A stretch of DNA of 64,000 nt from an uncultured Clostridia bacterium. GTDB taxonomy: Bacteria > Bacillota > Clostridia > Christensenellales > CAG-314. Shown here piece after piece: positions 1 through 64,000 of the stretch; the stretch's first letter is position 1, and every line of letters starts with the position of its first letter. The notes under the pieces were generated by a model that was not told the origin of the DNA, searched no databases, and saw nothing but the letters and a program-made list of their open reading frames with translations. The stretch is taken from NCBI GenBank assembly GCA_947628135.1, contig CANQYT010000009.1:1-64000 (forward strand), in the 5' to 3' direction. The translations under genes were made by a program, and so were the position numbers.

Positions 1-2
1 AG

Positions 3-908
3 TGCGCGCGGCTGCTTTTCGGCAAGGCGCTCAACATCAAGGACAAGGAGAAGGTGCTCTTCTCCGAAAACAAAAATTTGCTGTCCGAGGTGTGCAGTCT
101 GCCTCTCAAACTGCGTTGCGGCGGTATCTGCGTCGACAAATACGAAAGCGCCGTTCCTCTCCGCCGCGAGAAGGAGCAAAGCCGCGTATTCGCCGCGCTT
201 CGCAATGCCGACCTCCGTCAAAACGACAGTTACCGTCCGATATGCCTTGTATCGCGCAGCGACTACGTTCTGGACGCATATGCCGATCTGCTGTGCGGAC
301 TCAATTCGGAAGACGCCAAGTCGGAGCGCATAGATATAGCCGACCTCAAACAGTTCGATTTCGAACCCACAAGCAACAACGTGTTTGTGCGCAGTGCCAG
401 CGACGGCAAAAACAACGTTTACGTGCTTGTGCTGCTCGGGCAGACGGAGGACTACGCGATAGACGCGGTTAAGAACTTCCTCGACACGGTAAAGCGTCGC
501 CGCTTCCACCTCGCCAATCCTCTTGTAACGCTGAATCTCGACCCCATATTGCCTATTTGTATCTGCGACGAAGCAAACGCGGACAAAATAAAGGACGTTG
601 TGGACGTGGTGAAGCTGGCAAACGCCACCTCGCACGAAAAGCGCAATCTTGTCGCGCGTATGGTAAGCGACAAATCTATGTACTACCTGCACCGCACGGT
701 GGAGGCGGAAGACAAGGCTCTCGACGAACTTTGTGCGCACAGCCGCGACGAGGTGGAATACGTGTTGGACAGGGTGTTCGGCGACAACCGTTTTTCCGAC
801 GGTTTCGACTGCGTAACGGCGGAGATCGTCCGCAACTATCTCAGCCTGTCCGAAAACAAGTCGGACAGACCCTACGGATTCGGAGGTTATCACAATGAAA
901 TACACTGA
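3..908 (+). CDS. C-terminal part of a protein open at the left window edge; possibly AAA+ ATPase-like, immediately upstream of a TraG-like gene
   Basis: Frame 3 is open from base 3 (CARLLFGKALNIKDKEKVLFSENK...); stop overlaps the start of the next ORF. Family assignment is weak. Confidence 0.6.
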   Translation, partial: CARLLFGKALNIKDKEKVLFSENKNLLSEVCSLPLKLRCGGICVDKYESAVPLRREKEQSRVFAALRNADLRQNDSYRPICLVSRSDYVLDAYADLLCGLNSEDAKSERIDIADLKQFDFEPTSNNVFVRSASDGKNNVYVLVLLGQTEDYAIDAVKNFLDTVKRRRFHLANPLVTLNLDPILPICICDEANADKIKDVVDVVKLANATSHEKRNLVARMVSDKSMYYLHRTVEAEDKALDELCAHSRDEVEYVLDRVFGDNRFSDGFDCVTAEIVRNYLSLSENKSDRPYGFGGYHNEIH

Positions 909-2592
909 TACTGTTTTACACGGGTACGAGAATACCCGACTGATACGATACGACGAAGTGGCGGAGCAGTTCCCCTGCACTTACGCATACGACGACCTGC
1001 CCGCCCTGTCTTTGTCGGGCGTGCTCAAAGCCAACCGTTACGTCAACGGCAAACTTATGCAAACGTACACGCCCGCGGAAAACCACGTCGGAGTGATAGC
1101 GGCTACGCGTCTCGGCAAAACGACGAGTTTCGTCATTCCGCAGATACTGTCCTTTGCCCGTCAAAAGGTAAAGCGCAGTATGGTAATATCCGACCCCAAG
1201 GGGGAACTGTACCGCAACGTCAGCGGCACTCTGCGCAAGGAGGGCTACAAAGTGCGGCTGTTCAACTTCCGCGATTATATGCACTCGGAATGTTGGAATC
1301 CGCTCACGCCCATTTTCCGTCACTACCAACAGGCAATGAATCTGGAAAACGAAGTGGATGTGGTGGAATTGCCCAACGGCGAACTGCGCAACAGTTTCCG
1401 CGGAGTGGTGTACGACAGCCAAGCCAAGTTGGACCACGATCTGGCGCAGTTGAAAAAGATAGAGTTGGAGGACGTGGGCAACGAAATAGACAATCTCGCC
1501 TTGCAGACCATCGGCACGGAAAAAACCAACGACCCCTATTGGGAGGACTCCGCAAGGGATCTGCTGCGCGCGGGAATGTGGGCGATGTTGGAGGACTCTC
1601 AGCCGAGCGGCGACGCAAACGCCATCACCGAGGATACCTACTCTTTCCGCACCCTGCTCACCATTATGGATTCGATGCAGGACAATACAAGTTCCACTTA
1701 CAACGACGGCGGCTATTTCAGTTCGCGCGCGGACAAAAATTCCCGCGCTTACGCCCTCGCAAAAAACTGTATTCTGGAAAACGCCTCCAATACGCGCAAA
1801 TGCGTCGTAAGCACCTTCAACAGCAAAATGTCCGTATTCAAAAGCAGCGAAGTGCGGCTGATAACAAGTTGCAACAGCTTCGACCTGTCCGAACTTGCGG
1901 GCGACGAGCCCATCGCGATATTCATTTCCTACCGCGACGAACTCAAAGCGCACTATCAGGTAATATCCCTGCTCATACAAAGCGCGTACAACTATCTGAT
2001 AAAGTACGCCAACAGCAGAAGCAGCGGAATGTTGAAAGTACCGTTCTACTTCATTTTGGACGAGTTCGGCAACTTCCCCGCCATCACCGACTTCGACACG
2101 GTAATATCGGCGTGCGCGGGGCGCAACATCTTTTTCGTGTTGATATTGCAAAGTTACGCGCAACTCAACAACGTGTACGGCAAGGACGTGTCGGAGATAA
2201 TCCGCGACAACCTCAACGTTCACGTGTTCATAGGCAGCAACAATCCCCTCACCTTGCAGGAATTCAGTCGGGAGTGCGGCGAATTTGCCCGCATTGCGCC
2301 CGTAAGCGCGCTCAACGGCAGCAAAGACGAAATAGAAAACTTTCAGGTGGAAACGATACCGCTTATGCCCAAAAGCAGGCTGGCAAACCTCGAAGAGGGC
2401 GAGTGCATAGTCACGGAGGCGAACAGCGGCTACGTAATGCTCTCCAAGTTGGAGCGTTACTACAAATGCAAGGAGTTCAGCAACCTGCCCAAAGCGTACG
2501 AATCGGAGTACAATTGTTCCTGCAATCCTCTCGAAGACCGCTTTGCGTATGTGTATGTGCCCAAGCGCAAACACGTAACGTTTGATTTTTAA
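895..2592 (+). CDS. Type IV secretion coupling protein, TraG/VirD4 family ATPase
   Basis: Walker A-like GVIAATRLGKTTSFVIPQIL, ISDPKGELY, ILDEFGNFPAITDFDTVISACAGRNIFFVLILQSYAQL typical of TraG/TraD/VirD4. Confidence 0.88.
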   Translation: MKYTDTVLHGYENTRLIRYDEVAEQFPCTYAYDDLPALSLSGVLKANRYVNGKLMQTYTPAENHVGVIAATRLGKTTSFVIPQILSFARQKVKRSMVISDPKGELYRNVSGTLRKEGYKVRLFNFRDYMHSECWNPLTPIFRHYQQAMNLENEVDVVELPNGELRNSFRGVVYDSQAKLDHDLAQLKKIELEDVGNEIDNLALQTIGTEKTNDPYWEDSARDLLRAGMWAMLEDSQPSGDANAITEDTYSFRTLLTIMDSMQDNTSSTYNDGGYFSSRADKNSRAYALAKNCILENASNTRKCVVSTFNSKMSVFKSSEVRLITSCNSFDLSELAGDEPIAIFISYRDELKAHYQVISLLIQSAYNYLIKYANSRSSGMLKVPFYFILDEFGNFPAITDFDTVISACAGRNIFFVLILQSYAQLNNVYGKDVSEIIRDNLNVHVFIGSNNPLTLQEFSRECGEFARIAPVSALNGSKDEIENFQVETIPLMPKSRLANLEEGECIVTEANSGYVMLSKLERYYKCKEFSNLPKAYESEYNCSCNPLEDRFAYVYVPKRKHVTFDF

Positions 2593-2595
2593 GTT

Positions 2596-3405
2596 ATGGA
2601 CAAAAAGAAATTCGAAGAATATCTTGCCAAACGCGGCAAAGCAAGCGTGGCGGAAGTGCAGCGCGAACTTTCTCTGCCCTATTCGGAAGCGCGCGCTCTC
2701 TTTTCCGCATTGGAAAAGGACGGGCGCGTCTCTCTGGACGGCGTAACGTTCGTCTGGATCGCGCCCGATAAGCCCCAAGGCGGGCAGGAATACGACATTG
2801 ACGAACTGCGCCGCGAACTGCGCGAACTCGTCAACGGCAAAACGGACGACGGCACGCCATTGCTGTACGTAAAGGCGTTGGAGTACGCTTTGCAGCAGGA
2901 GGCGGCGAGTATCGAGCAATTCAAAAAACGCTTTCCGATAGCGGACAGCACCGCGCGGCTGATATTGGATTGGTGCGTAAAAAACGGCTACGTTGCAAAC
3001 GGCGTTCCCGTCATAACCCGCAAAAAATTCGACGCCACTTTCGGCAGGTACATCTCTCCCCGTCCGCCCAACGTCAAGCAGAAAAAGGATATCCCAAAGA
3101 AAAAATTCCTCCAAAATCTTTCTCAGCAGGAACTTGACAAACTCGCCCTGTACGGTTTCTCCGAAGAAAAACTGTCCGAGGTGTACGACAGTCTCACGCG
3201 TGTGGACGACGTACTTCGCATTGCGATAAAGTACAATCCGCTGTTGAACAAAGAAAAACTGCAAAGCGGTCTGGACGGACTGTACAGCGTCGCTTCGAAA
3301 GCCGACCTCACTTTGTTTACGGCGTTTTACGGCGCGCTTCTGAAAGTACGGCATATGACGGACGAAATTTTCATCAAATTCCGCGACAACATTCTGAAAG
3401 GCTGA
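2596..3405 (+). CDS. Winged-helix protein with FtsK-gamma-like segments, downstream of the TraG-like gene
   Basis: Segments SVAEVQRELSLPYSEARALFSALEKDGRV and SIEQFKKRFPIADSTARLILDWCVKNGYV resemble FtsK gamma wHTH. Confidence 0.5.
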   Translation: MDKKKFEEYLAKRGKASVAEVQRELSLPYSEARALFSALEKDGRVSLDGVTFVWIAPDKPQGGQEYDIDELRRELRELVNGKTDDGTPLLYVKALEYALQQEAASIEQFKKRFPIADSTARLILDWCVKNGYVANGVPVITRKKFDATFGRYISPRPPNVKQKKDIPKKKFLQNLSQQELDKLALYGFSEEKLSEVYDSLTRVDDVLRIAIKYNPLLNKEKLQSGLDGLYSVASKADLTLFTAFYGALLKVRHMTDEIFIKFRDNILKG

Positions 3406-3762
3406 CAAGCCGTACGGAAATTGCGTAAAATTCGCGGCACATTGTACCCAATGCGGCAAGTCGCTCGGCGCGGCTTAGCCGCATTTCGGCATTTCTGCGC
3501 GCTGAGGAGGACTTTTTGCGGCGGCGTATGCGTGCGGAAACCGCCATTTTCTTTGACAAAGCGGCGGTGGGTTTTCGTCAAAATTCTATCGTTACGTACG
3601 TTTTTTCGAACTTTTGTTACAAAAAAGTTATTTTATGGGGTTTGCGCGAATAAAATAGTGAAAAAAGATGCGTTTTCGACAAAAAAAAAGTTAATTTTTA
3701 TTGACTGATGTGTTACAATATAGTCACGCAAGCAAGTTGTCGAACGCTTCGGGGAGAAAAAT

Positions 3763-4512
3763 GTGAAGCAAACGGTAATTGCTGTATCCGTCACACTGGT
3801 TTGCGTTTTGTTTATCTGCGGTATGGGCGGTTACGCGCAGGTGTACGCCGACGCGCGGGAAGTTCCCATCTACTGCGTGGACAGGACGGACAACGTTGTG
3901 TCCATCAGTTTCGACGCGGCGTGGGGCGCGGACAAGACTCGTCGCATAATGGACGTATGCGACGAATACGGAGTCAAAGCCACGTTCTTTCTGGTGGGTT
4001 TCTGGGTGGACAAGTATCCGGATATCACCGCGGAAATATCCGCCCGCGGTTTCGAGATAGGCACGCACAGCGCAACGCACCCCCGTATGAGCGAACTCAC
4101 CGCGGAGCAGTGCCGCAACGAATTGCTTGTCAGTTCGAGAAAAATTTTCGACATCACAGGCAAACCCGTCGAACTGTTCCGACCCCCATTCGGAGATTAC
4201 GACAACGAATTGCTGGATACAGCCAAGGGCTTGGGTCTGTATTCGGTGCAGTGGAGCGTGGACAGTCTGGATTGGAAAGGCTTGTCCGCCGTCGAGATAG
4301 CGCAACGCGTTCAGCGCGCCCAAAGCGGCGACATAATTCTTTGTCACAACAACAGCGACCACATAGTGGAAGCGTTGCCGCTCATATTCGAAGCGCTGCG
4401 CCTCAAAGGGCTCAATTTTCTGCCCATCGGTCAACTCATTTACCGCGACGGCTATCGCATAGACAACAGCGGCAAACAGTACGCGGACAGATCCGCGTCT
4501 GTGATAGTGTAA
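3763..4512 (+). CDS. Polysaccharide deacetylase (CE4/NodB family), PdaB-like, exported
   Basis: SFDAAWG, ATFFLVGFWVDKYP, EIGTHSATHPRM, LFRPPFGDYD motifs; N-terminal signal/TM; GTG start. Confidence 0.88.
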   Translation: MKQTVIAVSVTLVCVLFICGMGGYAQVYADAREVPIYCVDRTDNVVSISFDAAWGADKTRRIMDVCDEYGVKATFFLVGFWVDKYPDITAEISARGFEIGTHSATHPRMSELTAEQCRNELLVSSRKIFDITGKPVELFRPPFGDYDNELLDTAKGLGLYSVQWSVDSLDWKGLSAVEIAQRVQRAQSGDIILCHNNSDHIVEALPLIFEALRLKGLNFLPIGQLIYRDGYRIDNSGKQYADRSASVIV

Positions 4513-4546
4513 CTATCGGATAAAAATTACAAGAGAGGGTGAAATT

Positions 4547-5191
4547 ATGAACACACCATTACAAAACAACGTTGTATCTCTTTCCGGCAAAGTTCTGGGC
4601 GAACCTGTGTTTTCGCACGAGGTATACGGCGAAAAGTTTTACGAGGTAACTCTCGCCGTCAAACGGCTTTCGGAGTCGGAAGATTTTCTTCCCATTTCGG
4701 TGTCGGAGCATCTGCTTTCGGACAAATTCCACGACGGCGCGCTTGTTTCCGTTTCGGGACAGTTCCGCAGTTACAACAAGACCGTCGAGGACAAAAGCAA
4801 ACTTATGCTCACCGTTTTCGTAAGAGACGTGGGCGAGTTCAACGATTCGGTAAATCCCAACACGTTGGAACTGACAGGTTACGTATGCAAACCGCCCATC
4901 TACCGCACAACGCCCTTTAACCGCGAGATATGCGACGTACTGCTCGCCGTCAACAGGCAGTACAACAAAAGCGACTACATACCCTGCATAGTGTGGGGGC
5001 GCAACGCGCGCTTTGCGGGCGGACTTCCCGTCGGCGAACACGTCAACGTGCAAGGACGCGTTCAGTCGCGCAACTATCAGAAGAAACTTCCCGACGACAC
5101 CGTCGTCACGCGCACAGCGTACGAAGTGTCCGTCAGCAAGATAACGGTAGTGGGGGACGACGCGGTTACTCCCACGACCAATCTCGCCTGA
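4547..5191 (+). CDS. Single-stranded DNA-binding protein family (two OB-like halves)
   Basis: NTLELTGYVCKPPIYRTTPFNREICDVLLAVNRQYNKSDYIPCIVWGRNARFAGGLPVGEHVNVQGRVQSR; the N-terminal half repeats the OB pattern. Confidence 0.8.
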   Translation: MNTPLQNNVVSLSGKVLGEPVFSHEVYGEKFYEVTLAVKRLSESEDFLPISVSEHLLSDKFHDGALVSVSGQFRSYNKTVEDKSKLMLTVFVRDVGEFNDSVNPNTLELTGYVCKPPIYRTTPFNREICDVLLAVNRQYNKSDYIPCIVWGRNARFAGGLPVGEHVNVQGRVQSRNYQKKLPDDTVVTRTAYEVSVSKITVVGDDAVTPTTNLA

Positions 5192-5213
5192 ATGTTTTCC
5201 GCAAACAAAATCA

Positions 5214-5244
5214 AGTCCCCCGCATACTGCGGAGGACTTTTTTT
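5214..5244 (+). terminator. Rho-independent terminator after the SSB-like gene
   Basis: AGTCCCCCGCATACTGCGGAGGACT followed by TTTTTTT. Confidence 0.85.
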
Positions 5245-5274
5245 GTTCCGTAATAGTTGTTTTGGCACAAACGA

Positions 5275-5850
5275 TTAGTAAAGAGCCCCCTCCAAGTTTC
5301 CACCAAACACCGCAAAGTTCGGGCGTGTACCGAATCTTTGAATTTTTTTTAATGTTAATCTTGTATATCCGAAACAGATTTTCTCAACGGTTAGATATAA
5401 TTTTCCCCGCGAATAGGGGTGGGCGGTCGGGGACATTGTAACACCGAGAGTGATGGTATTCCAACGCAAAATAATCTGCAACAAGTGTGCCGCACCTAAC
5501 AAGGTGCGGCACACGAAGCGAAGCCTTCTTCACCGAATACCCGCTAAGACGTTTGAGCGGTAATTTCCTATCTAACTCCGCAATCACGGACCTGCGCCGA
5601 GATTGCGGTCCTCCCCGGGGATGCCGGGGGTAGGGGAGACCCCGGCAAAAGGTTTATCCGACCGCGCAGGTTTCCTGCGCAACTCCCAAGTCCGATTGCG
5701 GCGGCGCGTAAGCGCACAGGATAATGTTACTTTCTATATAAAATGAAACCGACTTCGGACGAGGAAGTCGGTTTCGTAAATGTTGCCTATTAACCGTCGA
5801 TTGCGCCAGCGTTACGAAGTAGCCAGCAATCGACCGCCGCACGTGTGGTC
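5275..5850. repeat. Dispersed mosaic intergenic repeat, copy 1
   Basis: Shares modules with 34990-35585, 47985-48260 and 55480-55930: promoter-like TTGGAA-N18-TACAAT block, GTGCCGCACC hairpin, AACCGACTTC...GAAGTCGGTTT hairpin, TAACATTATCCTGTGCGCTTACGCGCCGCCGCA block. Confidence 0.85.
5485..5514. repeat. 12-bp perfect inverted repeat (hairpin module of the mosaic repeat)
   Basis: GTGTGCCGCACC-TAACAA-GGTGCGGCACAC. Confidence 0.9.
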
Positions 5851-5855
5851 GGGTA

Positions 5856-7712
5856 CTATTCTTCTTCGTTTGTTTCCGCTCTGCGCCTTTTTTTACCGCG
5901 CTGTACAAACACAATCGTAAGTACGACGGCAAGCGCAATTGCAACGGCAGTCACCGAAATTCCGAACACGGCGTTGGTGGTAAGCGCCTGCGGGGCGATG
6001 AGATTTTCCGTTTGTACGTAACCTGCGGCGTTTGTGCCGTCACCGAGATCCACGTACACAAGGGACGTTCCGTTGTCGTAACTTTCCACCAGCGTTACGC
6101 GCTGCCCCGCGTGCATAGCGACGGCGTTTCCGTTGCTGTCCACGGCTTTGTGTTCGTCCGTCATCGTTTCCGGCACGCAGTTGTCGTATATCGTCACCGT
6201 GCCGAACAGCGACGTATTGATTTTTCTCTGTCCTACAACTTTGCTTTCTCCCGCGGGTTGAATGTAGAAATTGCCGATGTTTTTCGCCTCCACGAAGCCG
6301 AGTTTGTCCCCGTCGTAACGAATGTAGTACCACACGGTGTCCCCTTCGGTAAAGCGTTGCAGCACAGTAACGTTTTGGCGTGTGCTTGCCGTCTGTTCGA
6401 AAGCGATCTCGGGGAAACTCTTTCGGGGCAGCTGACGTATCCACACCGTGCCGAGGGAAACGAACTTTGCGTTGTAAGTGAGGTTTCCTTCGCCGACGGC
6501 GGTGTTCACAACGCGCAGTTTGCCGTCGTTTTCGGGGGAAGTCGCTCCGTCGCTCTTTTTCACCCAGCCGAATTTGTCCCCTACAAGCACGTAGTAGAAG
6601 TCGGAACTTTCATCTCCGTCGTAGCCGAGTACGATGTACTCCGTTGCGTCGTCTATCAATTCGGCAATGCTGCCTTCGCCGTTGGTCTTGAACACGATGT
6701 TGGAGGGGTAACCTACGCACCGCACAAGGGTAAAGGAGTCGAGTTCGTCCACAGACGGCACTTCAACGGGCAGCGTTTCCGTCCCGATGACCGCTTCCGA
6801 CTGAAATTTATCGTTGTTCTTTTTGAAAATTTCCACTTTGTGCTGATCGTTAAGCACGTAAATTTTGTCCCCGTCGGCAACCGCGTCGGAGATAGTTCCT
6901 CTCTCGCTCACGTTGTAGTCCGCGGGCGCGATGAGGTCGTTTACCGTGCTGTTGCTTTCCGCTATTTCCACAAAGCGTATGCCGTCGTCGGAGAAAATTC
7001 CCACTTTCTGCCCGTAAGCGAACAGTCCTTTGGGCGCGGGCTGTATGGATGCGAGCAGGTTTGCGTTTTTGTTGAGGGGGTCGGTAGTGGTGCTGGCAGG
7101 ACGGGTAACTTGACCGTCAATGCGCTGACAAACGACGTTTCCGTCGGAGTTGAACAGGCAGTAAACGTACTGTCCGATAGACGTCATACCCTTTATGTCG
7201 CTTTGCGAACCGAATCCCACCTGACCGAAGTAGTCCGTTTCACTCGGGTCGGTCTTGCGCGGGTCTTTCACAAAGAACTGTTCCTTGGTGGCGTAGTATT
7301 CGCCATTGTCGTTGTCGGTATTTATCACGCCGCTCACAAAGTCCACGGCGTTTTGCACGTTGAATGTTTTTTGCTCGGTCAGCGTCTCGCCCGTAGCGTA
7401 TTCCACGACCCTGTCGGTAAATATCGCGTACAATCCGTCCTCTTTGACGGAAAGATTGGTGATGTTGCCCGTAACGTCGATGGTGTAGCGGTAAGCGGGC
7501 GCGTCTGCGGACGTATCGAAACAGAGTATCACGCTCGAACCGTTTTCGATGTTGTCTGCAACGTACAGTTTTCCGTCCGCCGCGGCAATTGCGGTGGGGT
7601 TTAGGAAGTAAATAACGTGGCTTGTCGAACCCGTCGTCGCGGCAAACGCGGCAGGCGCAAAGGTGCACGCCAACATCAGCAGACAGACGACAATTCCAAA
7701 CAATTTTTTCAT
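5856..7712 (-). CDS. Exported, membrane-anchored protein with SH3-like repeats and a propeller-like region
   Basis: Signal peptide MKKLFGIVVCLLMLACTFAPAAFA; C-terminal TM VFGISVTAVAIALAVVLTIVFV then RGKKRRR; repeated YYVLVGDKFGWVKK / WYYIRYDGDKLGFVEAKN blocks. Confidence 0.75.
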   Translation of the reverse strand: MKKLFGIVVCLLMLACTFAPAAFAATTGSTSHVIYFLNPTAIAAADGKLYVADNIENGSSVILCFDTSADAPAYRYTIDVTGNITNLSVKEDGLYAIFTDRVVEYATGETLTEQKTFNVQNAVDFVSGVINTDNDNGEYYATKEQFFVKDPRKTDPSETDYFGQVGFGSQSDIKGMTSIGQYVYCLFNSDGNVVCQRIDGQVTRPASTTTDPLNKNANLLASIQPAPKGLFAYGQKVGIFSDDGIRFVEIAESNSTVNDLIAPADYNVSERGTISDAVADGDKIYVLNDQHKVEIFKKNNDKFQSEAVIGTETLPVEVPSVDELDSFTLVRCVGYPSNIVFKTNGEGSIAELIDDATEYIVLGYDGDESSDFYYVLVGDKFGWVKKSDGATSPENDGKLRVVNTAVGEGNLTYNAKFVSLGTVWIRQLPRKSFPEIAFEQTASTRQNVTVLQRFTEGDTVWYYIRYDGDKLGFVEAKNIGNFYIQPAGESKVVGQRKINTSLFGTVTIYDNCVPETMTDEHKAVDSNGNAVAMHAGQRVTLVESYDNGTSLVYVDLGDGTNAAGYVQTENLIAPQALTTNAVFGISVTAVAIALAVVLTIVFVQRGKKRRRAETNEEE

Positions 7713-7894
7713 CGCGTACCTCTCGGCGGGCGGAGAGCGTTCAAGCCGTCCGACCGCATATTATCTTATTTTACAGTATATCAAAAGAATAAACTTTTTT
7801 CAACAATTTACATCAAATTACGGCAAAAATTACCCTGCCTCGTTTTTGCCGCGCCCAAAGTCTTTCTGCGTAACCTCTCGAAGCCTTTTCAAAT

Positions 7895-8640
7895 CGCGTA
7901 AAACTATTACTAACCGCGTAAGCGTTTTCGCATAATCGCCAAAGCCTTTACGTAATATAGTGCGATGTGTTTCCGCATAATAGTACGAAATGTTCCTGCG
8001 TAATCGCGCACAAAACCTTTTCGAACTAAGTAAATAGACCCCGAACCGCGTAAAGCCTCTCCGCGTAATCGTGCAAAGGATTTTCGTATAACAGAGTAAA
8101 GCGATTCCCTACCCGAGTAAATTTTCGCATAGCCGAGTAAAGTGTTTCCTGACCGAATAAAGTGCATTGCGTAATCGCCCAAAACCTTTCCGCGTAATAG
8201 TTGAAATGTTTCCGCATAACCGTGCAATGTGTTTCCGCGCAATCGCGCCCAAAGCATTTCCGAATGGAGTAAAACTATTCCTAACCGCGTAAGCGTTTTC
8301 GTGTAATAGTGCAAATGCATTCGCATAACCGCGCAAAGCATTTTTTCATAATCGCACGTAATGTTTCCGCATACCACCCTAAACCTTTCCGAACTAAGTA
8401 AATAGACCCCGAACCGAGTAAAACGTTTACGCATAATCGCCAAACCCTTTACGCATAATCGTACAATGTGATTTCGCGCAATAGTGCTCAAAGCATTTCC
8501 GAACGGAGTAAAACTATTCCTAACCGCATAAAGCGTTTTCGTGTAATAGTGCAAGTGTATTCGCATAACCGCCCAAAGCCTTTTCGTGTAATAGTGCAAA
8601 TGTATTCGCATAACCGCGTAAAGTATTTTCACTTAAATAA
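7895..8640. repeat. Degenerate tandem array of ~22-bp units with higher-order duplications
   Basis: Recurrent TTTYCGYRTAATMGYRCAAARY-like unit about every 22 bp; larger identical blocks recur (gtaaaactatt-ctaaccgc at 7898, 8269, 8518; cgaactaagtaaatagaccccgaaccg at 8022 and 8390). Confidence 0.9.
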
Positions 8641-8800
8641 TTATATACTTTCTATCTCGCAAAAAATTAAGCGAAATCAAAAAATAATCTCACAAAAAAT
8701 AAAAGAAAATTTCCGAAAAACTGACAAACCGTTGTCATATTTGGTGTGTTATGATACAAGCGAATTAGAACAAACGTTCGAAAAATGAAGGTCGAAACAG

Positions 8801-9238
8801 ATGAATTACGAATTGACAATGCTCAAAAACGCTCTGCGTATGCGAAAGGCGGCGCGGCGTTTGTCGCGGGAAATGCAGACTGCGGCGCTTACTTCCTACG
8901 ACACTACCGATTGGCGCGGAGGAACTTTGGCGCAGATGCAGGCAATGGCGGAACTGTCCGAAAGGGTAAACGTTCTCAACGCTTTTTTCCAAGCGGTGCG
9001 GGAGGGTCTGCTGCGCTTGACGGCGGCTCATCGCACTTTGCTTGTGGAGGTTTACGTAAAACGCTGCGACAGGGCGCGCCTTGCCGAAAGGTACAAAGTG
9101 TCCCTTTCCACCGTCTACCGCAAACTTGCCGTTGCGCGCGGCTGTTTTCGCAGGGCATTGGAAAGTTTGGGCTGTACCGAGCAGTGGTTCAACGAATCTT
9201 TTTGCGGATACGATTGGATAGTCAACAAACGGCAGTGA
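8801..9238 (+). CDS. Small sigma region 4-like / ArpU-like phage late transcription regulator
   Basis: AHRTLLVEVYVKRCDRARLAERYKVSLSTVYRKLAVARGCFRRALESLG; lies upstream of terminase. Confidence 0.6.
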   Translation: MNYELTMLKNALRMRKAARRLSREMQTAALTSYDTTDWRGGTLAQMQAMAELSERVNVLNAFFQAVREGLLRLTAAHRTLLVEVYVKRCDRARLAERYKVSLSTVYRKLAVARGCFRRALESLGCTEQWFNESFCGYDWIVNKRQ

Positions 9239-9970
9239 TCAGATATCCTGTTCGAACACCTTTTTTTTGCGCGTATTGCCGGGCAGAAACAGCGCCAGCG
9301 TCAGTCCTGCGGCAAGCACCACGACGAACACCGTCAGCAGTATTTCCGAAGCGGGCGCGCCTTTGTCCGTTTGGGGCGTTTGCGTTTGGCTGTCGGAGGG
9401 CGGCGCGGTGACGGCTGCGCTTTGCAGCGGCGTAGGGTGAAGCGCTATTGCGGGCGCGGTGACGGCTGTCGCTTCCACGTATCCGAAACAGCCCCCGTAC
9501 CACACGTAGTAGTACAGCGTTCCGCCGTATATCGTTTTGCCGTAGTAACTCAACTGCTGCGAGTTGGTGGCGGTAAGCAGCGTTTCGGCTGAGGCAAGGG
9601 GTGACAGTTTTATGGGCGCAGAGCCGCCCGTCACCGTCAGTTTCACCGCGGGGTAGTAGGGCGCAACGGGCGAAAGCGACGGGGTCACCTGCGACTTGAA
9701 CACGTATCCCGTAATGCGCGGAAAATCTTTTTCGTTCTGCATAACGGCGACGAAGTACATATTGTCCGTTTCGTCGAGAATTTCCACGTAGTAACTTTTT
9801 TCCAGCGCAAAGCAGCGTTGTTTGTCGCTGTCGGTGGCAAAGAGGTACACGTCCTCCTCCGTTATACGCGCCCAACGCGTTGATTCCGCTTTCGCGACGT
9901 TCACAGCCGACAGTACGCACAGCGCAACGGACAGTGCCGTCGCCACCGCAAGAACGATTTTTTTGAACAT
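9239..9970 (-). CDS. Exported, membrane-anchored SH3-like protein, opposite in strand to the phage-like genes
   Basis: MFKKIVLAVATALSVALCVLSAVNVAKAE signal; C-terminal TM EILLTVFVVVLAAGLTLALFL then KKK; GCFGYVEATAV resembles the 5856-7712 protein. Confidence 0.7.
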   Translation of the reverse strand: MFKKIVLAVATALSVALCVLSAVNVAKAESTRWARITEEDVYLFATDSDKQRCFALEKSYYVEILDETDNMYFVAVMQNEKDFPRITGYVFKSQVTPSLSPVAPYYPAVKLTVTGGSAPIKLSPLASAETLLTATNSQQLSYYGKTIYGGTLYYYVWYGGCFGYVEATAVTAPAIALHPTPLQSAAVTAPPSDSQTQTPQTDKGAPASEILLTVFVVVLAAGLTLALFLPGNTRKKKVFEQDI

Positions 9971-10092
9971 ATACCCTCCACACCGAGCGTTTGCGATAGG
10001 CAAAGTGTACCACAGCGCCGCGCAAACAATTTGCCGAGTTGTGTAGCATTGGGGCAGATAGTGAAGGTTGCAAAAAAAGGAGCAAAGCGCAT

Positions 10093-11511
10093 TTGAAACA
10101 ATTGATAGACAGGATAAAACTCATCGAGCAGGAACAGCGACGGCGGCAAAGCAGTCCGCTCTCCCGCTACAACAAGGACAAGGTCCACGACAAACAGATG
10201 GCGTTTCACCGTTGCGTAAAGCGCAACAGGTGGGTATTCGGCGGCAACCGAAGCGGCAAAACGGAGTGCGGCGCGGTGGAAACGGTGTGGCTTGCGCGCG
10301 GCATACATCCATTTCGGCAAAACAAGCCCGACGTAAGTTGTTGGGTGGTGTCGCTCAGTCAGCAGGTCCAGCGCGACGTTGCCCAGCAAAAGGTGCTGTA
10401 CTATCTTGACAAAAGTTGGGTGCGTGATGTGGTGATGGTAAGCGGTTCGAAGTCCTCTCCCGAGTTCGGAATCATCGACTACATCGTCATCGACAACGTA
10501 TTCGGCGGCACGTCGCGTATCGCTTTCAAGAGTTGCGAGGCGGGCAGAGACAAGTTTCAGGGCACGAGCCTTGATTTCGTCTGGTTCGACGAAGAGCCGC
10601 CGCAGGAAATTTACGAGGAGTGCCGAATGCGCGTTCTGGATCGCAACGGACATATTTTCGGCACGATGACCCCGCTGAAAGGACTTAGTTGGGTGTACGA
10701 CGAGATATATCTCAACCGCCACAATTCCAAGGAAGTGTGGTACGAATTTATGGAGTGGAGCGACAACCCCTTTCTCGACGGGAGCGAAGTGGAGTTTATG
10801 TCTCAAAGTCTGTCGGAGGAAGCGCTGCAAAGCAGACGTTACGGACGTTTCACCCAAAGCAGCGGTCTTGTGTATGCGGAGTTCGGCGAGGACAACGTCA
10901 TCGAGCCGTTCGACGTACCGGAAGCGTGGCAGGACGCCATTTCCGTAGACCCGGGGCTGAACAATCCCCTTTCCGCCCATTGGTACGCGCGTGATTTCGA
11001 CGGCAACGTCTACGTGATAGCGGAACATTACGAGGCTCAGCGGGACGTCGCCTACCACGCCGAGAGTATCAAGCGTATCTGCGAGCGGCTCAATTGGAAG
11101 AAAGACCGATTCGGCAAATTGTCTGTGCTTATGGACAGCGCGGCAAATCAGCGCACTCTCAACGGGCGGCGTAGCGTGGCGGAACTGTTTTCCGATTGCG
11201 GTATCACGGTAAACACCCGCGTTGACAAGGGGCTTTTTTCGGGCATAAACCGCGTAAAAGCGTTGTTGCGACCGCAAAGCGGTCCTCCGAGGCTGTTTAT
11301 TTTCAGTTGCTGCGTCAATATGATCAGGGAGATAAAGGGCTACTTTTGGGGGAGCGGCGACGTCCCCGTAAAGCGCAACGACCACGCGATGGACGATCTG
11401 CGCTACTACGTAAGCAACCTTGCCGACCGCCCGTGCGATCCGCCCGTCGAAAGTTGGGTACAGCGAGACAAGCAGCGGCTTATGCGCCGACTGCGGGGCG
11501 GCGCGCTATGA
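10093..11511 (+). CDS. terL: Phage terminase large subunit
   Basis: Walker A RWVFGGNRSGKTE, Walker B DFVWFDEEPP, nuclease-like acidic motifs (SVDPGLNNPL, VLMDSA); TTG start after AAAAGGAG. Confidence 0.9.
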   Translation: MKQLIDRIKLIEQEQRRRQSSPLSRYNKDKVHDKQMAFHRCVKRNRWVFGGNRSGKTECGAVETVWLARGIHPFRQNKPDVSCWVVSLSQQVQRDVAQQKVLYYLDKSWVRDVVMVSGSKSSPEFGIIDYIVIDNVFGGTSRIAFKSCEAGRDKFQGTSLDFVWFDEEPPQEIYEECRMRVLDRNGHIFGTMTPLKGLSWVYDEIYLNRHNSKEVWYEFMEWSDNPFLDGSEVEFMSQSLSEEALQSRRYGRFTQSSGLVYAEFGEDNVIEPFDVPEAWQDAISVDPGLNNPLSAHWYARDFDGNVYVIAEHYEAQRDVAYHAESIKRICERLNWKKDRFGKLSVLMDSAANQRTLNGRRSVAELFSDCGITVNTRVDKGLFSGINRVKALLRPQSGPPRLFIFSCCVNMIREIKGYFWGSGDVPVKRNDHAMDDLRYYVSNLADRPCDPPVESWVQRDKQRLMRRLRGGAL

Positions 11512-11804
11512 CGGAAGAGGTCAGGCGGGCGCTCACCGCGATACTGCTCAAAAAAGCCAAAGGCTACCGCTACACCGAGCGAACGGACGAATTTGCCGTT
11601 GCGGACGGGGAAAAGAAACTTGTCCGCAGTAAAACCGTCACCAAGCGCGTTCACCCCGACGTAAACGCCATCAAGGCATTGCTCACGATGAGCGACGACG
11701 CGGACGTGACGGCAATGACGGACGAACAACTGCAAGTGGAAAAGTTGCGTCTGATACGTCTTTTGGGCGAGGCGGAACAAACTCCGCCTGCCGAGGACGA
11801 TTGA
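11508..11804 (+). CDS. Small protein in phage-like cassette, 4-nt ATGA overlap with terL
   Basis: MTEEVRRALTAILLKKAKGYRYTERTDEF...; coupled start. Confidence 0.6.
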   Translation: MTEEVRRALTAILLKKAKGYRYTERTDEFAVADGEKKLVRSKTVTKRVHPDVNAIKALLTMSDDADVTAMTDEQLQVEKLRLIRLLGEAEQTPPAEDD

Positions 11805-11823
11805 AAAAAGGAGAAAAAAAACT

Positions 11824-12048
11824 ATGATCTACAAAGTAACAGGCAAAACCAAGTGCGACGTGCGCAACTGCAAAAACGACGCGGCGTATGCATTCGACGT
11901 AAAGGGCATAAGCGGCAAATGTTTTTTGTGCGCGGGCTGTCTTGCCGCGCTTTCTGCCGATTGCCGCGCGCTGACCGTGCCCAAAAGTCCGAAAAACGCG
12001 ATAAAAAAGCGTTTGGACAGAGCGGAGGCAAGCGATGTCCTCTGCTGA
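11824..12048 (+). CDS. Small Cys-rich protein in phage-like cassette
   Basis: MIYKVTGKTKCDVRNCKNDAAYAFDVKGISGKCFLCAGCL; CxxxxC and CxxC suggest metal binding. Confidence 0.6.
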   Translation: MIYKVTGKTKCDVRNCKNDAAYAFDVKGISGKCFLCAGCLAALSADCRALTVPKSPKNAIKKRLDRAEASDVLC

Positions 12049-13921
12049 AAAGATTGTTAGGGCACGCGCGGAACGTTCCGCCGCCCGCCGCAACTTAAAG
12101 GGCGATTTTTCCGCGCAGTTTGCCGAGGACGTCGTGCGGGACGTAAAGGAAGATTTCGCCGAACGCCAGCGTATCCGCCGCCCGTACGAATTGATTTGGC
12201 AGCTCAATATGAATTTCACTATGGGCAACCAATACTGCGGCATTTCGCCGCGCGGCACGATAGAGCAGGAGGACAGGTACTATTTCTGGCAGGAAAAGCA
12301 GGTGTTCAACCACGTCTCCACGATAGTGGACACGCGCGTATCCCGACTCAACCGCGTGCGCCCTCAGCCCACCGTGCGCCCCTTTTCCAACAGCGAAGCG
12401 GACGTAAACGCGGCAAAACTTTCCGCAAAGATACTTGCGGGCGCAACGGAGAAACTTCGTCTCAACGAGGCGGTCAGCCGCGCGATAACGTGGAGCGAGG
12501 TATGCGGCACTGCGTTCTACAAAGTCAGTTGGGATTCCGCCGCAAAGGACGCGCGTTTGTCCGTGTGTTCCCCCTTCGAGATCTACCCGGACAGCAACGT
12601 CACCGCGTCGTTGGAGGAGTGCGCGTCCGTTATCCACGCCAAGGTGTATTCTTCCGAAGAAGTAAAGGATATGTGGGGCGCGGACATAGCGGGGCAAACG
12701 GTCAACGTGTACGCCATCGACGGCACGCATACCGCAACGGGTCTCGGGGGCAATTTTGCCGTGCCTTCGGTGGTAAAGGAAGTCAAGCGCGATCAGGTTC
12801 AGGTGATAGAGCGCTACACCAAGCCCAGCGGCAAGTATCCGCACGGCAAATTGGAAATAGTCGCAGGCGACGCTTTGCTGTACTGCGGCGAACTTCCCTA
12901 CCGCCTCGGGGAAAACGGCGAATACGTCTATCCCTTTGTGCGGCAAGCGTCGTTGGAGCAGGCGGGCTGTTTTTGGGGGACGAGTATGGTGGAGCGCGTC
13001 ATTCCGATACAGCGCGCCTACAACGCGGTAAAAAATCGCAAACACGAGTTTCTCAACCGTTTGTCTATGGGCGTGCTTACGGTAGAGGACGGCTCTGTGG
13101 ATACGGACAGTCTGGAAGAGGAAGGACTGTCCCCGGGCAAGATCCTCGTCTATCGTCAAGGCTCGGTAAAGCCGTCGCTTATGGACAGCGGCAACGTGCC
13201 GAGCGACTTCACGTACGAGGAGGAGCAACTGCTCAAAGAGTTTGTCACGGTAAGCGGCGTATCGGAGTTTGCCCGCGACAGTTCCACCCCCGCGCAGGTG
13301 ACCAGCGGCGTTGCGCTGCAACTCATCGCCGAGCAGGACGACATACGTCTTGCAAGCAGTGCGGACAGCGTCCGCCGATGCGTAAAGCGTATCGCGCAGT
13401 TTATTTTGCGCTTGTACAAACAGTTTGTGGACGTTCCTCAACTTATGCGCTACACCGACGGGCAGAACAGCGCGGAAGTATTCTACTTTACGGGCAGCGA
13501 CGTGGCCTCCGACGACGTGGTGTTCGAAACGGAAAACGAACTGAGCGACAGTATCGCCACGCGGCGCAGTATGCTTTTCGATTTGCTCAAAGCGGGCGTA
13601 CTAAGCGATTCCGACGGCAAACTTTCCGCTTCCGCCAAGGCAAAGGTGTTGGGGCTTATGGGCTTCGGCAATTGGGACGCGGCGCAGGACGTGGCTCAAC
13701 TGCACGCGGCGCGCGCCGCCCGCGAAAACGTCGAACCGGACAAAGCGGAAGTGCTTGCCGTAGACGACCACGCGATACACGTCGAGGAACACACCCGCCG
13801 TTTGATAAGCGCCGACCTCGGCGGCGAGGACAAGAGCAAGCGGGACAAACTGCTCGCTCACGTCGAGGAACACCGCAGATATATGCAAACGCGCACCCCC
13901 TCCGAAACGGACGAAGCGTAA
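12035..13921 (+). CDS. Phage portal protein (large, P22-like in size and position)
   Basis: 628 aa after terminase and before scaffold/capsid; NFTMGNQYCGISPRG, WSEVCGTAFYKVSWD, NHVSTIVDTRVSRLNRVRP. Confidence 0.8.
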   Translation: MSSAEKIVRARAERSAARRNLKGDFSAQFAEDVVRDVKEDFAERQRIRRPYELIWQLNMNFTMGNQYCGISPRGTIEQEDRYYFWQEKQVFNHVSTIVDTRVSRLNRVRPQPTVRPFSNSEADVNAAKLSAKILAGATEKLRLNEAVSRAITWSEVCGTAFYKVSWDSAAKDARLSVCSPFEIYPDSNVTASLEECASVIHAKVYSSEEVKDMWGADIAGQTVNVYAIDGTHTATGLGGNFAVPSVVKEVKRDQVQVIERYTKPSGKYPHGKLEIVAGDALLYCGELPYRLGENGEYVYPFVRQASLEQAGCFWGTSMVERVIPIQRAYNAVKNRKHEFLNRLSMGVLTVEDGSVDTDSLEEEGLSPGKILVYRQGSVKPSLMDSGNVPSDFTYEEEQLLKEFVTVSGVSEFARDSSTPAQVTSGVALQLIAEQDDIRLASSADSVRRCVKRIAQFILRLYKQFVDVPQLMRYTDGQNSAEVFYFTGSDVASDDVVFETENELSDSIATRRSMLFDLLKAGVLSDSDGKLSASAKAKVLGLMGFGNWDAAQDVAQLHAARAARENVEPDKAEVLAVDDHAIHVEEHTRRLISADLGGEDKSKRDKLLAHVEEHRRYMQTRTPSETDEA

Positions 13922-13960
13922 CGGAAGGGCTTTCGAAAAAAATTTCAAGGAGAAAACACA

Positions 13961-14341
13961 ATGTCAGATTACGGCAAATTTGCCACCGCCGAGGAACTGC
14001 TCAAAGGCTACAACGAATTGGAAAAGAGTTTCACGCAAAAGTGCCAGCAGCTTTCGGCATTGGAAAAACAACTCACCCCCGAATCAAACGGCGGTACAAG
14101 CGGCGCACCCGATCAGTCGCCGTCACCGTCAACGGACGCAACGCACCGCAGTGCCGACGGGTCTGCGGAAGCGCTCACAGTCCCTTCGTCACGAAACGCC
14201 GACAGTTCGTACGACGGCGCGCGCGAAGCGTCCTTGCCTCCCCGCATAATGACGGACGGAGGAAGCGTATCGGCGGCGTTGCCTGACCGCCCGAAAACGC
14301 TCAAAGAAGCGTCGGAATTGGCAAAAAAATATTTCAATTGA
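13961..14341 (+). CDS. Candidate scaffold protein (low complexity, before capsid)
   Basis: MSDYGKFATAEELLKGYNELEKSFTQKCQQLSALEKQL; position portal-X-MCP. Confidence 0.55.
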   Translation: MSDYGKFATAEELLKGYNELEKSFTQKCQQLSALEKQLTPESNGGTSGAPDQSPSPSTDATHRSADGSAEALTVPSSRNADSSYDGAREASLPPRIMTDGGSVSAALPDRPKTLKEASELAKKYFN

Positions 14342-14353
14342 GGAGACGACACA

Positions 14354-15517
14354 ATGGTAACACTCACAAGTGCGGACAACGCACTCAAAACTTTGTATCT
14401 CGGAGTGGTGGCGGAGCAACTCAACACGGCGGTAAACCCGTTGTTGGCGCGTTTCGAGCAGACTTCGAGCGACGTTTGGGGCAAAGAGATACGCAAACTC
14501 GCCCCATTCGGGATAAACGGCGGCATAGGCGCTGGCACTGAGGAGGGCGAACTGCCCGCTCCCGCCGGCAACAACTACGCCCAATTCGTCCTCACCCTCA
14601 AAAACCTGTACGGAACGATAGAAATTTCCGACAAGGCGATCAGGGCAAGCGCGGACAGCAGCGGCGCGTTCGTCAATCTGCTTCAAGCGGAGATGGAAGG
14701 GCTGATACGCGCCTCCAAATTCAACTTCGGACGTATGCTCTACGGCGACGGCAGCGGCACGTTGTGCAAGGTGACGGCGGCAAGCGGCAACGTACTCACC
14801 GTCGATTCCGTAAGCAATCTTATGGAGGGTATGGTGGTGGACGTGCTGGGCAGCGCAGGCAAAACGCCCGTCGTTTCGGCGCGCAGGATATTGGACGTGG
14901 ACCGCGACGAGGGCAAAGTCACCCTCAACGGCTCTGCGCTTACGGGAACGGTCTCCGCGGGAGATTTCCTCACTGTGCAGGGCAGTTACAACAAAGAATT
15001 GACGGGATTGGGCGCGATTTTCGGCGATACGGAAACGCTCTACGGTTTGGAGCGCGCCTCCCACAAATGGCTCACCCCCTACAAAAAGACTTCCGCCACC
15101 CTCAACGACGTAACGATCCAAAGGGCAATCGACGCGCTGGAAGAGACGGCAGGTTCTGTCGCCGACTTCATAGTGTGTTCCGGCGGAGTGAAGCGCGCCT
15201 ATCAGGATTACCTCGTCACCAACCGCACCAACATCGACGTGATGAACCTGCAAGGGGGCTACAAGGCGATTTCCTACAACGGCATACCCGTGGTGAGCGA
15301 CCGCTTCGTACCCAAGGGAACTATGTACATACTCAACACGTCGGATTTCCACCTTCATCAATTGTGCGATTGGCGTTGGTTGGAGGGGGACGACGGTCGT
15401 ATCATCAGACAGACCCCCAACAAGCCCGTCTACACCGCGACGTTGGTGAAGTACGCCGATCTTATATGCGACCGACCCATCGGTCAGGCGATGATAAGCG
15501 GCGTCACCGAAGCGTAG
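14354..15517 (+). CDS. Major capsid protein (HK97/P22-like fold expected)
   Basis: 387 aa; KLAPFGINGGIGAGTEEGELPAPAGNNYAQFVLTLKNLYGTIEISDKAIRAS; VVSDRFVPKGTMYILNTSDF. Confidence 0.8.
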   Translation: MVTLTSADNALKTLYLGVVAEQLNTAVNPLLARFEQTSSDVWGKEIRKLAPFGINGGIGAGTEEGELPAPAGNNYAQFVLTLKNLYGTIEISDKAIRASADSSGAFVNLLQAEMEGLIRASKFNFGRMLYGDGSGTLCKVTAASGNVLTVDSVSNLMEGMVVDVLGSAGKTPVVSARRILDVDRDEGKVTLNGSALTGTVSAGDFLTVQGSYNKELTGLGAIFGDTETLYGLERASHKWLTPYKKTSATLNDVTIQRAIDALEETAGSVADFIVCSGGVKRAYQDYLVTNRTNIDVMNLQGGYKAISYNGIPVVSDRFVPKGTMYILNTSDFHLHQLCDWRWLEGDDGRIIRQTPNKPVYTATLVKYADLICDRPIGQAMISGVTEA

Positions 15518-15591
15518 CAAACGCACGGAGCGGGACGGCAGCGCGCCTTCTGCGGCGGCGCGCCGTCCTGTTCCGCACAGGAGGTGAGGCA

Positions 15592-15897
15592 TTGATACCG
15601 ATAACAAACGACCTGTTCGACGTCGCAAAGCGGCTTTTGTCGGTAAACGCCGACTATCGGCTGTACTACAACGTGGCAAAAAACCGCTACGAGGTGCACA
15701 GCGCAAAGCGCGGCACGCTGCAATTCGTTGTGCCCTTCGACGAACTTGACGCACGCACGGTGGATTACGCTCTGAAAACGCGCGTGGAAAACGCGGAGAA
15801 AATTTTTCGTGAAGTGGAGCAGAACAACGCCGCGGCGGTGCGCGCACTTGCGGCTTCGGCAGCGGAAAAGGTGTTGGAGAAAAAGGAGAATTTATGA
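15592..15897 (+). CDS. Small phage-like protein after the capsid gene
   Basis: TTG start after AGGAGGTGAG; LIPITNDLFDVAKRLLSVNADYRLYYNVAKNRYEVH; ends in overlap with next gene. Confidence 0.6.
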   Translation: MIPITNDLFDVAKRLLSVNADYRLYYNVAKNRYEVHSAKRGTLQFVVPFDELDARTVDYALKTRVENAEKIFREVEQNNAAAVRALAASAAEKVLEKKENL

Positions 15898-16439
15898 AAT
15901 TAAGACAGGTAGTAAAGGAATGCGGCGACATTCTTGCCCTCGGTCTGTCGGAGGATTTTTTTCAGCCGCAGGCGGAGGTGACGGACGGCAGGGTGGCGCG
16001 ATTACTCGACTGTTTCCGTTCGGTGTACGACGAACTGTACCGCGATTACGCTTCGGCGCTTGGCAAAACGGTGGTGGAGTCGGTAGACGGCAAAGTCGAT
16101 CTCTCCCCGTACAAGCTGTGCAGAGTCGTTTCCCTCGTGGACGGCGAGGGCAACAGGGTAAGTTTTCGATACAGCGACAACGCTCTCGCGGTCAAGGACG
16201 GCAGATACAATATGTGTTACGCCCGCTTGCCCGAAAACGTGGAGTGGGACGGCGACGTGATTATGCCCTCTCCGTGCATAGGCGAGCGCGTGCTGATATA
16301 CGGAATGTTGCGCGACTATCTCGCTTCCCTGCACGATTGGGCAAACGCAGCGCAATGGGACAAACGTTTCAAGGACGCGTTGCAGGTGGCGTGCGGCAAA
16401 ACGCCCGCCAAGCGTATGCCCGTAAGGGGGTGGCTGTGA
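15894..16439 (+). CDS. Head-tail connector/adaptor-like protein
   Basis: 181 aa; position and AQWDKRFKDALQVA pattern typical of connector proteins; possible P22 gp4 analogue. Confidence 0.5.
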   Translation: MKLRQVVKECGDILALGLSEDFFQPQAEVTDGRVARLLDCFRSVYDELYRDYASALGKTVVESVDGKVDLSPYKLCRVVSLVDGEGNRVSFRYSDNALAVKDGRYNMCYARLPENVEWDGDVIMPSPCIGERVLIYGMLRDYLASLHDWANAAQWDKRFKDALQVACGKTPAKRMPVRGWL

Positions 16440-17674
16440 TATTCTATCCCAATCGTCTGCCCCCGCGCGCCTCCGTTTCGGTACGCGCCGACCTTCTTTC
16501 CCTTTCGGACGCGCAATTGACTATGTGCGACAATTTGCGCCGCTCGCCCGCGGGGTTGCGAACGATAGGCGGATTCGAGCGTTTGAGCGCTCCCCCGCAA
16601 GTAAAGCGCGTTCTCGCCCGTCTCGGGGAAACGCTGTATTTTCACGCTGAGGACGGTCTGTACGCGGCAACGGGCGAGGAGGTGGTTGCGCTGGTAAACG
16701 TCACTTACGACGAAATGTCGGCGGCGCGTTTCGACGACGGCGTGTTTGTGGGCGGTTCAAAGAGAAACTATTGGGTCAAGGGCGCGTCGTCGCAAATGAT
16801 GTCCGTGCTTCCTTTCAAGTCGGTGGAAACGGCGTGCGACCGTCTGTTCGGCTTGTCCTACAAAAACGATCTGCACGTATCGCCCGCCGCGATTCACGAC
16901 GATTGGCGCAACGCGGTAACGATAAATCTGACTACCGATTGCGAAGCCGTCGTCGCCGCGAAAAGCGTTTTGTACGTGTTGGGCGACGTGTGTTATCGCT
17001 ACAATTCGCGCGCGTTGGAGACGGATTCCGAATTGCGGGTAATAGGGCGGGGCATAGGCAACGTCCAACGGGAAAGTACGGCAACTTTGGGCGGCGAGGC
17101 GTTTTTCGCGGCGGATACGGGGCTGTACCGTCTTTTCGACGGCAAAGCGGAGCGTGCGTTCGTCAAACTTGACGATCTGTTCAACTACGAGGGCGCTGTC
17201 GCCTGCGGCTGGGGCGGAATGTGGATTCTGTCCTGTAAACGGCTGGGAAGCGTCGGCGCAAACGACGTCACGTTGCTGCTCGACCCCGCATCCGAAAGCG
17301 TCGTCGGCGCGTTCGATTTCGGTTTTGCTTCTCTGTCCTGTTTCGGAAACGTTCTCTACGGCGTGCGGGAGGGCGAAGCGTACAGGCTCGTTCCTCACAG
17401 CGGCGAAAGCGTTTTCAAACGCACAAATATAGATATGGGGTCGAAAAATATGAAATATCTTGACAAACTTACGGTGCGCGTTTCGGACGATTGCGTCCTT
17501 TGCGTAACAAGCAAAGACGCTACGCGCGAGTATTTCGTCAAAGGCTCGCCTGCCGCTGCCGAAGTGAAATTATTCGGTTGCGGCGAGGAATTCGGCGTTG
17601 AGGTGCGCTCGCAAAACGGGCTTTGCCTCAGCGAACTGCAACTGTTTGCGCATACGCAAAGGGAGACGGTCTGA
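16436..17674 (+). CDS. Propeller-like phage tail/stabilisation protein (possible P22 gp10 analogue)
   Basis: GTGA start/stop overlap; repeated beta-type blocks (LGETLYFHAEDGLYAATG, AFFAADTGLYRLFDGKAE, LYGVREGEAYRLV). Confidence 0.5.
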   Translation: MIFYPNRLPPRASVSVRADLLSLSDAQLTMCDNLRRSPAGLRTIGGFERLSAPPQVKRVLARLGETLYFHAEDGLYAATGEEVVALVNVTYDEMSAARFDDGVFVGGSKRNYWVKGASSQMMSVLPFKSVETACDRLFGLSYKNDLHVSPAAIHDDWRNAVTINLTTDCEAVVAAKSVLYVLGDVCYRYNSRALETDSELRVIGRGIGNVQRESTATLGGEAFFAADTGLYRLFDGKAERAFVKLDDLFNYEGAVACGWGGMWILSCKRLGSVGANDVTLLLDPASESVVGAFDFGFASLSCFGNVLYGVREGEAYRLVPHSGESVFKRTNIDMGSKNMKYLDKLTVRVSDDCVLCVTSKDATREYFVKGSPAAAEVKLFGCGEEFGVEVRSQNGLCLSELQLFAHTQRETV

Positions 17675-18606
17675 TGTCGATAAGTACGCAAAGGCTGTCC
17701 GAATTGGTCGAACTGTATTCCGGCATAAAGGAAAGTTTCCGTCTCGTGGACGAAAAGTACAGTCTCGTAGCCACCGAGCCGCAACTTGATATGCCGGAAA
17801 GCCTCAATCTGAAAAAACTTACCTACACCCCGAAAACGCAGGAAGAACTTAACGCCGCCGCGGAACTGTCAACGGCAGCGGCGATATTGTCCAAGCAGAA
17901 TTCCGTCGAGCGCAGTTACTCCGCCAAACTGAAAAGTATTTCGCAAAAACAGGCGGAAGTTCTGAGCGACGCGGATATGAAAGCCAACGAATCGGTGGAC
18001 GCGTTTAACGCCGAAAAGGAGGAAATTGCGCGTAAACTTGTGGACAACGGCTTGGTTTTCTCCACGATAGCCGTCAAATTCAACGATCTCGCCTCCCAAC
18101 ATCACATCAAACGTATGGAAAAGATAAGTTCCCGCGTGGATCACCGCACGAAACTCATCGAAAGCGAGCAAGCGGACGCGGAGCAACTGTACACGGAGTC
18201 CTGCGAGGCGTTGCAGCGAGAAAAGGAAGCGCGTATCGCCGAAGCGTTGCGGCAACTTGCCGAAGCGGAGGAAAAACAGCGTATCGCCGTCGAAAAGTAC
18301 AACAACAGTTTGGAAGAAAAGGAGCAAAAGTATCAGGCAAGCCGCGCGAGAGCGTACGAATCGGCGTACCGCGCTCGGCAGAACACGGCTTTGCAAAACG
18401 CCAAACTCTACGCCGAATTGGGCGAAACGGGTTACAGAGATCTCATTCAAAAGGAGAAATACTCGATATGCGTCAAACAGTGCGCCGCGCTCACCCGCGA
18501 AGAGGGCAACGCTTTGCTCGATTTCGACGGTTTTCTGCGGACGGAACTCGGCTCGTACTATTCCACGTTCGTCAATTGGGTAAATACCGCGCTTATTCCC
18601 GCTTGA
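17674..18606 (+). CDS. Long coiled-coil protein, last gene of the phage-like cassette
   Basis: TGATG-coupled start; heptad-rich SISQKQAEVLSDADMKANE... AEALRQLAEAEEKQRIAVEKYNNSLEEKEQKYQ. Confidence 0.6.
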   Translation: MSISTQRLSELVELYSGIKESFRLVDEKYSLVATEPQLDMPESLNLKKLTYTPKTQEELNAAAELSTAAAILSKQNSVERSYSAKLKSISQKQAEVLSDADMKANESVDAFNAEKEEIARKLVDNGLVFSTIAVKFNDLASQHHIKRMEKISSRVDHRTKLIESEQADAEQLYTESCEALQREKEARIAEALRQLAEAEEKQRIAVEKYNNSLEEKEQKYQASRARAYESAYRARQNTALQNAKLYAELGETGYRDLIQKEKYSICVKQCAALTREEGNALLDFDGFLRTELGSYYSTFVNWVNTALIPA

Positions 18607-18629
18607 AACCGTCCCGAAGATATTTTTAC

Positions 18630-18659
18630 GCACGCCCGCTCGCAAAGGCGTGCGTTTTT
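18630..18659 (+). terminator. Rho-independent terminator closing the phage-like cassette
   Basis: GCACGCC-CGCTCGCAAA-GGCGTGC then GTTTTT. Confidence 0.85.
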
Positions 18660-18747
18660 CTGTCCGCAAAACAGTTGTAAAATAATTTATTTTATTGTAT
18701 AATCAAAAAAAGCGACCGTGGCAAAGCGGTCGTTACGGGAAATTACA

Positions 18748-19578
18748 ATGCGGTATCAAAGTAAATCGTCAATTGCATATATGTTCCGCAACTTTTTTAT
18801 GTTGGTGTACGTCGCGCTGCCGTCGGCTGCGCTGATGGCGTTTGCGACTTATTTGTACAAACCCACTGCGGAAATCGGACTGTTCGTCGCTATGTTCGAC
18901 GGTTCGCTCACTATGGACAACTGCACGTCCGAACTGCTTAACAGGCTGTCGCTGCTGAGGTACGGCAGATATTGGTGGGTGTTCGTCATCGCCGTGGTAG
19001 TGCTGGCGTGTTCGGCGTGCATAATGGTGGTAAAGATAGACAGACATATGCGCACGGGACTTATGCCCGCCCTGCCCGTAAAGCGCGCGTTGGGCATATT
19101 ACCCTCTATGTTGCTGTACGTGGTGTGCTGCGTCGCCGCGTCGGAACTCGCCACGTTGGTTGCCGTAGGCATATCCTATCTCATCAGGTTTATTTCCAAC
19201 GCTACGGCTATCGTTGCGGTGGTGTTGGCGCTCACGTTTGCAGTAAGGGCGCTTTGCGCCTTCGTGTTCGGCTTGCTGATAGTCTCTTTCCCCTTGAAAT
19301 ACGGCGAAAACTACCGTTTCAACAGAGCGATGTCCTATTCGGCGCGGCTGATGTTCGCCAAAAAAGGCAAATTGCTGATTTTCGCATTGCTGTATCCGCT
19401 GTTGCGCCTTGCGATACTCGGCTTGGCGTATCTTTTGCAACCCTACTATCTCGATTGGATAGTTTACGGCGTGGCGTTTCTGTTCGCGTTTACCTACGTG
19501 CCCTGTTTGAGTTACAAACAGTACTACGACGACGTGGGCGGCGAACGGCGCGACGTGGGACAGATAATTTTCGGCTGA
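18748..19578 (+). CDS. Polytopic membrane protein
   Basis: Multiple hydrophobic segments in 276 aa. Confidence 0.65.
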   Translation: MRYQSKSSIAYMFRNFFMLVYVALPSAALMAFATYLYKPTAEIGLFVAMFDGSLTMDNCTSELLNRLSLLRYGRYWWVFVIAVVVLACSACIMVVKIDRHMRTGLMPALPVKRALGILPSMLLYVVCCVAASELATLVAVGISYLIRFISNATAIVAVVLALTFAVRALCAFVFGLLIVSFPLKYGENYRFNRAMSYSARLMFAKKGKLLIFALLYPLLRLAILGLAYLLQPYYLDWIVYGVAFLFAFTYVPCLSYKQYYDDVGGERRDVGQIIFG

Positions 19579-19592
19579 GGAGGTAAAAAAAA

Positions 19593-20564
19593 ATGCTCAA
19601 ACCGCTCATACTTGCCTCCCGCAATTGGAAGGTCCTGCTCAAATCGTTGGTGTATCAGACGCTGTTGCTCGCGCTTATGGTGGCGTTGGGGTATCTTGTT
19701 TTCGGCAACCTCGTAGACGAGATCGCGGTGATAATACGAGACAACAACGTGGGAGATTTTCTGTCCGATGCCGTCAATTCCATCGTCAGCGGCGAGTTCG
19801 ACAGCAACGCTTTTTCCTCGCGTCTTGCGGAACTCATCGCCGACATACGCGAATCCATAGCCTCGCTCAATATACCTTTCGGCGGCGCGACTATGTCCTA
19901 CGTGCTGTTTTGCGTAATTTTCGTGCTGTACCGTCTGTTCGTATCCTTGACGGACGTTGCCGCCGCCTGCCAATTGGAAGAATTTATGACCAGCAACGCC
20001 GAACGTCCCTTCACTTGGTTCGTGATAAAAAAGCAAGGCGTCACTTGGAAATTCGCGCTGTTGCAGACGGCGTTTGCGCTGCCCCTTGACCTACTGATAA
20101 TTTTCGGCTGTATAGGTTTCTATCTGCTGTTTTTGATAGCGTTCAATTGGTGGACGATTATTCCCGTAGCTATCATCGGCTTGCTTTTCTACGTGGCGCG
20201 TCTTACGCTGTTTTCCTTCACTCTGCCGTCGGTGGTGTGCAACGAAGGTTCGGTGCGTATGGCGTTCAAGCAAGGGCTTGCGCGCTCTCCGCTTAGATTC
20301 TGGCACGTATTCTGGAAAACGTTGGTAGTCGTGGCGTTGATTGCCGTCATCGCGGTGCTGTCCTTTATGTTCGTAGACAACGCCATTGTCAAGACGGTGC
20401 TTACCACAGTGCCGAGTTTCGCGCTGTATTTCTACATCAAATGCGTCAATATGGTGGAGTATTTCCGTTTCGACGACCGCCCGTTTTTCTACAAACGCGT
20501 GGAGATAGAGGGCACGGACCGTTACAAACGCAAGGCAGATAAAGCAAACCGTTCCGCACGCTGA
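19593..20564 (+). CDS. Polytopic membrane protein
   Basis: Several predicted TM helices; RBS ggaggt upstream. Confidence 0.65.
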   Translation: MLKPLILASRNWKVLLKSLVYQTLLLALMVALGYLVFGNLVDEIAVIIRDNNVGDFLSDAVNSIVSGEFDSNAFSSRLAELIADIRESIASLNIPFGGATMSYVLFCVIFVLYRLFVSLTDVAAACQLEEFMTSNAERPFTWFVIKKQGVTWKFALLQTAFALPLDLLIIFGCIGFYLLFLIAFNWWTIIPVAIIGLLFYVARLTLFSFTLPSVVCNEGSVRMAFKQGLARSPLRFWHVFWKTLVVVALIAVIAVLSFMFVDNAIVKTVLTTVPSFALYFYIKCVNMVEYFRFDDRPFFYKRVEIEGTDRYKRKADKANRSAR

Positions 20565-20590
20565 AAGGGGACGGAGCGGCAGTTTTTTTG

Positions 20591-20622
20591 AGCGACGCGG
20601 TAAAAGTACCTTGTCGCTTTTT
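20591..20622 (+). terminator. Rho-independent terminator upstream of rnj
   Basis: AGCGACGCGGTAAAAGTACCTTGTCGCT then TTTTT. Confidence 0.75.
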
Positions 20623-20715
20623 GTGCCCAAAGGGACTTTTTGACCCTCGTCAGGGCAACACTTAATTATGAAACGACGCGTCCGCAAGGGCGCAATACAA
20701 AATACAGAGGTAACA

Positions 20716-22590
20716 ATGAAAGCAAAAAAGAACACTGCCCCCGCAAGGGGCAAAACAAATACATCTCAAAACAAATCGGCAAAGCCGCAACCCGGCAAAA
20801 CGCAATCGGGCAAGCCGCAGCAGTTCCGGCAGCAGAACGCCCGTTCTTCCGCGAGCAAACGCCCTCGCGCGCCCCAACAGACGGGCGCTGCGGCAAAGTC
20901 GGCAAAAAGCGGCAATCCGCGCGTAAAACAAGGCAAACTCAAAGTGATGTTCCTCGGCGGCGTGGGGGAAATAGGCAAAAATATGACCGCCTTCGAGTAC
21001 GGCGACAGCATAGTCGTCATCGACGCGGGAATGTCTTTCCCCGGTACGGATATGCCGGGCGTGGACGTGGTGATACCCGACGCCACCTACCTGTACGAAA
21101 ATCGCAGCCGCGTAAAGGGTATTTTGCTTACTCACGGACACGAGGATCACATCGGCGCATTGCCCTATATAGCGGAAAAATTGGGTAAAGTGGACGTGTA
21201 CGGCACGCGGCTTACGCTTGCGCTTGCGGAAAACAAACTCATCGAACGCAACGTCGTCGACAAGGTGAATTTCGTCCCCGTTTCCGACCGCAGCGTAGTC
21301 AGTCTCGGCGCGTTTACGGCGGAGTTTATACACGTATCCCATTCGGTGGCGGGCAGCGTCGCCATTTGTCTGCGCACACCCGTGGGGACGGTGCTTCACA
21401 CGGGCGATTTCAAAGTGGACTACACGCCGCTGGGCAACGAGATAATGAACCTCAACCGAATCGCCGAGATAGGCAAACAGGGCGTTTTGCTGTTGATGAG
21501 CGAATCCACCAACGTGGAAAAAACGGGCTACACGTTGAGCGAATCGGTCGTGCAGGACACTTTCAACCAAATTTTCCGCGAGGCAAAGGGACGTCGGCTG
21601 ATAATAGCCACATTCGCCTCCAACGTGGACAGGTTGGGAATGATCATCGAACTTGCCAAGACGTACCGCCGCAAAATTGCGCTCACGGGCAAATCTATGA
21701 ATAAGTACATCGAAACGGCTGTAAGGGTGGGCACTCTCACGATAGACGAAGATATATTCGTGGACGCGGACAAGGTAAATTCCGTCGAGGACGGCAAACT
21801 CGTGATACTTTCCACGGGCAGTCAGGGCGAACCGATGAGCGCGCTTACGCGTATGGCAAGCGGCGAATTCAACAAAGTGGTAGTCGGCTCAAACGACACA
21901 ATTGTCATTTCCGCAAACCCCATTCCGGGCAACGAGCGGGACGTTTACTCCGTGATAAACAAACTGTACCGCTTGGGCGCAAACGTCGTGTATTCCGCGT
22001 TGTCCGCCGTACACGTTTCGGGGCACGCCTGTCAGGAAGAACTCAAACTTATCTACACGCTTGTCAAGCCCAAGTATTTCATACCCGTACACGGCGAGTA
22101 CCGTCATCTCAAACAGCACGCAATGCTTGTGGAAAACCTCAAACACAAAAAGTCCAACATCATCATACCGGAAATCGGCGACGTGGTGGAGTTGGACAAT
22201 GGCACGTTCCGCGTCGTGGGGCAGATACCCTGCGGCAGCGTGATGGTGGACGGTTTGGGCGTAGGCGACGTGGGCAACACCGTCTTGAAAGACAGACTTA
22301 CGCTTGCCGAGGACGGAATTTTGGTGTGCGTACTCACCGTGTCCAAGCAAACGGGCGAACTGCTCGCGCCGACGGAGATAGTATCCCGCGGTTGCTATTT
22401 CGAGCAGGAAGGAAGCAACAACACCGTAGACGAACTGAAACGTCTTGTTTCGCAGGAATTGAACAAACTGCCCAAACAAAACGTCACCGCCACGGCAATC
22501 AAGACCGCCGTGCAAAAGACGCTTCGCCACTATTTCCGAGTGACCTTGAAGCGTAACCCCATCGTCTTGCCGATAGTAGTGGAACTCTGA
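20716..22590 (+). CDS. rnj: Ribonuclease J with a basic, low-complexity N-terminal extension
   Basis: Metallo-beta-lactamase/beta-CASP: FLGGVGEIGKNMTAFEYGDSIVVIDAGMSFP, GILLTHGHEDHIGALPY, LIIATFASNVDRL, PVHGEYRHL. Confidence 0.93.
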   Translation: MKAKKNTAPARGKTNTSQNKSAKPQPGKTQSGKPQQFRQQNARSSASKRPRAPQQTGAAAKSAKSGNPRVKQGKLKVMFLGGVGEIGKNMTAFEYGDSIVVIDAGMSFPGTDMPGVDVVIPDATYLYENRSRVKGILLTHGHEDHIGALPYIAEKLGKVDVYGTRLTLALAENKLIERNVVDKVNFVPVSDRSVVSLGAFTAEFIHVSHSVAGSVAICLRTPVGTVLHTGDFKVDYTPLGNEIMNLNRIAEIGKQGVLLLMSESTNVEKTGYTLSESVVQDTFNQIFREAKGRRLIIATFASNVDRLGMIIELAKTYRRKIALTGKSMNKYIETAVRVGTLTIDEDIFVDADKVNSVEDGKLVILSTGSQGEPMSALTRMASGEFNKVVVGSNDTIVISANPIPGNERDVYSVINKLYRLGANVVYSALSAVHVSGHACQEELKLIYTLVKPKYFIPVHGEYRHLKQHAMLVENLKHKKSNIIIPEIGDVVELDNGTFRVVGQIPCGSVMVDGLGVGDVGNTVLKDRLTLAEDGILVCVLTVSKQTGELLAPTEIVSRGCYFEQEGSNNTVDELKRLVSQELNKLPKQNVTATAIKTAVQKTLRHYFRVTLKRNPIVLPIVVEL

Positions 22591-22599
22591 TCCCGTCCG

Positions 22600-23470
22600 C
22601 AGGAAACCAACTCTCTCCCCGCTTCCCCTAAACACTGAACCTCGCCCTAACAAAGCCCGCAAGGAAATCAACATTATCTGTGTCTCTTGCTTCCCCTTTG
22701 AAGGGGAAGTCCCGCGCAGCGGGAAAAGGGTTGAAAGAAACTGTATTCCAAAACAACCCTTGTCCGCAAGGAAACACACACAAAACAGCCTGTTTATGTA
22801 ACGGAAAACACCCCTGTCCGTAGGGAAACCAACCTCATTCCCTCTCTCTTGCTTCCCCTTTGAAGGGGAAGTCCCGCGCAGCGGGAAAAGGGTTGAAAGA
22901 AACTGTATTCCAAAACAACCCCCGCCCCACAGGGAAACACACACACAACAGCCTGTTTATATGACGGAAAACACCCCGCCCGCAAGGAAACCAGCCCTCT
23001 CCCCACTTCCCCTAAACACTGAACCTCGCCCTAACAAAGTCCGCAAGGAAACCAACTCTCTCCTATAACTCTTGCTTCCCCTTTGAAGGGGAAGTCCCGC
23101 GCAGCGGGAAAAGGGTTGAAAGAAACTGTATTCCAAAACAACCCTTGTCCGCAAGGAAACCAGCCCTCTCCCCGCTTCCCCTAAACACTGAACCTCGCCC
23201 TAACAAAGTCCGCAGGAAATCAGCCCTCTCCCCTCTCCCTTGCTTCCCCTTTGAAGGGGAAGTCCCGCGCAGCGGGAAAAGGGTTGAAAGAAAACTGTAT
23301 CTCGCAACCCACCCTCTCCGCCTCGGCGGGAAAAGTGTTGTCTCTCCGTTTTCAATATGAGCCCCCCCTCCGCCCCAGCGGAAAAAGCCTTGCCCATCGT
23401 CCCCAAATACGCAACCCCCTCCGCGCTTGCGCTAGAAGCGCTATCCCCGAGGAAACGGTACTGAAAAAAA
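22600..23470. repeat. Intergenic repeat array: double-hairpin (REP-like) units plus interleaved blocks
   Basis: CTTCCCCTTTGAAGGGGAAGTCCCGCGCAGCGGGAAAAGGGTTG at 22690, 22852, 23075, 23243; interleaved cttcccctaaacactgaacctcgccctaacaaag and gaaacacacac-aacagcctgttta blocks. Confidence 0.93.
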
Positions 23471-23476
23471 CTCGCT

Positions 23477-23836
23477 ATGAACAAAGCAAACAAAACGCTG
23501 ATACCCTATGCGCGAAACTTGCGCAAAAATATGACGAAAGAAGAGCGCCGTTTGTGGTATAATTATCTTAAAAACTATCCCGTTCGATTTCGCCGTCAAG
23601 AGATAATCGGCAACTATATTGCGGATTTTTACTGCTCGTCGGCGAAATTGGCGATAGAATTGGACGGCAGTCAGCACTACGAAGAGGATATGCTTGTAAA
23701 AGACGCTGTCCGCACGAGTGAAATAGGGGAATACGGCATTGCGGTAGTGCGATTTCCCAACAACGCGGTAAACGGAAAATTTCGCGACGTGTGCGAATAC
23801 ATAGACTGTTTGGTGCGCTCGCGCACCGAAGTATAA
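23477..23836 (+). CDS. DUF559 (Vsr-like) endonuclease-domain protein
   Basis: ARNLRKNMTKEERRLWYNYLKNYPVRFRRQEIIGNYIADFYCSSAKLAIELDGSQHYEE...GIAVVRFPNNAV. Confidence 0.9.
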   Translation: MNKANKTLIPYARNLRKNMTKEERRLWYNYLKNYPVRFRRQEIIGNYIADFYCSSAKLAIELDGSQHYEEDMLVKDAVRTSEIGEYGIAVVRFPNNAVNGKFRDVCEYIDCLVRSRTEV

Positions 23837-23879
23837 CAGCGACACTTCTCTGCGTTAGTAAATCACCTTAAAGATTCTA

Positions 23880-24480
23880 CTACGCCCGCAGGAAACCAAC
23901 ATTATCTGTGTCTCTTGCTTCCCCTTTGAAGGGGAAGTCCCGCGCAGCGGGAAAAGGGTTGCTCGTACATCGCAAACTTGTTGAACACCCTGCCCGCAGG
24001 AAATCAGCCCTCTCCCCTCTCTCTTGCTTCCCCTTTGAAGGGAAAGTCCCGCGCAGCGGGAAAAGGGTTGTCATCACTATTGCAAGTCGCAATGAACACC
24101 CCCCCCGCCCGTAGGAAACACACACAAAACAGCCTGTTTATGTAACGGAAAACACCCTGTCCGCAGGAGACCAACTCTCTCCCCGCTTTCCATAAACAAC
24201 GTGACTTCGTTCACACGTTGTCCGTAGGGAGACAAACTCTCTCCCTTCTCTTGCTTCCCCTTTGAAGGGGAAGTCCCGCGCCAGCGGGAAAAGGGTTGAA
24301 AGAAAACCGTATCTAAAAACAAATCCCCTCCGCCCCGGCGTGAATAGCCTTGCCTCTCCCCACCCACCCTGTCCGTAGGGAGACAAACTCTCTCCCTTCT
24401 CTTGCTTCCCCTTTGAAGGGGAAGTCCCGCGTTAGCGGGAAAAGGGTTGAAAGAAAATCGTATCCCACCCCCCCTCCGCG
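23880..24480. repeat. Second half of the REP-like array, downstream of the DUF559 gene
   Basis: Double-hairpin units at 23918, 24027, 24254, 24415. Confidence 0.93.
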
Positions 24481-24535
24481 CTTAGCGAAACAAACTGCCC
24501 GTCAACAACGGCAAAAACCCCGCACAACACGAAAA

Positions 24536-25120
24536 ATGACGTTAGACGAACTCAAACAATACGCCGCCGAGCGGCACATACCGATAATGTCCGACAGCAC
24601 GCGGCAACTGCTTTACGAAACGGTTGCGGCGGTGCGTCCGCAGCGCATACTTGAAATCGGCACGGCGATAGGGTACAGCGGCGTTGTGATGCTTTCGGCA
24701 AGTCCGCAGGCGCGGCTCAACACGATAGAAATTTCCGAGGAATACGCCTCGATAGCGCGCTCAACGTTCGAGCAGTACAACGTGTCCGCCCGAGTAAACT
24801 TGTTTGTCGGCGACGCGCGCGACATAGTCCCTCAACTTACGGGGCAGTACGATTTCATCTTTTCCGACGGTCCGAAAGGGCAGTACGAAGCGTTCTTTCC
24901 CTATCTGACGGAGTTGCTTGCCGTTGGCGGCGTGCTCGTGTGCGACAACGTGCTGTACAAAGGATTGGTGGAGAACGTCCCCTCCGACAAGCGGCACAAG
25001 CACATCACCGTTGCCCGCAATATGCGCGCGTTTTTGGACGATCTCACTTCCGACAAGCGGTATTCGACGGTACTTCACAGGGAGGGCGACGGTGTGACGG
25101 TGTCCACGAAACTGTATTAG
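24536..25120 (+). CDS. O-methyltransferase (COMT-like, SAM-dependent)
   Basis: ILEIGTAIGYSGVVMLSA, YDFIFSDGPKGQYEAFFPYL, GGVLVCDNVLYKG. Confidence 0.9.
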   Translation: MTLDELKQYAAERHIPIMSDSTRQLLYETVAAVRPQRILEIGTAIGYSGVVMLSASPQARLNTIEISEEYASIARSTFEQYNVSARVNLFVGDARDIVPQLTGQYDFIFSDGPKGQYEAFFPYLTELLAVGGVLVCDNVLYKGLVENVPSDKRHKHITVARNMRAFLDDLTSDKRYSTVLHREGDGVTVSTKLY

Positions 25121-25216
25121 CCGCCTGCCGCAACAAACAACTTTCATTGCGGCGTGCCGCGGCGGATAAGTGCGGCAATTGCAGTACAACAACCTCAAAA
25201 AACGCGATTTTGTGAT

Positions 25217-25237
25217 ATACTATTACACGCATAGTAT
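25217..25237. promoter_or_regulatory. Palindrome ATACTAT-N7-ATAGTAT upstream of the U32 peptidase gene
   Basis: Perfect 7-bp arms; same core at 35685 and 49050. Confidence 0.6.
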
Positions 25238-25255
25238 GTGAAAAGGTGCAAAAAA

Positions 25256-26476
25256 ATGACAAAAAATGTCCAAAAAATCGAACTTTTAGCCCCTGCGGGC
25301 AATATGGAGAAATTGCAAACGGCGTTGCACTTCGGTGCGGACGCGGTGTATTTTTCCGGTAAACTCTGGGGGTTGCGCGCGTATGCGGGCAACTTTGCCG
25401 ACAGCGAGATAGTCGAAGCCGTGCGGCTTTGTCACGAGGCGGGCGCAAAAGCGTACGTCACGCTCAACATATTTGCAAGCAACGGCGATTTCGACGGATT
25501 GAGCAAATATCTGCGGCTGTTGGAGCGCGCCGAAACGGACGCGGTGATAGTATCCGACGCGGGAGTGTTCGACTTTGTGCGCGAACACAGCGCTTTGCCG
25601 ATACACGTTTCCACGCAGGCAAACACCACAAACAAGTATGCCGCGGCGCATTGGGCAAAACTTGGCGCGGAGCGCGTCGTTTTGGCGAGGGAAGTGCCTC
25701 TTGCGGAGATAGCGGAAATATCCGACTTTTGCCCCGACTTGCAGTTGGAAGCGTTTGTACACGGCGCAATGTGCGTCAGTTATTCGGGGCGGTGTCTGAT
25801 GTCCAACTATCTTGCGGGGCGCAACGCCAATCGCGGCGAATGCGTTCAGGCGTGCCGTTGGGAGTGGCAGGTCCGCGAAGTAAGCCGCGAAGATTGGCTG
25901 CCCGTGTACGAGGACAGCCGCGGCTCGTACATATTCAACAGCAAGGATATGAATATGCTCTCTCACCTGTCGGAACTTGCGTCGGCGGGCGTAGACTGTT
26001 TCAAGATAGAGGGGCGTATGAAATCGTCCTTTTACGTGGCTACGGTGGTGGGCGCGTACCGCCGCGCGCTGGACGCAATGGCGCAGGGCAGTTTTACGGA
26101 GGAACTTGCCGCCGAGTTGCAACGGGAACTCGACAAGGCTTCCCACCGCGAGTACACAACGGGATTTTACTTCGGCGACGAACAGCGGCAGTACTACGAC
26201 AGTAGCAAAGCGGCGGAAAAATACAAATTCATCGCCGTGGTGAAGCGCGTCAACGGCGACGGCAGCGCGGTAGTGGAACTGCGCAATAAATTCGCCGTGG
26301 GAGACGTTCTCGAAACGCTCACGGCAAACGACGATTGCGGCAAAAGTTTCACCGTGCGTTATGCGGTGGATGAGGAGGGCAACGAATTGTCCGTGTGCAA
26401 CCGCGTAAAGCAACTGCTCACGGTAAATTGTCCCTACCAACTTTCAGTTGGAGACTTTTTGCGCAAGCGCGTATAG
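25256..26476 (+). CDS. Peptidase U32 family protein
   Basis: LLAPAGNMEKLQTALHFGADAVYFSGKLWGLRA, EAFVHGAMCVSYSGRCLMSNYLAGRNANRGECVQACRW. Confidence 0.92.
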   Translation: MTKNVQKIELLAPAGNMEKLQTALHFGADAVYFSGKLWGLRAYAGNFADSEIVEAVRLCHEAGAKAYVTLNIFASNGDFDGLSKYLRLLERAETDAVIVSDAGVFDFVREHSALPIHVSTQANTTNKYAAAHWAKLGAERVVLAREVPLAEIAEISDFCPDLQLEAFVHGAMCVSYSGRCLMSNYLAGRNANRGECVQACRWEWQVREVSREDWLPVYEDSRGSYIFNSKDMNMLSHLSELASAGVDCFKIEGRMKSSFYVATVVGAYRRALDAMAQGSFTEELAAELQRELDKASHREYTTGFYFGDEQRQYYDSSKAAEKYKFIAVVKRVNGDGSAVVELRNKFAVGDVLETLTANDDCGKSFTVRYAVDEEGNELSVCNRVKQLLTVNCPYQLSVGDFLRKRV

Positions 26477-27088
26477 TTTTTCCGCGCGTATCACAGCGCC
26501 TTTGGCAAATATTTCGCAATTTTCAGCCTGGTGCACAAGCGTCAGGCTTTCTCCTTGCGCGGCGAATATCACCTCGTGCCGCCCGAAGTTACTGCCGCAC
26601 CTCAGCGAGTGTACCGTCACCTTGCGGAAATTTTTCCGTTGCGCGGCTATTGCGGCGAGTTTTTTTGCAGTGCCGCTGGGCGCGTCGCGTTTTTCCCTGC
26701 GGTGTATCTCCACGATCTCCGCGTCCCAATCGGGCAGCAAACGGCTGAGCGTTTCCACAAGACGGTAAAGCGCGTTCACCCCTTCGGCGAAATTGCTTTC
26801 CGCAACCACCGTAACTTCCCGCGCAAGTTCGTCCAACATATATTGCTGCGCCTCGTTGCGCCCTGTGACCCCCGTCACAAGCGGACAGCGGTGCGCCCGA
26901 CAGAATTTACACACTTGTTCGGTTGCTTCCGCCGCGGAAAAGTCAATCGCCACGTCCGTTTTGCCGTTGACGTCCGCAAGCGGCGCGTCCCCCTTTTCTA
27001 TCGGCACAACAACGTGACCGCGCTTTCGTGCGATATCGCATACTACTTTGCCCACTCTTCCGTTTGCTCCGAACACCGCTACGGTCAC
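26444..27088 (-). CDS. dapB: 4-hydroxy-tetrahydrodipicolinate reductase
   Basis: VAVFGANGRVGKVVCD, DVAIDFSAAEAT, VTGVTGRNEAQ, EIVEIHRREKRDAPSGTAKKLA. Confidence 0.93.
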   Translation of the reverse strand: MTVAVFGANGRVGKVVCDIARKRGHVVVPIEKGDAPLADVNGKTDVAIDFSAAEATEQVCKFCRAHRCPLVTGVTGRNEAQQYMLDELAREVTVVAESNFAEGVNALYRLVETLSRLLPDWDAEIVEIHRREKRDAPSGTAKKLAAIAAQRKNFRKVTVHSLRCGSNFGRHEVIFAAQGESLTLVHQAENCEIFAKGAVIRAEKLYALAQKVSN

Positions 27089-27900
27089 AGTTTCCCTCCG
27101 AAAATTTCGTCAATTGCCGCGCGCGTTGCGGCGCAGGCGTTTGTAAGGGGCAGTCTCACGTCAAACGTGTCGAAAATCCCCTTTTTGAACAGCATATATT
27201 TTATCGCTATCGGGTTTACTTCCAACGCGGCAAGGCGGGCAAGCGTTTCGAAAGTTTCCCTTTCCTTTTGCGACGCGCTTTTTTCCGCCACTTTCTTCGT
27301 GAGTCGAGGCGCAATGTTGCTCACCACGGACACGATTCCTTGCGCTCCGCGGCAAAACATCTCTTTCAGCAAACATTCGTTACCGCACAGCACCGTCGCG
27401 TAACGTGCGTATTCCGCCGTTTTGTTTGCGCCGCCCGCGTCTTTCAGAAAGGGCACAGCCTTTGTAAGCCGTTCCAGGCAGGACGGGTCGAGTTCGTATC
27501 CGCATCTTGACGGCGCGTTGTACAGCATAATCGGCAATTCCGACGCTTCCGCCACGCACAAAACGTGCCGCACAAACCCCTGCGGCGTGCATTTCACAAA
27601 GGAGGGCGGCGCAAGCAGTATGCCGTATGCTCCCCATTGCGCGGCGAGTTTTGCCGAGCGCGCGGCTCTGCGTGTGTCCGAATCTCCCACGCCCACCCAC
27701 AGCGGCGTATCGGGAGAGTATTCCGCGGCAAGGCGCACAAGGGTCGTCTTTTCCCTATCGGAAAGCAACTGCGCTTCGGCGGTAGTGCCCAGCGCAAGCA
27801 AAGCGTCCGCGTATCCTATTTGACTTTCCACAAGCCTGCGGTAACTGCGTACGTCCGTTTTGTTATCTTTGAAAGGTGTAGCAAGCGCCGTTACAAGCAT
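27085..27900 (-). CDS. dapA: 4-hydroxy-tetrahydrodipicolinate synthase
   Basis: VTALATPFKDNKTDVRSYRRLVESQI, ALGTTAEAQLLSDREK, LPIMLYNAPSRCGYEL. The ORF track start at 28209 is over-extended. Confidence 0.93.
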   Translation of the reverse strand: MLVTALATPFKDNKTDVRSYRRLVESQIGYADALLALGTTAEAQLLSDREKTTLVRLAAEYSPDTPLWVGVGDSDTRRAARSAKLAAQWGAYGILLAPPSFVKCTPQGFVRHVLCVAEASELPIMLYNAPSRCGYELDPSCLERLTKAVPFLKDAGGANKTAEYARYATVLCGNECLLKEMFCRGAQGIVSVVSNIAPRLTKKVAEKSASQKERETFETLARLAALEVNPIAIKYMLFKKGIFDTFDVRLPLTNACAATRAAIDEIFGGKL

Positions 27901-28865
27901 TTTTCCTCCCGCATTTTGCACAGCAGAATTTCGTAAGCGTTGTACGCCGCGCCGCGCAAAAGATTGTCCGCCACGCAAAAGAAGTTGATTGCGTTTGCCG
28001 TGGTATCTTTCGTAATGCGCCCAACGCCGACGTATTTCGTGTTGCGCAGTTGCAGAGGCATCGGGTACAGTCCGCATTTCGGTTCGTCCAACAGCAAAAC
28101 GTCGGGCGCGTTTCCCAACAGGGCGCGCACCTCGTCGAGGGTGAATTTGTTTTTGAAAGCGACGTTCACAAACGCGCCGTGGCACACGGACACGGGCACG
28201 CGCACGCAAAAGGAATTGACTTTGAGGCGGGGCAGCTCCAATATTTTGCGGCTTTCGTTTTTGAGTTTTTGTTCCTCTTCGGTGTAGCCGTCGCGAGTTA
28301 CTTCGCCTATCATCGGAATGAGATTATCGTATATGGGGTGGCGAAAACTCTTCAATTTGCCGTAGCCGCGCTGTTCCGTCAGGTCGTTGAGCCCCTCTCG
28401 TCCCGCGCCGCTTGCCGACTGATACGTCACCGCGAGCAAACGCGTCGGACACAGTTGTTTCAGCGCGTTCAGCGCGATAGCAACTTGAATGGTGGAGCAG
28501 TTGGGATTGGCTATAAGCGTACTGCCGCGCGCCTCGTCGCCGTTTATGCAGGGCACAACCAGCGGCACGCCCTTTTTCAGACGGAATACGGAACTGTTGT
28601 CTATGCACACAACGCCCTTTTTTGCCGCTTTCGGCACGTATTTTGCTGAGACGTCGTTGGGCGACATAAACAATGCGTAATCGGGCGGCGGACAAAGCAG
28701 GTTTTCGCAGCTTTCCACAACAACGGATTTGTTTCTTACGCATATTTTGCGGCCGACGGAGTTTTCGCCGAACAGCCGCACTCTCACGTTGGGCATATTT
28801 GCGACGAGTGCGGTCAGTTTTTCTCCTGCCAGCCCCGTCGCGCCGACGATCGCGACAGTTTTCAT
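27891..28865 (-). CDS. asd: Aspartate-semialdehyde dehydrogenase
   Basis: MKTVAIVGATGLAGEKL, NPNCSTIQVAIAL, YQSASGAGREGLNDL. Confidence 0.93.
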   Translation of the reverse strand: MKTVAIVGATGLAGEKLTALVANMPNVRVRLFGENSVGRKICVRNKSVVVESCENLLCPPPDYALFMSPNDVSAKYVPKAAKKGVVCIDNSSVFRLKKGVPLVVPCINGDEARGSTLIANPNCSTIQVAIALNALKQLCPTRLLAVTYQSASGAGREGLNDLTEQRGYGKLKSFRHPIYDNLIPMIGEVTRDGYTEEEQKLKNESRKILELPRLKVNSFCVRVPVSVCHGAFVNVAFKNKFTLDEVRALLGNAPDVLLLDEPKCGLYPMPLQLRNTKYVGVGRITKDTTANAINFFCVADNLLRGAAYNAYEILLCKMREEKCL

Positions 28866-29004
28866 AACTTCCTCTACACACATACAATATGTCGAACAAA
28901 GTCAAACGTTGACTCAAACGCGCAAACGGGCTTGTTTTCTTTTGCATTTTCGGCTGCGAATAGGTATCTTCTTGCGCGCACGGCGTATTTGTTGCTCAAT
29001 TTAC

Positions 29005-29033
29005 TTGAAAAAAATCCTTGTATTTGATATACT
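29005..29033 (+). promoter_or_regulatory. Sigma-A promoter of the 29100 gene
   Basis: TTGAAA-N17-TATACT. Confidence 0.65.
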
Positions 29034-29099
29034 GTATAAGTACCGTTTTGCGCACAGAGCGTTTCGCGCGCAAAAACAATCAAAAAAAGGAACGTCTTT

Positions 29100-30251
29100 A
29101 TGGATTACAGCAAGATCAGACTTAACAACGAGCGCAATTCGCACGTAACAAAACGTCTCAACCGTCTGTCCACCTGGAAGTTTTTCAAGGTCATCTACCG
29201 TGAAAACGTCTGGCGGATGTTCGGCTACAACTTTTTGATACTTATGTGCGTACTTCCGATATTCATCGTGTCGATATGGGGCAGTTTCAACCTCTCCACC
29301 GTACAGCACACGTTGCCGCTGTACAACGGCTTCGGCTTTTCCACGGGCGCGTGGTTCGGCGGCACGGGCGAGTTTGCCACGGTAAACGACTACCTGTCCT
29401 CGCAGATACGCGAAATAAATCTCGTCACGGGCGCTTGGATGGTGTTGGCGTCTTTGCTTGTGACGTTGGTGTTTTCCGGCGGCTTTGCCGTCATTCGCGA
29501 CGCATTCTGGACGGGCAAACTGTCCGTAGTGGGCGTGTTCCGCAGTATGTGGAAAGGTATCAAAGCCAACCTTTTGTACGCGCTCGTCTCCACGAGTATC
29601 ATCGCTACCTCCATTTTCGGCATTTACGAACTGTTCATCTACATCAGTCAGATAGTTGGCATATTGTGGCTTGCGATAGTGGTTACGGTTGTGTTGGGCA
29701 TAGTTGACCTGTTCGTTATGATGTATCTGATGATACTCTGTTCCGTAACCGTCACCTACAAGCAGTCGATATATGAAAATCTGGACGACGCCTGGCGTTT
29801 GCTGTGGCTCAACGTCCTGCCCAATCTTCTGCACCTCATCACTGCGCTCTTGCCGATAGTGCTGTACGTACTTTTGGGCAACAGCGTCATCGGACAGTTA
29901 CTGCTGATATTTATGCTGATGTTCGGCGGACTGTACTTCCCGTTGGTGTGGCAGACGCATATGATGAAGACGTTCGCGCTGTTCCACCCCGTAGAAGTAA
30001 AGAAGAAAAAGCAAGTAAAGGCGGAGCAAGCCAAGGCGGAGCAAGCCAAAGCCGATGAAGAAAAGGCGGAAGAAGTGCAGGAGGGCGACGCTTTGCCCCC
30101 TGCCGAAACGCACCGTCCCCGTCAAAAGTCCGCCGCAAAAAGTGCCAAAGTAAAGCGTTCGGCAGCGGAAAGCAACGACGCGTTGGAAACTTCCGACGCG
30201 CAGACCGCGCCCCAAGAGGACGCCGCGGCAGAGAATGATTCCGACGAGTGA
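29100..30251 (+). CDS. Membrane protein, DUF624-like
   Basis: N-terminal KFFKVIYRENVWRMFGYNFLILMCVLP plus several TMs; charged Ala/Lys-rich C-tail. Confidence 0.6.
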   Translation: MDYSKIRLNNERNSHVTKRLNRLSTWKFFKVIYRENVWRMFGYNFLILMCVLPIFIVSIWGSFNLSTVQHTLPLYNGFGFSTGAWFGGTGEFATVNDYLSSQIREINLVTGAWMVLASLLVTLVFSGGFAVIRDAFWTGKLSVVGVFRSMWKGIKANLLYALVSTSIIATSIFGIYELFIYISQIVGILWLAIVVTVVLGIVDLFVMMYLMILCSVTVTYKQSIYENLDDAWRLLWLNVLPNLLHLITALLPIVLYVLLGNSVIGQLLLIFMLMFGGLYFPLVWQTHMMKTFALFHPVEVKKKKQVKAEQAKAEQAKADEEKAEEVQEGDALPPAETHRPRQKSAAKSAKVKRSAAESNDALETSDAQTAPQEDAAAENDSDE

Positions 30252-30320
30252 CCGTCCCCTCCCCGAAAGATAATTCCGTTTTATGCGGACAGTATGCGAA
30301 AGTTTCGCACCGAGCGAGTT

Positions 30321-31043
30321 ATGCAACCCTATACGATATTGGCTAAATATTACGACAAATTCACCGACAAAGATTGCGACTACGTCAGATGGTCGCAATA
30401 TTTGTATCGAATTGCGCGCGCTCACGGAGTAAAAAACGTTGCCGACCTTGCCTGCGGCACGGGCAAAATGACGGAACTGCTGGCTCGTTACGGTTTTGCG
30501 TTGACGGGCGTGGACGTAAGCGCGGAAATGCTCAACGAAGCGCGATCCAAGACGTGCCGCGCCGCGTTCGTGCAGCAGGATATGCGCAAACTTCGGCTTT
30601 TGAGCCCGACGGATATGGCGGTGTGCGTCAACGACGGAGTCAACTATCTCAAACAAAACGAAGTTACGCCCTTTTTTCGACAGGTCGCCGCCAATCTGAA
30701 AGAGGGCGCGCCCTTTGTGTTCGACGTTTCTTCCCCCGACAAACTGCGCAATCAATTGGGCGACAACGTGTTCTATTGGGACGACGACGGCGAAACGCTG
30801 CTGTGGAGCAACCGTTTCTGCGGCGACTGCGTAAAGATGGAACTCACGCTGTTCGTTGCGGACGGCGACGGGCGTTACAGCCGTTTCGACGAACGACACG
30901 TTCAGTACGTCCACACGCGCGAACAACTTACCGACGCGCTTGCGGAGGCGGGTTTCGAGGTGCGCGAAGTCTCCGATTGCTACGGTTCTGAAAAAAATTT
31001 GAATTTTCGCTTAACTTTTTACGCTTTCAAGAGGTATATATAG
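30321..31043 (+). CDS. Class I SAM-dependent methyltransferase
   Basis: YTILAKYYDKFTDKDCDYVRWSQYL, VADLACGTGKMTELLARYGFALTGVDVSAEML. Confidence 0.88.
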   Translation: MQPYTILAKYYDKFTDKDCDYVRWSQYLYRIARAHGVKNVADLACGTGKMTELLARYGFALTGVDVSAEMLNEARSKTCRAAFVQQDMRKLRLLSPTDMAVCVNDGVNYLKQNEVTPFFRQVAANLKEGAPFVFDVSSPDKLRNQLGDNVFYWDDDGETLLWSNRFCGDCVKMELTLFVADGDGRYSRFDERHVQYVHTREQLTDALAEAGFEVREVSDCYGSEKNLNFRLTFYAFKRYI

Positions 31044-31044
31044 T

Positions 31045-31905
31045 ATGTCACAACTAACAAAAGCCGTAGTAGGCGATTTTGTCGTTGTTTCCGCATTGGA
31101 AAGCAAGCGGATAGTCAACCGCGCCATAGCCGCGCACGGTCTTTCCCCCGTTGCCGCTGCGGCGATGGGCAGAGCGCTCACAATGGCGGGGCTGATGGGC
31201 AACGAATTTAAGGACGAACGCGATTATCTTACCGTCGTAATCGACGGCGGCGGACCGCTCGGCAAACTCACCGTCTGCGCCGACGGCAAAGGACGCGTCA
31301 AGGGCGACGTGGAAAATCCCGCCGTGGAGTCTCTGTTCAAGGATGACGGACATCTCGACGTGGGAAGCGCGGTGGGCTCGAAAGGCACTCTCACCGTCAT
31401 CAAGGACATCGGTCTCAAACAGCCCTATGTCGGCACGTCCCAACTTGTCAGCGGCGAGATCGCGCAGGATTTCGCCTACTACTTTGCCGACAGCGAGCAA
31501 CAGCCTTGCGGCGTAACGTTGGGCGTGGGCTTTGAAAAGGGTCGGTGCGTTGCCGCGGGCGGCGTGTGGGTACGCGTTATGCCCGGCTGTCCCGACGAAT
31601 TGCTTTCCCGCGTGGAGACGATTATGTACGCAATGGACGAAATGAGTTACCAATTTCGCGGAAGTTCCGCGCGCGACGTCATCAACAGATTTTTCGGCGA
31701 GTTTCATCCCCTTTTCGTCGGCGATTACGAAGTGGAGTACAAGTGCGATTGCGGCAAACGCAAGATAAACCGCATTGTGCGCAGTCTCGGCAAGAGCGAG
31801 GCGCTGTCCATCGTGGACGAAATGGGACAAATAGAAGTTTGCTGTCACTTTTGCGGAAAAAAATATATTTACGACCGTGAAGCGGTCGAAAGGTTATTCA
31901 AATGA
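31045..31905 (+). CDS. hslO: Redox-regulated chaperone Hsp33
   Basis: VIDGGGPLGKLTVCADGKGRVKGDVENP; C-terminal CDC...CHFCGKKYIY zinc/redox motif. Confidence 0.95.
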   Translation: MSQLTKAVVGDFVVVSALESKRIVNRAIAAHGLSPVAAAAMGRALTMAGLMGNEFKDERDYLTVVIDGGGPLGKLTVCADGKGRVKGDVENPAVESLFKDDGHLDVGSAVGSKGTLTVIKDIGLKQPYVGTSQLVSGEIAQDFAYYFADSEQQPCGVTLGVGFEKGRCVAAGGVWVRVMPGCPDELLSRVETIMYAMDEMSYQFRGSSARDVINRFFGEFHPLFVGDYEVEYKCDCGKRKINRIVRSLGKSEALSIVDEMGQIEVCCHFCGKKYIYDREAVERLFK

Positions 31906-33614
31906 ACATAAACATCAACGACAAATCGCTAATGACAGCCGCTCTCAAAAAGGCGGCGGAGGACAATCCATTCGACGCGCTGTGCCTGTTTGCTCAGGTG
32001 GACAGTTACGAAAGTCTGCTCAATCAGATAGGCTGTCTCGGCGCGCTCAACGACTTATCCTACGCCGTTGCGCTGTTCCGCAGATTGCTTTCCCGCTATT
32101 TTCTCACCCACAACTGCGTTGACGACGTAAAGCGTATGGGCGACGCGGCGGCGGAAGTGCTGCGGTACTTCGGCAACGATCTGCGCGGAGAACTTGCCGT
32201 ACGCGACGAACGGCGCATTTCCGCCGACCCCAAGTTGCTGGGTCGCTACACCTGGGGCGGACCGGACGACGACGAAGAGGATATGGAACCGGATTTTGCC
32301 GACGGGCTTGCCGCATTGCGGGAAATAATAAACTCCTATCCCGAAGAGCAGGAGGAGCGTTTCTTTGACGTCAACTCTCCGGAGTACGCCGAATACGTTC
32401 GCGAGCGAATGATCTCCGCCTTTATGGGGGGCGACATCGACAAAGCCATCGCCTTGCAAAAGGAATTTATGACGGTAAACGCGGGCGACGAACTGACGCT
32501 GGAATTGCAAATGCTGATGTGCTATTCGCGCAGAGATTGGAAAGGGGGCGTGGCTTTCGCTCTCAAAATCGCAAGCCGCGACGACGCCACCTACCGCGGA
32601 CTCGGTATGTCGGTGGAAACGCTGTACAACGCGCACGCTCACCCCGAGGTTATGGAAGAGATGCTGCTTCGTATGCTGGAATTTTCCGAGGAAATTCCCG
32701 ATACGGATATGATGAATTACATTCAGATGTCCTCATCCGCACTCGGCTACGGAGATACCACCCTTGCGCTTTGCGACGTGCTGTTTTACCACTATGAGGA
32801 CGCAGGCTGTTCCGCGCTCAACTTGTGCGCGCGCGTATATTACAACTGCGGCAGAACGGACCTCTCGCGCGAGGCGACTTTGCTGCTTCTGCGCGCCGCT
32901 CCGTGGGACGGCTCTGCAAAGGCAATGTTACATCTTCTCAACGGCAAATTGCGCTTGCGCCTTTCCGACCCGCTTCCGCTGTACGATTCATTGCGCCGCT
33001 TCGACGTGCCGAGGGAATTGTCCGCGATAGCGAAGCGCGAGTTGGAGCGAGCCCTCTCCGCCGACGGCAAATTGCACCCCGAGGCGTACTGCTACGTAGA
33101 TTGCCGACTGAAATATTGTTACGGCAAAGTGGTGTCGGGGGACACAGATGGCTTCATCAAGGCAAGCGAGGAATTTTCCGACGACTTCGCGCAGGTAGAG
33201 CCTTCCGACCCCGATTCGCTTGTCGCGTTCATAAAGGACTGCCTTGCCGACGCGCTTTCGGAAATAACTCTCAGCAGGTGTTTCCTGAAAAAACTTATCC
33301 AACTCAAATGCCGCGACAAAATTTTCCTTTCACTAATGCGCGGCTACTACACGTTGGATCTGGGCAGACTTTCCCTTTACGACGAACGTTTCGTAGACGT
33401 TTTCTGCCTGTGCGCCACGTTGCGCAAGGTGGACGCAAAACGTATGGAAAAGGTGTACCTGTCGCTTAAAGACAAGTTGCGCGATGAAACCACCGACCGC
33501 GAGATAGCCTACGCAATGCTCGCCCTCGGCTACAAAAATTTCACCGAAAGCGACGAAAGCAACTATTTCTCCGACGACGAAAAGACGTTCTACTCCCTTT
33601 GCGTAGAGGATTGA
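31902..33614 (+). CDS. TPR-like helical repeat protein, translationally coupled to hslO
   Basis: ATGA overlap; helical-repeat-like sequence throughout. Confidence 0.6.
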   Translation: MNININDKSLMTAALKKAAEDNPFDALCLFAQVDSYESLLNQIGCLGALNDLSYAVALFRRLLSRYFLTHNCVDDVKRMGDAAAEVLRYFGNDLRGELAVRDERRISADPKLLGRYTWGGPDDDEEDMEPDFADGLAALREIINSYPEEQEERFFDVNSPEYAEYVRERMISAFMGGDIDKAIALQKEFMTVNAGDELTLELQMLMCYSRRDWKGGVAFALKIASRDDATYRGLGMSVETLYNAHAHPEVMEEMLLRMLEFSEEIPDTDMMNYIQMSSSALGYGDTTLALCDVLFYHYEDAGCSALNLCARVYYNCGRTDLSREATLLLLRAAPWDGSAKAMLHLLNGKLRLRLSDPLPLYDSLRRFDVPRELSAIAKRELERALSADGKLHPEAYCYVDCRLKYCYGKVVSGDTDGFIKASEEFSDDFAQVEPSDPDSLVAFIKDCLADALSEITLSRCFLKKLIQLKCRDKIFLSLMRGYYTLDLGRLSLYDERFVDVFCLCATLRKVDAKRMEKVYLSLKDKLRDETTDREIAYAMLALGYKNFTESDESNYFSDDEKTFYSLCVED

Positions 33615-34591
33615 CGTGCGATTTTTTTGCTCGCAGTGCGCCGCACTGCGAGTTTTTTTATGGCGAGAACAAGCGTAAACAACCCAACTGCGGCAACTGC
33701 GGCGTAACCTGCGCGCAGTGCAAAGTCCAGCCCGAACATACTCAACGCCAACGCGACACTCAACGTCAGCAGCGTACACAGCGTTTCGTCCCCCAGCACG
33801 TCGTTGAGCATTTCCGTTACGGGCACAACGTTTGCAACAAGCCCCGTCACGGAGGAGAGCAGTATCGCCGCCGCCGCGAGTATCTTCAAAGGCAGGGACA
33901 AATTCCGCAGCACGGGCGTACTCGCGGAAAAATCGCACAAGCGCAGCACGGCGATCATCAACGCCCCGACGATGAGCGCGGAAAGTACGGATACGGTCGC
34001 GTTTTCCCAAGCGGTACAGTTTTGGGACAATTTCGCCGACACTCCGAAAGTCACCGTCACGGAAAACAGCGCGTATACAAACGTGTTAGCCGCGGGCGTG
34101 TTTAGCGTACTCGTTTCTGCGCCGCGCACAAACAACGCGCCTATCGTTGCCCCCGCAAGGGCAAGGGACAGCACGTTTACCGCCTTGAACACTTTCAGTT
34201 TGGCTTTGCGCAGAACCGCCGCAACGGCAGCCGCGGCAAACGCCGCCGTAGGAAAGGGCAGCGGTGCGCCGAACAACTCGCGAAAACACGCCTCCACGCC
34301 TGCAAGCGCAGTCACCGCGCACGCAAACGAACAGAAAACTATCGCCGCACGCAACCCTTCCGCCCCCTTGCTCAGCAGACGGGCGCACGTCTGTCCCACC
34401 GTCGCGCTGTGAGTTTTCCCGCAAAATTCCCTCACGACAAACGTCGCCGCGGCAAAAGCCGCGGCAAAGGTGACCGCGCTTTTCGCGTTTCCCCAATACA
34501 GTTGCGCCTCTTTTCCGCTCAAAAAGCCCACGCCTATGCAACAGCCCGCCGTCAGCGCCGCGTCGGCAAACAGTTTCAGTATTCTTTTCAT
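33590..34591 (-). CDS. YkvI-like membrane transporter
   Basis: AALTAGCCIGVGFLSGKEAQLYWG and ~9-10 hydrophobic segments. Confidence 0.6.
   Translation of the reverse strand: MKRILKLFADAALTAGCCIGVGFLSGKEAQLYWGNAKSAVTFAAAFAAATFVVREFCGKTHSATVGQTCARLLSKGAEGLRAAIVFCSFACAVTALAGVEACFRELFGAPLPFPTAAFAAAAVAAVLRKAKLKVFKAVNVLSLALAGATIGALFVRGAETSTLNTPAANTFVYALFSVTVTFGVSAKLSQNCTAWENATVSVLSALIVGALMIAVLRLCDFSASTPVLRNLSLPLKILAAAAILLSSVTGLVANVVPVTEMLNDVLGDETLCTLLTLSVALALSMFGLDFALRAGYAAVAAVGLFTLVLAIKKLAVRRTASKKIARQSSTQRE
33630..33659 (+). terminator. Terminator of the hslO-TPR operon, inside the antisense 3' coding region of the YkvI-like gene
   Basis: CTCGCAGTG-CGCCG-CACTGCGAG then TTTTTTT. Confidence 0.8.
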
Positions 34592-34700
34592 ACCGTATTA
34601 TTACATTTTTGCCGAATCGATTTTATTACGACGAAGAAATTTATTCCGTATCGCTTTACAAAATGAGATATATATGTTATAATGCGTTTGAAAAAAGGAG

Positions 34701-34985
34701 GTGACTCATACGTACAAGAAATTGTTCGAAGAAGAGGAGGATTTTACGCTTGACCGTCTGTGCAAGAGCGCGCTGCGCTTTTGGCTGAAAGAAACAAACG
34801 GCAAAGCCTCTATATGTTCCTTGCAGCGCGGTATGGGCGTAGGCTTCGACCGTGCGGGCAGGATATTCGATTCGTTGCAGCAGTTGGGTTACATCGAGAA
34901 GAAAAACGACATATACGACTCCCGCCCGTTGCAGGTGTTTGTTACCCTTGACGAATTGGACAGGCTTTTCCCCGATATGAAGTAG
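34701..34985 (+). CDS. Stand-alone FtsK gamma-like winged-helix protein
   Basis: KASICSLQRGMGVGFDRAGRIFDSLQQLGYIEKK matches the FtsK gamma pattern; strong AAGGAGG upstream, start codon uncertain. Confidence 0.75.
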   Translation: MTHTYKKLFEEEEDFTLDRLCKSALRFWLKETNGKASICSLQRGMGVGFDRAGRIFDSLQQLGYIEKKNDIYDSRPLQVFVTLDELDRLFPDMK

Positions 34986-34989
34986 TGAA

Positions 34990-35585
34990 GCAATATCCGA
35001 CCACACGTGCGGCGGTCGATTGCTTGCTACTTCGTAACGCTTGCGCAATCGACGGTTAAATAGACAACATTTATTAAACCGACCTTTTCGTCTAAGGTCG
35101 GTTTCTTTTTATATAGTTAGTAACATTATCCTGTGCGCTACCGCGCCGCCGCAGTCGGACTTGGGGGTGGTGCAGGAGACCTGCACGGTCCGATTGACTT
35201 TCGCCGGGGTCTCCCCTACCCCCGGCATCCCCGGGGAGGGCGCAAAGATTCGGTACACGCCCGAACTTTGCGGAGTTTAGTTGAAAACTATAAAACTTTA
35301 CAGCTAATGAAGATTATTTTGCGTTGGAACAGCCTCACTCTAAGTGTTACAATGTCCCCGCCCGCCCCTGTTCGCGGGGAAAATGTTTACAACTGTTGAG
35401 AAAATTTGTTTCAGGTATACACGATTAAAATTCAATAGATGGTATTTTACAAAACCGACTTCCTCGTCCGAAGTCGGTTTGCTTTTTACGTAGTAAGTAA
35501 CATTATCCTGTACGCTTACGCGCCGCCGCAGTCGAAGTGGGGTACACGCCCGAACTTTGCGGAGTTTGGTTGAAACTCAGCAGGT
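34990..35585. repeat. Dispersed mosaic repeat, copy 2 (composite, internal duplication)
   Basis: Contains GACCACACGTGCGGCGGTCGATTGCT...CGCAATCGACGGTTAAATAGACAACATTTA (inverse of 5780-5850), two AACCGACxxxTCG...GGTCGGTTT hairpins, and the TTGGAA-N18-TACAAT block. Confidence 0.88.
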
Positions 35586-35684
35586 TTGTCTTGTCGATTT
35601 ATTTCTCTTCAACGTTTATTATAAAATCTATTTTTTTGCCCGAAAAACGGGCGTATGTATGACCGTTTTTGACGATTTGCAGAG

Positions 35685-35703
35685 TACTATTTCACACATA
35701 GTA
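35685..35703. promoter_or_regulatory. Palindrome TACTAT-N7-ATAGTA
   Basis: Same core as 25217 and 49050. Confidence 0.55.
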
Positions 35704-35770
35704 TCCCCGAAACCGCCAAAAACGGTGTAAAAACAGGTCGCGGCGCGGTTTTCTTTGCGCCGCGTCGCCG

Positions 35771-36571
35771 TCAGTATCTTCTTGTAACGTATTTTTCGAT
35801 GACCGCAACAATTGCGTACATCAGTCCCGCAAGCGCGCACAGCACAACGGTGCAAGTCATCACAAGGTCCAGACGGAACACCTGTTTTCCGTACACGAGC
35901 AGGTATCCGAGCCCCTCTTTGGAAGCGAGGTACTCCCCCATAATCGACCCTATCCACGCCATACCGACGTTTATTTTCAGCGTTGACATCAACGTCGGCA
36001 CGTTTGCGGGCGCGACGAGTTTGGTAAATATCTGAAATCTGTTTGCGCCCATCGAGCGCAGCAGCAGCGCCTTTTCGCTGTCCGTTTCGAGAAAGCCGTT
36101 CAGTATCGTGATAGTGGTGATAACAACGGAAATCAGTACCGCCATCGTGATTATCGCCGCCTTGTCCGTGCCGACGAGAATTATTATCACCGGTCCGAGC
36201 GCGATTTTCGGCAGGGAGTTAAGCACCACAACGTAGGGCTCGAACACTTCTTTGAGAAAGGCGTTCCACCACAGTATCACCGCAAAGGCGTACCCGAGCG
36301 CCGTGCCTATCGCAAAGCCGGCGAGGGTCTCCCAGGTGGACGCCCAGATGTGCGTCCAGATAGTGCCGCTTGCCACAAGTTCTTTCAACGTCGCCCAGAT
36401 TCGGGACGGACTGCTGGTGATGAAACTGTCCGACCAGCCCAACTGCGCGGACAGTTCCCACAGTCCTAACAGCAGTACAAGCACGCCAATCTGCGCTATA
36501 TGCACGCAGATATTTCTTGTTTTGATTTTTCTCAGGTACAGCAAATGCTCTCTTGTAAAATTATTTTTCAT
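35771..36571 (-). CDS. ABC transporter permease, NitT/TauT/SsuC type
   Basis: SLPKIALGPVIIILVGTDKAAIITMAVL, MGANRFQIFTKLVAPANVPTLMSTLKINVGMAWIGSIMGE. The ORF track start is over-extended. Confidence 0.92.
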   Translation of the reverse strand: MKNNFTREHLLYLRKIKTRNICVHIAQIGVLVLLLGLWELSAQLGWSDSFITSSPSRIWATLKELVASGTIWTHIWASTWETLAGFAIGTALGYAFAVILWWNAFLKEVFEPYVVVLNSLPKIALGPVIIILVGTDKAAIITMAVLISVVITTITILNGFLETDSEKALLLRSMGANRFQIFTKLVAPANVPTLMSTLKINVGMAWIGSIMGEYLASKEGLGYLLVYGKQVFRLDLVMTCTVVLCALAGLMYAIVAVIEKYVTRRY

Positions 36572-37311
36572 TTGGTTTCTCCGTGCAGGTAACGGTGCAG
36601 CAGTTCGAACTGCGCCGAAAAGTCGGGGCTTTCCCTCCTTTTGAGGGGCGAGGGCAAGTCGTTCAGTTTGGGTTCGTGTATGGCAAGCACGGTAGCGGGG
36701 CGCGCCGTCAGCACGACTATGCGGTCGGACAGCGAAATAGCCTCCGAAATATCGTGCGTAACTAAAAGCGCCGTCTTTTTTTCCGACTTGATTATCGCGT
36801 ACACGTCGTCGCACACTTCCAGCCTCGTCTGAAAGTCCAACGCCGAAAACGGTTCGTCCAACAGCAGCAAGCGCGGGTCTGTTGCCAGCGTGCGAATAAG
36901 CGCCGCTCTTTGCCGCATACCTCCCGACAGTTCGGAGGGGTAACGTCTGCGAAATTCCCACAGCCCGTATTTTTTCAGCAGATCTTCGGCATACGCCCTG
37001 TTTTCGGGGGTGAGTTTGCGCTGAATTTCCAAGCCGAGCAGCACGTTTTTTTCGATGGTGCGCCACTCAAACAGTTGATCGCGTTGCAGCATATAGCCCA
37101 CTCTGCTGTCGCCAAGCACAACCTCTCCGCTTGTCGGCGCGATAAGTTTGCTCACAAGCGACAGCACCGTCGTTTTTCCGCAGCCGCTCGGTCCGATGAT
37201 GGACACAAACTCTCCTTCGCTCACGTCGAAGGAGAGGTTGCTCACCGCTTGCGTTTCCTGCGTTTTCGAGTAAAACACTTTGCTTACGTTTTTCAGTGAA
37301 AGTACGTTCAT
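36568..37311 (-). CDS. ABC transporter ATP-binding protein, NitT/TauT/SsuB type
   Basis: IIGPSGCGKTTVLSLVSKLIAPTSGEV, LSGGMRQRAALIRTLATDPRLLLLDEPFSALD. Confidence 0.95.
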   Translation of the reverse strand: MNVLSLKNVSKVFYSKTQETQAVSNLSFDVSEGEFVSIIGPSGCGKTTVLSLVSKLIAPTSGEVVLGDSRVGYMLQRDQLFEWRTIEKNVLLGLEIQRKLTPENRAYAEDLLKKYGLWEFRRRYPSELSGGMRQRAALIRTLATDPRLLLLDEPFSALDFQTRLEVCDDVYAIIKSEKKTALLVTHDISEAISLSDRIVVLTARPATVLAIHEPKLNDLPSPLKRRESPDFSAQFELLHRYLHGETK

Positions 37312-37354
37312 TGCTTTCGTTCCTTTGCGGTAGTCCGTTAGCCGAGGCGCACGG

Positions 37355-38350
37355 TCAAGGCGTTGCGAGTTTGTTTGCTATGCCGTTGTCCACGATAGTG
37401 TCGTATTCCACGCGCGAAGTCAGTTCTCCCGCGTTTTGCATAATATCCTGCATTCTGTTGAACGCGTCCTTGCTCGTCACGGGCGAAACGTTCCACACGT
37501 CGAAATTTTGGTAGTTGGCGATGGCGGCGACAAGCAGATCGCGCCCCGTCCCCTCAAAGTAGGGTTCAACAAGTTGAGCGATATCTTCGGGCGAGTGTTT
37601 CAGGGCGTAGTCCGTGCCTTTCCACACCGCGCGCAGAAATTTCTCCACTTTGTCGGGGTAGTCTTGCAGATATTTCGCCGTCACCGAGTAGCAGGTGTAG
37701 GGGATTTCGCCGCTGTCCATACCTATTGCGGAAAGTATATATCCCCGCCCCTCTTTTACCATTTGGCTTGCGACGGGTTCAAACAGCGGCACAAAGTCGC
37801 CCGTGCCGTCCGTAAAGGCGGGAGCAAGCGCGCCGAATTCGATAGAGTAGTCCATCGTGATGTTCACCCCGTCGGTGTAACCCTTGTTGTTGAGTACGTA
37901 TTGCAGTATCATAGCGGGCGTGCCGCCTTTTCTGCCCATCAGCACGGTTTTGTTGTCGATGTTGCGGTAATCGAAGTTGGATATTTCCTCTCTCCCCACG
38001 AGAAAACTGCCGTCGCGTTTGGTCAGTTGCGCGACCACCCGCGGAAAGTCCTTTTTGCCTTGAAGATAGACGTATATGTTAGCCTCGCAGCCCATCAGTC
38101 CGATGTCCGCGTTGTTGGTAAGCAAAGCCGTCATCACGTTGTCCGCGCCCTGTCCGTTGGTCACCTCCACGGTGAGCCCCTCCTCCTCGAAGTATCCGAG
38201 CGCCATTGCAAGATACTGCGGCGTGTAAAACAGGCTGTGAGTCACCTCGTTCAGGCGAATGACGTTTCCGTCCGTCTGACAGGCGGCAAAGCCCACGGCG
38301 CAAACTGCGACAAGCAGCAGTGCAAGTGCGATAGTTACTGTTTTTTTCAA
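37355..38350 (-). CDS. ABC transporter substrate-binding lipoprotein, NMT1/THI5-like
   Basis: LKKTVTIALALLLVAVCAVGFAAC lipobox; SLFYTPQYLAMALGYFEEEGLTVEVTNGQGADNVMTALLTNNADIGLMG; TTG start after GGAGGA. Confidence 0.88.
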   Translation of the reverse strand: MKKTVTIALALLLVAVCAVGFAACQTDGNVIRLNEVTHSLFYTPQYLAMALGYFEEEGLTVEVTNGQGADNVMTALLTNNADIGLMGCEANIYVYLQGKKDFPRVVAQLTKRDGSFLVGREEISNFDYRNIDNKTVLMGRKGGTPAMILQYVLNNKGYTDGVNITMDYSIEFGALAPAFTDGTGDFVPLFEPVASQMVKEGRGYILSAIGMDSGEIPYTCYSVTAKYLQDYPDKVEKFLRAVWKGTDYALKHSPEDIAQLVEPYFEGTGRDLLVAAIANYQNFDVWNVSPVTSKDAFNRMQDIMQNAGELTSRVEYDTIVDNGIANKLATP

Positions 38351-38379
38351 ATCTGTTCCTCCAATGTTTGCATATTGCA

Positions 38380-38960
38380 TACTATTGATTTTTCCGATTT
38401 TTTGTTACTTGCCCCGCCCGCCCGATTCGCGTTTTGCGTCGCTTTTCGCTTTCCGCCGCGCCTTTGTTGTCGCCCGTTTCATTGCTCCTTTCTATCTGTG
38501 CCCACTTGTCGCCCCTTTTCCTTGCCCCTTGCGTTACACTCAGCCCGTTCCTTTTTTGATACCATCGCGCCACGCCCCCGTACCCGTTTGGTAGTGTATT
38601 CGCAAAAATTTTCTTCCTTTTCTATTGCTGAATACTGCCCGCTCCGTTTCCAAATTATTTCTTTGCCCTTGCTCCCCGCCTCGTACATTTACTCACTCGC
38701 TTTCCCTTGTTTTCCGTCTTGCCGTATTTCCAACTTCGCGCCCATTTTCTCTCCCCTTGATATACTAAACGCCGCCCCGCCGTCTCTCTTGTATTTGCTC
38801 CGTTGCAAACGCTTTCTTTGTCGCCGCTTTTCTTCCATTGTCCCCTGCTGTTGTACTTGTTCGGTGGTGTATTCACTAATATTCTCTTTCTCTGCTTTTT
38901 CTTAACTCTTCTTTTGCCTCACTCCTCGCCCCTTGCCTCGTTGCATTTTTCCCGCAAGAA
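38380..38960. other. Long pyrimidine-rich (+ strand) intergenic tract
   Basis: ~580 bp dominated by C/T on the + strand, with a degenerate block GTTYGGTRGTGTATTCRC at ~38586 and ~38857. Confidence 0.6.
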
Positions 38961-39063
38961 TATGCAAAAATTTTTTCTAAAACGCTTTACACACGGATAA
39001 ATATGTTATATAATAATAGTGAAAATGACAGAAACACTGTATAACAGTGTAAAGGAGGCTACA

Positions 39064-40401
39064 ATGTCGAAAAAAATTTTGATACTTGTTGTCGTCATAG
39101 CGGCGGCGACGCTTGTTTTGGCAGGTTGCTCCTACATTCAGTCGGATAGCGGCGAGCAAACGGCGGTTTTGCAGTCGGCGCAGACAATGCAAACCGCGCC
39201 GTCAACGCCGTCAACGCCGTCAACGTCGTCAACGCAATCGGCGCAATCTGCTCCCGCACAATCTGCGGAAACGGCGCAACCGCCTGTTGAGGGTTCGTTT
39301 GCGCCTAACATAATGGCGGGCGCGGTGTACTCCGCACCTAAACAAACCAAGTCGGTAACCGTCGATTTCTACACGGCGGACGGCTCTGTTTGGTTGGGCG
39401 GCACGCGTACCGAAGCGGGCGCGTCCTTCAAGTCTCTTGCCCCCGCAACTCTGCCCGACGGCACGCTTGTCACTTCTTGGTCGCAAAGTATCGGCGGCGA
39501 AGTTTTCGAGGGAGACGCGGTGTACGATGACGCCGATTTCTACGTAAAGACGTGCAGTTTTGTCATCACGCTAAACTACGGTTTCGGCAAAAGCGACGTA
39601 CTCACCGTCCCCGACGGGCAAAGTTATTCCCTTTCCGAGCCGTCGCAAACGGGTTACCGTTTTGAGGGTTGGCAGGACGCCGACGGCAACGACGTGCAAA
39701 CGGGCGAGGACGTATTCCCTCACAGCAGCACATCTCTCACCGCGCGTTGGATCGCAAACGAATACGTGGTGTATCTTGACGCGGGCGAGGGCGTAGATTG
39801 CGCCGCAAGCGCCAACGTTGTCTACGGCGAAAAGGTCCGTTTGCCCAAACCCTCGCGCGAAGGTTACCTGTTCGGCGGGTGGTACGTCAACGGCGCAAAG
39901 GTCACGGACGGCAGCGGCAACGGCGACGTGTGGCGGCTGGACGGCGCTGCGCTTGCAACTGCGCGCTGGCTCAAATCTTCCGCGACGTTTTCCGACAGCG
40001 AAAGTTACGTCATCACCGACAGCGGTCGCGACGATCAGCACAAAGACAGGGTAGATTTGTCTGCATTGTTGGGCGCGCCCATTGCCGACTATATTGCGGC
40101 GGGCGCAACAAAGTTGCAGGTGTACTATTCGGTGGAGATCGCGGAGATAAACGACGGCTACCAATATCTGTTTCTCAGCAACGACTCCCGCGGCAAAACC
40201 TTCTCATCGGCTTTGCTGTTTACGGAGTGCATTCAGCACGGCGTACTGCACAAGGACTGCAACAGTTACCTGCACGAGGGCGTGGTGACCGTTCCACTTT
40301 GCAAAGTTGCGGATACGGTGTACCTGCTATACGGCGCAAGCGGTTGGCTGGACGACGATTGGAATCGCAATTCCGTCAAGGTCACGTTCACCGTGCTGTA
40401 A
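39064..40401 (+). CDS. Surface lipoprotein with InlB/Listeria-Bacteroides (Flg_new) repeats
   Basis: Lipobox LVLAGC; Thr/Ser/Pro linker; YSLSEPSQTGYRFEGWQDADGN, KVRLPKPSREGYLFGGWYVNGAKV. Confidence 0.88.
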   Translation: MSKKILILVVVIAAATLVLAGCSYIQSDSGEQTAVLQSAQTMQTAPSTPSTPSTSSTQSAQSAPAQSAETAQPPVEGSFAPNIMAGAVYSAPKQTKSVTVDFYTADGSVWLGGTRTEAGASFKSLAPATLPDGTLVTSWSQSIGGEVFEGDAVYDDADFYVKTCSFVITLNYGFGKSDVLTVPDGQSYSLSEPSQTGYRFEGWQDADGNDVQTGEDVFPHSSTSLTARWIANEYVVYLDAGEGVDCAASANVVYGEKVRLPKPSREGYLFGGWYVNGAKVTDGSGNGDVWRLDGAALATARWLKSSATFSDSESYVITDSGRDDQHKDRVDLSALLGAPIADYIAAGATKLQVYYSVEIAEINDGYQYLFLSNDSRGKTFSSALLFTECIQHGVLHKDCNSYLHEGVVTVPLCKVADTVYLLYGASGWLDDDWNRNSVKVTFTVL

Positions 40402-40916
40402 CGGGCTTCCCGCCCCTTTCCCGACTTGCGCTGCAACGCGCAACTGCGGCAACAATGCGCTCTTCGCAAAAAGCGAAGAGCGTTTTGCTTTGCTCGGATA
40501 GTAACAATTCGCTCTTTCCGCACTTACGCCCATTCGTGACCATTCCGAAAGTTGTGTTTTTGCCCCTGTGTTCTTCGTCACGGCAACAATCCGCTTTTTC
40601 CCATTTGAAGTTTTTCTTCTATATCTAACTACAACAATATTTTCCTTTGCTGTTTATCAAATAGCGCTTTCCTTCGTCCCGCTCAGTAAATTCCCAACGC
40701 CAAACAAATTCTATTGTTATTGTTTATTAACATAATATATTTACCTTTGTAAGCCGCGTATTTTTTTTCGCTTTTGTACTTTCGTTTATAAAATATATTT
40801 CTCCGCCGTTTACGCGTTTTTCCCCGCCACGCTCAAACTCAATTTTACTGCTCAGCCGCGTTGTAGTATCTTCCGCGCATACCGTGCCCGCCCTCAAACT
40901 ATTGACGAATCAAGGC

Positions 40917-41110
40917 TTGACAAATCCCTTTGCTCCGCGCTATAATGGTGCTACCACATTACTCTTAATATTATTTTGCTAACGCGCACACTATATCGTG
41001 GTAGAATAGTGTGTTTCATTCGCAGTGTGCGTTGGCATATTGAGAGTAGTGTGGTAACTATCGGAACACGCGTCTACAAGTGCCGTTTCGGTAGGGACGG
41101 CACTTTTTTT
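40917..41110 (+). ncRNA. Structured leader RNA family, member 1 (promoter plus transcript 40953-41110)
   Basis: TTGACA-N18-TATAAT; stem ACCACATTACTC...GAGTAGTGTGGT; inner hairpin CACACTAT/ATAGTGTG; terminator GTGCCGT/ACGGCAC + T7; CUAUCG (41058-41063) pairs with CGGUAG (41089-41094) in the terminator loop. Confidence 0.75.
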
Positions 41111-41206
41111 GTTCTTTCTCCCTTTTCGTTGACAAACGACGGAGGTGGGGATAGATAAAAAAATACTATTTGTATTGTTACAGATAGACAAATCAAGGAG
41201 GAACTT

Positions 41207-44200
41207 ATGAAAACAAAACGCATTTTGTTTATTGCAATTACGGTCATTCTGATCGTTACGCTTGCCATTGTTGCGTTTGTTGCCTGCGACGGAAATTCCG
41301 ACGGAGACGGTACAGGTGGTGGCAGCGGTCATCAGCACACTTTTTCCGATGGGTGGGATTGGGACGATACGTATCACTGGCATCCTGCCACCTGCGGACA
41401 TACGGCGGAAAGATCGGACGTAGAGAAACACGATTTCGATTCAGACGGTATGTGCAAATGCGGTTATCAAAGTAAAGGCGTTTACACTGTAACGTTTGTT
41501 GCCGACGGACAGACGGTAGAAATTGTTACATACAGTGCCGACGATACGAGTATTTCCGAGCCGTCCGTCCCGTACAAAGAATATTACGAGGGAGCGTGGG
41601 CTGATTACACCCTCGACAACGGAAATATAACGGTTGAAGCGGTTTACACGCCGATAGAGTATTCGATTATGTTTATCGGATATAACGACCAATATATAGA
41701 AATATTTTACAATATTGAAAATGTCGACGAGATAGTTGCTCCCCAAGTGCCCGAAAAGCCCCACTACACAGGTGTGTGGGATATGTGGGAATATTTTGAA
41801 CCGTTTATGTTTGACACCCAATATTTTTACGCGCAATACACAGCGACAGAATACATCATCACTTTTGAAGAGGGTGACTTTTCTCAACAGTACACCTACA
41901 CTGAGGAAACGGTTGACAGTGTTGTTCCCCCACAAGTACCCTACAAGCAGTACTATTGGGGCTCGTGGGGAAATTATCAATTTGAATACAACAACGAACA
42001 GGTCGTCAACGCCGTGTACACACCGATAGAGTACTCCGTTACATTTGTTGCGGACAACGACGACCCAAGGCATCCTTCCTCTACAACCGTCACCTACACG
42101 GTGGAGAACGCTGACAGTTTTGTCTCGCCCGAAGTTCCCGAAAAAAGATACTACACGGGAGAATGGGAAGATTACGAACTTAATTTTTCACAAGACCAAA
42201 CCGTATACGCCAACTACACACCCATTGAGTACACGGTTACTTTCGTCGCGGACGACTTTTCGCAACAGCGTACTTACACTGTTGACACTTGGTACGATCT
42301 TGTAGAGCCGGAAGTCCCCGCCAAGCCTCACTACACGGGCAAGTGGCAAAATTATTGGTTGCAATATGACAATGAACAAATTGTCAATGCCGAGTACACG
42401 CCGATAGAGTACACAATAACTTTTGTGTTTGAGGGTAGTGATACGAAAGTTACCTATACGGTAGAGACAATGCAAGATGTTTCCGCCCCTCAAAAACCGG
42501 AAAAAACAGGTTATCTCTGCCGTTGGGATGAATACGAATTGGAGTTTGACAACAATCAAAAAGTTAACGGCAGTTACGTTCCCAAAACCTACACGGTAAA
42601 TTTGGAATACGGCGAGGCAACGGGCGACCAACATACGTTTACTATCGACTTTGACGAAACTATTGTCGGGTTGCCCCAACCGCAAGTTTACGGAAAGGAA
42701 TTTTGGGGTTGGTTCTACAACGGAACTTTGATTGACGCCAATACCGCTTGGCAATGGGACGACGACAATGCAACCTTGACTGCACGCTTTCTCAATACGC
42801 AAGGCGTGGTTTACAATCTTATCTATGGACAGGACGGCAGTGACTTCTACGAAGTTTACGGATACAATCATCTGGACGGAATAGACGACGTTCGAATTTT
42901 GGATACGTACAAAGATATGCCGGTAACAAGTATAAGAAGCAGTGCTTTCTCCTCTTGCAGCGAATTGATATCCATAACAATTCCGAGCACCGTCACGAGT
43001 ATAGGCAACAGTGCTTTCGAAAGTTGCAGTCAGTTGACTACTGTGTATTGGAATGCGACAAATTGTACAAATGCGTGGTCAATATTCACAAATTGTTCCC
43101 TATTGTCTAATATAGTATTCGGCGAAAACGTTCAAACGATTCCCTCTGGTGCTTTCGCCAATTGCAGCAATTTGACAGAAATAACTATTCCGAGTACCGT
43201 TACAAGTATAGGTCAGAGTGCTTTCGCCAATTGTAGCAATTTACAAACAGTGACTTTTGACGGCGACAGCCAACTGCAAAACATAGGTAGCAGTACTTTT
43301 TACAATTGTAGCAGTTTGACGGAAATAATCATTGCCATTGCTGTCACAAGTATAGACTCGCGGGCTTTCAATGAATGCAGTCATTTGATAATATATTGTG
43401 AGGCGGCAGAACAGCCGTCCGGCTGGGATAGCAATTGGAATTCCTCCGATTGTCCCGTTGTGTGGAATTGCTTACATAACAACCTTGATACAGACGGATA
43501 CATTTATATCGTTGTGAAAGGCGTTAGGTATGCGCTCAAAGACGACACGGCGACCGTTGTGTCCTACAATTATTCGGGTGATGTTACGATTTCGTCACAA
43601 GTGGAGTACAACGGTAAACAATACCCTGTCACAAGTATAGGCGATTCCGCTTTTTCCGAGTGTAGCAGTTTGACGGAAATCACCATTCCGGGCAGTGTCA
43701 CAAGTATAGGCAATGGTGCTTTCTACGAGTGCGCCAATTTGCAAACTGTGACCTTTGACGGCGACAGCCAACTGCAAAGTATACGCGGCGGTGCTTTCCT
43801 CTATTGTAGTAGTTTGACGGAAATAACAATTCCGAGTACAGTCACGAGCATAGGCTATAATGCTTTCTACGGTTGCAGCAGTTTGAAAGAAATAACCATT
43901 CCTGCAAGCGTTACAACTATAAGCGATGGTGCTTTCCTCGATTGCAGTCAGTTGACTACCGTGTATTGGAATGCAACCAACTGCACGAAAGATGGATCTA
44001 ATTGGAATGGAGTATTTAGTTCTTCTCTGTCACAATTGGTAATCGGTGCAAACGTTCAAACGATCCCCGATTATCTTTTCTTGAATTGGAATGGTTTGCA
44101 AACGGTAACCTTTGACGGCGACAGCCAACTGCAAAACATAGGTGGGAATGCTTTCGCCCATTGCAGCAGTTTGACGGAAATAACCATTCCGAGCACCGTC

Positions 44201-44662
44201 ACAACCATCGGTGAGTATTCTTTTCGCGGTACTGGTTTGCAGACTGTTACTTTTAAGATTGACAGCCAATTGCAAAGTATAGGTGAGTGTGCTTTCCTCG
44301 ATTGCAGCAATTTAACGGAAATAATTATCCCGAGTACCGTTACTAGCATAGGCTATTATGCTTTCAACGGTTGCACCAACTTGCAAACGGTAACCTTTGA
44401 CGGTGACAGCCAACTGCAAAGCATAGGTGTGCAGGTTTTTTACAATTGCAGCAAATTGAAATCTATAACAATCCCGAGCACCGTAACATTTATAGGGGCT
44501 AATGCTTTCTTGGGTTGCAGCGGTTTGCAAACAGTAAGGTTTGAAAACCCCGACGGTTGGAAAGCCAACGATAACAGCCTTGTTCTCACCGATCCCGCGC
44601 AAAATGCAGTATACTTGACTGATGAGAATATGTATAGTCGTAGTTATTGGACTCGTTCCTAG
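41207..44662 (+). CDS. Large surface lipoprotein: His/Cys N-terminal motif, InlB-like repeats, BspA-type LRR_5 repeats
   Basis: Lipobox-like FVAC; HQHTFSDGWDWDDTYHWHPATCGH...CKCGY; VTFVADxxxxxxTYTVxxxxxxxxPEVPxKxxYTGxW repeats; LTEITIPSTVTSIGxxAFxxCSxLQTVTFDGDSQLQxIG repeats. Confidence 0.93.
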   Translation: MKTKRILFIAITVILIVTLAIVAFVACDGNSDGDGTGGGSGHQHTFSDGWDWDDTYHWHPATCGHTAERSDVEKHDFDSDGMCKCGYQSKGVYTVTFVADGQTVEIVTYSADDTSISEPSVPYKEYYEGAWADYTLDNGNITVEAVYTPIEYSIMFIGYNDQYIEIFYNIENVDEIVAPQVPEKPHYTGVWDMWEYFEPFMFDTQYFYAQYTATEYIITFEEGDFSQQYTYTEETVDSVVPPQVPYKQYYWGSWGNYQFEYNNEQVVNAVYTPIEYSVTFVADNDDPRHPSSTTVTYTVENADSFVSPEVPEKRYYTGEWEDYELNFSQDQTVYANYTPIEYTVTFVADDFSQQRTYTVDTWYDLVEPEVPAKPHYTGKWQNYWLQYDNEQIVNAEYTPIEYTITFVFEGSDTKVTYTVETMQDVSAPQKPEKTGYLCRWDEYELEFDNNQKVNGSYVPKTYTVNLEYGEATGDQHTFTIDFDETIVGLPQPQVYGKEFWGWFYNGTLIDANTAWQWDDDNATLTARFLNTQGVVYNLIYGQDGSDFYEVYGYNHLDGIDDVRILDTYKDMPVTSIRSSAFSSCSELISITIPSTVTSIGNSAFESCSQLTTVYWNATNCTNAWSIFTNCSLLSNIVFGENVQTIPSGAFANCSNLTEITIPSTVTSIGQSAFANCSNLQTVTFDGDSQLQNIGSSTFYNCSSLTEIIIAIAVTSIDSRAFNECSHLIIYCEAAEQPSGWDSNWNSSDCPVVWNCLHNNLDTDGYIYIVVKGVRYALKDDTATVVSYNYSGDVTISSQVEYNGKQYPVTSIGDSAFSECSSLTEITIPGSVTSIGNGAFYECANLQTVTFDGDSQLQSIRGGAFLYCSSLTEITIPSTVTSIGYNAFYGCSSLKEITIPASVTTISDGAFLDCSQLTTVYWNATNCTKDGSNWNGVFSSSLSQLVIGANVQTIPDYLFLNWNGLQTVTFDGDSQLQNIGGNAFAHCSSLTEITIPSTVTTIGEYSFRGTGLQTVTFKIDSQLQSIGECAFLDCSNLTEIIIPSTVTSIGYYAFNGCTNLQTVTFDGDSQLQSIGVQVFYNCSKLKSITIPSTVTFIGANAFLGCSGLQTVRFENPDGWKANDNSLVLTDPAQNAVYLTDENMYSRSYWTRS

Positions 44663-44753
44663 TCCGTCCGCAGCGCAACTGCGGACGTGACCGATCGCCC
44701 GTATTTCGTGCGAGTTTACGCGCGTCTATCGTGAGCCGAACTAAAATTTTTCA

Positions 44754-44786
44754 AGAGCAAGCGGTGCAATCGCTTGCTCTTTTTTT
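44754..44786 (+). terminator. Terminator after the LRR lipoprotein gene
   Basis: AGAGCAAGCG-GTGCAAT-CGCTTGCTCT then TTTTTT. Confidence 0.85.
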
Positions 44787-44808
44787 GCCGCCGTGGTACA
44801 ATTGTGTC

Positions 44809-45083
44809 ATACAAAAAGACGTTTGAGGCGCAAGGCTCAATCGAACTGCCTTTCCAGAGAGCGAACTGCGGTGGAAATTTCGCAAGGCAAGCGGTTGCGG
44901 TGTAGTGCGCCGAGTTGACGGAGCGAAACGGCGCTCGCGTTTGCGTGCGAAAGTAGCCCCGTTCGGTTTGCCTCGTTTTCGGCTGCAATGAGGACTTGCC
45001 CTGTCGCGGCGGGTCGAATCAAGGTGGTACAGCGTTTGCAACACGCCCTTGGTAAAGGTTTTCCTTTGCCGAGGGCATTTTTT
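44809..45083 (+). promoter_or_regulatory. T-box leader of valS
   Basis: CCAGAGAGCGAACTGCGGTGG stem I motif; T-box AAGGTGGTACAGCG (45021-45034, UGGU pairs with ACCA end); terminator GCCCTTGGTAAAGGTTTTCCTTTGCCGAGGGC + T run; TACAAT -10 at 44797. Confidence 0.88.
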
Positions 45084-45208
45084 GACGGCGAATACGCTGT
45101 GCAAAACGTCTCCGCCCCTTTGCGGTTCTCCCTCACCCCCCCCAATACAGACATTACAAACAGTCCGCTTTGTCCCTTTGACGGGCAATGCGGGCGAAAG
45201 GAAAATAT

Positions 45209-47821
45209 ATGTTGGAAAAAACTTACGATCCCTCGTCATTCGAACACAAACTCTACGAATTTTGGATGGAGCGCGGCTACTTCACCCCCAAGGCGGAGGT
45301 GGGCAAGCCCTACTTTTCCATTGTGTCGCCGCCGCCCAACATCACGGGGCAGTTGCACATCGGGCACGGCTTGGACAACGCCATTATGGATACGATAGTG
45401 CGTTTCAAGCGTATGCAAGGGTTCAACACCCTTTGGCTGCCCGGTACGGACCACGCCAGCATTGCCACCGAAGTCAAGATTGTCGAACAACTCAAAAAGG
45501 AAGGTATCGACAAGCACGACCTCGGGCGCGAAGGTTTTCTTCAACGCGCTTGGCAGTGGAAAGAGAAGTACGGCGGGCGTATCGTCGAGCAACTCAAAAA
45601 ACTTGCCAGCAGTTGCGATTGGAGTCGTCTCGCCTTTACAATGGACGACAAATGCAGCGAAGCGGTGCGCAAGCAGTTTGTTTCGATGTACAAAAAGGGA
45701 CTTATCTACCGCGGCAACCGTATCATCAATTGGTGTCCCGTGTGCCGCACTGCGCTGTCCGACGCGGAAGTGGAGTATGCCGAGCAGGACGGCTGTTTTT
45801 GGCACTACGGTTACACAACGCCCGACGGCAAAACAACCGTCACCTTTGCCACCACCCGCCCCGAAACGATGTTGGGCGACACGGCAGTTGCTGTCAACCC
45901 CAACGATTCGCGCTACACGCACCTCGTGGGCAAGACGGTCATCGTCCCCTTTGTCAACCGCGAAATTCCCGTAATAGCCGACGAATACGTGGATATGGAA
46001 TTTGGTACGGGCGTCGTCAAGATAACCCCCGCCCACGACCCCAACGACTTCGAAGTGGGCGTGCGGCACAATTTGCCCGTCATTCGCGTGATGAACGACG
46101 ACGGCACAATGAACGAAAACGCAGGCGAATTTGCCGGTCTGGACCGTTACGAGGCGCGCAAACGCATTGTCGCCCGCCTCAAAGAAATGGGCATTTTGCA
46201 AAAGGTCGAACCGCACAAGCACAACGTAGGCAGTTGCTACCGCTGTCACACAACGGTCGAGCCGATAGTGTCCCGTCAGTGGTTTGTAAAGATGCAGCCC
46301 CTTGCCGAGCCTGCGATACAAGCCGTCCGCAACGGTGAAATCACCTTCCACCCCGAACGTTTTGCCAAAACCTACTTCAATTGGATGGAAAACATCAAAG
46401 ATTGGTGTATTTCCCGTCAGTTGTGGTGGGGACACCGCATACCCGTGTGGTACTGCGACGATTGCTGCGCGGAGATCTGCGAGGAACACGACCCCGACGT
46501 TTGCCCCAAGTGCGGCGGCTCGCACCTTCATCAGGACGAGGACGTGCTGGACACGTGGTTCAGTAGCGCGCTGTGGCCCTTCTCCACGTTGGGCTACTAC
46601 CGCGACAGCGACGATTTCAAGGCGTTTTTCCCCACGTCGGTGCTGTCCTGCGGCTACGACATAATTTTCTTCTGGGTAGCGCGAATGATATTCAGTTCGC
46701 TGTACGCCACGGGACAAGTGCCTTTCCGTCACGTGCTTATGCACGGCATCGTGCGCGACGAGCAAGGTCGCAAGATGAGCAAATCTCTCGGCAACGGCGT
46801 AGACCCCGTGGAGTTTATCGACAAGTACGGCGCGGACACCCTGCGCTTCGCCCTCATCAACGGCGTTGCCAACGGGTCGGACATTCGTTTTGCCCCGGAC
46901 AAAATAGACGGTACGCGCAACTTTATGAACAAGGTGTGGAACTGCGGACGTTTCGTGTTGATGAACGCCGAGGGAAAGCAACTCGTTCCCCTTTCCGAGT
47001 GCAAACTGAGCCTTGCCGACAAGTGGATACTTACCAAACTTAACTCTGTGATAGGCGAAGTTACCGAACTTTTGGAAAAGTACGAGTTGGGTATGGCGGC
47101 GCAAACTCTCAGCGACTTTGTGTGGAGCGAGTTTTGCGATTGGTACATCGAGTTTACCAAGCCCGTGCTGTACGGCACGGACGAAATCGCCCGCCGCGAC
47201 GCGTTGAGCGTGCTGTGTTACGTGTTGGACAACATTTTGAAACTGCTTCACCCCTTTGCCCCCTGCTTGACGGAAGAAATTTATCAGGCAATGCCCTCCC
47301 ACGGCGAAAGCATAATGGTGGAACGCTTCCCCGAACAGCACGACGAACTGCGCTTTGACGACGACGCAAGCCTCGTTGAGGAACTGAAAGAACTCGTAAC
47401 CAAAGTGCGCAACGTGCGAAGCACCTACAACGTCGCCCCGAGCAAACGCATACGCTTGTACGTTGTGCCCTATGATGAGCGCATACGCAGCTGCGGCGTG
47501 TATCTCGCCAAGTTGTGCAATCTGGAAGAAACGGTGTTTGCCCCCGCGCCCTCCGACGAAAAGACGGTAAAAGCGGTGGGAGTCGCCGCCGCCTGCGAAG
47601 TGCCCTTGGGCGATCTGGTGGATTTCGCAAAGGAAGCGGAGCGCGTCGCAAAAGAGTTGGAGAACGTCGAAAGCGAGATTGCCCGCGCCGAGGCGAAACT
47701 TTCCAATCAAGGATTCCTTTCCAAAGCGCCCGCGCAACTCGTGGACAACGAGCGCGCCAAACTCGCCAAATTCCGCGAACTGCAAGCGCAATTGCAAGCC
47801 CGTTTGGACGAACTCAAATAA
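45209..47821 (+). CDS. valS: Valyl-tRNA synthetase
   Basis: PPPNITGQLHIGHGLDNAIMD (HIGH), GRKMSKSLGNGVDP (KMSKS), C-terminal coiled coil. Confidence 0.97.
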   Translation: MLEKTYDPSSFEHKLYEFWMERGYFTPKAEVGKPYFSIVSPPPNITGQLHIGHGLDNAIMDTIVRFKRMQGFNTLWLPGTDHASIATEVKIVEQLKKEGIDKHDLGREGFLQRAWQWKEKYGGRIVEQLKKLASSCDWSRLAFTMDDKCSEAVRKQFVSMYKKGLIYRGNRIINWCPVCRTALSDAEVEYAEQDGCFWHYGYTTPDGKTTVTFATTRPETMLGDTAVAVNPNDSRYTHLVGKTVIVPFVNREIPVIADEYVDMEFGTGVVKITPAHDPNDFEVGVRHNLPVIRVMNDDGTMNENAGEFAGLDRYEARKRIVARLKEMGILQKVEPHKHNVGSCYRCHTTVEPIVSRQWFVKMQPLAEPAIQAVRNGEITFHPERFAKTYFNWMENIKDWCISRQLWWGHRIPVWYCDDCCAEICEEHDPDVCPKCGGSHLHQDEDVLDTWFSSALWPFSTLGYYRDSDDFKAFFPTSVLSCGYDIIFFWVARMIFSSLYATGQVPFRHVLMHGIVRDEQGRKMSKSLGNGVDPVEFIDKYGADTLRFALINGVANGSDIRFAPDKIDGTRNFMNKVWNCGRFVLMNAEGKQLVPLSECKLSLADKWILTKLNSVIGEVTELLEKYELGMAAQTLSDFVWSEFCDWYIEFTKPVLYGTDEIARRDALSVLCYVLDNILKLLHPFAPCLTEEIYQAMPSHGESIMVERFPEQHDELRFDDDASLVEELKELVTKVRNVRSTYNVAPSKRIRLYVVPYDERIRSCGVYLAKLCNLEETVFAPAPSDEKTVKAVGVAAACEVPLGDLVDFAKEAERVAKELENVESEIARAEAKLSNQGFLSKAPAQLVDNERAKLAKFRELQAQLQARLDELK

Positions 47822-47852
47822 CAACGCGATTACAATATTGCAACAAAGCGCC

Positions 47853-47892
47853 AAGGCTCTCCCTTTGATTACAAAGTCAGAGCCTTTTTTTG
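47853..47892 (+). terminator. valS terminator
   Basis: AAGGCTCTCCCTTTGATTACAAAGTCAGAGCCTT then T run. Confidence 0.8.
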
Positions 47893-47984
47893 TTTTGCGC
47901 TTGCTCGGAATTTAGTGTCGCCTAGTGTATTCCTCGCAAAAAGACTGCATTTCAAGCGCCGCAACAGAGCAAAGCGCACTCGTG

Positions 47985-48260
47985 CAATTGCACACACAAC
48001 GTGGCGCTTGCTGCAAATTATTTTGCGTTGGAACACCCTCGCTTTCGGTGTTACAATGTCCACGACAGCCCCCTATCCGAGATATGAAGTTTGCAACCGT
48101 TGAAAAACTTTATTTCGGGCAATACACGGTCAATATTAAATAGGTATCATTTACAAAACAGACTTTCTCGTCCGTAGTCGGTACGTTTTTTATATAATAA
48201 GTAACAGTATCCTATGTGTTACCGCGTTGCCGCAGTCGAAGTAGGGCGCACGCATATTTG
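47985..48260. repeat. Dispersed mosaic repeat, copy 3 (degenerate)
   Basis: ATTATTTTGCGTTGGAACACCCTCGCTTTCGGTGTTACAATGTCC and AGTAACAGTATCCTATGTGTTACCGCGTTGCCGCAGTCGAAG blocks. Confidence 0.8.
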
Positions 48261-48619
48261 AGTTTACAAAATTGTGTCGGAGAGGAGTGTCTGAATTTCG
48301 GAACGGGTTGGTGATTGCGTAACTGAATTGATTGCAGATTTTTTAACGCAAAATGTGTCTGCACGGTAATTTATCGTCGCAAATCGGTATATTTTTGCAA
48401 AAGCGCGTGCATAATTTCCGACAAAAGCGCGCAGTTACATATACGGGCACGTTCGGCGGCTGATTCATCGCCCCGTCGCAAAGTTTTTGCCCCAAAAGCG
48501 GAAATTTGCCCTCGGCGGTGTAACCGATTTATCCGTTTTGTACATAGAATGACAGTGGAGCAGGTTGATATTCTGCCGCACGTCAGAGGAAGCGCGCGTA
48601 CACACAAGGAGCGCGAACA

Positions 48620-48964
48620 TTGATAAAACGAGGAGAAATCTACTACGCCGACCTCAACCCCGTTGTGGGAAGCGAACAAGGCGGCGTTCGTCCGATAGTT
48701 GTGTTGCAAAACGACGTAGGCAACAAGTACAGTCCGACTGTTATCGCGGCGGCTACTACGTCGCGCCTCACCAAAGCCAAACTTCCCACTCACATCGAAT
48801 TGAGCAGCAGTTCTACGCCAATGCCCAAGGATTCGGTTGTGCTGTTGGAACAGATACGCACGATAGACAAAAGCAGAATAAAGGAAAAAATCGGCGAGCT
48901 TCCTCCCGACGTTATGCGGCGAATAAATGACGCGCTGCTTCTGAGCCTCGGCTTTTTCGGCTGA
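48620..48964 (+). CDS. mazF: MazF/PemK-like endoribonuclease toxin, no antitoxin ORF adjacent
   Basis: [47 protein letters not shown]...[16 protein letters not shown] start; terminator hairpin AGCCTCGGCT...GGCTGAGGCT overlaps the stop. Confidence 0.92.
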
Positions 48965-49049
48965 GGCTTTTTTTCGCAATTAAAACGGCGATGCAAACGC
49001 AGTCTGTTTTTTTGCCTTTCGCCACAACGAAAATCGCGGTTTTGTAGAC

Positions 49050-49069
49050 TACTATTTCTAACATAGTAT
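49050..49069. promoter_or_regulatory. Palindrome TACTAT-N7-ATAGTA
   Basis: Third copy of the core at 25217/35685; flanks also resemble each other. Confidence 0.55.
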
Positions 49070-49379
49070 CTTGAAATCGCTCCAAAATCGTCAAAATCGG
49101 CTTATTTCGGCGCTTTTGAAAAGCAAATCGCTCGTATTTACTTCTCCGCGGCTGTCCGAACGCGTCCCGCGGCGTTTTCCGTTTCGAGCGTTCCGCAGGG
49201 AAAAAGCGTTGCGTTTTGTGCCGTTACCTTTACAAAACACTTTCATTGCCCCATTTTGTTGACAGTCGCTTTCAAAGATATTATAATTAAATACAATTAC
49301 AAAACGCAGCGTTCGGTTTTGCTTTTCGGCGCGGTTTACCGTTCCGAGGGGGCGAATCGGCGGCACTCAGGAGAAACAA

Positions 49380-51026
49380 TTGACTAATCTACTTTCAATT
49401 GCCGAATGGCGGGGAATGAAATTCGGCTACGGTCCGGGTGACAACGGCAACCCCGCGATCTGGCTGTTCAACTTCCCGATATACGTTTACGCGTTGTGTA
49501 TCGTAGCGGGTATGTGCGTTGCGATATTGGTTTCCGCGCTGTATTTCAAAAAGCGCGGCTACGACCCCTACGACGTAACTATCTACGCGTTGGTGCTTAT
49601 TCCTTTCGGTGTGTTGGGCGCACGGTTGTACGTGTACATATTCCCTTGGACAAACACCTCCAAGCCCGATTGGACTACATTTTTAGACATCAGACACGGC
49701 GGTCTGGGCATCTACGGCGGCGTGATAATGGGCTACGTCTCCGCGTGGGTGCTTTCCAAGATAAAAAAACACGATTTCCGCATAGTAACGGACTGCATTT
49801 TGCCCGGCGTGATGATAGCGCAAAGTATGGGACGTTGGGGCAACTTCGCCAATCAGGAGGCGTACGGGCAGTTGATATCGACTGTGTACGACGATCTTCC
49901 CCACGCTGCAAGCGGTATGTTTTCCCGCTTCAACGGTTACGCGGTGTGGATAGACGGCAGTTGGTTTCGCAGCGTCGATCCCAACGTGGGCGGTTGGTAT
50001 CAGGCGACCTTCTTTTACGAATCGATGTGTACGCTCATCGGTTTCCTCATCTGCGTGTTGGTTCTCACGCGCAGCAAACACTACAAATTGGGTTGGTGCA
50101 CGGCGTTTTACGGAATTTATTACGGCATAGTCCGTCTTATCATCGAGGGTTTGCGCAGCGACAGCCTGTATTTGTACGTCGGCACAATGGAAACCAACAT
50201 AAAGATAAGCCAACTTGTCTCCGTGTTTACGATAGTTTTGGGCGTACTTATGCTTTCCCGCATATACCGCAAGCAACTGCACGCGCTGTACAAAAAGATG
50301 TTCAAGTCCGACTACGACGAAATGTCCAAATCGCGCTGGATATTGATGGCTATTTCCGCCCTGTTTCTTGCCGTAGGCATAACGATGTTTGTGCTTAGTG
50401 CCCGCGCGGAATTGGGACAGGCGGAGTTTATCGCGGGATTTTTCGCCACGGCGGCGGCAGTGTACTGCGCGTTGGGCGTGTGGTCCATCTGGGACAGGCT
50501 CAAACTTTACTGCCCCGATTGTCACGAGTGCCGCGTCCCCAAAGAACTCTGGCAAACGGATCGTGAAAAGCACTTCGTCGCGCTGGTGTGCTACGCCGTT
50601 GCGATGTGCGCGCTTGCGCTCTTCGGTCTGTTCAGCCTCATCAAGTGGGGTATTGTAGACGGCGTCGCCAACGGGATAGTGTTGTTTGTTGTATGTATCA
50701 TCACCGCATTAGCCATAGGCATTTTCAAGGCGCTTCCGGAACGCAAAGCGTATTCGGCGGCGGCAAAGAGCGCGGGCGTAGCGCAGACGAAGTGCCAATG
50801 CGGCGCAACCTACGGCTACAAACTCAACAAATTTCTGCTGTTCGTATTTCCGCCCAAGGTCTATGCCGATTACGGTGTGGAACATCTCAAACCGTGGGTA
50901 GACCCCGACAAGGAGAAGAAACGCCAAGCCAAACTTGCTCGGCAGGGCGTTTCGGCAAATAAATCGGACGATTCGAACGGCGGCGAGCAAGATCAAACCC
51001 CGTCCGAACGGGATTCGGACAAATGA
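49380..51026 (+). CDS. lgt: Prolipoprotein diacylglyceryl transferase with long C-terminal membrane extension
   Basis: DIRHGGLGIYGGVIMGYVSAWVLSK, QSMGRWGNFANQEAYG; residues after ~300 add TMs and CPDCHEC / CQCG motifs. Confidence 0.92.
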   Translation: MTNLLSIAEWRGMKFGYGPGDNGNPAIWLFNFPIYVYALCIVAGMCVAILVSALYFKKRGYDPYDVTIYALVLIPFGVLGARLYVYIFPWTNTSKPDWTTFLDIRHGGLGIYGGVIMGYVSAWVLSKIKKHDFRIVTDCILPGVMIAQSMGRWGNFANQEAYGQLISTVYDDLPHAASGMFSRFNGYAVWIDGSWFRSVDPNVGGWYQATFFYESMCTLIGFLICVLVLTRSKHYKLGWCTAFYGIYYGIVRLIIEGLRSDSLYLYVGTMETNIKISQLVSVFTIVLGVLMLSRIYRKQLHALYKKMFKSDYDEMSKSRWILMAISALFLAVGITMFVLSARAELGQAEFIAGFFATAAAVYCALGVWSIWDRLKLYCPDCHECRVPKELWQTDREKHFVALVCYAVAMCALALFGLFSLIKWGIVDGVANGIVLFVVCIITALAIGIFKALPERKAYSAAAKSAGVAQTKCQCGATYGYKLNKFLLFVFPPKVYADYGVEHLKPWVDPDKEKKRQAKLARQGVSANKSDDSNGGEQDQTPSERDSDK

Positions 51027-51036
51027 GAGGTGCTTT

Positions 51037-52476
51037 ATGCGCAATTTGACGCTTCTGACCGATTTCTACGAATTGACTATGATGTACGGATATTTCCGCG
51101 AGGGCAAGACGGACGAGACGGCGACTTTCGATTTGTTTTTCCGCCCCTTTGCGGAAAGCAATTTCTGCATTGCCGCAGGTCTGGAACAGGCGGTAGAGTA
51201 TCTTGAAAATCTTCGTTTCACCGAGCAGGACGTGGAATATCTGCGTTCCACAGGCGCGTTCGGCGAAGATTTTCTTCGCAGTCTTGCCGATTTCCGCTTC
51301 ACGGGCAGCGTTCGCGCTTTGCCCGAGGGCACGGTGGTGTTTCCCTACGAGCCGCTTATGATAGTGACCGCGCCGATATGTCAGGCGCAGCTTATCGAGG
51401 CGGCGTTGCTCAACATAGTCAATCACCAGACGCTCATCGCCACCAAGGCGCGCAGAGTGTGCTATGCCGCGTCGCCCGCAAGCGTGTTGGAATTCGGTTT
51501 GCGCCGCGCACAAGGACCGGACGCCGCTATTTACGGCGCGCGCGCCGCAGTGATAGGCGGTTGCACGTCCACAAGCAACGTACTTTGCGCACAGACTTTC
51601 GGTATGTCTCCCAAGGGCACGCACGCGCACAGTTGGGTGATGTCCTTCCCCGACGAACTTTCCGCGTTCAAAGCCTATGCGGACGCCTACCCCGACAACT
51701 GCCTGCTGCTCGTAGACACCTACGACACATTGGGCAGCGGCGTACCCAACGCCATCAAAACTTTCGATTACCTTTCCGCCAAGGGTGGCAAACCCGTCGG
51801 AATACGTCTTGACAGCGGCGACCTCGCGTATTTGTCCAAGGAGGCGCGCAAAATGTTGGACGCGGCAGGCTACACCGACGCGAAGATATTTGCAAGTTCG
51901 GATATAGACGAGTATGTTTTGGAAAGTCTGCGCAGACAGGACGCGGCGATAGACATCTACGGCGTGGGCACAAGGCTCATCACCAGCAACAACACGCCGA
52001 GTCTCGGCGGAGTGTACAAGTTGTGCAATCTCAACGTAAACGGTGCGGACTATCCCAAGATGAAGATAAGCGACAATCCGATAAAGATGACCAACCCCGG
52101 GGTAAAAACGGTATTCCGTCTGTTCGACAAAGCCACGAACAAGGCTATCGCGGACGTCATCGCGCTGAAAGGAGAAGTCATCGACGAATCGAAACCGCTT
52201 ACGCTAACTCACCCCACGGAGCGGTGGAAGACCAAAGAGGTGACCGACTTCTACGCAAAGGACTTGTACGTAGACGCCGTTATCGACGGCAAACGCGTGC
52301 TTGAAAAGAAAAACGTCTACGAGTTGCAGCGCGATTGCGCGGCGAGTCTGGACGGCTTTTGGGAAGAGTACAAACGTCTCTCCAACCCTCACGACTACAA
52401 GGTGGATCTGTCCGACGAACTGTATCGTTTGAAGGACAAACTAATCAGGGAAGAACGTAAAACGGTGGCAAAATGA
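51037..52476 (+). CDS. pncB: Nicotinate phosphoribosyltransferase
   Basis: LLTDFYELTMMYGYFREGKTDETATFDLFFRP, EFGLRRAQGPDAA, GTHAHSWVMSF. Confidence 0.95.
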   Translation: MRNLTLLTDFYELTMMYGYFREGKTDETATFDLFFRPFAESNFCIAAGLEQAVEYLENLRFTEQDVEYLRSTGAFGEDFLRSLADFRFTGSVRALPEGTVVFPYEPLMIVTAPICQAQLIEAALLNIVNHQTLIATKARRVCYAASPASVLEFGLRRAQGPDAAIYGARAAVIGGCTSTSNVLCAQTFGMSPKGTHAHSWVMSFPDELSAFKAYADAYPDNCLLLVDTYDTLGSGVPNAIKTFDYLSAKGGKPVGIRLDSGDLAYLSKEARKMLDAAGYTDAKIFASSDIDEYVLESLRRQDAAIDIYGVGTRLITSNNTPSLGGVYKLCNLNVNGADYPKMKISDNPIKMTNPGVKTVFRLFDKATNKAIADVIALKGEVIDESKPLTLTHPTERWKTKEVTDFYAKDLYVDAVIDGKRVLEKKNVYELQRDCAASLDGFWEEYKRLSNPHDYKVDLSDELYRLKDKLIREERKTVAK

Positions 52477-53243
52477 ATTTCAAGAAAGTTTTCAGGGGCT
52501 ACGATCCCGACGAAGTGGACAAATACATCGCCGAAACCGCGTTGAAGGAACAGCAGATCCGCAACTCGCAAAAGGAGCGCATAGACGAACTCTCGGACGA
52601 AAATCATTCTCTCCGTCAGCAAGTAAAGCAGTACCAAACGGACGAGCAGGCTATTTCCAAGTCGCTTGTCGCTTCTCAGCACCTCGCGCAGGAACTCAAA
52701 TTCGACGCCGAGCGGTATTCCGATCTGGTACTCAGCCGCGCAAAAATTTTCTACGCGACGTGGCGCGCGTACGCCAAGACGCTTATCGCCTCCCTTTCCA
52801 AGGAAGAGGTGGAGTCTTTCAACGCCTTGCAGAAAAAGATAGAGGACGTAATAAACGCCTACGAAGGCAAGGACGTCGCGCGGGAAATAGACGAACGCAG
52901 CGCGCAGCGCAAAGCGGAAGCGGAAGTTGAAACGAAAGCGGCAGAAGCGGCGAAAGCGGAAGCGGAGACGGACAAAACAGCCGCTGCGCAAGTTGCGGCA
53001 CAACCCGTTCACGTGCAAAGCGTCACGGAAGAGCAGCACGCCTCCGAAGAGGAAAAGTGGCGGCAGGCGCGTGCTGTGGTGGACGTAACGCCCAGCGAGA
53101 CCACAATGCGTATCTACAATCCCATCTCCAAGGTGGAGCAGGCTTCGGGGCAGGTGATAGACCTGCGCGAACTGACCAAGACGGATATGTCGTTGGAGGA
53201 CCTTTGCGCCGAACTCGGACTGATAGTGAAAAAGGACGATTGA
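52473..53243 (+). CDS. DivIVA-like coiled-coil protein
   Basis: N-terminal MNFKKVFRGYDPDEVDKYIAE is DivIVA-like; long coiled coil; 4-nt overlap with pncB. Confidence 0.75.
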   Translation: MNFKKVFRGYDPDEVDKYIAETALKEQQIRNSQKERIDELSDENHSLRQQVKQYQTDEQAISKSLVASQHLAQELKFDAERYSDLVLSRAKIFYATWRAYAKTLIASLSKEEVESFNALQKKIEDVINAYEGKDVAREIDERSAQRKAEAEVETKAAEAAKAEAETDKTAAAQVAAQPVHVQSVTEEQHASEEEKWRQARAVVDVTPSETTMRIYNPISKVEQASGQVIDLRELTKTDMSLEDLCAELGLIVKKDD

Positions 53244-53322
53244 CAAACAGCCGTCTGTTCGCACAAAAACGAGCAATGGGGTGGGAAAAAATCTCATTTT
53301 CTTGTTTGATTGAAACTGATAT

Positions 53323-54183
53323 ATGTGGAACGTTATATTAGACGCACTGAAAGACAGCGCAATTGCCGCGCCTTTTTTGTTGGCGATATATTTGCTTATC
53401 GAATGGTTGGAAAGCAACGCCAACGCGCGCAATGCCGCCGTAAAATTGCTCAACGGCAAGTTCGCCCCTCTTGTGGCAAGCGGAGTGGGGCTTGTTCCGC
53501 AATGCGGTTTTTCCGTTATGGCGGCGGATCTGTACTGTCAGCGCTATCTCAAATTGGGCACGCTCATCGCCTTTTTCGTGGCGACAAGCGACGAGGCGCT
53601 TCCTATCTTGCTTACCAATCCCAACACCGTCGGCTCTGTGTGGATAGTGTTGCTCGTCAAGGCGGTCTACGCCGTGGCGTTGGGTTATCTCGTAAATTTG
53701 TTCGATAAACGCGCGCTTGTTTCCCGCTTTCGTATAAAGGACGAACACGGTTGCTGTCATCACGAAATGGGCGAAACGCACAAGCGCACCTTTTGGGGCT
53801 TCGTAAAACACCCGCTGTTGCACACTTTGAAGATATTCGTATACATCTTTGTGATAAACGCCGTTTTCGGTTTGCTGTTGTACTATTTCGAACAGCCGAT
53901 ACTCACGTTTACTGCCAATTTGGGAATAGCGCAAAGTTTCTTCACAGCATTGATAGGGTTAATTCCCAACTGCGCAAGCAGCGTGCTGCTTACGGGTATG
54001 TACGCCGAGGGCGTGGTTACATTGCCCGCGCTTCTTGCGGGACTTGTCAGCAACAGCGGTATTGCTTTGGCTATCCTCTTCAAGCAAAAGGGCGAGTTCC
54101 GCCGCAACGTTCTTGTGTTGCTTTTGATGTATTTCTTAGGTACGCTTTGCGGAGTGGTGGGCGGACTTTTCGCTATGATTTGA
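53323..54183 (+). CDS. Putative ArsP_2-type (putative manganese transporter) permease
   Basis: GLVPQCGFSVMAADLYCQRYLKLGTLIAFFVATSDEALPILL, LIGLIPNCASSVLLTGMYAEG internal pseudo-repeat. Confidence 0.75.
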   Translation: MWNVILDALKDSAIAAPFLLAIYLLIEWLESNANARNAAVKLLNGKFAPLVASGVGLVPQCGFSVMAADLYCQRYLKLGTLIAFFVATSDEALPILLTNPNTVGSVWIVLLVKAVYAVALGYLVNLFDKRALVSRFRIKDEHGCCHHEMGETHKRTFWGFVKHPLLHTLKIFVYIFVINAVFGLLLYYFEQPILTFTANLGIAQSFFTALIGLIPNCASSVLLTGMYAEGVVTLPALLAGLVSNSGIALAILFKQKGEFRRNVLVLLLMYFLGTLCGVVGGLFAMI

Positions 54184-54752
54184 TTTTTTGCCTATATGGG
54201 GCGGCAAAATTTCGCTCTTTTTTTTTCGTTTCGGCACAAAGCCGATTTTTTTTACAATAACCGCCGTCTTTTCGTCAGTATCGTTTCTATATGCATAACG
54301 TATCGCATTTAATTGAGGTACGTCGCAAGTGTTATTTTTATTGCCTAAAATTTTTAAGAAGCAACATTGACGAAATCGCAGTAACGAAATTGTTTTAGTC
54401 ACCCCTTTCCGATAATCAAATTCGCATTTTTTTAAGCGGTTATTTACGTAAAAACGACAGTTATCATATTGTATTTTAATGTCCGCCCTTTGCATAATTA
54501 CCCGCATTTTTACTGCGCTTTTAGCGACGGCTCTTTTCGCGTAATTGTTTCAAGCGTAAAGCAGACGCGCTTTCCCGTTTTTACCGAAAGCACAAGACGC
54601 AAAGTCGGCTTCCGTGCCATTTTTTTTGTTGCGTTTTTTCAAAACACATTCCGCAAACTCTTTGCCGCGTGCTTATCTCGGTAAATTTAATCAATTCGTT
54701 TGCGAGATTTTCGAAAACGGTGTACAATAGAAATACAATCGAATAGGAAAAC

Positions 54753-54831
54753 GACACAAGTATTGCTCTGCAAGTAAATCTGATCACGGAACACTCTCGG
54801 TTTGGATTTGTTGCGGAGCGTTTTTTGTGTC
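54753..54831 (+). promoter_or_regulatory. Structured 5' leader upstream of the DUF2798-like gene
   Basis: Nested pairing GACACAA/TTGTGTC, GCTCTGC/GCGGAGC, AAATC/GATTT followed by T6, ending just before AAAAGGAG. Confidence 0.45.
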
Positions 54832-54844
54832 AAAAGGAGAATTT

Positions 54845-55441
54845 ATGCCTAAAAACTTGTTTCAACGAATGATTTTTGCCTTTATCACCGTGGTAATTAC
54901 GGTACACGCATACGTGTTTTACAGTCTGTACGTTATCAACGGCGCAACGTTTATGCAATTGACGAGTGCGCCGAGCGTTATCGCGGCGATAAACGCAATG
55001 GGCGGAGTATCCGTTTTCGGAACGCCCGTTCCTATCTGGGCAGTGGTGCTTATCGAATTTGCCTTTGCCTACACATTGGAGTGCGTAATGGGCAGTCCTT
55101 GCAGTATCAGATTGGTGCGCCGCGTATTCAAGCCCGACAGCATACACCCCGTAATTTTCGAAACGGCAATTATCATCACCACCGTTGGGTTGATGTGCCC
55201 CGCGATGAGTTTTATCGCCGCGTTTATGTACTATCCCTACGGCGCACAGACATTCAATATGTGGACGTTGCTCGCAAATTGGCTGAAACTTGTATGCTAC
55301 AATCTGCCCTTTGCTTTCTTTTCGCAACTGCTTTTCATTCAGCCGTTGGTACGCACGCTTTTCAAGGCGATTTTCCGTCCCCGCAAGCGTTCCGACTCCG
55401 ACAAACGCCGTGACGAAACAACTTCCTCTGCGGCGCAATAA
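54845..55441 (+). CDS. DUF2798-like membrane protein
   Basis: Repeated two-TM pattern; FQRMIFAFITVVITVHAYVFYSLYV. Confidence 0.7.
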   Translation: MPKNLFQRMIFAFITVVITVHAYVFYSLYVINGATFMQLTSAPSVIAAINAMGGVSVFGTPVPIWAVVLIEFAFAYTLECVMGSPCSIRLVRRVFKPDSIHPVIFETAIIITTVGLMCPAMSFIAAFMYYPYGAQTFNMWTLLANWLKLVCYNLPFAFFSQLLFIQPLVRTLFKAIFRPRKRSDSDKRRDETTSSAAQ

Positions 55442-55479
55442 CTGCGCGTTGCCCTGCGGCTGCCGATAAGCCTCCTCAA

Positions 55480-55930
55480 CTTATGTATATAGAGTTACTG
55501 CGGTGCGTAAGCGTACTTGATACCGCTGACGCATAGGCGCTCCTCTTTCGCACAATTTTCGCAAACTCAAATTGTGCGTGTGCTACATTGACTGCGGCGG
55601 CGCGTAAGCGCATAGGATAATGTTACTAAGTACATAAAAGGAAACCGACCTCAGACGGGAGAGTCGGTTTCATATATGTTGTCTATCAAATTTTATTGTC
55701 TAATAAATTTTAATCGCGTATATCCGAAACATTTTTTTTTCAACAGTTGCAAACTTCATATCCGCGAACAGGGGTGGGCGGTCGGGGACATTGTAACACC
55801 GAGAGTGAGGGTGTTCGACGAAAAATAATCTGCAACAAGCGTGCCGCACCCTGTTAGGTGCGGCACGCGAAGTGAAGCCTTTTTTCACCGAATACCCGAT
55901 ACGACTTGTCGCACGTGTGGTCGGACAATA
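55480..55930. repeat. Dispersed mosaic repeat, copy 4
   Basis: Same module order as copy 1 in part; hairpin GCGTGCCGCACC...GGTGCGGCACGC (55839-55868). Confidence 0.88.
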
Positions 55931-56267
55931 TCAATACATATCTCCGGGATTGGGTTGTGCAACAGGCGTCGGAGGAAAAAAGGAATGTTTCGGTTTAACT
56001 TACAAAAAAACAGCGGCTGTATTCCAAGCCACTGTTTTAGTTGTAATTGTTCGGTCGGTCGCTTCGCAATCACCGAAGCATCCCCTTTTCCGCCGCCTAT
56101 CAATACATATCTCCGCCGGGGTTGGGTGCTACGGGTGCAGGAGAAAAAAGGAATGTTTCGGTTTAACTTACAAAAAAACAGCGGCTGTATTTCAAGCCAC
56201 TGTTTTGGTTGTAATTATTCGGTCGGTCGCTTCGCAATCACCGAAGCATCCCCTTTTCCGCCGCCTA

Positions 56268-56270
<3 letters not shown>
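55928..56270. repeat. ~168-170-bp tandem duplication comprising the groEL 3' end, stop codon and terminator
   Basis: tatcaatacatatc... recurs at 55928, 56098, 56266; long near-identical block aaaaaggaatgtttcggtttaacttacaaaaaaacagcggctgtattycaagccactgtttt. Confidence 0.92.
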
Positions 56271-57893
<1,623 letters not shown>

Positions 57894-58181
57894 TTATTCC
57901 TCCACAATTGCCAAAATGTCGCTTTGTTTGATGATGGTAACTTCTTCGCCGTCGATTTTGAAAGTGCTTCCCGCATACTTGCTGTACAGCACCTTGTCGC
58001 CGACTCCGACAACCATTTTGACGTCTTTCCCGTCGATGACGCCGCCTTCGCCTACCGCAACAACAACGGCGACTTCCTGCTTTTCCTGCGCGGCGGTGGG
58101 CAGGAAAATTCCCCCCACGGTTTGCTCTTTTTCTTCGGTTTTTTTGACTACAACCTTGTCAAAAAGCGGTTTGAGTTTCAT
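57894..58181 (-). CDS. groES: Co-chaperonin GroES
   Basis: MKLKPLFDKVVVKKTEEKEQTVGGIFLP...DKVLYSKYAGSTFKIDGEEVTIIKQSDILAIVEE. Confidence 0.97.
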   Translation of the reverse strand: MKLKPLFDKVVVKKTEEKEQTVGGIFLPTAAQEKQEVAVVVAVGEGGVIDGKDVKMVVGVGDKVLYSKYAGSTFKIDGEEVTIIKQSDILAIVEE

Positions 58182-58216
58182 TTATTTGCCTCCACAATTT
58201 ATTTTTTTCGCAATTT

Positions 58217-58243
58217 TTAGCAGTCAATCGTCCCGACTGCTAA
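58217..58243. promoter_or_regulatory. CIRCE-like HrcA operator with a symmetric variant
   Basis: TTAGCAGTC-N9-GACTGCTAA (consensus TTAGCACTC-N9-GAGTGCTAA), beside a minus-strand TTGACA-N16-TATAAT promoter of groES. Confidence 0.88.
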
Positions 58244-58449
58244 ATATATTATACTACACATTTTCGAAATGTCAACACAATTGATTGCCAATTTGACAAT
58301 TTTTTTGACGAATAGCGACCTGCGGCGTTATCCGCCGAAAAATTTGGCGAAATTTGTAATAAAAATTGAAAGAATTTTGCAAAAAATAATTGTTATTTTT
58401 CGTTTGAAATGATATACTATTTCTGTAATAAAGACAAAGGAGAATTATT

Positions 58450-59067
58450 ATGGACAAAGTATTGTTTCAAATAGGATCATTCGAATTCCTTTTGTGGCAT
58501 TTGCTTGTAGTTATCGGCGCGTTGGTGATTATTGCGCTTATCATTGTGATAGCGGTACTCAGTCACAAGAGAAGCCGCCGTGCTGACGCGCAAACCGCCG
58601 AGACTCCCGCCGAGGAAGTAACTGCTGTCGAGGAGACGAGCGCCGCAGCGGAGGAACAACCCGCAGAAGAGGCGCAAGCAGCCGTAGCAGAAGAGCAGCC
58701 CGCGCAGCAACCTCAGGCGCAAGAGGAGACCCCCGCGGAAGAAACATCTGCTGAGGAAGAGACCCCCGCGGAAGAAACTGCCGCCGAGGAAGAGGAGACC
58801 CCTGCGGAAGAAGCGACCGAGGAGGACGAACAGCCCGCCGAGGAGACCCCTGCGGAAAAGGAAGAAGTCAAGCGCCCCAAGAACTACCACATTTCTCTGC
58901 GCGAAGACGGCAAATGGCAAGTCAAGTTGCAAAAAGGCTCAAAGCCGCTTAAACTGTTCGACACGCAAGCGGAAGCCATTGCTTTCGCCAAGGAAAAGGC
59001 GAAGAACCAAGAGGGTACTATCACTATCCACAAGGTAAACGGACAGATCCGCAAGCAAAAGTATTGA
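58450..59067 (+). CDS. Membrane-anchored protein with Glu/Pro/Ala repeat stalk and C-terminal DUF2188-like domain
   Basis: N-terminal TM; (EE)TPAEET repeats; YHISLREDGKWQVKLQKGSKPLKLFDTQAEAIAFAKEKAKNQEGTITIHKVNGQI. Confidence 0.8.
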   Translation: MDKVLFQIGSFEFLLWHLLVVIGALVIIALIIVIAVLSHKRSRRADAQTAETPAEEVTAVEETSAAAEEQPAEEAQAAVAEEQPAQQPQAQEETPAEETSAEEETPAEETAAEEEETPAEEATEEDEQPAEETPAEKEEVKRPKNYHISLREDGKWQVKLQKGSKPLKLFDTQAEAIAFAKEKAKNQEGTITIHKVNGQIRKQKY

Positions 59068-59162
59068 GAGCAAACAGCCGTCTCTGCCGTCGCGTACGTA
59101 CAAAGACGGCTGTTTTGTTATACGTAAAAAAGTAACTCGGCGTAAAAGCCGAAGGAGAGTCT

Positions 59163-59615
59163 ATGAACAAGTGGGACAAACGATTTATGGAACTGACGGA
59201 GCAAGTCGCAAGTTGGTCCAGCTGTTTCAAAGAGGACCGTCAGGTGGGCGCTGTGATAGTGCGCGACAAACGCGTGCTATGCACGGGCTACAACGGCGCT
59301 CCCGAGGGTATACGCAGTTGCAAGGACAAGGGCGAGTGCCTGCGGATAAAGTTAGGTATATCCAGCGGGCACAACCTTGAAAAGTGCTATTCCGTCCACG
59401 CCGAGCAAAACGCGATAGTCAACGCCGCGCGTATGGGTACGTGTTTGGACGGCGCAACGTTGTACTGCACGCACCAACCCTGCGTGATATGCGCCAAACT
59501 TATCGTCAACGCAGGCATAAAGCGCATCGTGTACAAAGAGGGCTACCCCGACGAATTTGCCGTGGAGATACTGCACGAAGCCAACGTCCAATTGGACAAA
59601 TACGACGAGTTGTAA
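59163..59615 (+). CDS. dCMP deaminase (ComEB-like)
   Basis: CTGYNGAPEG, HAEQNAIVNAAR, CTHQPCVICAKLIVNAGI. Confidence 0.93.
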   Translation: MNKWDKRFMELTEQVASWSSCFKEDRQVGAVIVRDKRVLCTGYNGAPEGIRSCKDKGECLRIKLGISSGHNLEKCYSVHAEQNAIVNAARMGTCLDGATLYCTHQPCVICAKLIVNAGIKRIVYKEGYPDEFAVEILHEANVQLDKYDEL

Positions 59616-59856
59616 TTTTCGTTCGTCAATAGCGCGCTTGCGTTTGTCGGAAACCGTATATTCCGCAGGTGCGGGCAACGTTCCGACCGTATTTACGTAT
59701 ATGTTACGGTCCGTATGTCCAATGTGTAGAAAATCACTTGCAAGAGGAATTCCTTTGCGGAGTTCCTTTTTTTTGCCTACAAAACTTACGTCGGCTCAAT
59801 TTGTTTGTATCGCATTTTCTATATGGCGTATGTTTGTTAAAGTTGTTTTTGTTTTA

Positions 59857-60043
59857 TTGACAAGATTTGCAAACTGTTATACAATGAAATCACCACATTG
59901 TCATTTTAATATTGCAAAACACACATACTCACTCGGTAGAGTTATGTGTCTTTAATCTTTGTGTGTTTTGCAAAGTGACAGTGTGGTAACTATCGAGGCG
60001 CATATTCTACAAGTGTCGCAGCGGTAGTTGCGGCACTTTTTTT
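59857..60043 (+). ncRNA. Structured leader RNA family, member 2 (promoter plus transcript 59892-60043)
   Basis: TTGACA-N17-TACAAT; stem ACCACATTGTCA...TGACAGTGTGGT; inner hairpin ACACATA/TATGTGT; terminator GTGTCGC/GCGGCAC + T7; CUAUCG (59990-59995) pairs with CGGUAG (60022-60027). Confidence 0.75.
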
Positions 60044-60078
60044 GTTGCCGACATCAAAAAAACAGGAGGAAAAAAACT

Positions 60079-61965
60079 ATGAACAAATGTAGCAAATGCG
60101 GTGCAGAGTTCGAAGGCAACTTCTGTCCCGAATGCGGCACGCCTTCACAAGCCCCAAAGGTGTGTCCCAAGTGCGGCGCGCAACTGAAAGAGAACGTCAA
60201 GTTCTGCCCTAATTGCGGCTGCGCCTTTTTGCCGACCCAAGCGGACGAAACGCAAACGGCGTCGTCTGCGCCTTCCGCAAAGGCGCATACGCCCATCGAT
60301 TGGCGAAACAACAAAACGTTGCGCAAAATATTGCTGTTTGCGCCCCTTGTTATCTTCGCCCTTTGGTCGGTGTTGATGTTTGCCTTTATGGCTGCGCCCG
60401 TGATGAAAGGCGAGCCGCCTGTTATGCCAAACGTAAGCGTGTACGGCTTTTTCAATCCGGAAACGGTGGAAAGCGACCCCGATCTTGCCGCAATAACGCC
60501 CGCCGCCGGCGCTTTGGTGGCTATGGCGGCAGTTGCGTTGCTGTATGCGGGTTATCTTGTATATTTGCAATTCAAGGGAGGCAGAGTAGCGCGTTGGCTC
60601 GCTCACTATTTCAGCGTGCTGCCGTACGTTCTCGTATTGGTTTGTACTTCCGTCATCGCCGTCAAGTTTAACGCCTATGCCGAGGGTATGGACGAAATGA
60701 AAGGCAGTTTCGTAAGCGTAACGGTGTCGCTTACCGTAGTGTTTTTGTTGTTGCACGCCGCTTCGCTTGTGCTATGCAAATTGTTCAAAATCTCCGTGAT
60801 TACGCAGGAAGATCGCGAACAAGCCAAGCAACGTTTCGAAGCGTGGTTGGAGCGGCGCAGATATTTGCGTCAATGTCGTCCCGTCATTGCTCAACGCTTA
60901 AAAAAAGAGCCGTATATACGCGGTCGTAGTTGCGGCATAATATGTATTGTGGCAATAATTTGTCTTTTCGTCGCAATTTGTGGCTCTTTGCCATACACAG
61001 TTCAAGCCATAAAATTTCATAGCGATTACGACACGCGCTTTGAGTGGAATTGGAACGGATACCACGCAGGGGAGCTGCTAACCACGGGATATAGTTATAT
61101 ATATACACTGCAGTTTGAATATCTTGAAGAAACGTGGAATGAAATGCCGTCTCAGATTGAAGAATGTTATAGAGTCGCTCAAAAGTATTACGGTAACTAT
61201 CAAGAAGATACGCAAGCACAATCGAAAGGAGTCGATTTCGAAGAATGGTTGCAAAGCAAATCCTATTCAACCCAAAAACTCAATTTCGGCGAATCGATGG
61301 GATATTGGTCTAAGGCGTATCAGGATTGGTGGGCGAATAAGAGATATGTATCAACGTCGGAACTTTACGAACTCGGAGTCGATGGGTATATCGCTCAACG
61401 CTACCCCGACGGTTTTGGCGACTTTGTTGAAGAAGTTACGGGAATAAAATCCGATACAGAGGAAGATTATTTGCAATATTACAAAACAATCGAATATGAA
61501 GCGCGAAGACAAGGGTGGAGTCCCTACACTGGTCCTGTTTTTATTGACAGTTTGCAACTTTTGATTCCGACAATTGTTTCTACTATATTAGGAATTGTGT
61601 CGTGCGTGTTGGCATTTCGCAGAAAGTCGCGTGTTTCGGCGGTGTTGGGTTGGCTGTTTGTTGTTGTGTGTTGCAGTACGTTTATCGGTATGATTTTCCC
61701 AACCTACGAAAACCCGGTTAATAGGGGAGATTTTGTAACGTTTCAAATTGCATTGTACGGTATGCTTCCTTTGGCAATTTTGTTCTCCTTGGTCAACGTA
61801 TCCATCCAGGCGGATGACAAGCGCAAAACCCGCAAACGCTTCAAGCGCGAGTACGATGCACAAATGGCTGCGCAAGGCGACGAGTCGGCGTTGTGGTTTG
61901 TCGCCCACAAAAAAGACCGCAAAAGCAAACGACCCAAGTCAACTGCGGACGTCTCCGACAACTGA
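60079..61965 (+). CDS. Zinc-ribbon membrane protein
   Basis: CSKCGAEFEGNFCPECGTP, CPKCGAQLKENVKFCPNCGCAF; multiple TMs. Confidence 0.8.
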   Translation: MNKCSKCGAEFEGNFCPECGTPSQAPKVCPKCGAQLKENVKFCPNCGCAFLPTQADETQTASSAPSAKAHTPIDWRNNKTLRKILLFAPLVIFALWSVLMFAFMAAPVMKGEPPVMPNVSVYGFFNPETVESDPDLAAITPAAGALVAMAAVALLYAGYLVYLQFKGGRVARWLAHYFSVLPYVLVLVCTSVIAVKFNAYAEGMDEMKGSFVSVTVSLTVVFLLLHAASLVLCKLFKISVITQEDREQAKQRFEAWLERRRYLRQCRPVIAQRLKKEPYIRGRSCGIICIVAIICLFVAICGSLPYTVQAIKFHSDYDTRFEWNWNGYHAGELLTTGYSYIYTLQFEYLEETWNEMPSQIEECYRVAQKYYGNYQEDTQAQSKGVDFEEWLQSKSYSTQKLNFGESMGYWSKAYQDWWANKRYVSTSELYELGVDGYIAQRYPDGFGDFVEEVTGIKSDTEEDYLQYYKTIEYEARRQGWSPYTGPVFIDSLQLLIPTIVSTILGIVSCVLAFRRKSRVSAVLGWLFVVVCCSTFIGMIFPTYENPVNRGDFVTFQIALYGMLPLAILFSLVNVSIQADDKRKTRKRFKREYDAQMAAQGDESALWFVAHKKDRKSKRPKSTADVSDN

Positions 61966-62092
61966 CCGTGCTCCTAAGCGAACGAAATTCATATCAGTTT
62001 ATACACAGTCCCCACGACATAAGCCGCGGGGACTGTTTTTTATGGGAAAATGTTTTGCAACTTACGTAATAAAAAAGCGAACAGTGCACTGT

Positions 62093-62296
62093 TCAAAGCA
62101 CACTTCCGTTTGCAAGGTATCTCAACTTAATGTCCGGCACGTCCAACGCACCGTGGTAGCCGTCTTTTTTCAACTGCGGCAAAGCCTTTGCATAGCCAAG
62201 CATAATTTTACCCGTGTCGGCGTTGTTTGCAAGCCGCCGCGTAGAAAAGAATATCTGCCCCAACCGGCGTTTTTTTGCCGCCGTCCGCTCAAACAA
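62093..62296 (-). pseudogene. Possible remnant of a diaminopimelate dehydrogenase C-terminus
   Basis: TGKIMLGYAKALPQLKKDGYHGALDVPDIKLRYLA recalls the Ddh C-terminal pattern; no intact N-terminal part in the window. Confidence 0.3.
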
Positions 62297-62329
62297 AACA
62301 TTTCTTTTGTTATATTTCTTTTCTGTTTA

Positions 62330-62528
62330 TTGACAAATCTTGTACTATGTTATAAAATATCATTGCAACCCGAATTTAATACATTTTGCAAAGGCATACT
62401 TTACTTAGGTAAAGATGTCCTTATTCGCAACCAAACAAATCCTTTGCAGGATGTATTGTTATTCGGTGTTGCAACAACGCGGATGGGCACTTTACAGGTG
62501 TTGTTCCGCGAGAGCAACACCTTTTTTT
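62330..62528 (+). ncRNA. Structured leader RNA family, member 3 (promoter plus transcript ~62362-62528)
   Basis: TTGACA-N17-TAAAAT; stem ATTGCAACCCGAAT...ATTCGGTGTTGCAAC; inner hairpin CTTTAC-TTAG-GTAAAG; terminator GGTGTTG/CAACACC + T7; CGCGGA (62478-62483) pairs with UCCGCG (62505-62510). Confidence 0.72.
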
Positions 62529-62601
62529 GTTGCGACGCGGCTTTTTCCGCAGGTAAACGGGCGGGCAGAGCAAACGATTTTATGTAAAAGGAGAAACTGT
62601 T

Positions 62602-64000
62602 ATGAAGTCACGCAAAATTTTGGTCGTATTGACGGCGACGCTTATTGCGGTGCTTGCCGTTGTGCTGTTTGCGGCGTGCGACGGACACAAACACATCTAT
62701 TCGGAAGATTGGTCGTACGACGATCAATACCATTGGCATCAAGCAATTTGCGGACACAGCAACGCGACAAGCGGCAAGGCGCAGCACTCTTTGAACGCCG
62801 ACGGCGATTGTTCCGTATGCGGTTATTCCCAATCGGCGAAAGGTCTTTCGTTCGAACTCAACGCCGACGGTGCAAGTTGGCGCGTTGTGGGAATGGAAAA
62901 GTCCAACGCCCAAAACGTGGAAATACCCGCCTACTACAAAGACAAACCCGTAACAAGCGTGGGGCAGGACGCATTTTCAAACAAACGTATCAACTACCTC
63001 ACCGTCCCCGCCACCGTTACGGAAATAGCCCAATCGGCGTTTTCCGCTTGCGATTTGGAGAAGGTAACGTTCGAAGGCGACAGTCAACTGCAAACGATAG
63101 GGGAATTTGCTTTCAGTTCCAACAAATTTACCGAAATAACCATTCCCGCAACGGTCACGAGCATAGGCGACAGCGCATTCGGGTTTACGCCCATACAAAA
63201 AGTTTACTACGACGGCACGCCGGACAAATGGTGCAACATCGAGTTCGGAGATTGGGAAGCCAACCCAATGGCGGCAAACAATCAAGGTTACGACAAAATG
63301 GGCGACAGTCACTTTTACGTCAAGCAAAACGGCGCGTGGACGGAATTGACGGAAATAGAAATTCCCCAAGGCACAACAAAAGTCGGCGACTATGCCTTTT
63401 TCGGCTTTAACAACGTCACGTCGGTGGTCATTCCCGACAGCGTCACGGAAATAGGCGAGATATTTTTCGCCAACGACAATTTGAAAAGTCTCACGTTGCC
63501 CTTTGTGGGTAACGGCACAAACAGCACCGAGTTTTGCTGTATCTTCTCGGGCGGCGACAACCCCAACACGCTAAACGTGGACGTAACGGGCGGCACAAGC
63601 ATAGCGGACAACGCCTTTATCGGTCAAAAACTCAACGTTGTCACCCTGCCCGACGGTCTTGTTGACATAGGCGACTATGCCTTTTCGGGGTCAAGCGTAA
63701 AGGAAATAACTATCCCCCAAAGCGTAAAAAACATAGGCGCAGGCGCTTTCGACTCCCGCGCTTTGCACAGCATTTACTACCGCGGCACGATACAAGATTG
63801 GTGCGACATCGAGTTTGCCGACCGCAACGCCAACCCAATGGCTCACGAATATAACTTTACGGACTACAAACCCAAATTTTACCTACAAAACAACGGCGAT
63901 TGGGACGCTATTACTACGTTGCAAGTTCCCGAAGGCGTGCAACAGTTGCACAGTTACGCCTTTTACGGCTTCGATCAACTTACGTCGGCGACCCTACCCG
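62602..64000 (+). CDS. Surface lipoprotein with BspA-type LRR_5 repeats, truncated by window end (absent from the ORF track because no stop is reached)
   Basis: MKSRKILVVLTATLIAVLAVVLFAACDGHKHIYSEDWSYDDQYHWHQAICGH...CSVCGY; VTEIAQSAFSACDLEKVTFEGDSQLQTIGEFAF repeats. Confidence 0.92.
   Translation, partial: MKSRKILVVLTATLIAVLAVVLFAACDGHKHIYSEDWSYDDQYHWHQAICGHSNATSGKAQHSLNADGDCSVCGYSQSAKGLSFELNADGASWRVVGMEKSNAQNVEIPAYYKDKPVTSVGQDAFSNKRINYLTVPATVTEIAQSAFSACDLEKVTFEGDSQLQTIGEFAFSSNKFTEITIPATVTSIGDSAFGFTPIQKVYYDGTPDKWCNIEFGDWEANPMAANNQGYDKMGDSHFYVKQNGAWTELTEIEIPQGTTKVGDYAFFGFNNVTSVVIPDSVTEIGEIFFANDNLKSLTLPFVGNGTNSTEFCCIFSGGDNPNTLNVDVTGGTSIADNAFIGQKLNVVTLPDGLVDIGDYAFSGSSVKEITIPQSVKNIGAGAFDSRALHSIYYRGTIQDWCDIEFADRNANPMAHEYNFTDYKPKFYLQNNGDWDAITTLQVPEGVQQLHSYAFYGFDQLTSATLP

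Follow-up and report, generated by a model that had tools for sequence, protein, structure and literature searches.

The 64,000-nt window (the whole stretch of DNA that was analysed) ends within a lipoprotein gene, and the segment just upstream of it, at 62330-62601, raises the question of whether this gene is preceded by a structured leader RNA and, if so, what that RNA would do. A sequence-only reading had described the segment as the third member of a group of such leaders, with every element present in order. All of these elements (promoter, P1, P2, P3, pairing strand, terminator, SD and ATG) could be located, as follows.

62330-62358, + strand: sigma-A promoter of member 3, with -35 TTGACA (62330-62335), 17 nt, and -10 TAAAAT (62353-62358)
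62365-62472, + strand: 5' domain of member 3 (P1, P2 and the apical P3 hairpin), from the MFE fold, structural alignment and covariance model
62365-62377 and 62461-62472, + strand: the two arms of P1
62375-62381, + strand: TTTAATA, holding the conserved AATA just inside P1
62385-62394 and 62441-62448, + strand: the two arms of P2
within 62396-62414, + strand: P3 hairpin, ACTTTAC-TTAG-GTAAAG
62396-62404, + strand: P3a, ATACTTTAC
from 62408, + strand: conserved GGTA of the P3 loop; P3b is GTAAAG
62408-62428, + strand: P3b and J strand (GGTAAAGATGTCCTTATTCGC), which together pair with the tail in PK2, from RNAduplex and the family swap test
62473-62495, + strand: tail, AACAACGCGGATGGGCACTTTAC
62478-62483, + strand: 5' part of the tail, CGCGGA, which forms PK1, an antiterminator-like pairing, with the terminator loop
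62488-62495, + strand: 3' part of the tail, CACTTTAC, which pairs with P3b (PK2)
62496-62522, + strand: hairpin of the intrinsic terminator, AGGTGTTGTTC-CGCGA-GAGCAACACCT, reaching 62528 with the U-tract
62505-62510, + strand: UCCGCG, the PK1 partner in the terminator
62589-62593, + strand: SD of the downstream gene, whose ATG is at 62602
62602-64000, continuing past the window, + strand: gene for a BspA-type LRR_5 lipoprotein (Pfam PF13306, E 5e-52)

The RNA of member 3 is ~165 nt long, with its +1 near 62365, 6 nt between the end of the -10 element and P1, and the intrinsic terminator as its 3' end. The 181-nt stretch analysed here folds 6.9 SD below dinucleotide shuffles (MFE z -6.9), and the covariance-model match spans 62365-62526 (E 8e-10). 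The duplex between the tail and P3b/J reaches -15.9 kcal/mol (RNAduplex). Taken alone, PK1 of member 3 is only modestly improbable as a chance event (p about 0.03 in comparison with shuffled strands; about 0.002 for members 1 and 2). Two of its six pairs involve UC at 62505-62506, which is the top of the terminator stem and not the loop.

Two covariance models built from members 1-3 and their relatives found six copies of the RNA in the 1.66-Mb genome. Two of them, both of subtype A, lie upstream of member 3 in the window.

40917-41109, + strand: member 1, with promoter 40917-40946, RNA 40953-41109 and terminator 41078-41105
59857-60042, + strand: member 2, with promoter 59857-59885, RNA 59892-60042 and terminator 60011-60038

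Member 1 is followed by a gene for an LRR-repeat lipoprotein (41207-44662) and member 2 by a gene for a double-zinc-ribbon membrane protein (60079-61965); the remaining three copies are also upstream of LRR-like or zinc-ribbon genes. Subtype A is recognized by P1 (ACCACAUU.../...AGUGUGGU), a 5' bulge AAUAUU, P2, a P3 hairpin ending in NNNNGGUA-GA and the tail AACUAUCG...AUCUAC. Member 3 had been regarded as a diverged sequence. Its sequence is indeed different, but it is not a one-off: together with relatives in several genomes of the same genus it forms subtype B, which has P1 UGCGACAC/GUGUCGCA with a bulge of a single nucleotide, P3 ACUUUAC-UUAG-GUAAAG, a J strand containing UAUUCGCA and the tail ACUAUGCG...GCGCUUUAC.

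Members 1 and 2 form PK1 as CUAUCG:CGGUAG, member 3 as CGCGGA:UCCGCG (62478-62483 with 62505-62510). The change on both sides that had been noticed is correct and the pairing is real. PK1 has the same sequence in members 1 and 2, so the three sequences in which covariation had been noticed represent two states only.

The collection of homologues had been set beforehand as the test of this pairing. For 89 non-redundant members, we calculated how well each strand pairs with the partner in its own RNA and with the swapped-in partners of other RNAs; without a pairing constraint, own and swapped values would be equal. This test, which is not R-scape, replaced column-wise covariation on a MAFFT alignment of the tails (A7), because the indel between subtypes A and B shifts PK1 out of register. 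The structural alignment was built by hand, and an automatic helix parser was dropped because it misplaced P1 and P2 in part of the set. The covariation of PK1 (5' half of the tail with the terminator loop) holds, with an own mean of -11.9 vs -6.5 kcal/mol for swapped partners (z -19.8) and 88 distinct helices among the 89 members, which supports a structured leader in which an upstream strand pairs with the loop of the terminator. PK2 (3' half of the tail with the apical region) gives -15.6 vs -9.9 kcal/mol (z -19.7), and P3b with the tail (z -23.2), P3a with P3b (z -16.4) and the arms of P2 (z -13.9) also prefer their own partners. No signal was found in this test for the tail with P3a, and the main controls (5' tail with interior, reversed 3' tail) were near zero. 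Two controls kept a small residual signal: the 3' tail with the loop (z -8), which may come from windows overlapping the PK1 strand, and the reversed 5' tail with the loop (z -5), which may come from composition. A U.A-U triple helix in P3, considered for class-level members of the U5/A5 type, was rejected as a general feature; in subtype A, the strands are complementary to P3b in antiparallel Watson-Crick fashion.

The sequence-only reading overlooked PK2, which is the longer of the two tail pairings (about 14-17 nt paired, compared with about 9 nt for PK1), and its overlap with PK1. When an 8-nt window is moved along the tail, pairing with the loop is seen at nucleotides 1-14 and pairing with the apical region from about nucleotide 7 to the end, so both occur at 7-14. 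The two pairings share at least 2 nt in 88 of 89 members (mean 5.9 nt), and PK1 covers at least 2 nt of the terminator stem in all 89. Because of PK2 and this overlap, the RNA looks like a switch and not like a static pseudoknot. The pairings form a chain, from P3a:P3b through P3b:tail and the pairing of the tail with the loop and upper 5' arm of the terminator to the terminator itself, in which each one excludes its successor, as in a strand-exchange attenuator. A point against a switch is that conserved unpaired positions are few (AATA, GGYR and a purine-purine-C after P1), fewer than in typical metabolite aptamers.

We consider it likely that member 3 belongs to a Clostridia-wide family of cis-acting leader RNAs in which strand exchange controls whether the following gene is transcribed; this would probably switch the adjacent downstream gene, for a surface protein or another accessory function, on or off. 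Transcription would start with the first nucleotide of P1 or one adjacent to it, and P1, P2 and P3 (P3a:P3b) would fold first. The tail that follows P1 would then have two overlapping partners, P3b and J (PK2) or the loop and upper 5' arm of the terminator (PK1). If the tail invades P3, PK2 would consume the shared nucleotides, and the full terminator would form and stop transcription. If P3 is instead held shut by a ligand, a protein or an ion, the tail could capture the terminator loop and upper stem, giving an antiterminator and read-through. This is the direction that we propose, and the opposite direction is also possible; we infer that the switch is regulated and that a trigger exists. 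PK2 is predicted to be stronger than P3 in 75 of 86 members, and the isolated terminator hairpin (mean -16.9 kcal/mol) stronger than PK1 (-11.9 kcal/mol), so termination would be the default end state; read-through would depend on kinetics, which is a point against the proposal. What is observed, and serves as the basis of this proposal, is the architecture, the covariation of P2, P3, PK1 and PK2, the exclusivity through shared nucleotides, the promoter spacing and the co-oriented genes. Member 3 thus has the promoter, structured leader, intrinsic terminator and co-oriented gene of a transcription-attenuating leader, together with what characterizes a strand-exchange expression platform, namely mutually exclusive, individually covarying helices that connect the terminator with an upstream domain.

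The position of the promoter is compatible with a second reading. For 80 of the 89 members a promoter-like pair occurs at one fixed spacing, most with an extended TG, and given this fixed distance transcription is expected to start at P1 or directly next to it. Because +1 falls on P1 and the fold includes the terminator, the RNA is self-contained, and the spacer between promoter and aptamer is absent. The terminated ~165-nt molecule, with the blunt 5' end of P1 and a structured 3' end, could therefore be a stand-alone small RNA that acts in trans or binds a protein, the gene being a mere neighbour. Several members without a close large ORF would fit this as well: about one third have no sizeable ORF within 120 nt, which also counts against control in cis, although many of these have SLOG genes or small ORFs slightly further away. 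Genes of the relatives were found by simple ORF and SD rules, so small ORFs and matches in incomplete MAGs may be missed. The neighbouring genes themselves argue against it. A co-oriented SD and ORF (at least 80 aa) lies within 120 nt of 56 of the 89 members, compared with 3 in divergent orientation and 10 at random positions; the median gap from the RNA to the co-oriented ORFs is 31 nt, and the genes belong to a few recurring classes. In addition, there is competition between tail and terminator, for which a passive 3' end would have no use. We consider a stand-alone small RNA unlikely.

The recurrent classes are lipoproteins with LRR_5 or similar repeats, zinc-ribbon proteins and SLOG-type proteins, with occasional endonuclease-like and HTH genes. 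Pfam annotation of 10 representative downstream proteins gave LRR_5, zinc ribbon, YpsA-SLOG, HNH and DUF559; one SLOG-type protein is PF06908, and the CSCFGH-type is SLOG-like by motif alone, without a Pfam match. The SLOG-type genes accompany a long-P3 subtype carrying GGUAGUAAUACC, hinting that gene classes are specific to subtype. Members before small SLOG-like genes, mostly long-P3 (apical GGUAGNNAUACC), are found at L065, L075, L082, L087, L088, L098, L100, L102, L113, L117, L118, L124 and L131.

A third reading, to which we give somewhat less weight than to the small RNA, is a constitutive attenuator that senses no signal and allows a fixed low read-through, like the antitoxin-RNA terminators of type III toxin-antitoxin loci. 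The order promoter, RNA, terminator and gene would suit it, as would the scarcity of conserved unpaired nucleotides and the high variety of downstream genes. Like the type III antitoxin RNA (ToxI), the leader is a pseudoknotted RNA between a promoter and a terminator, but it has no repeat array; among the downstream genes tested, none of the Pfam matches is a type III toxin, and ToxN was not matched among the Pfam results for the 10 representative proteins. Moreover, two long, conserved and mutually exclusive helices, with an overlap maintained across families, would be needless in such an element.

We also assessed how far the RNA extends beyond this genome. It was found in 14 of 41 genomes of the family (two-sequence model), in 83 of 396 genomes of the order (improved covariance model, E<=0.01) and in 49 of 392 genomes of the class (covariance model, E<=0.001), with well over a hundred copies across the genomes sampled. 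Among 399 genomes sampled phylum-wide, the model matched only in the genome of the window and in none outside. The genus records with names are uncultured Clostridia MAGs, mostly labelled 'Lapin'. Coincidental complementarity between repeated promoters and terminators, or an alignment artefact, is refuted for the family and has a negligible probability: the p of only about 0.03 for PK1 of member 3 alone would allow it, but four pairings at z -14 to -23, main controls near null and the 0 matches outside its own genome in the phylum-wide sample speak against it.

The RNA is an uncatalogued family of leaders in gut Clostridia, spread over many bacterial families and absent from Rfam 15. At gathering and permissive thresholds, no Rfam 15 family covers the RNA in the window or in members from the genus, and the class-level members (E up to 1) gave nothing beyond tRNAs and noise below the threshold. 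At the order level the single non-tRNA match lies away from the RNA (SAM riboswitch RF00162 at L078:1117-1201, + strand, with the RNA at 3085-3233 on the opposite strand). A description of the RNA was not found in open-access full text, and preprints, subscription papers and supplementary motif lists may still hold one. Plasmids had no match to the RNA, and IMG/VR had none to the class-level apical pattern. A phage origin was considered and rejected: besides the absence of an IMG/VR match, the two blastn matches are only in unverified 'Bacteriophage sp.' contigs, MT835845.1 (2077-2229) and MT837627.1 (4149-4266). The first of these carries housekeeping genes (ClpB-, YicC- and peptidase-like) and so looks like mislabelled bacterial DNA.

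Strand exchange in a cis-acting leader, the reading that we prefer, has counterparts in transcriptional riboswitches such as pfl/ZTP and purine xpt (PMC10907184). Like these, the RNA is a 5' leader with exclusive helices, a pseudoknot, a choice between antiterminator and intrinsic terminator, and a design suited to co-transcriptional strand displacement. Unlike them, it is without a known ligand, has few conserved unpaired residues, starts at or beside +1, matches no Rfam class, and exchanges a strand of the apical hairpin itself with the tail. The T-box (RF00230) is similar in its long leader, its terminator/antiterminator choice and its expression-platform pseudoknot, but the genes downstream of our RNA are of the surface, zinc-ribbon and SLOG types and not amino-acid genes, and RF00230 had no match in the window or in genus- or order-level members.

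Leaders of surface-protein genes in Clostridia include c-di-GMP riboswitches. The RNA resembles these in its position before surface-protein genes and differs in having no Rfam match. The GGDEF domain was not found in its own genome (95% complete, with six RNAs) or in the RNA carriers G005, G007, G012, G014, G019 and G021, and c-di-GMP is an unlikely ligand given its absence from the own genome and several RNA-rich relatives. It is possible, and only a little short of an even prospect, that the RNA constitutes a new riboswitch class or a protein-sensing switch, Clostridia-restricted in our samples and absent from Rfam, in which a strand of the apical hairpin is passed between a local partner and the terminator-proximal tail. 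Such a switch, often in tandem and placed before surface lipoproteins, zinc-ribbon membrane proteins and SLOG-fold (YpsA-like) proteins, would sense a signal not yet recognised.

As a common uncatalogued structured RNA whose candidate switch steps (P3, apical pseudoknot, antiterminator, terminator) are legible from covariation, the family could serve as a natural model for co-transcriptional strand exchange and as a route to a signal that would control surface proteins in gut bacteria not yet cultured. Its tandem copies would provide natural two-input arrangements. In several relatives, subtypes A and B stand in tandem before single genes, with A upstream of B, and tandem pairs separated by 225-505 nt are also present in other parts of the order and class. 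Such pairs, most with their own promoter and terminator, lie at L025/L031/L036 (G004:C3), L016 (G004:C2), L047 (G004:C13), L053 (G014:C14), L087, L102, L118, L119, L129 and L173.

Two minor observations concern degenerate and repeated sequence. A degenerate copy at G023:C1:442165 (L007, L137) has lost the 5' domain and kept the tail, a PK1-like strand and the terminator before a zinc-ribbon gene. In the window, a direct tandem repeat with no other copy in the genome lies beside the 3' end of groEL at 55930-56312, and consists of two ~168-nt copies and a 46-nt partial one.
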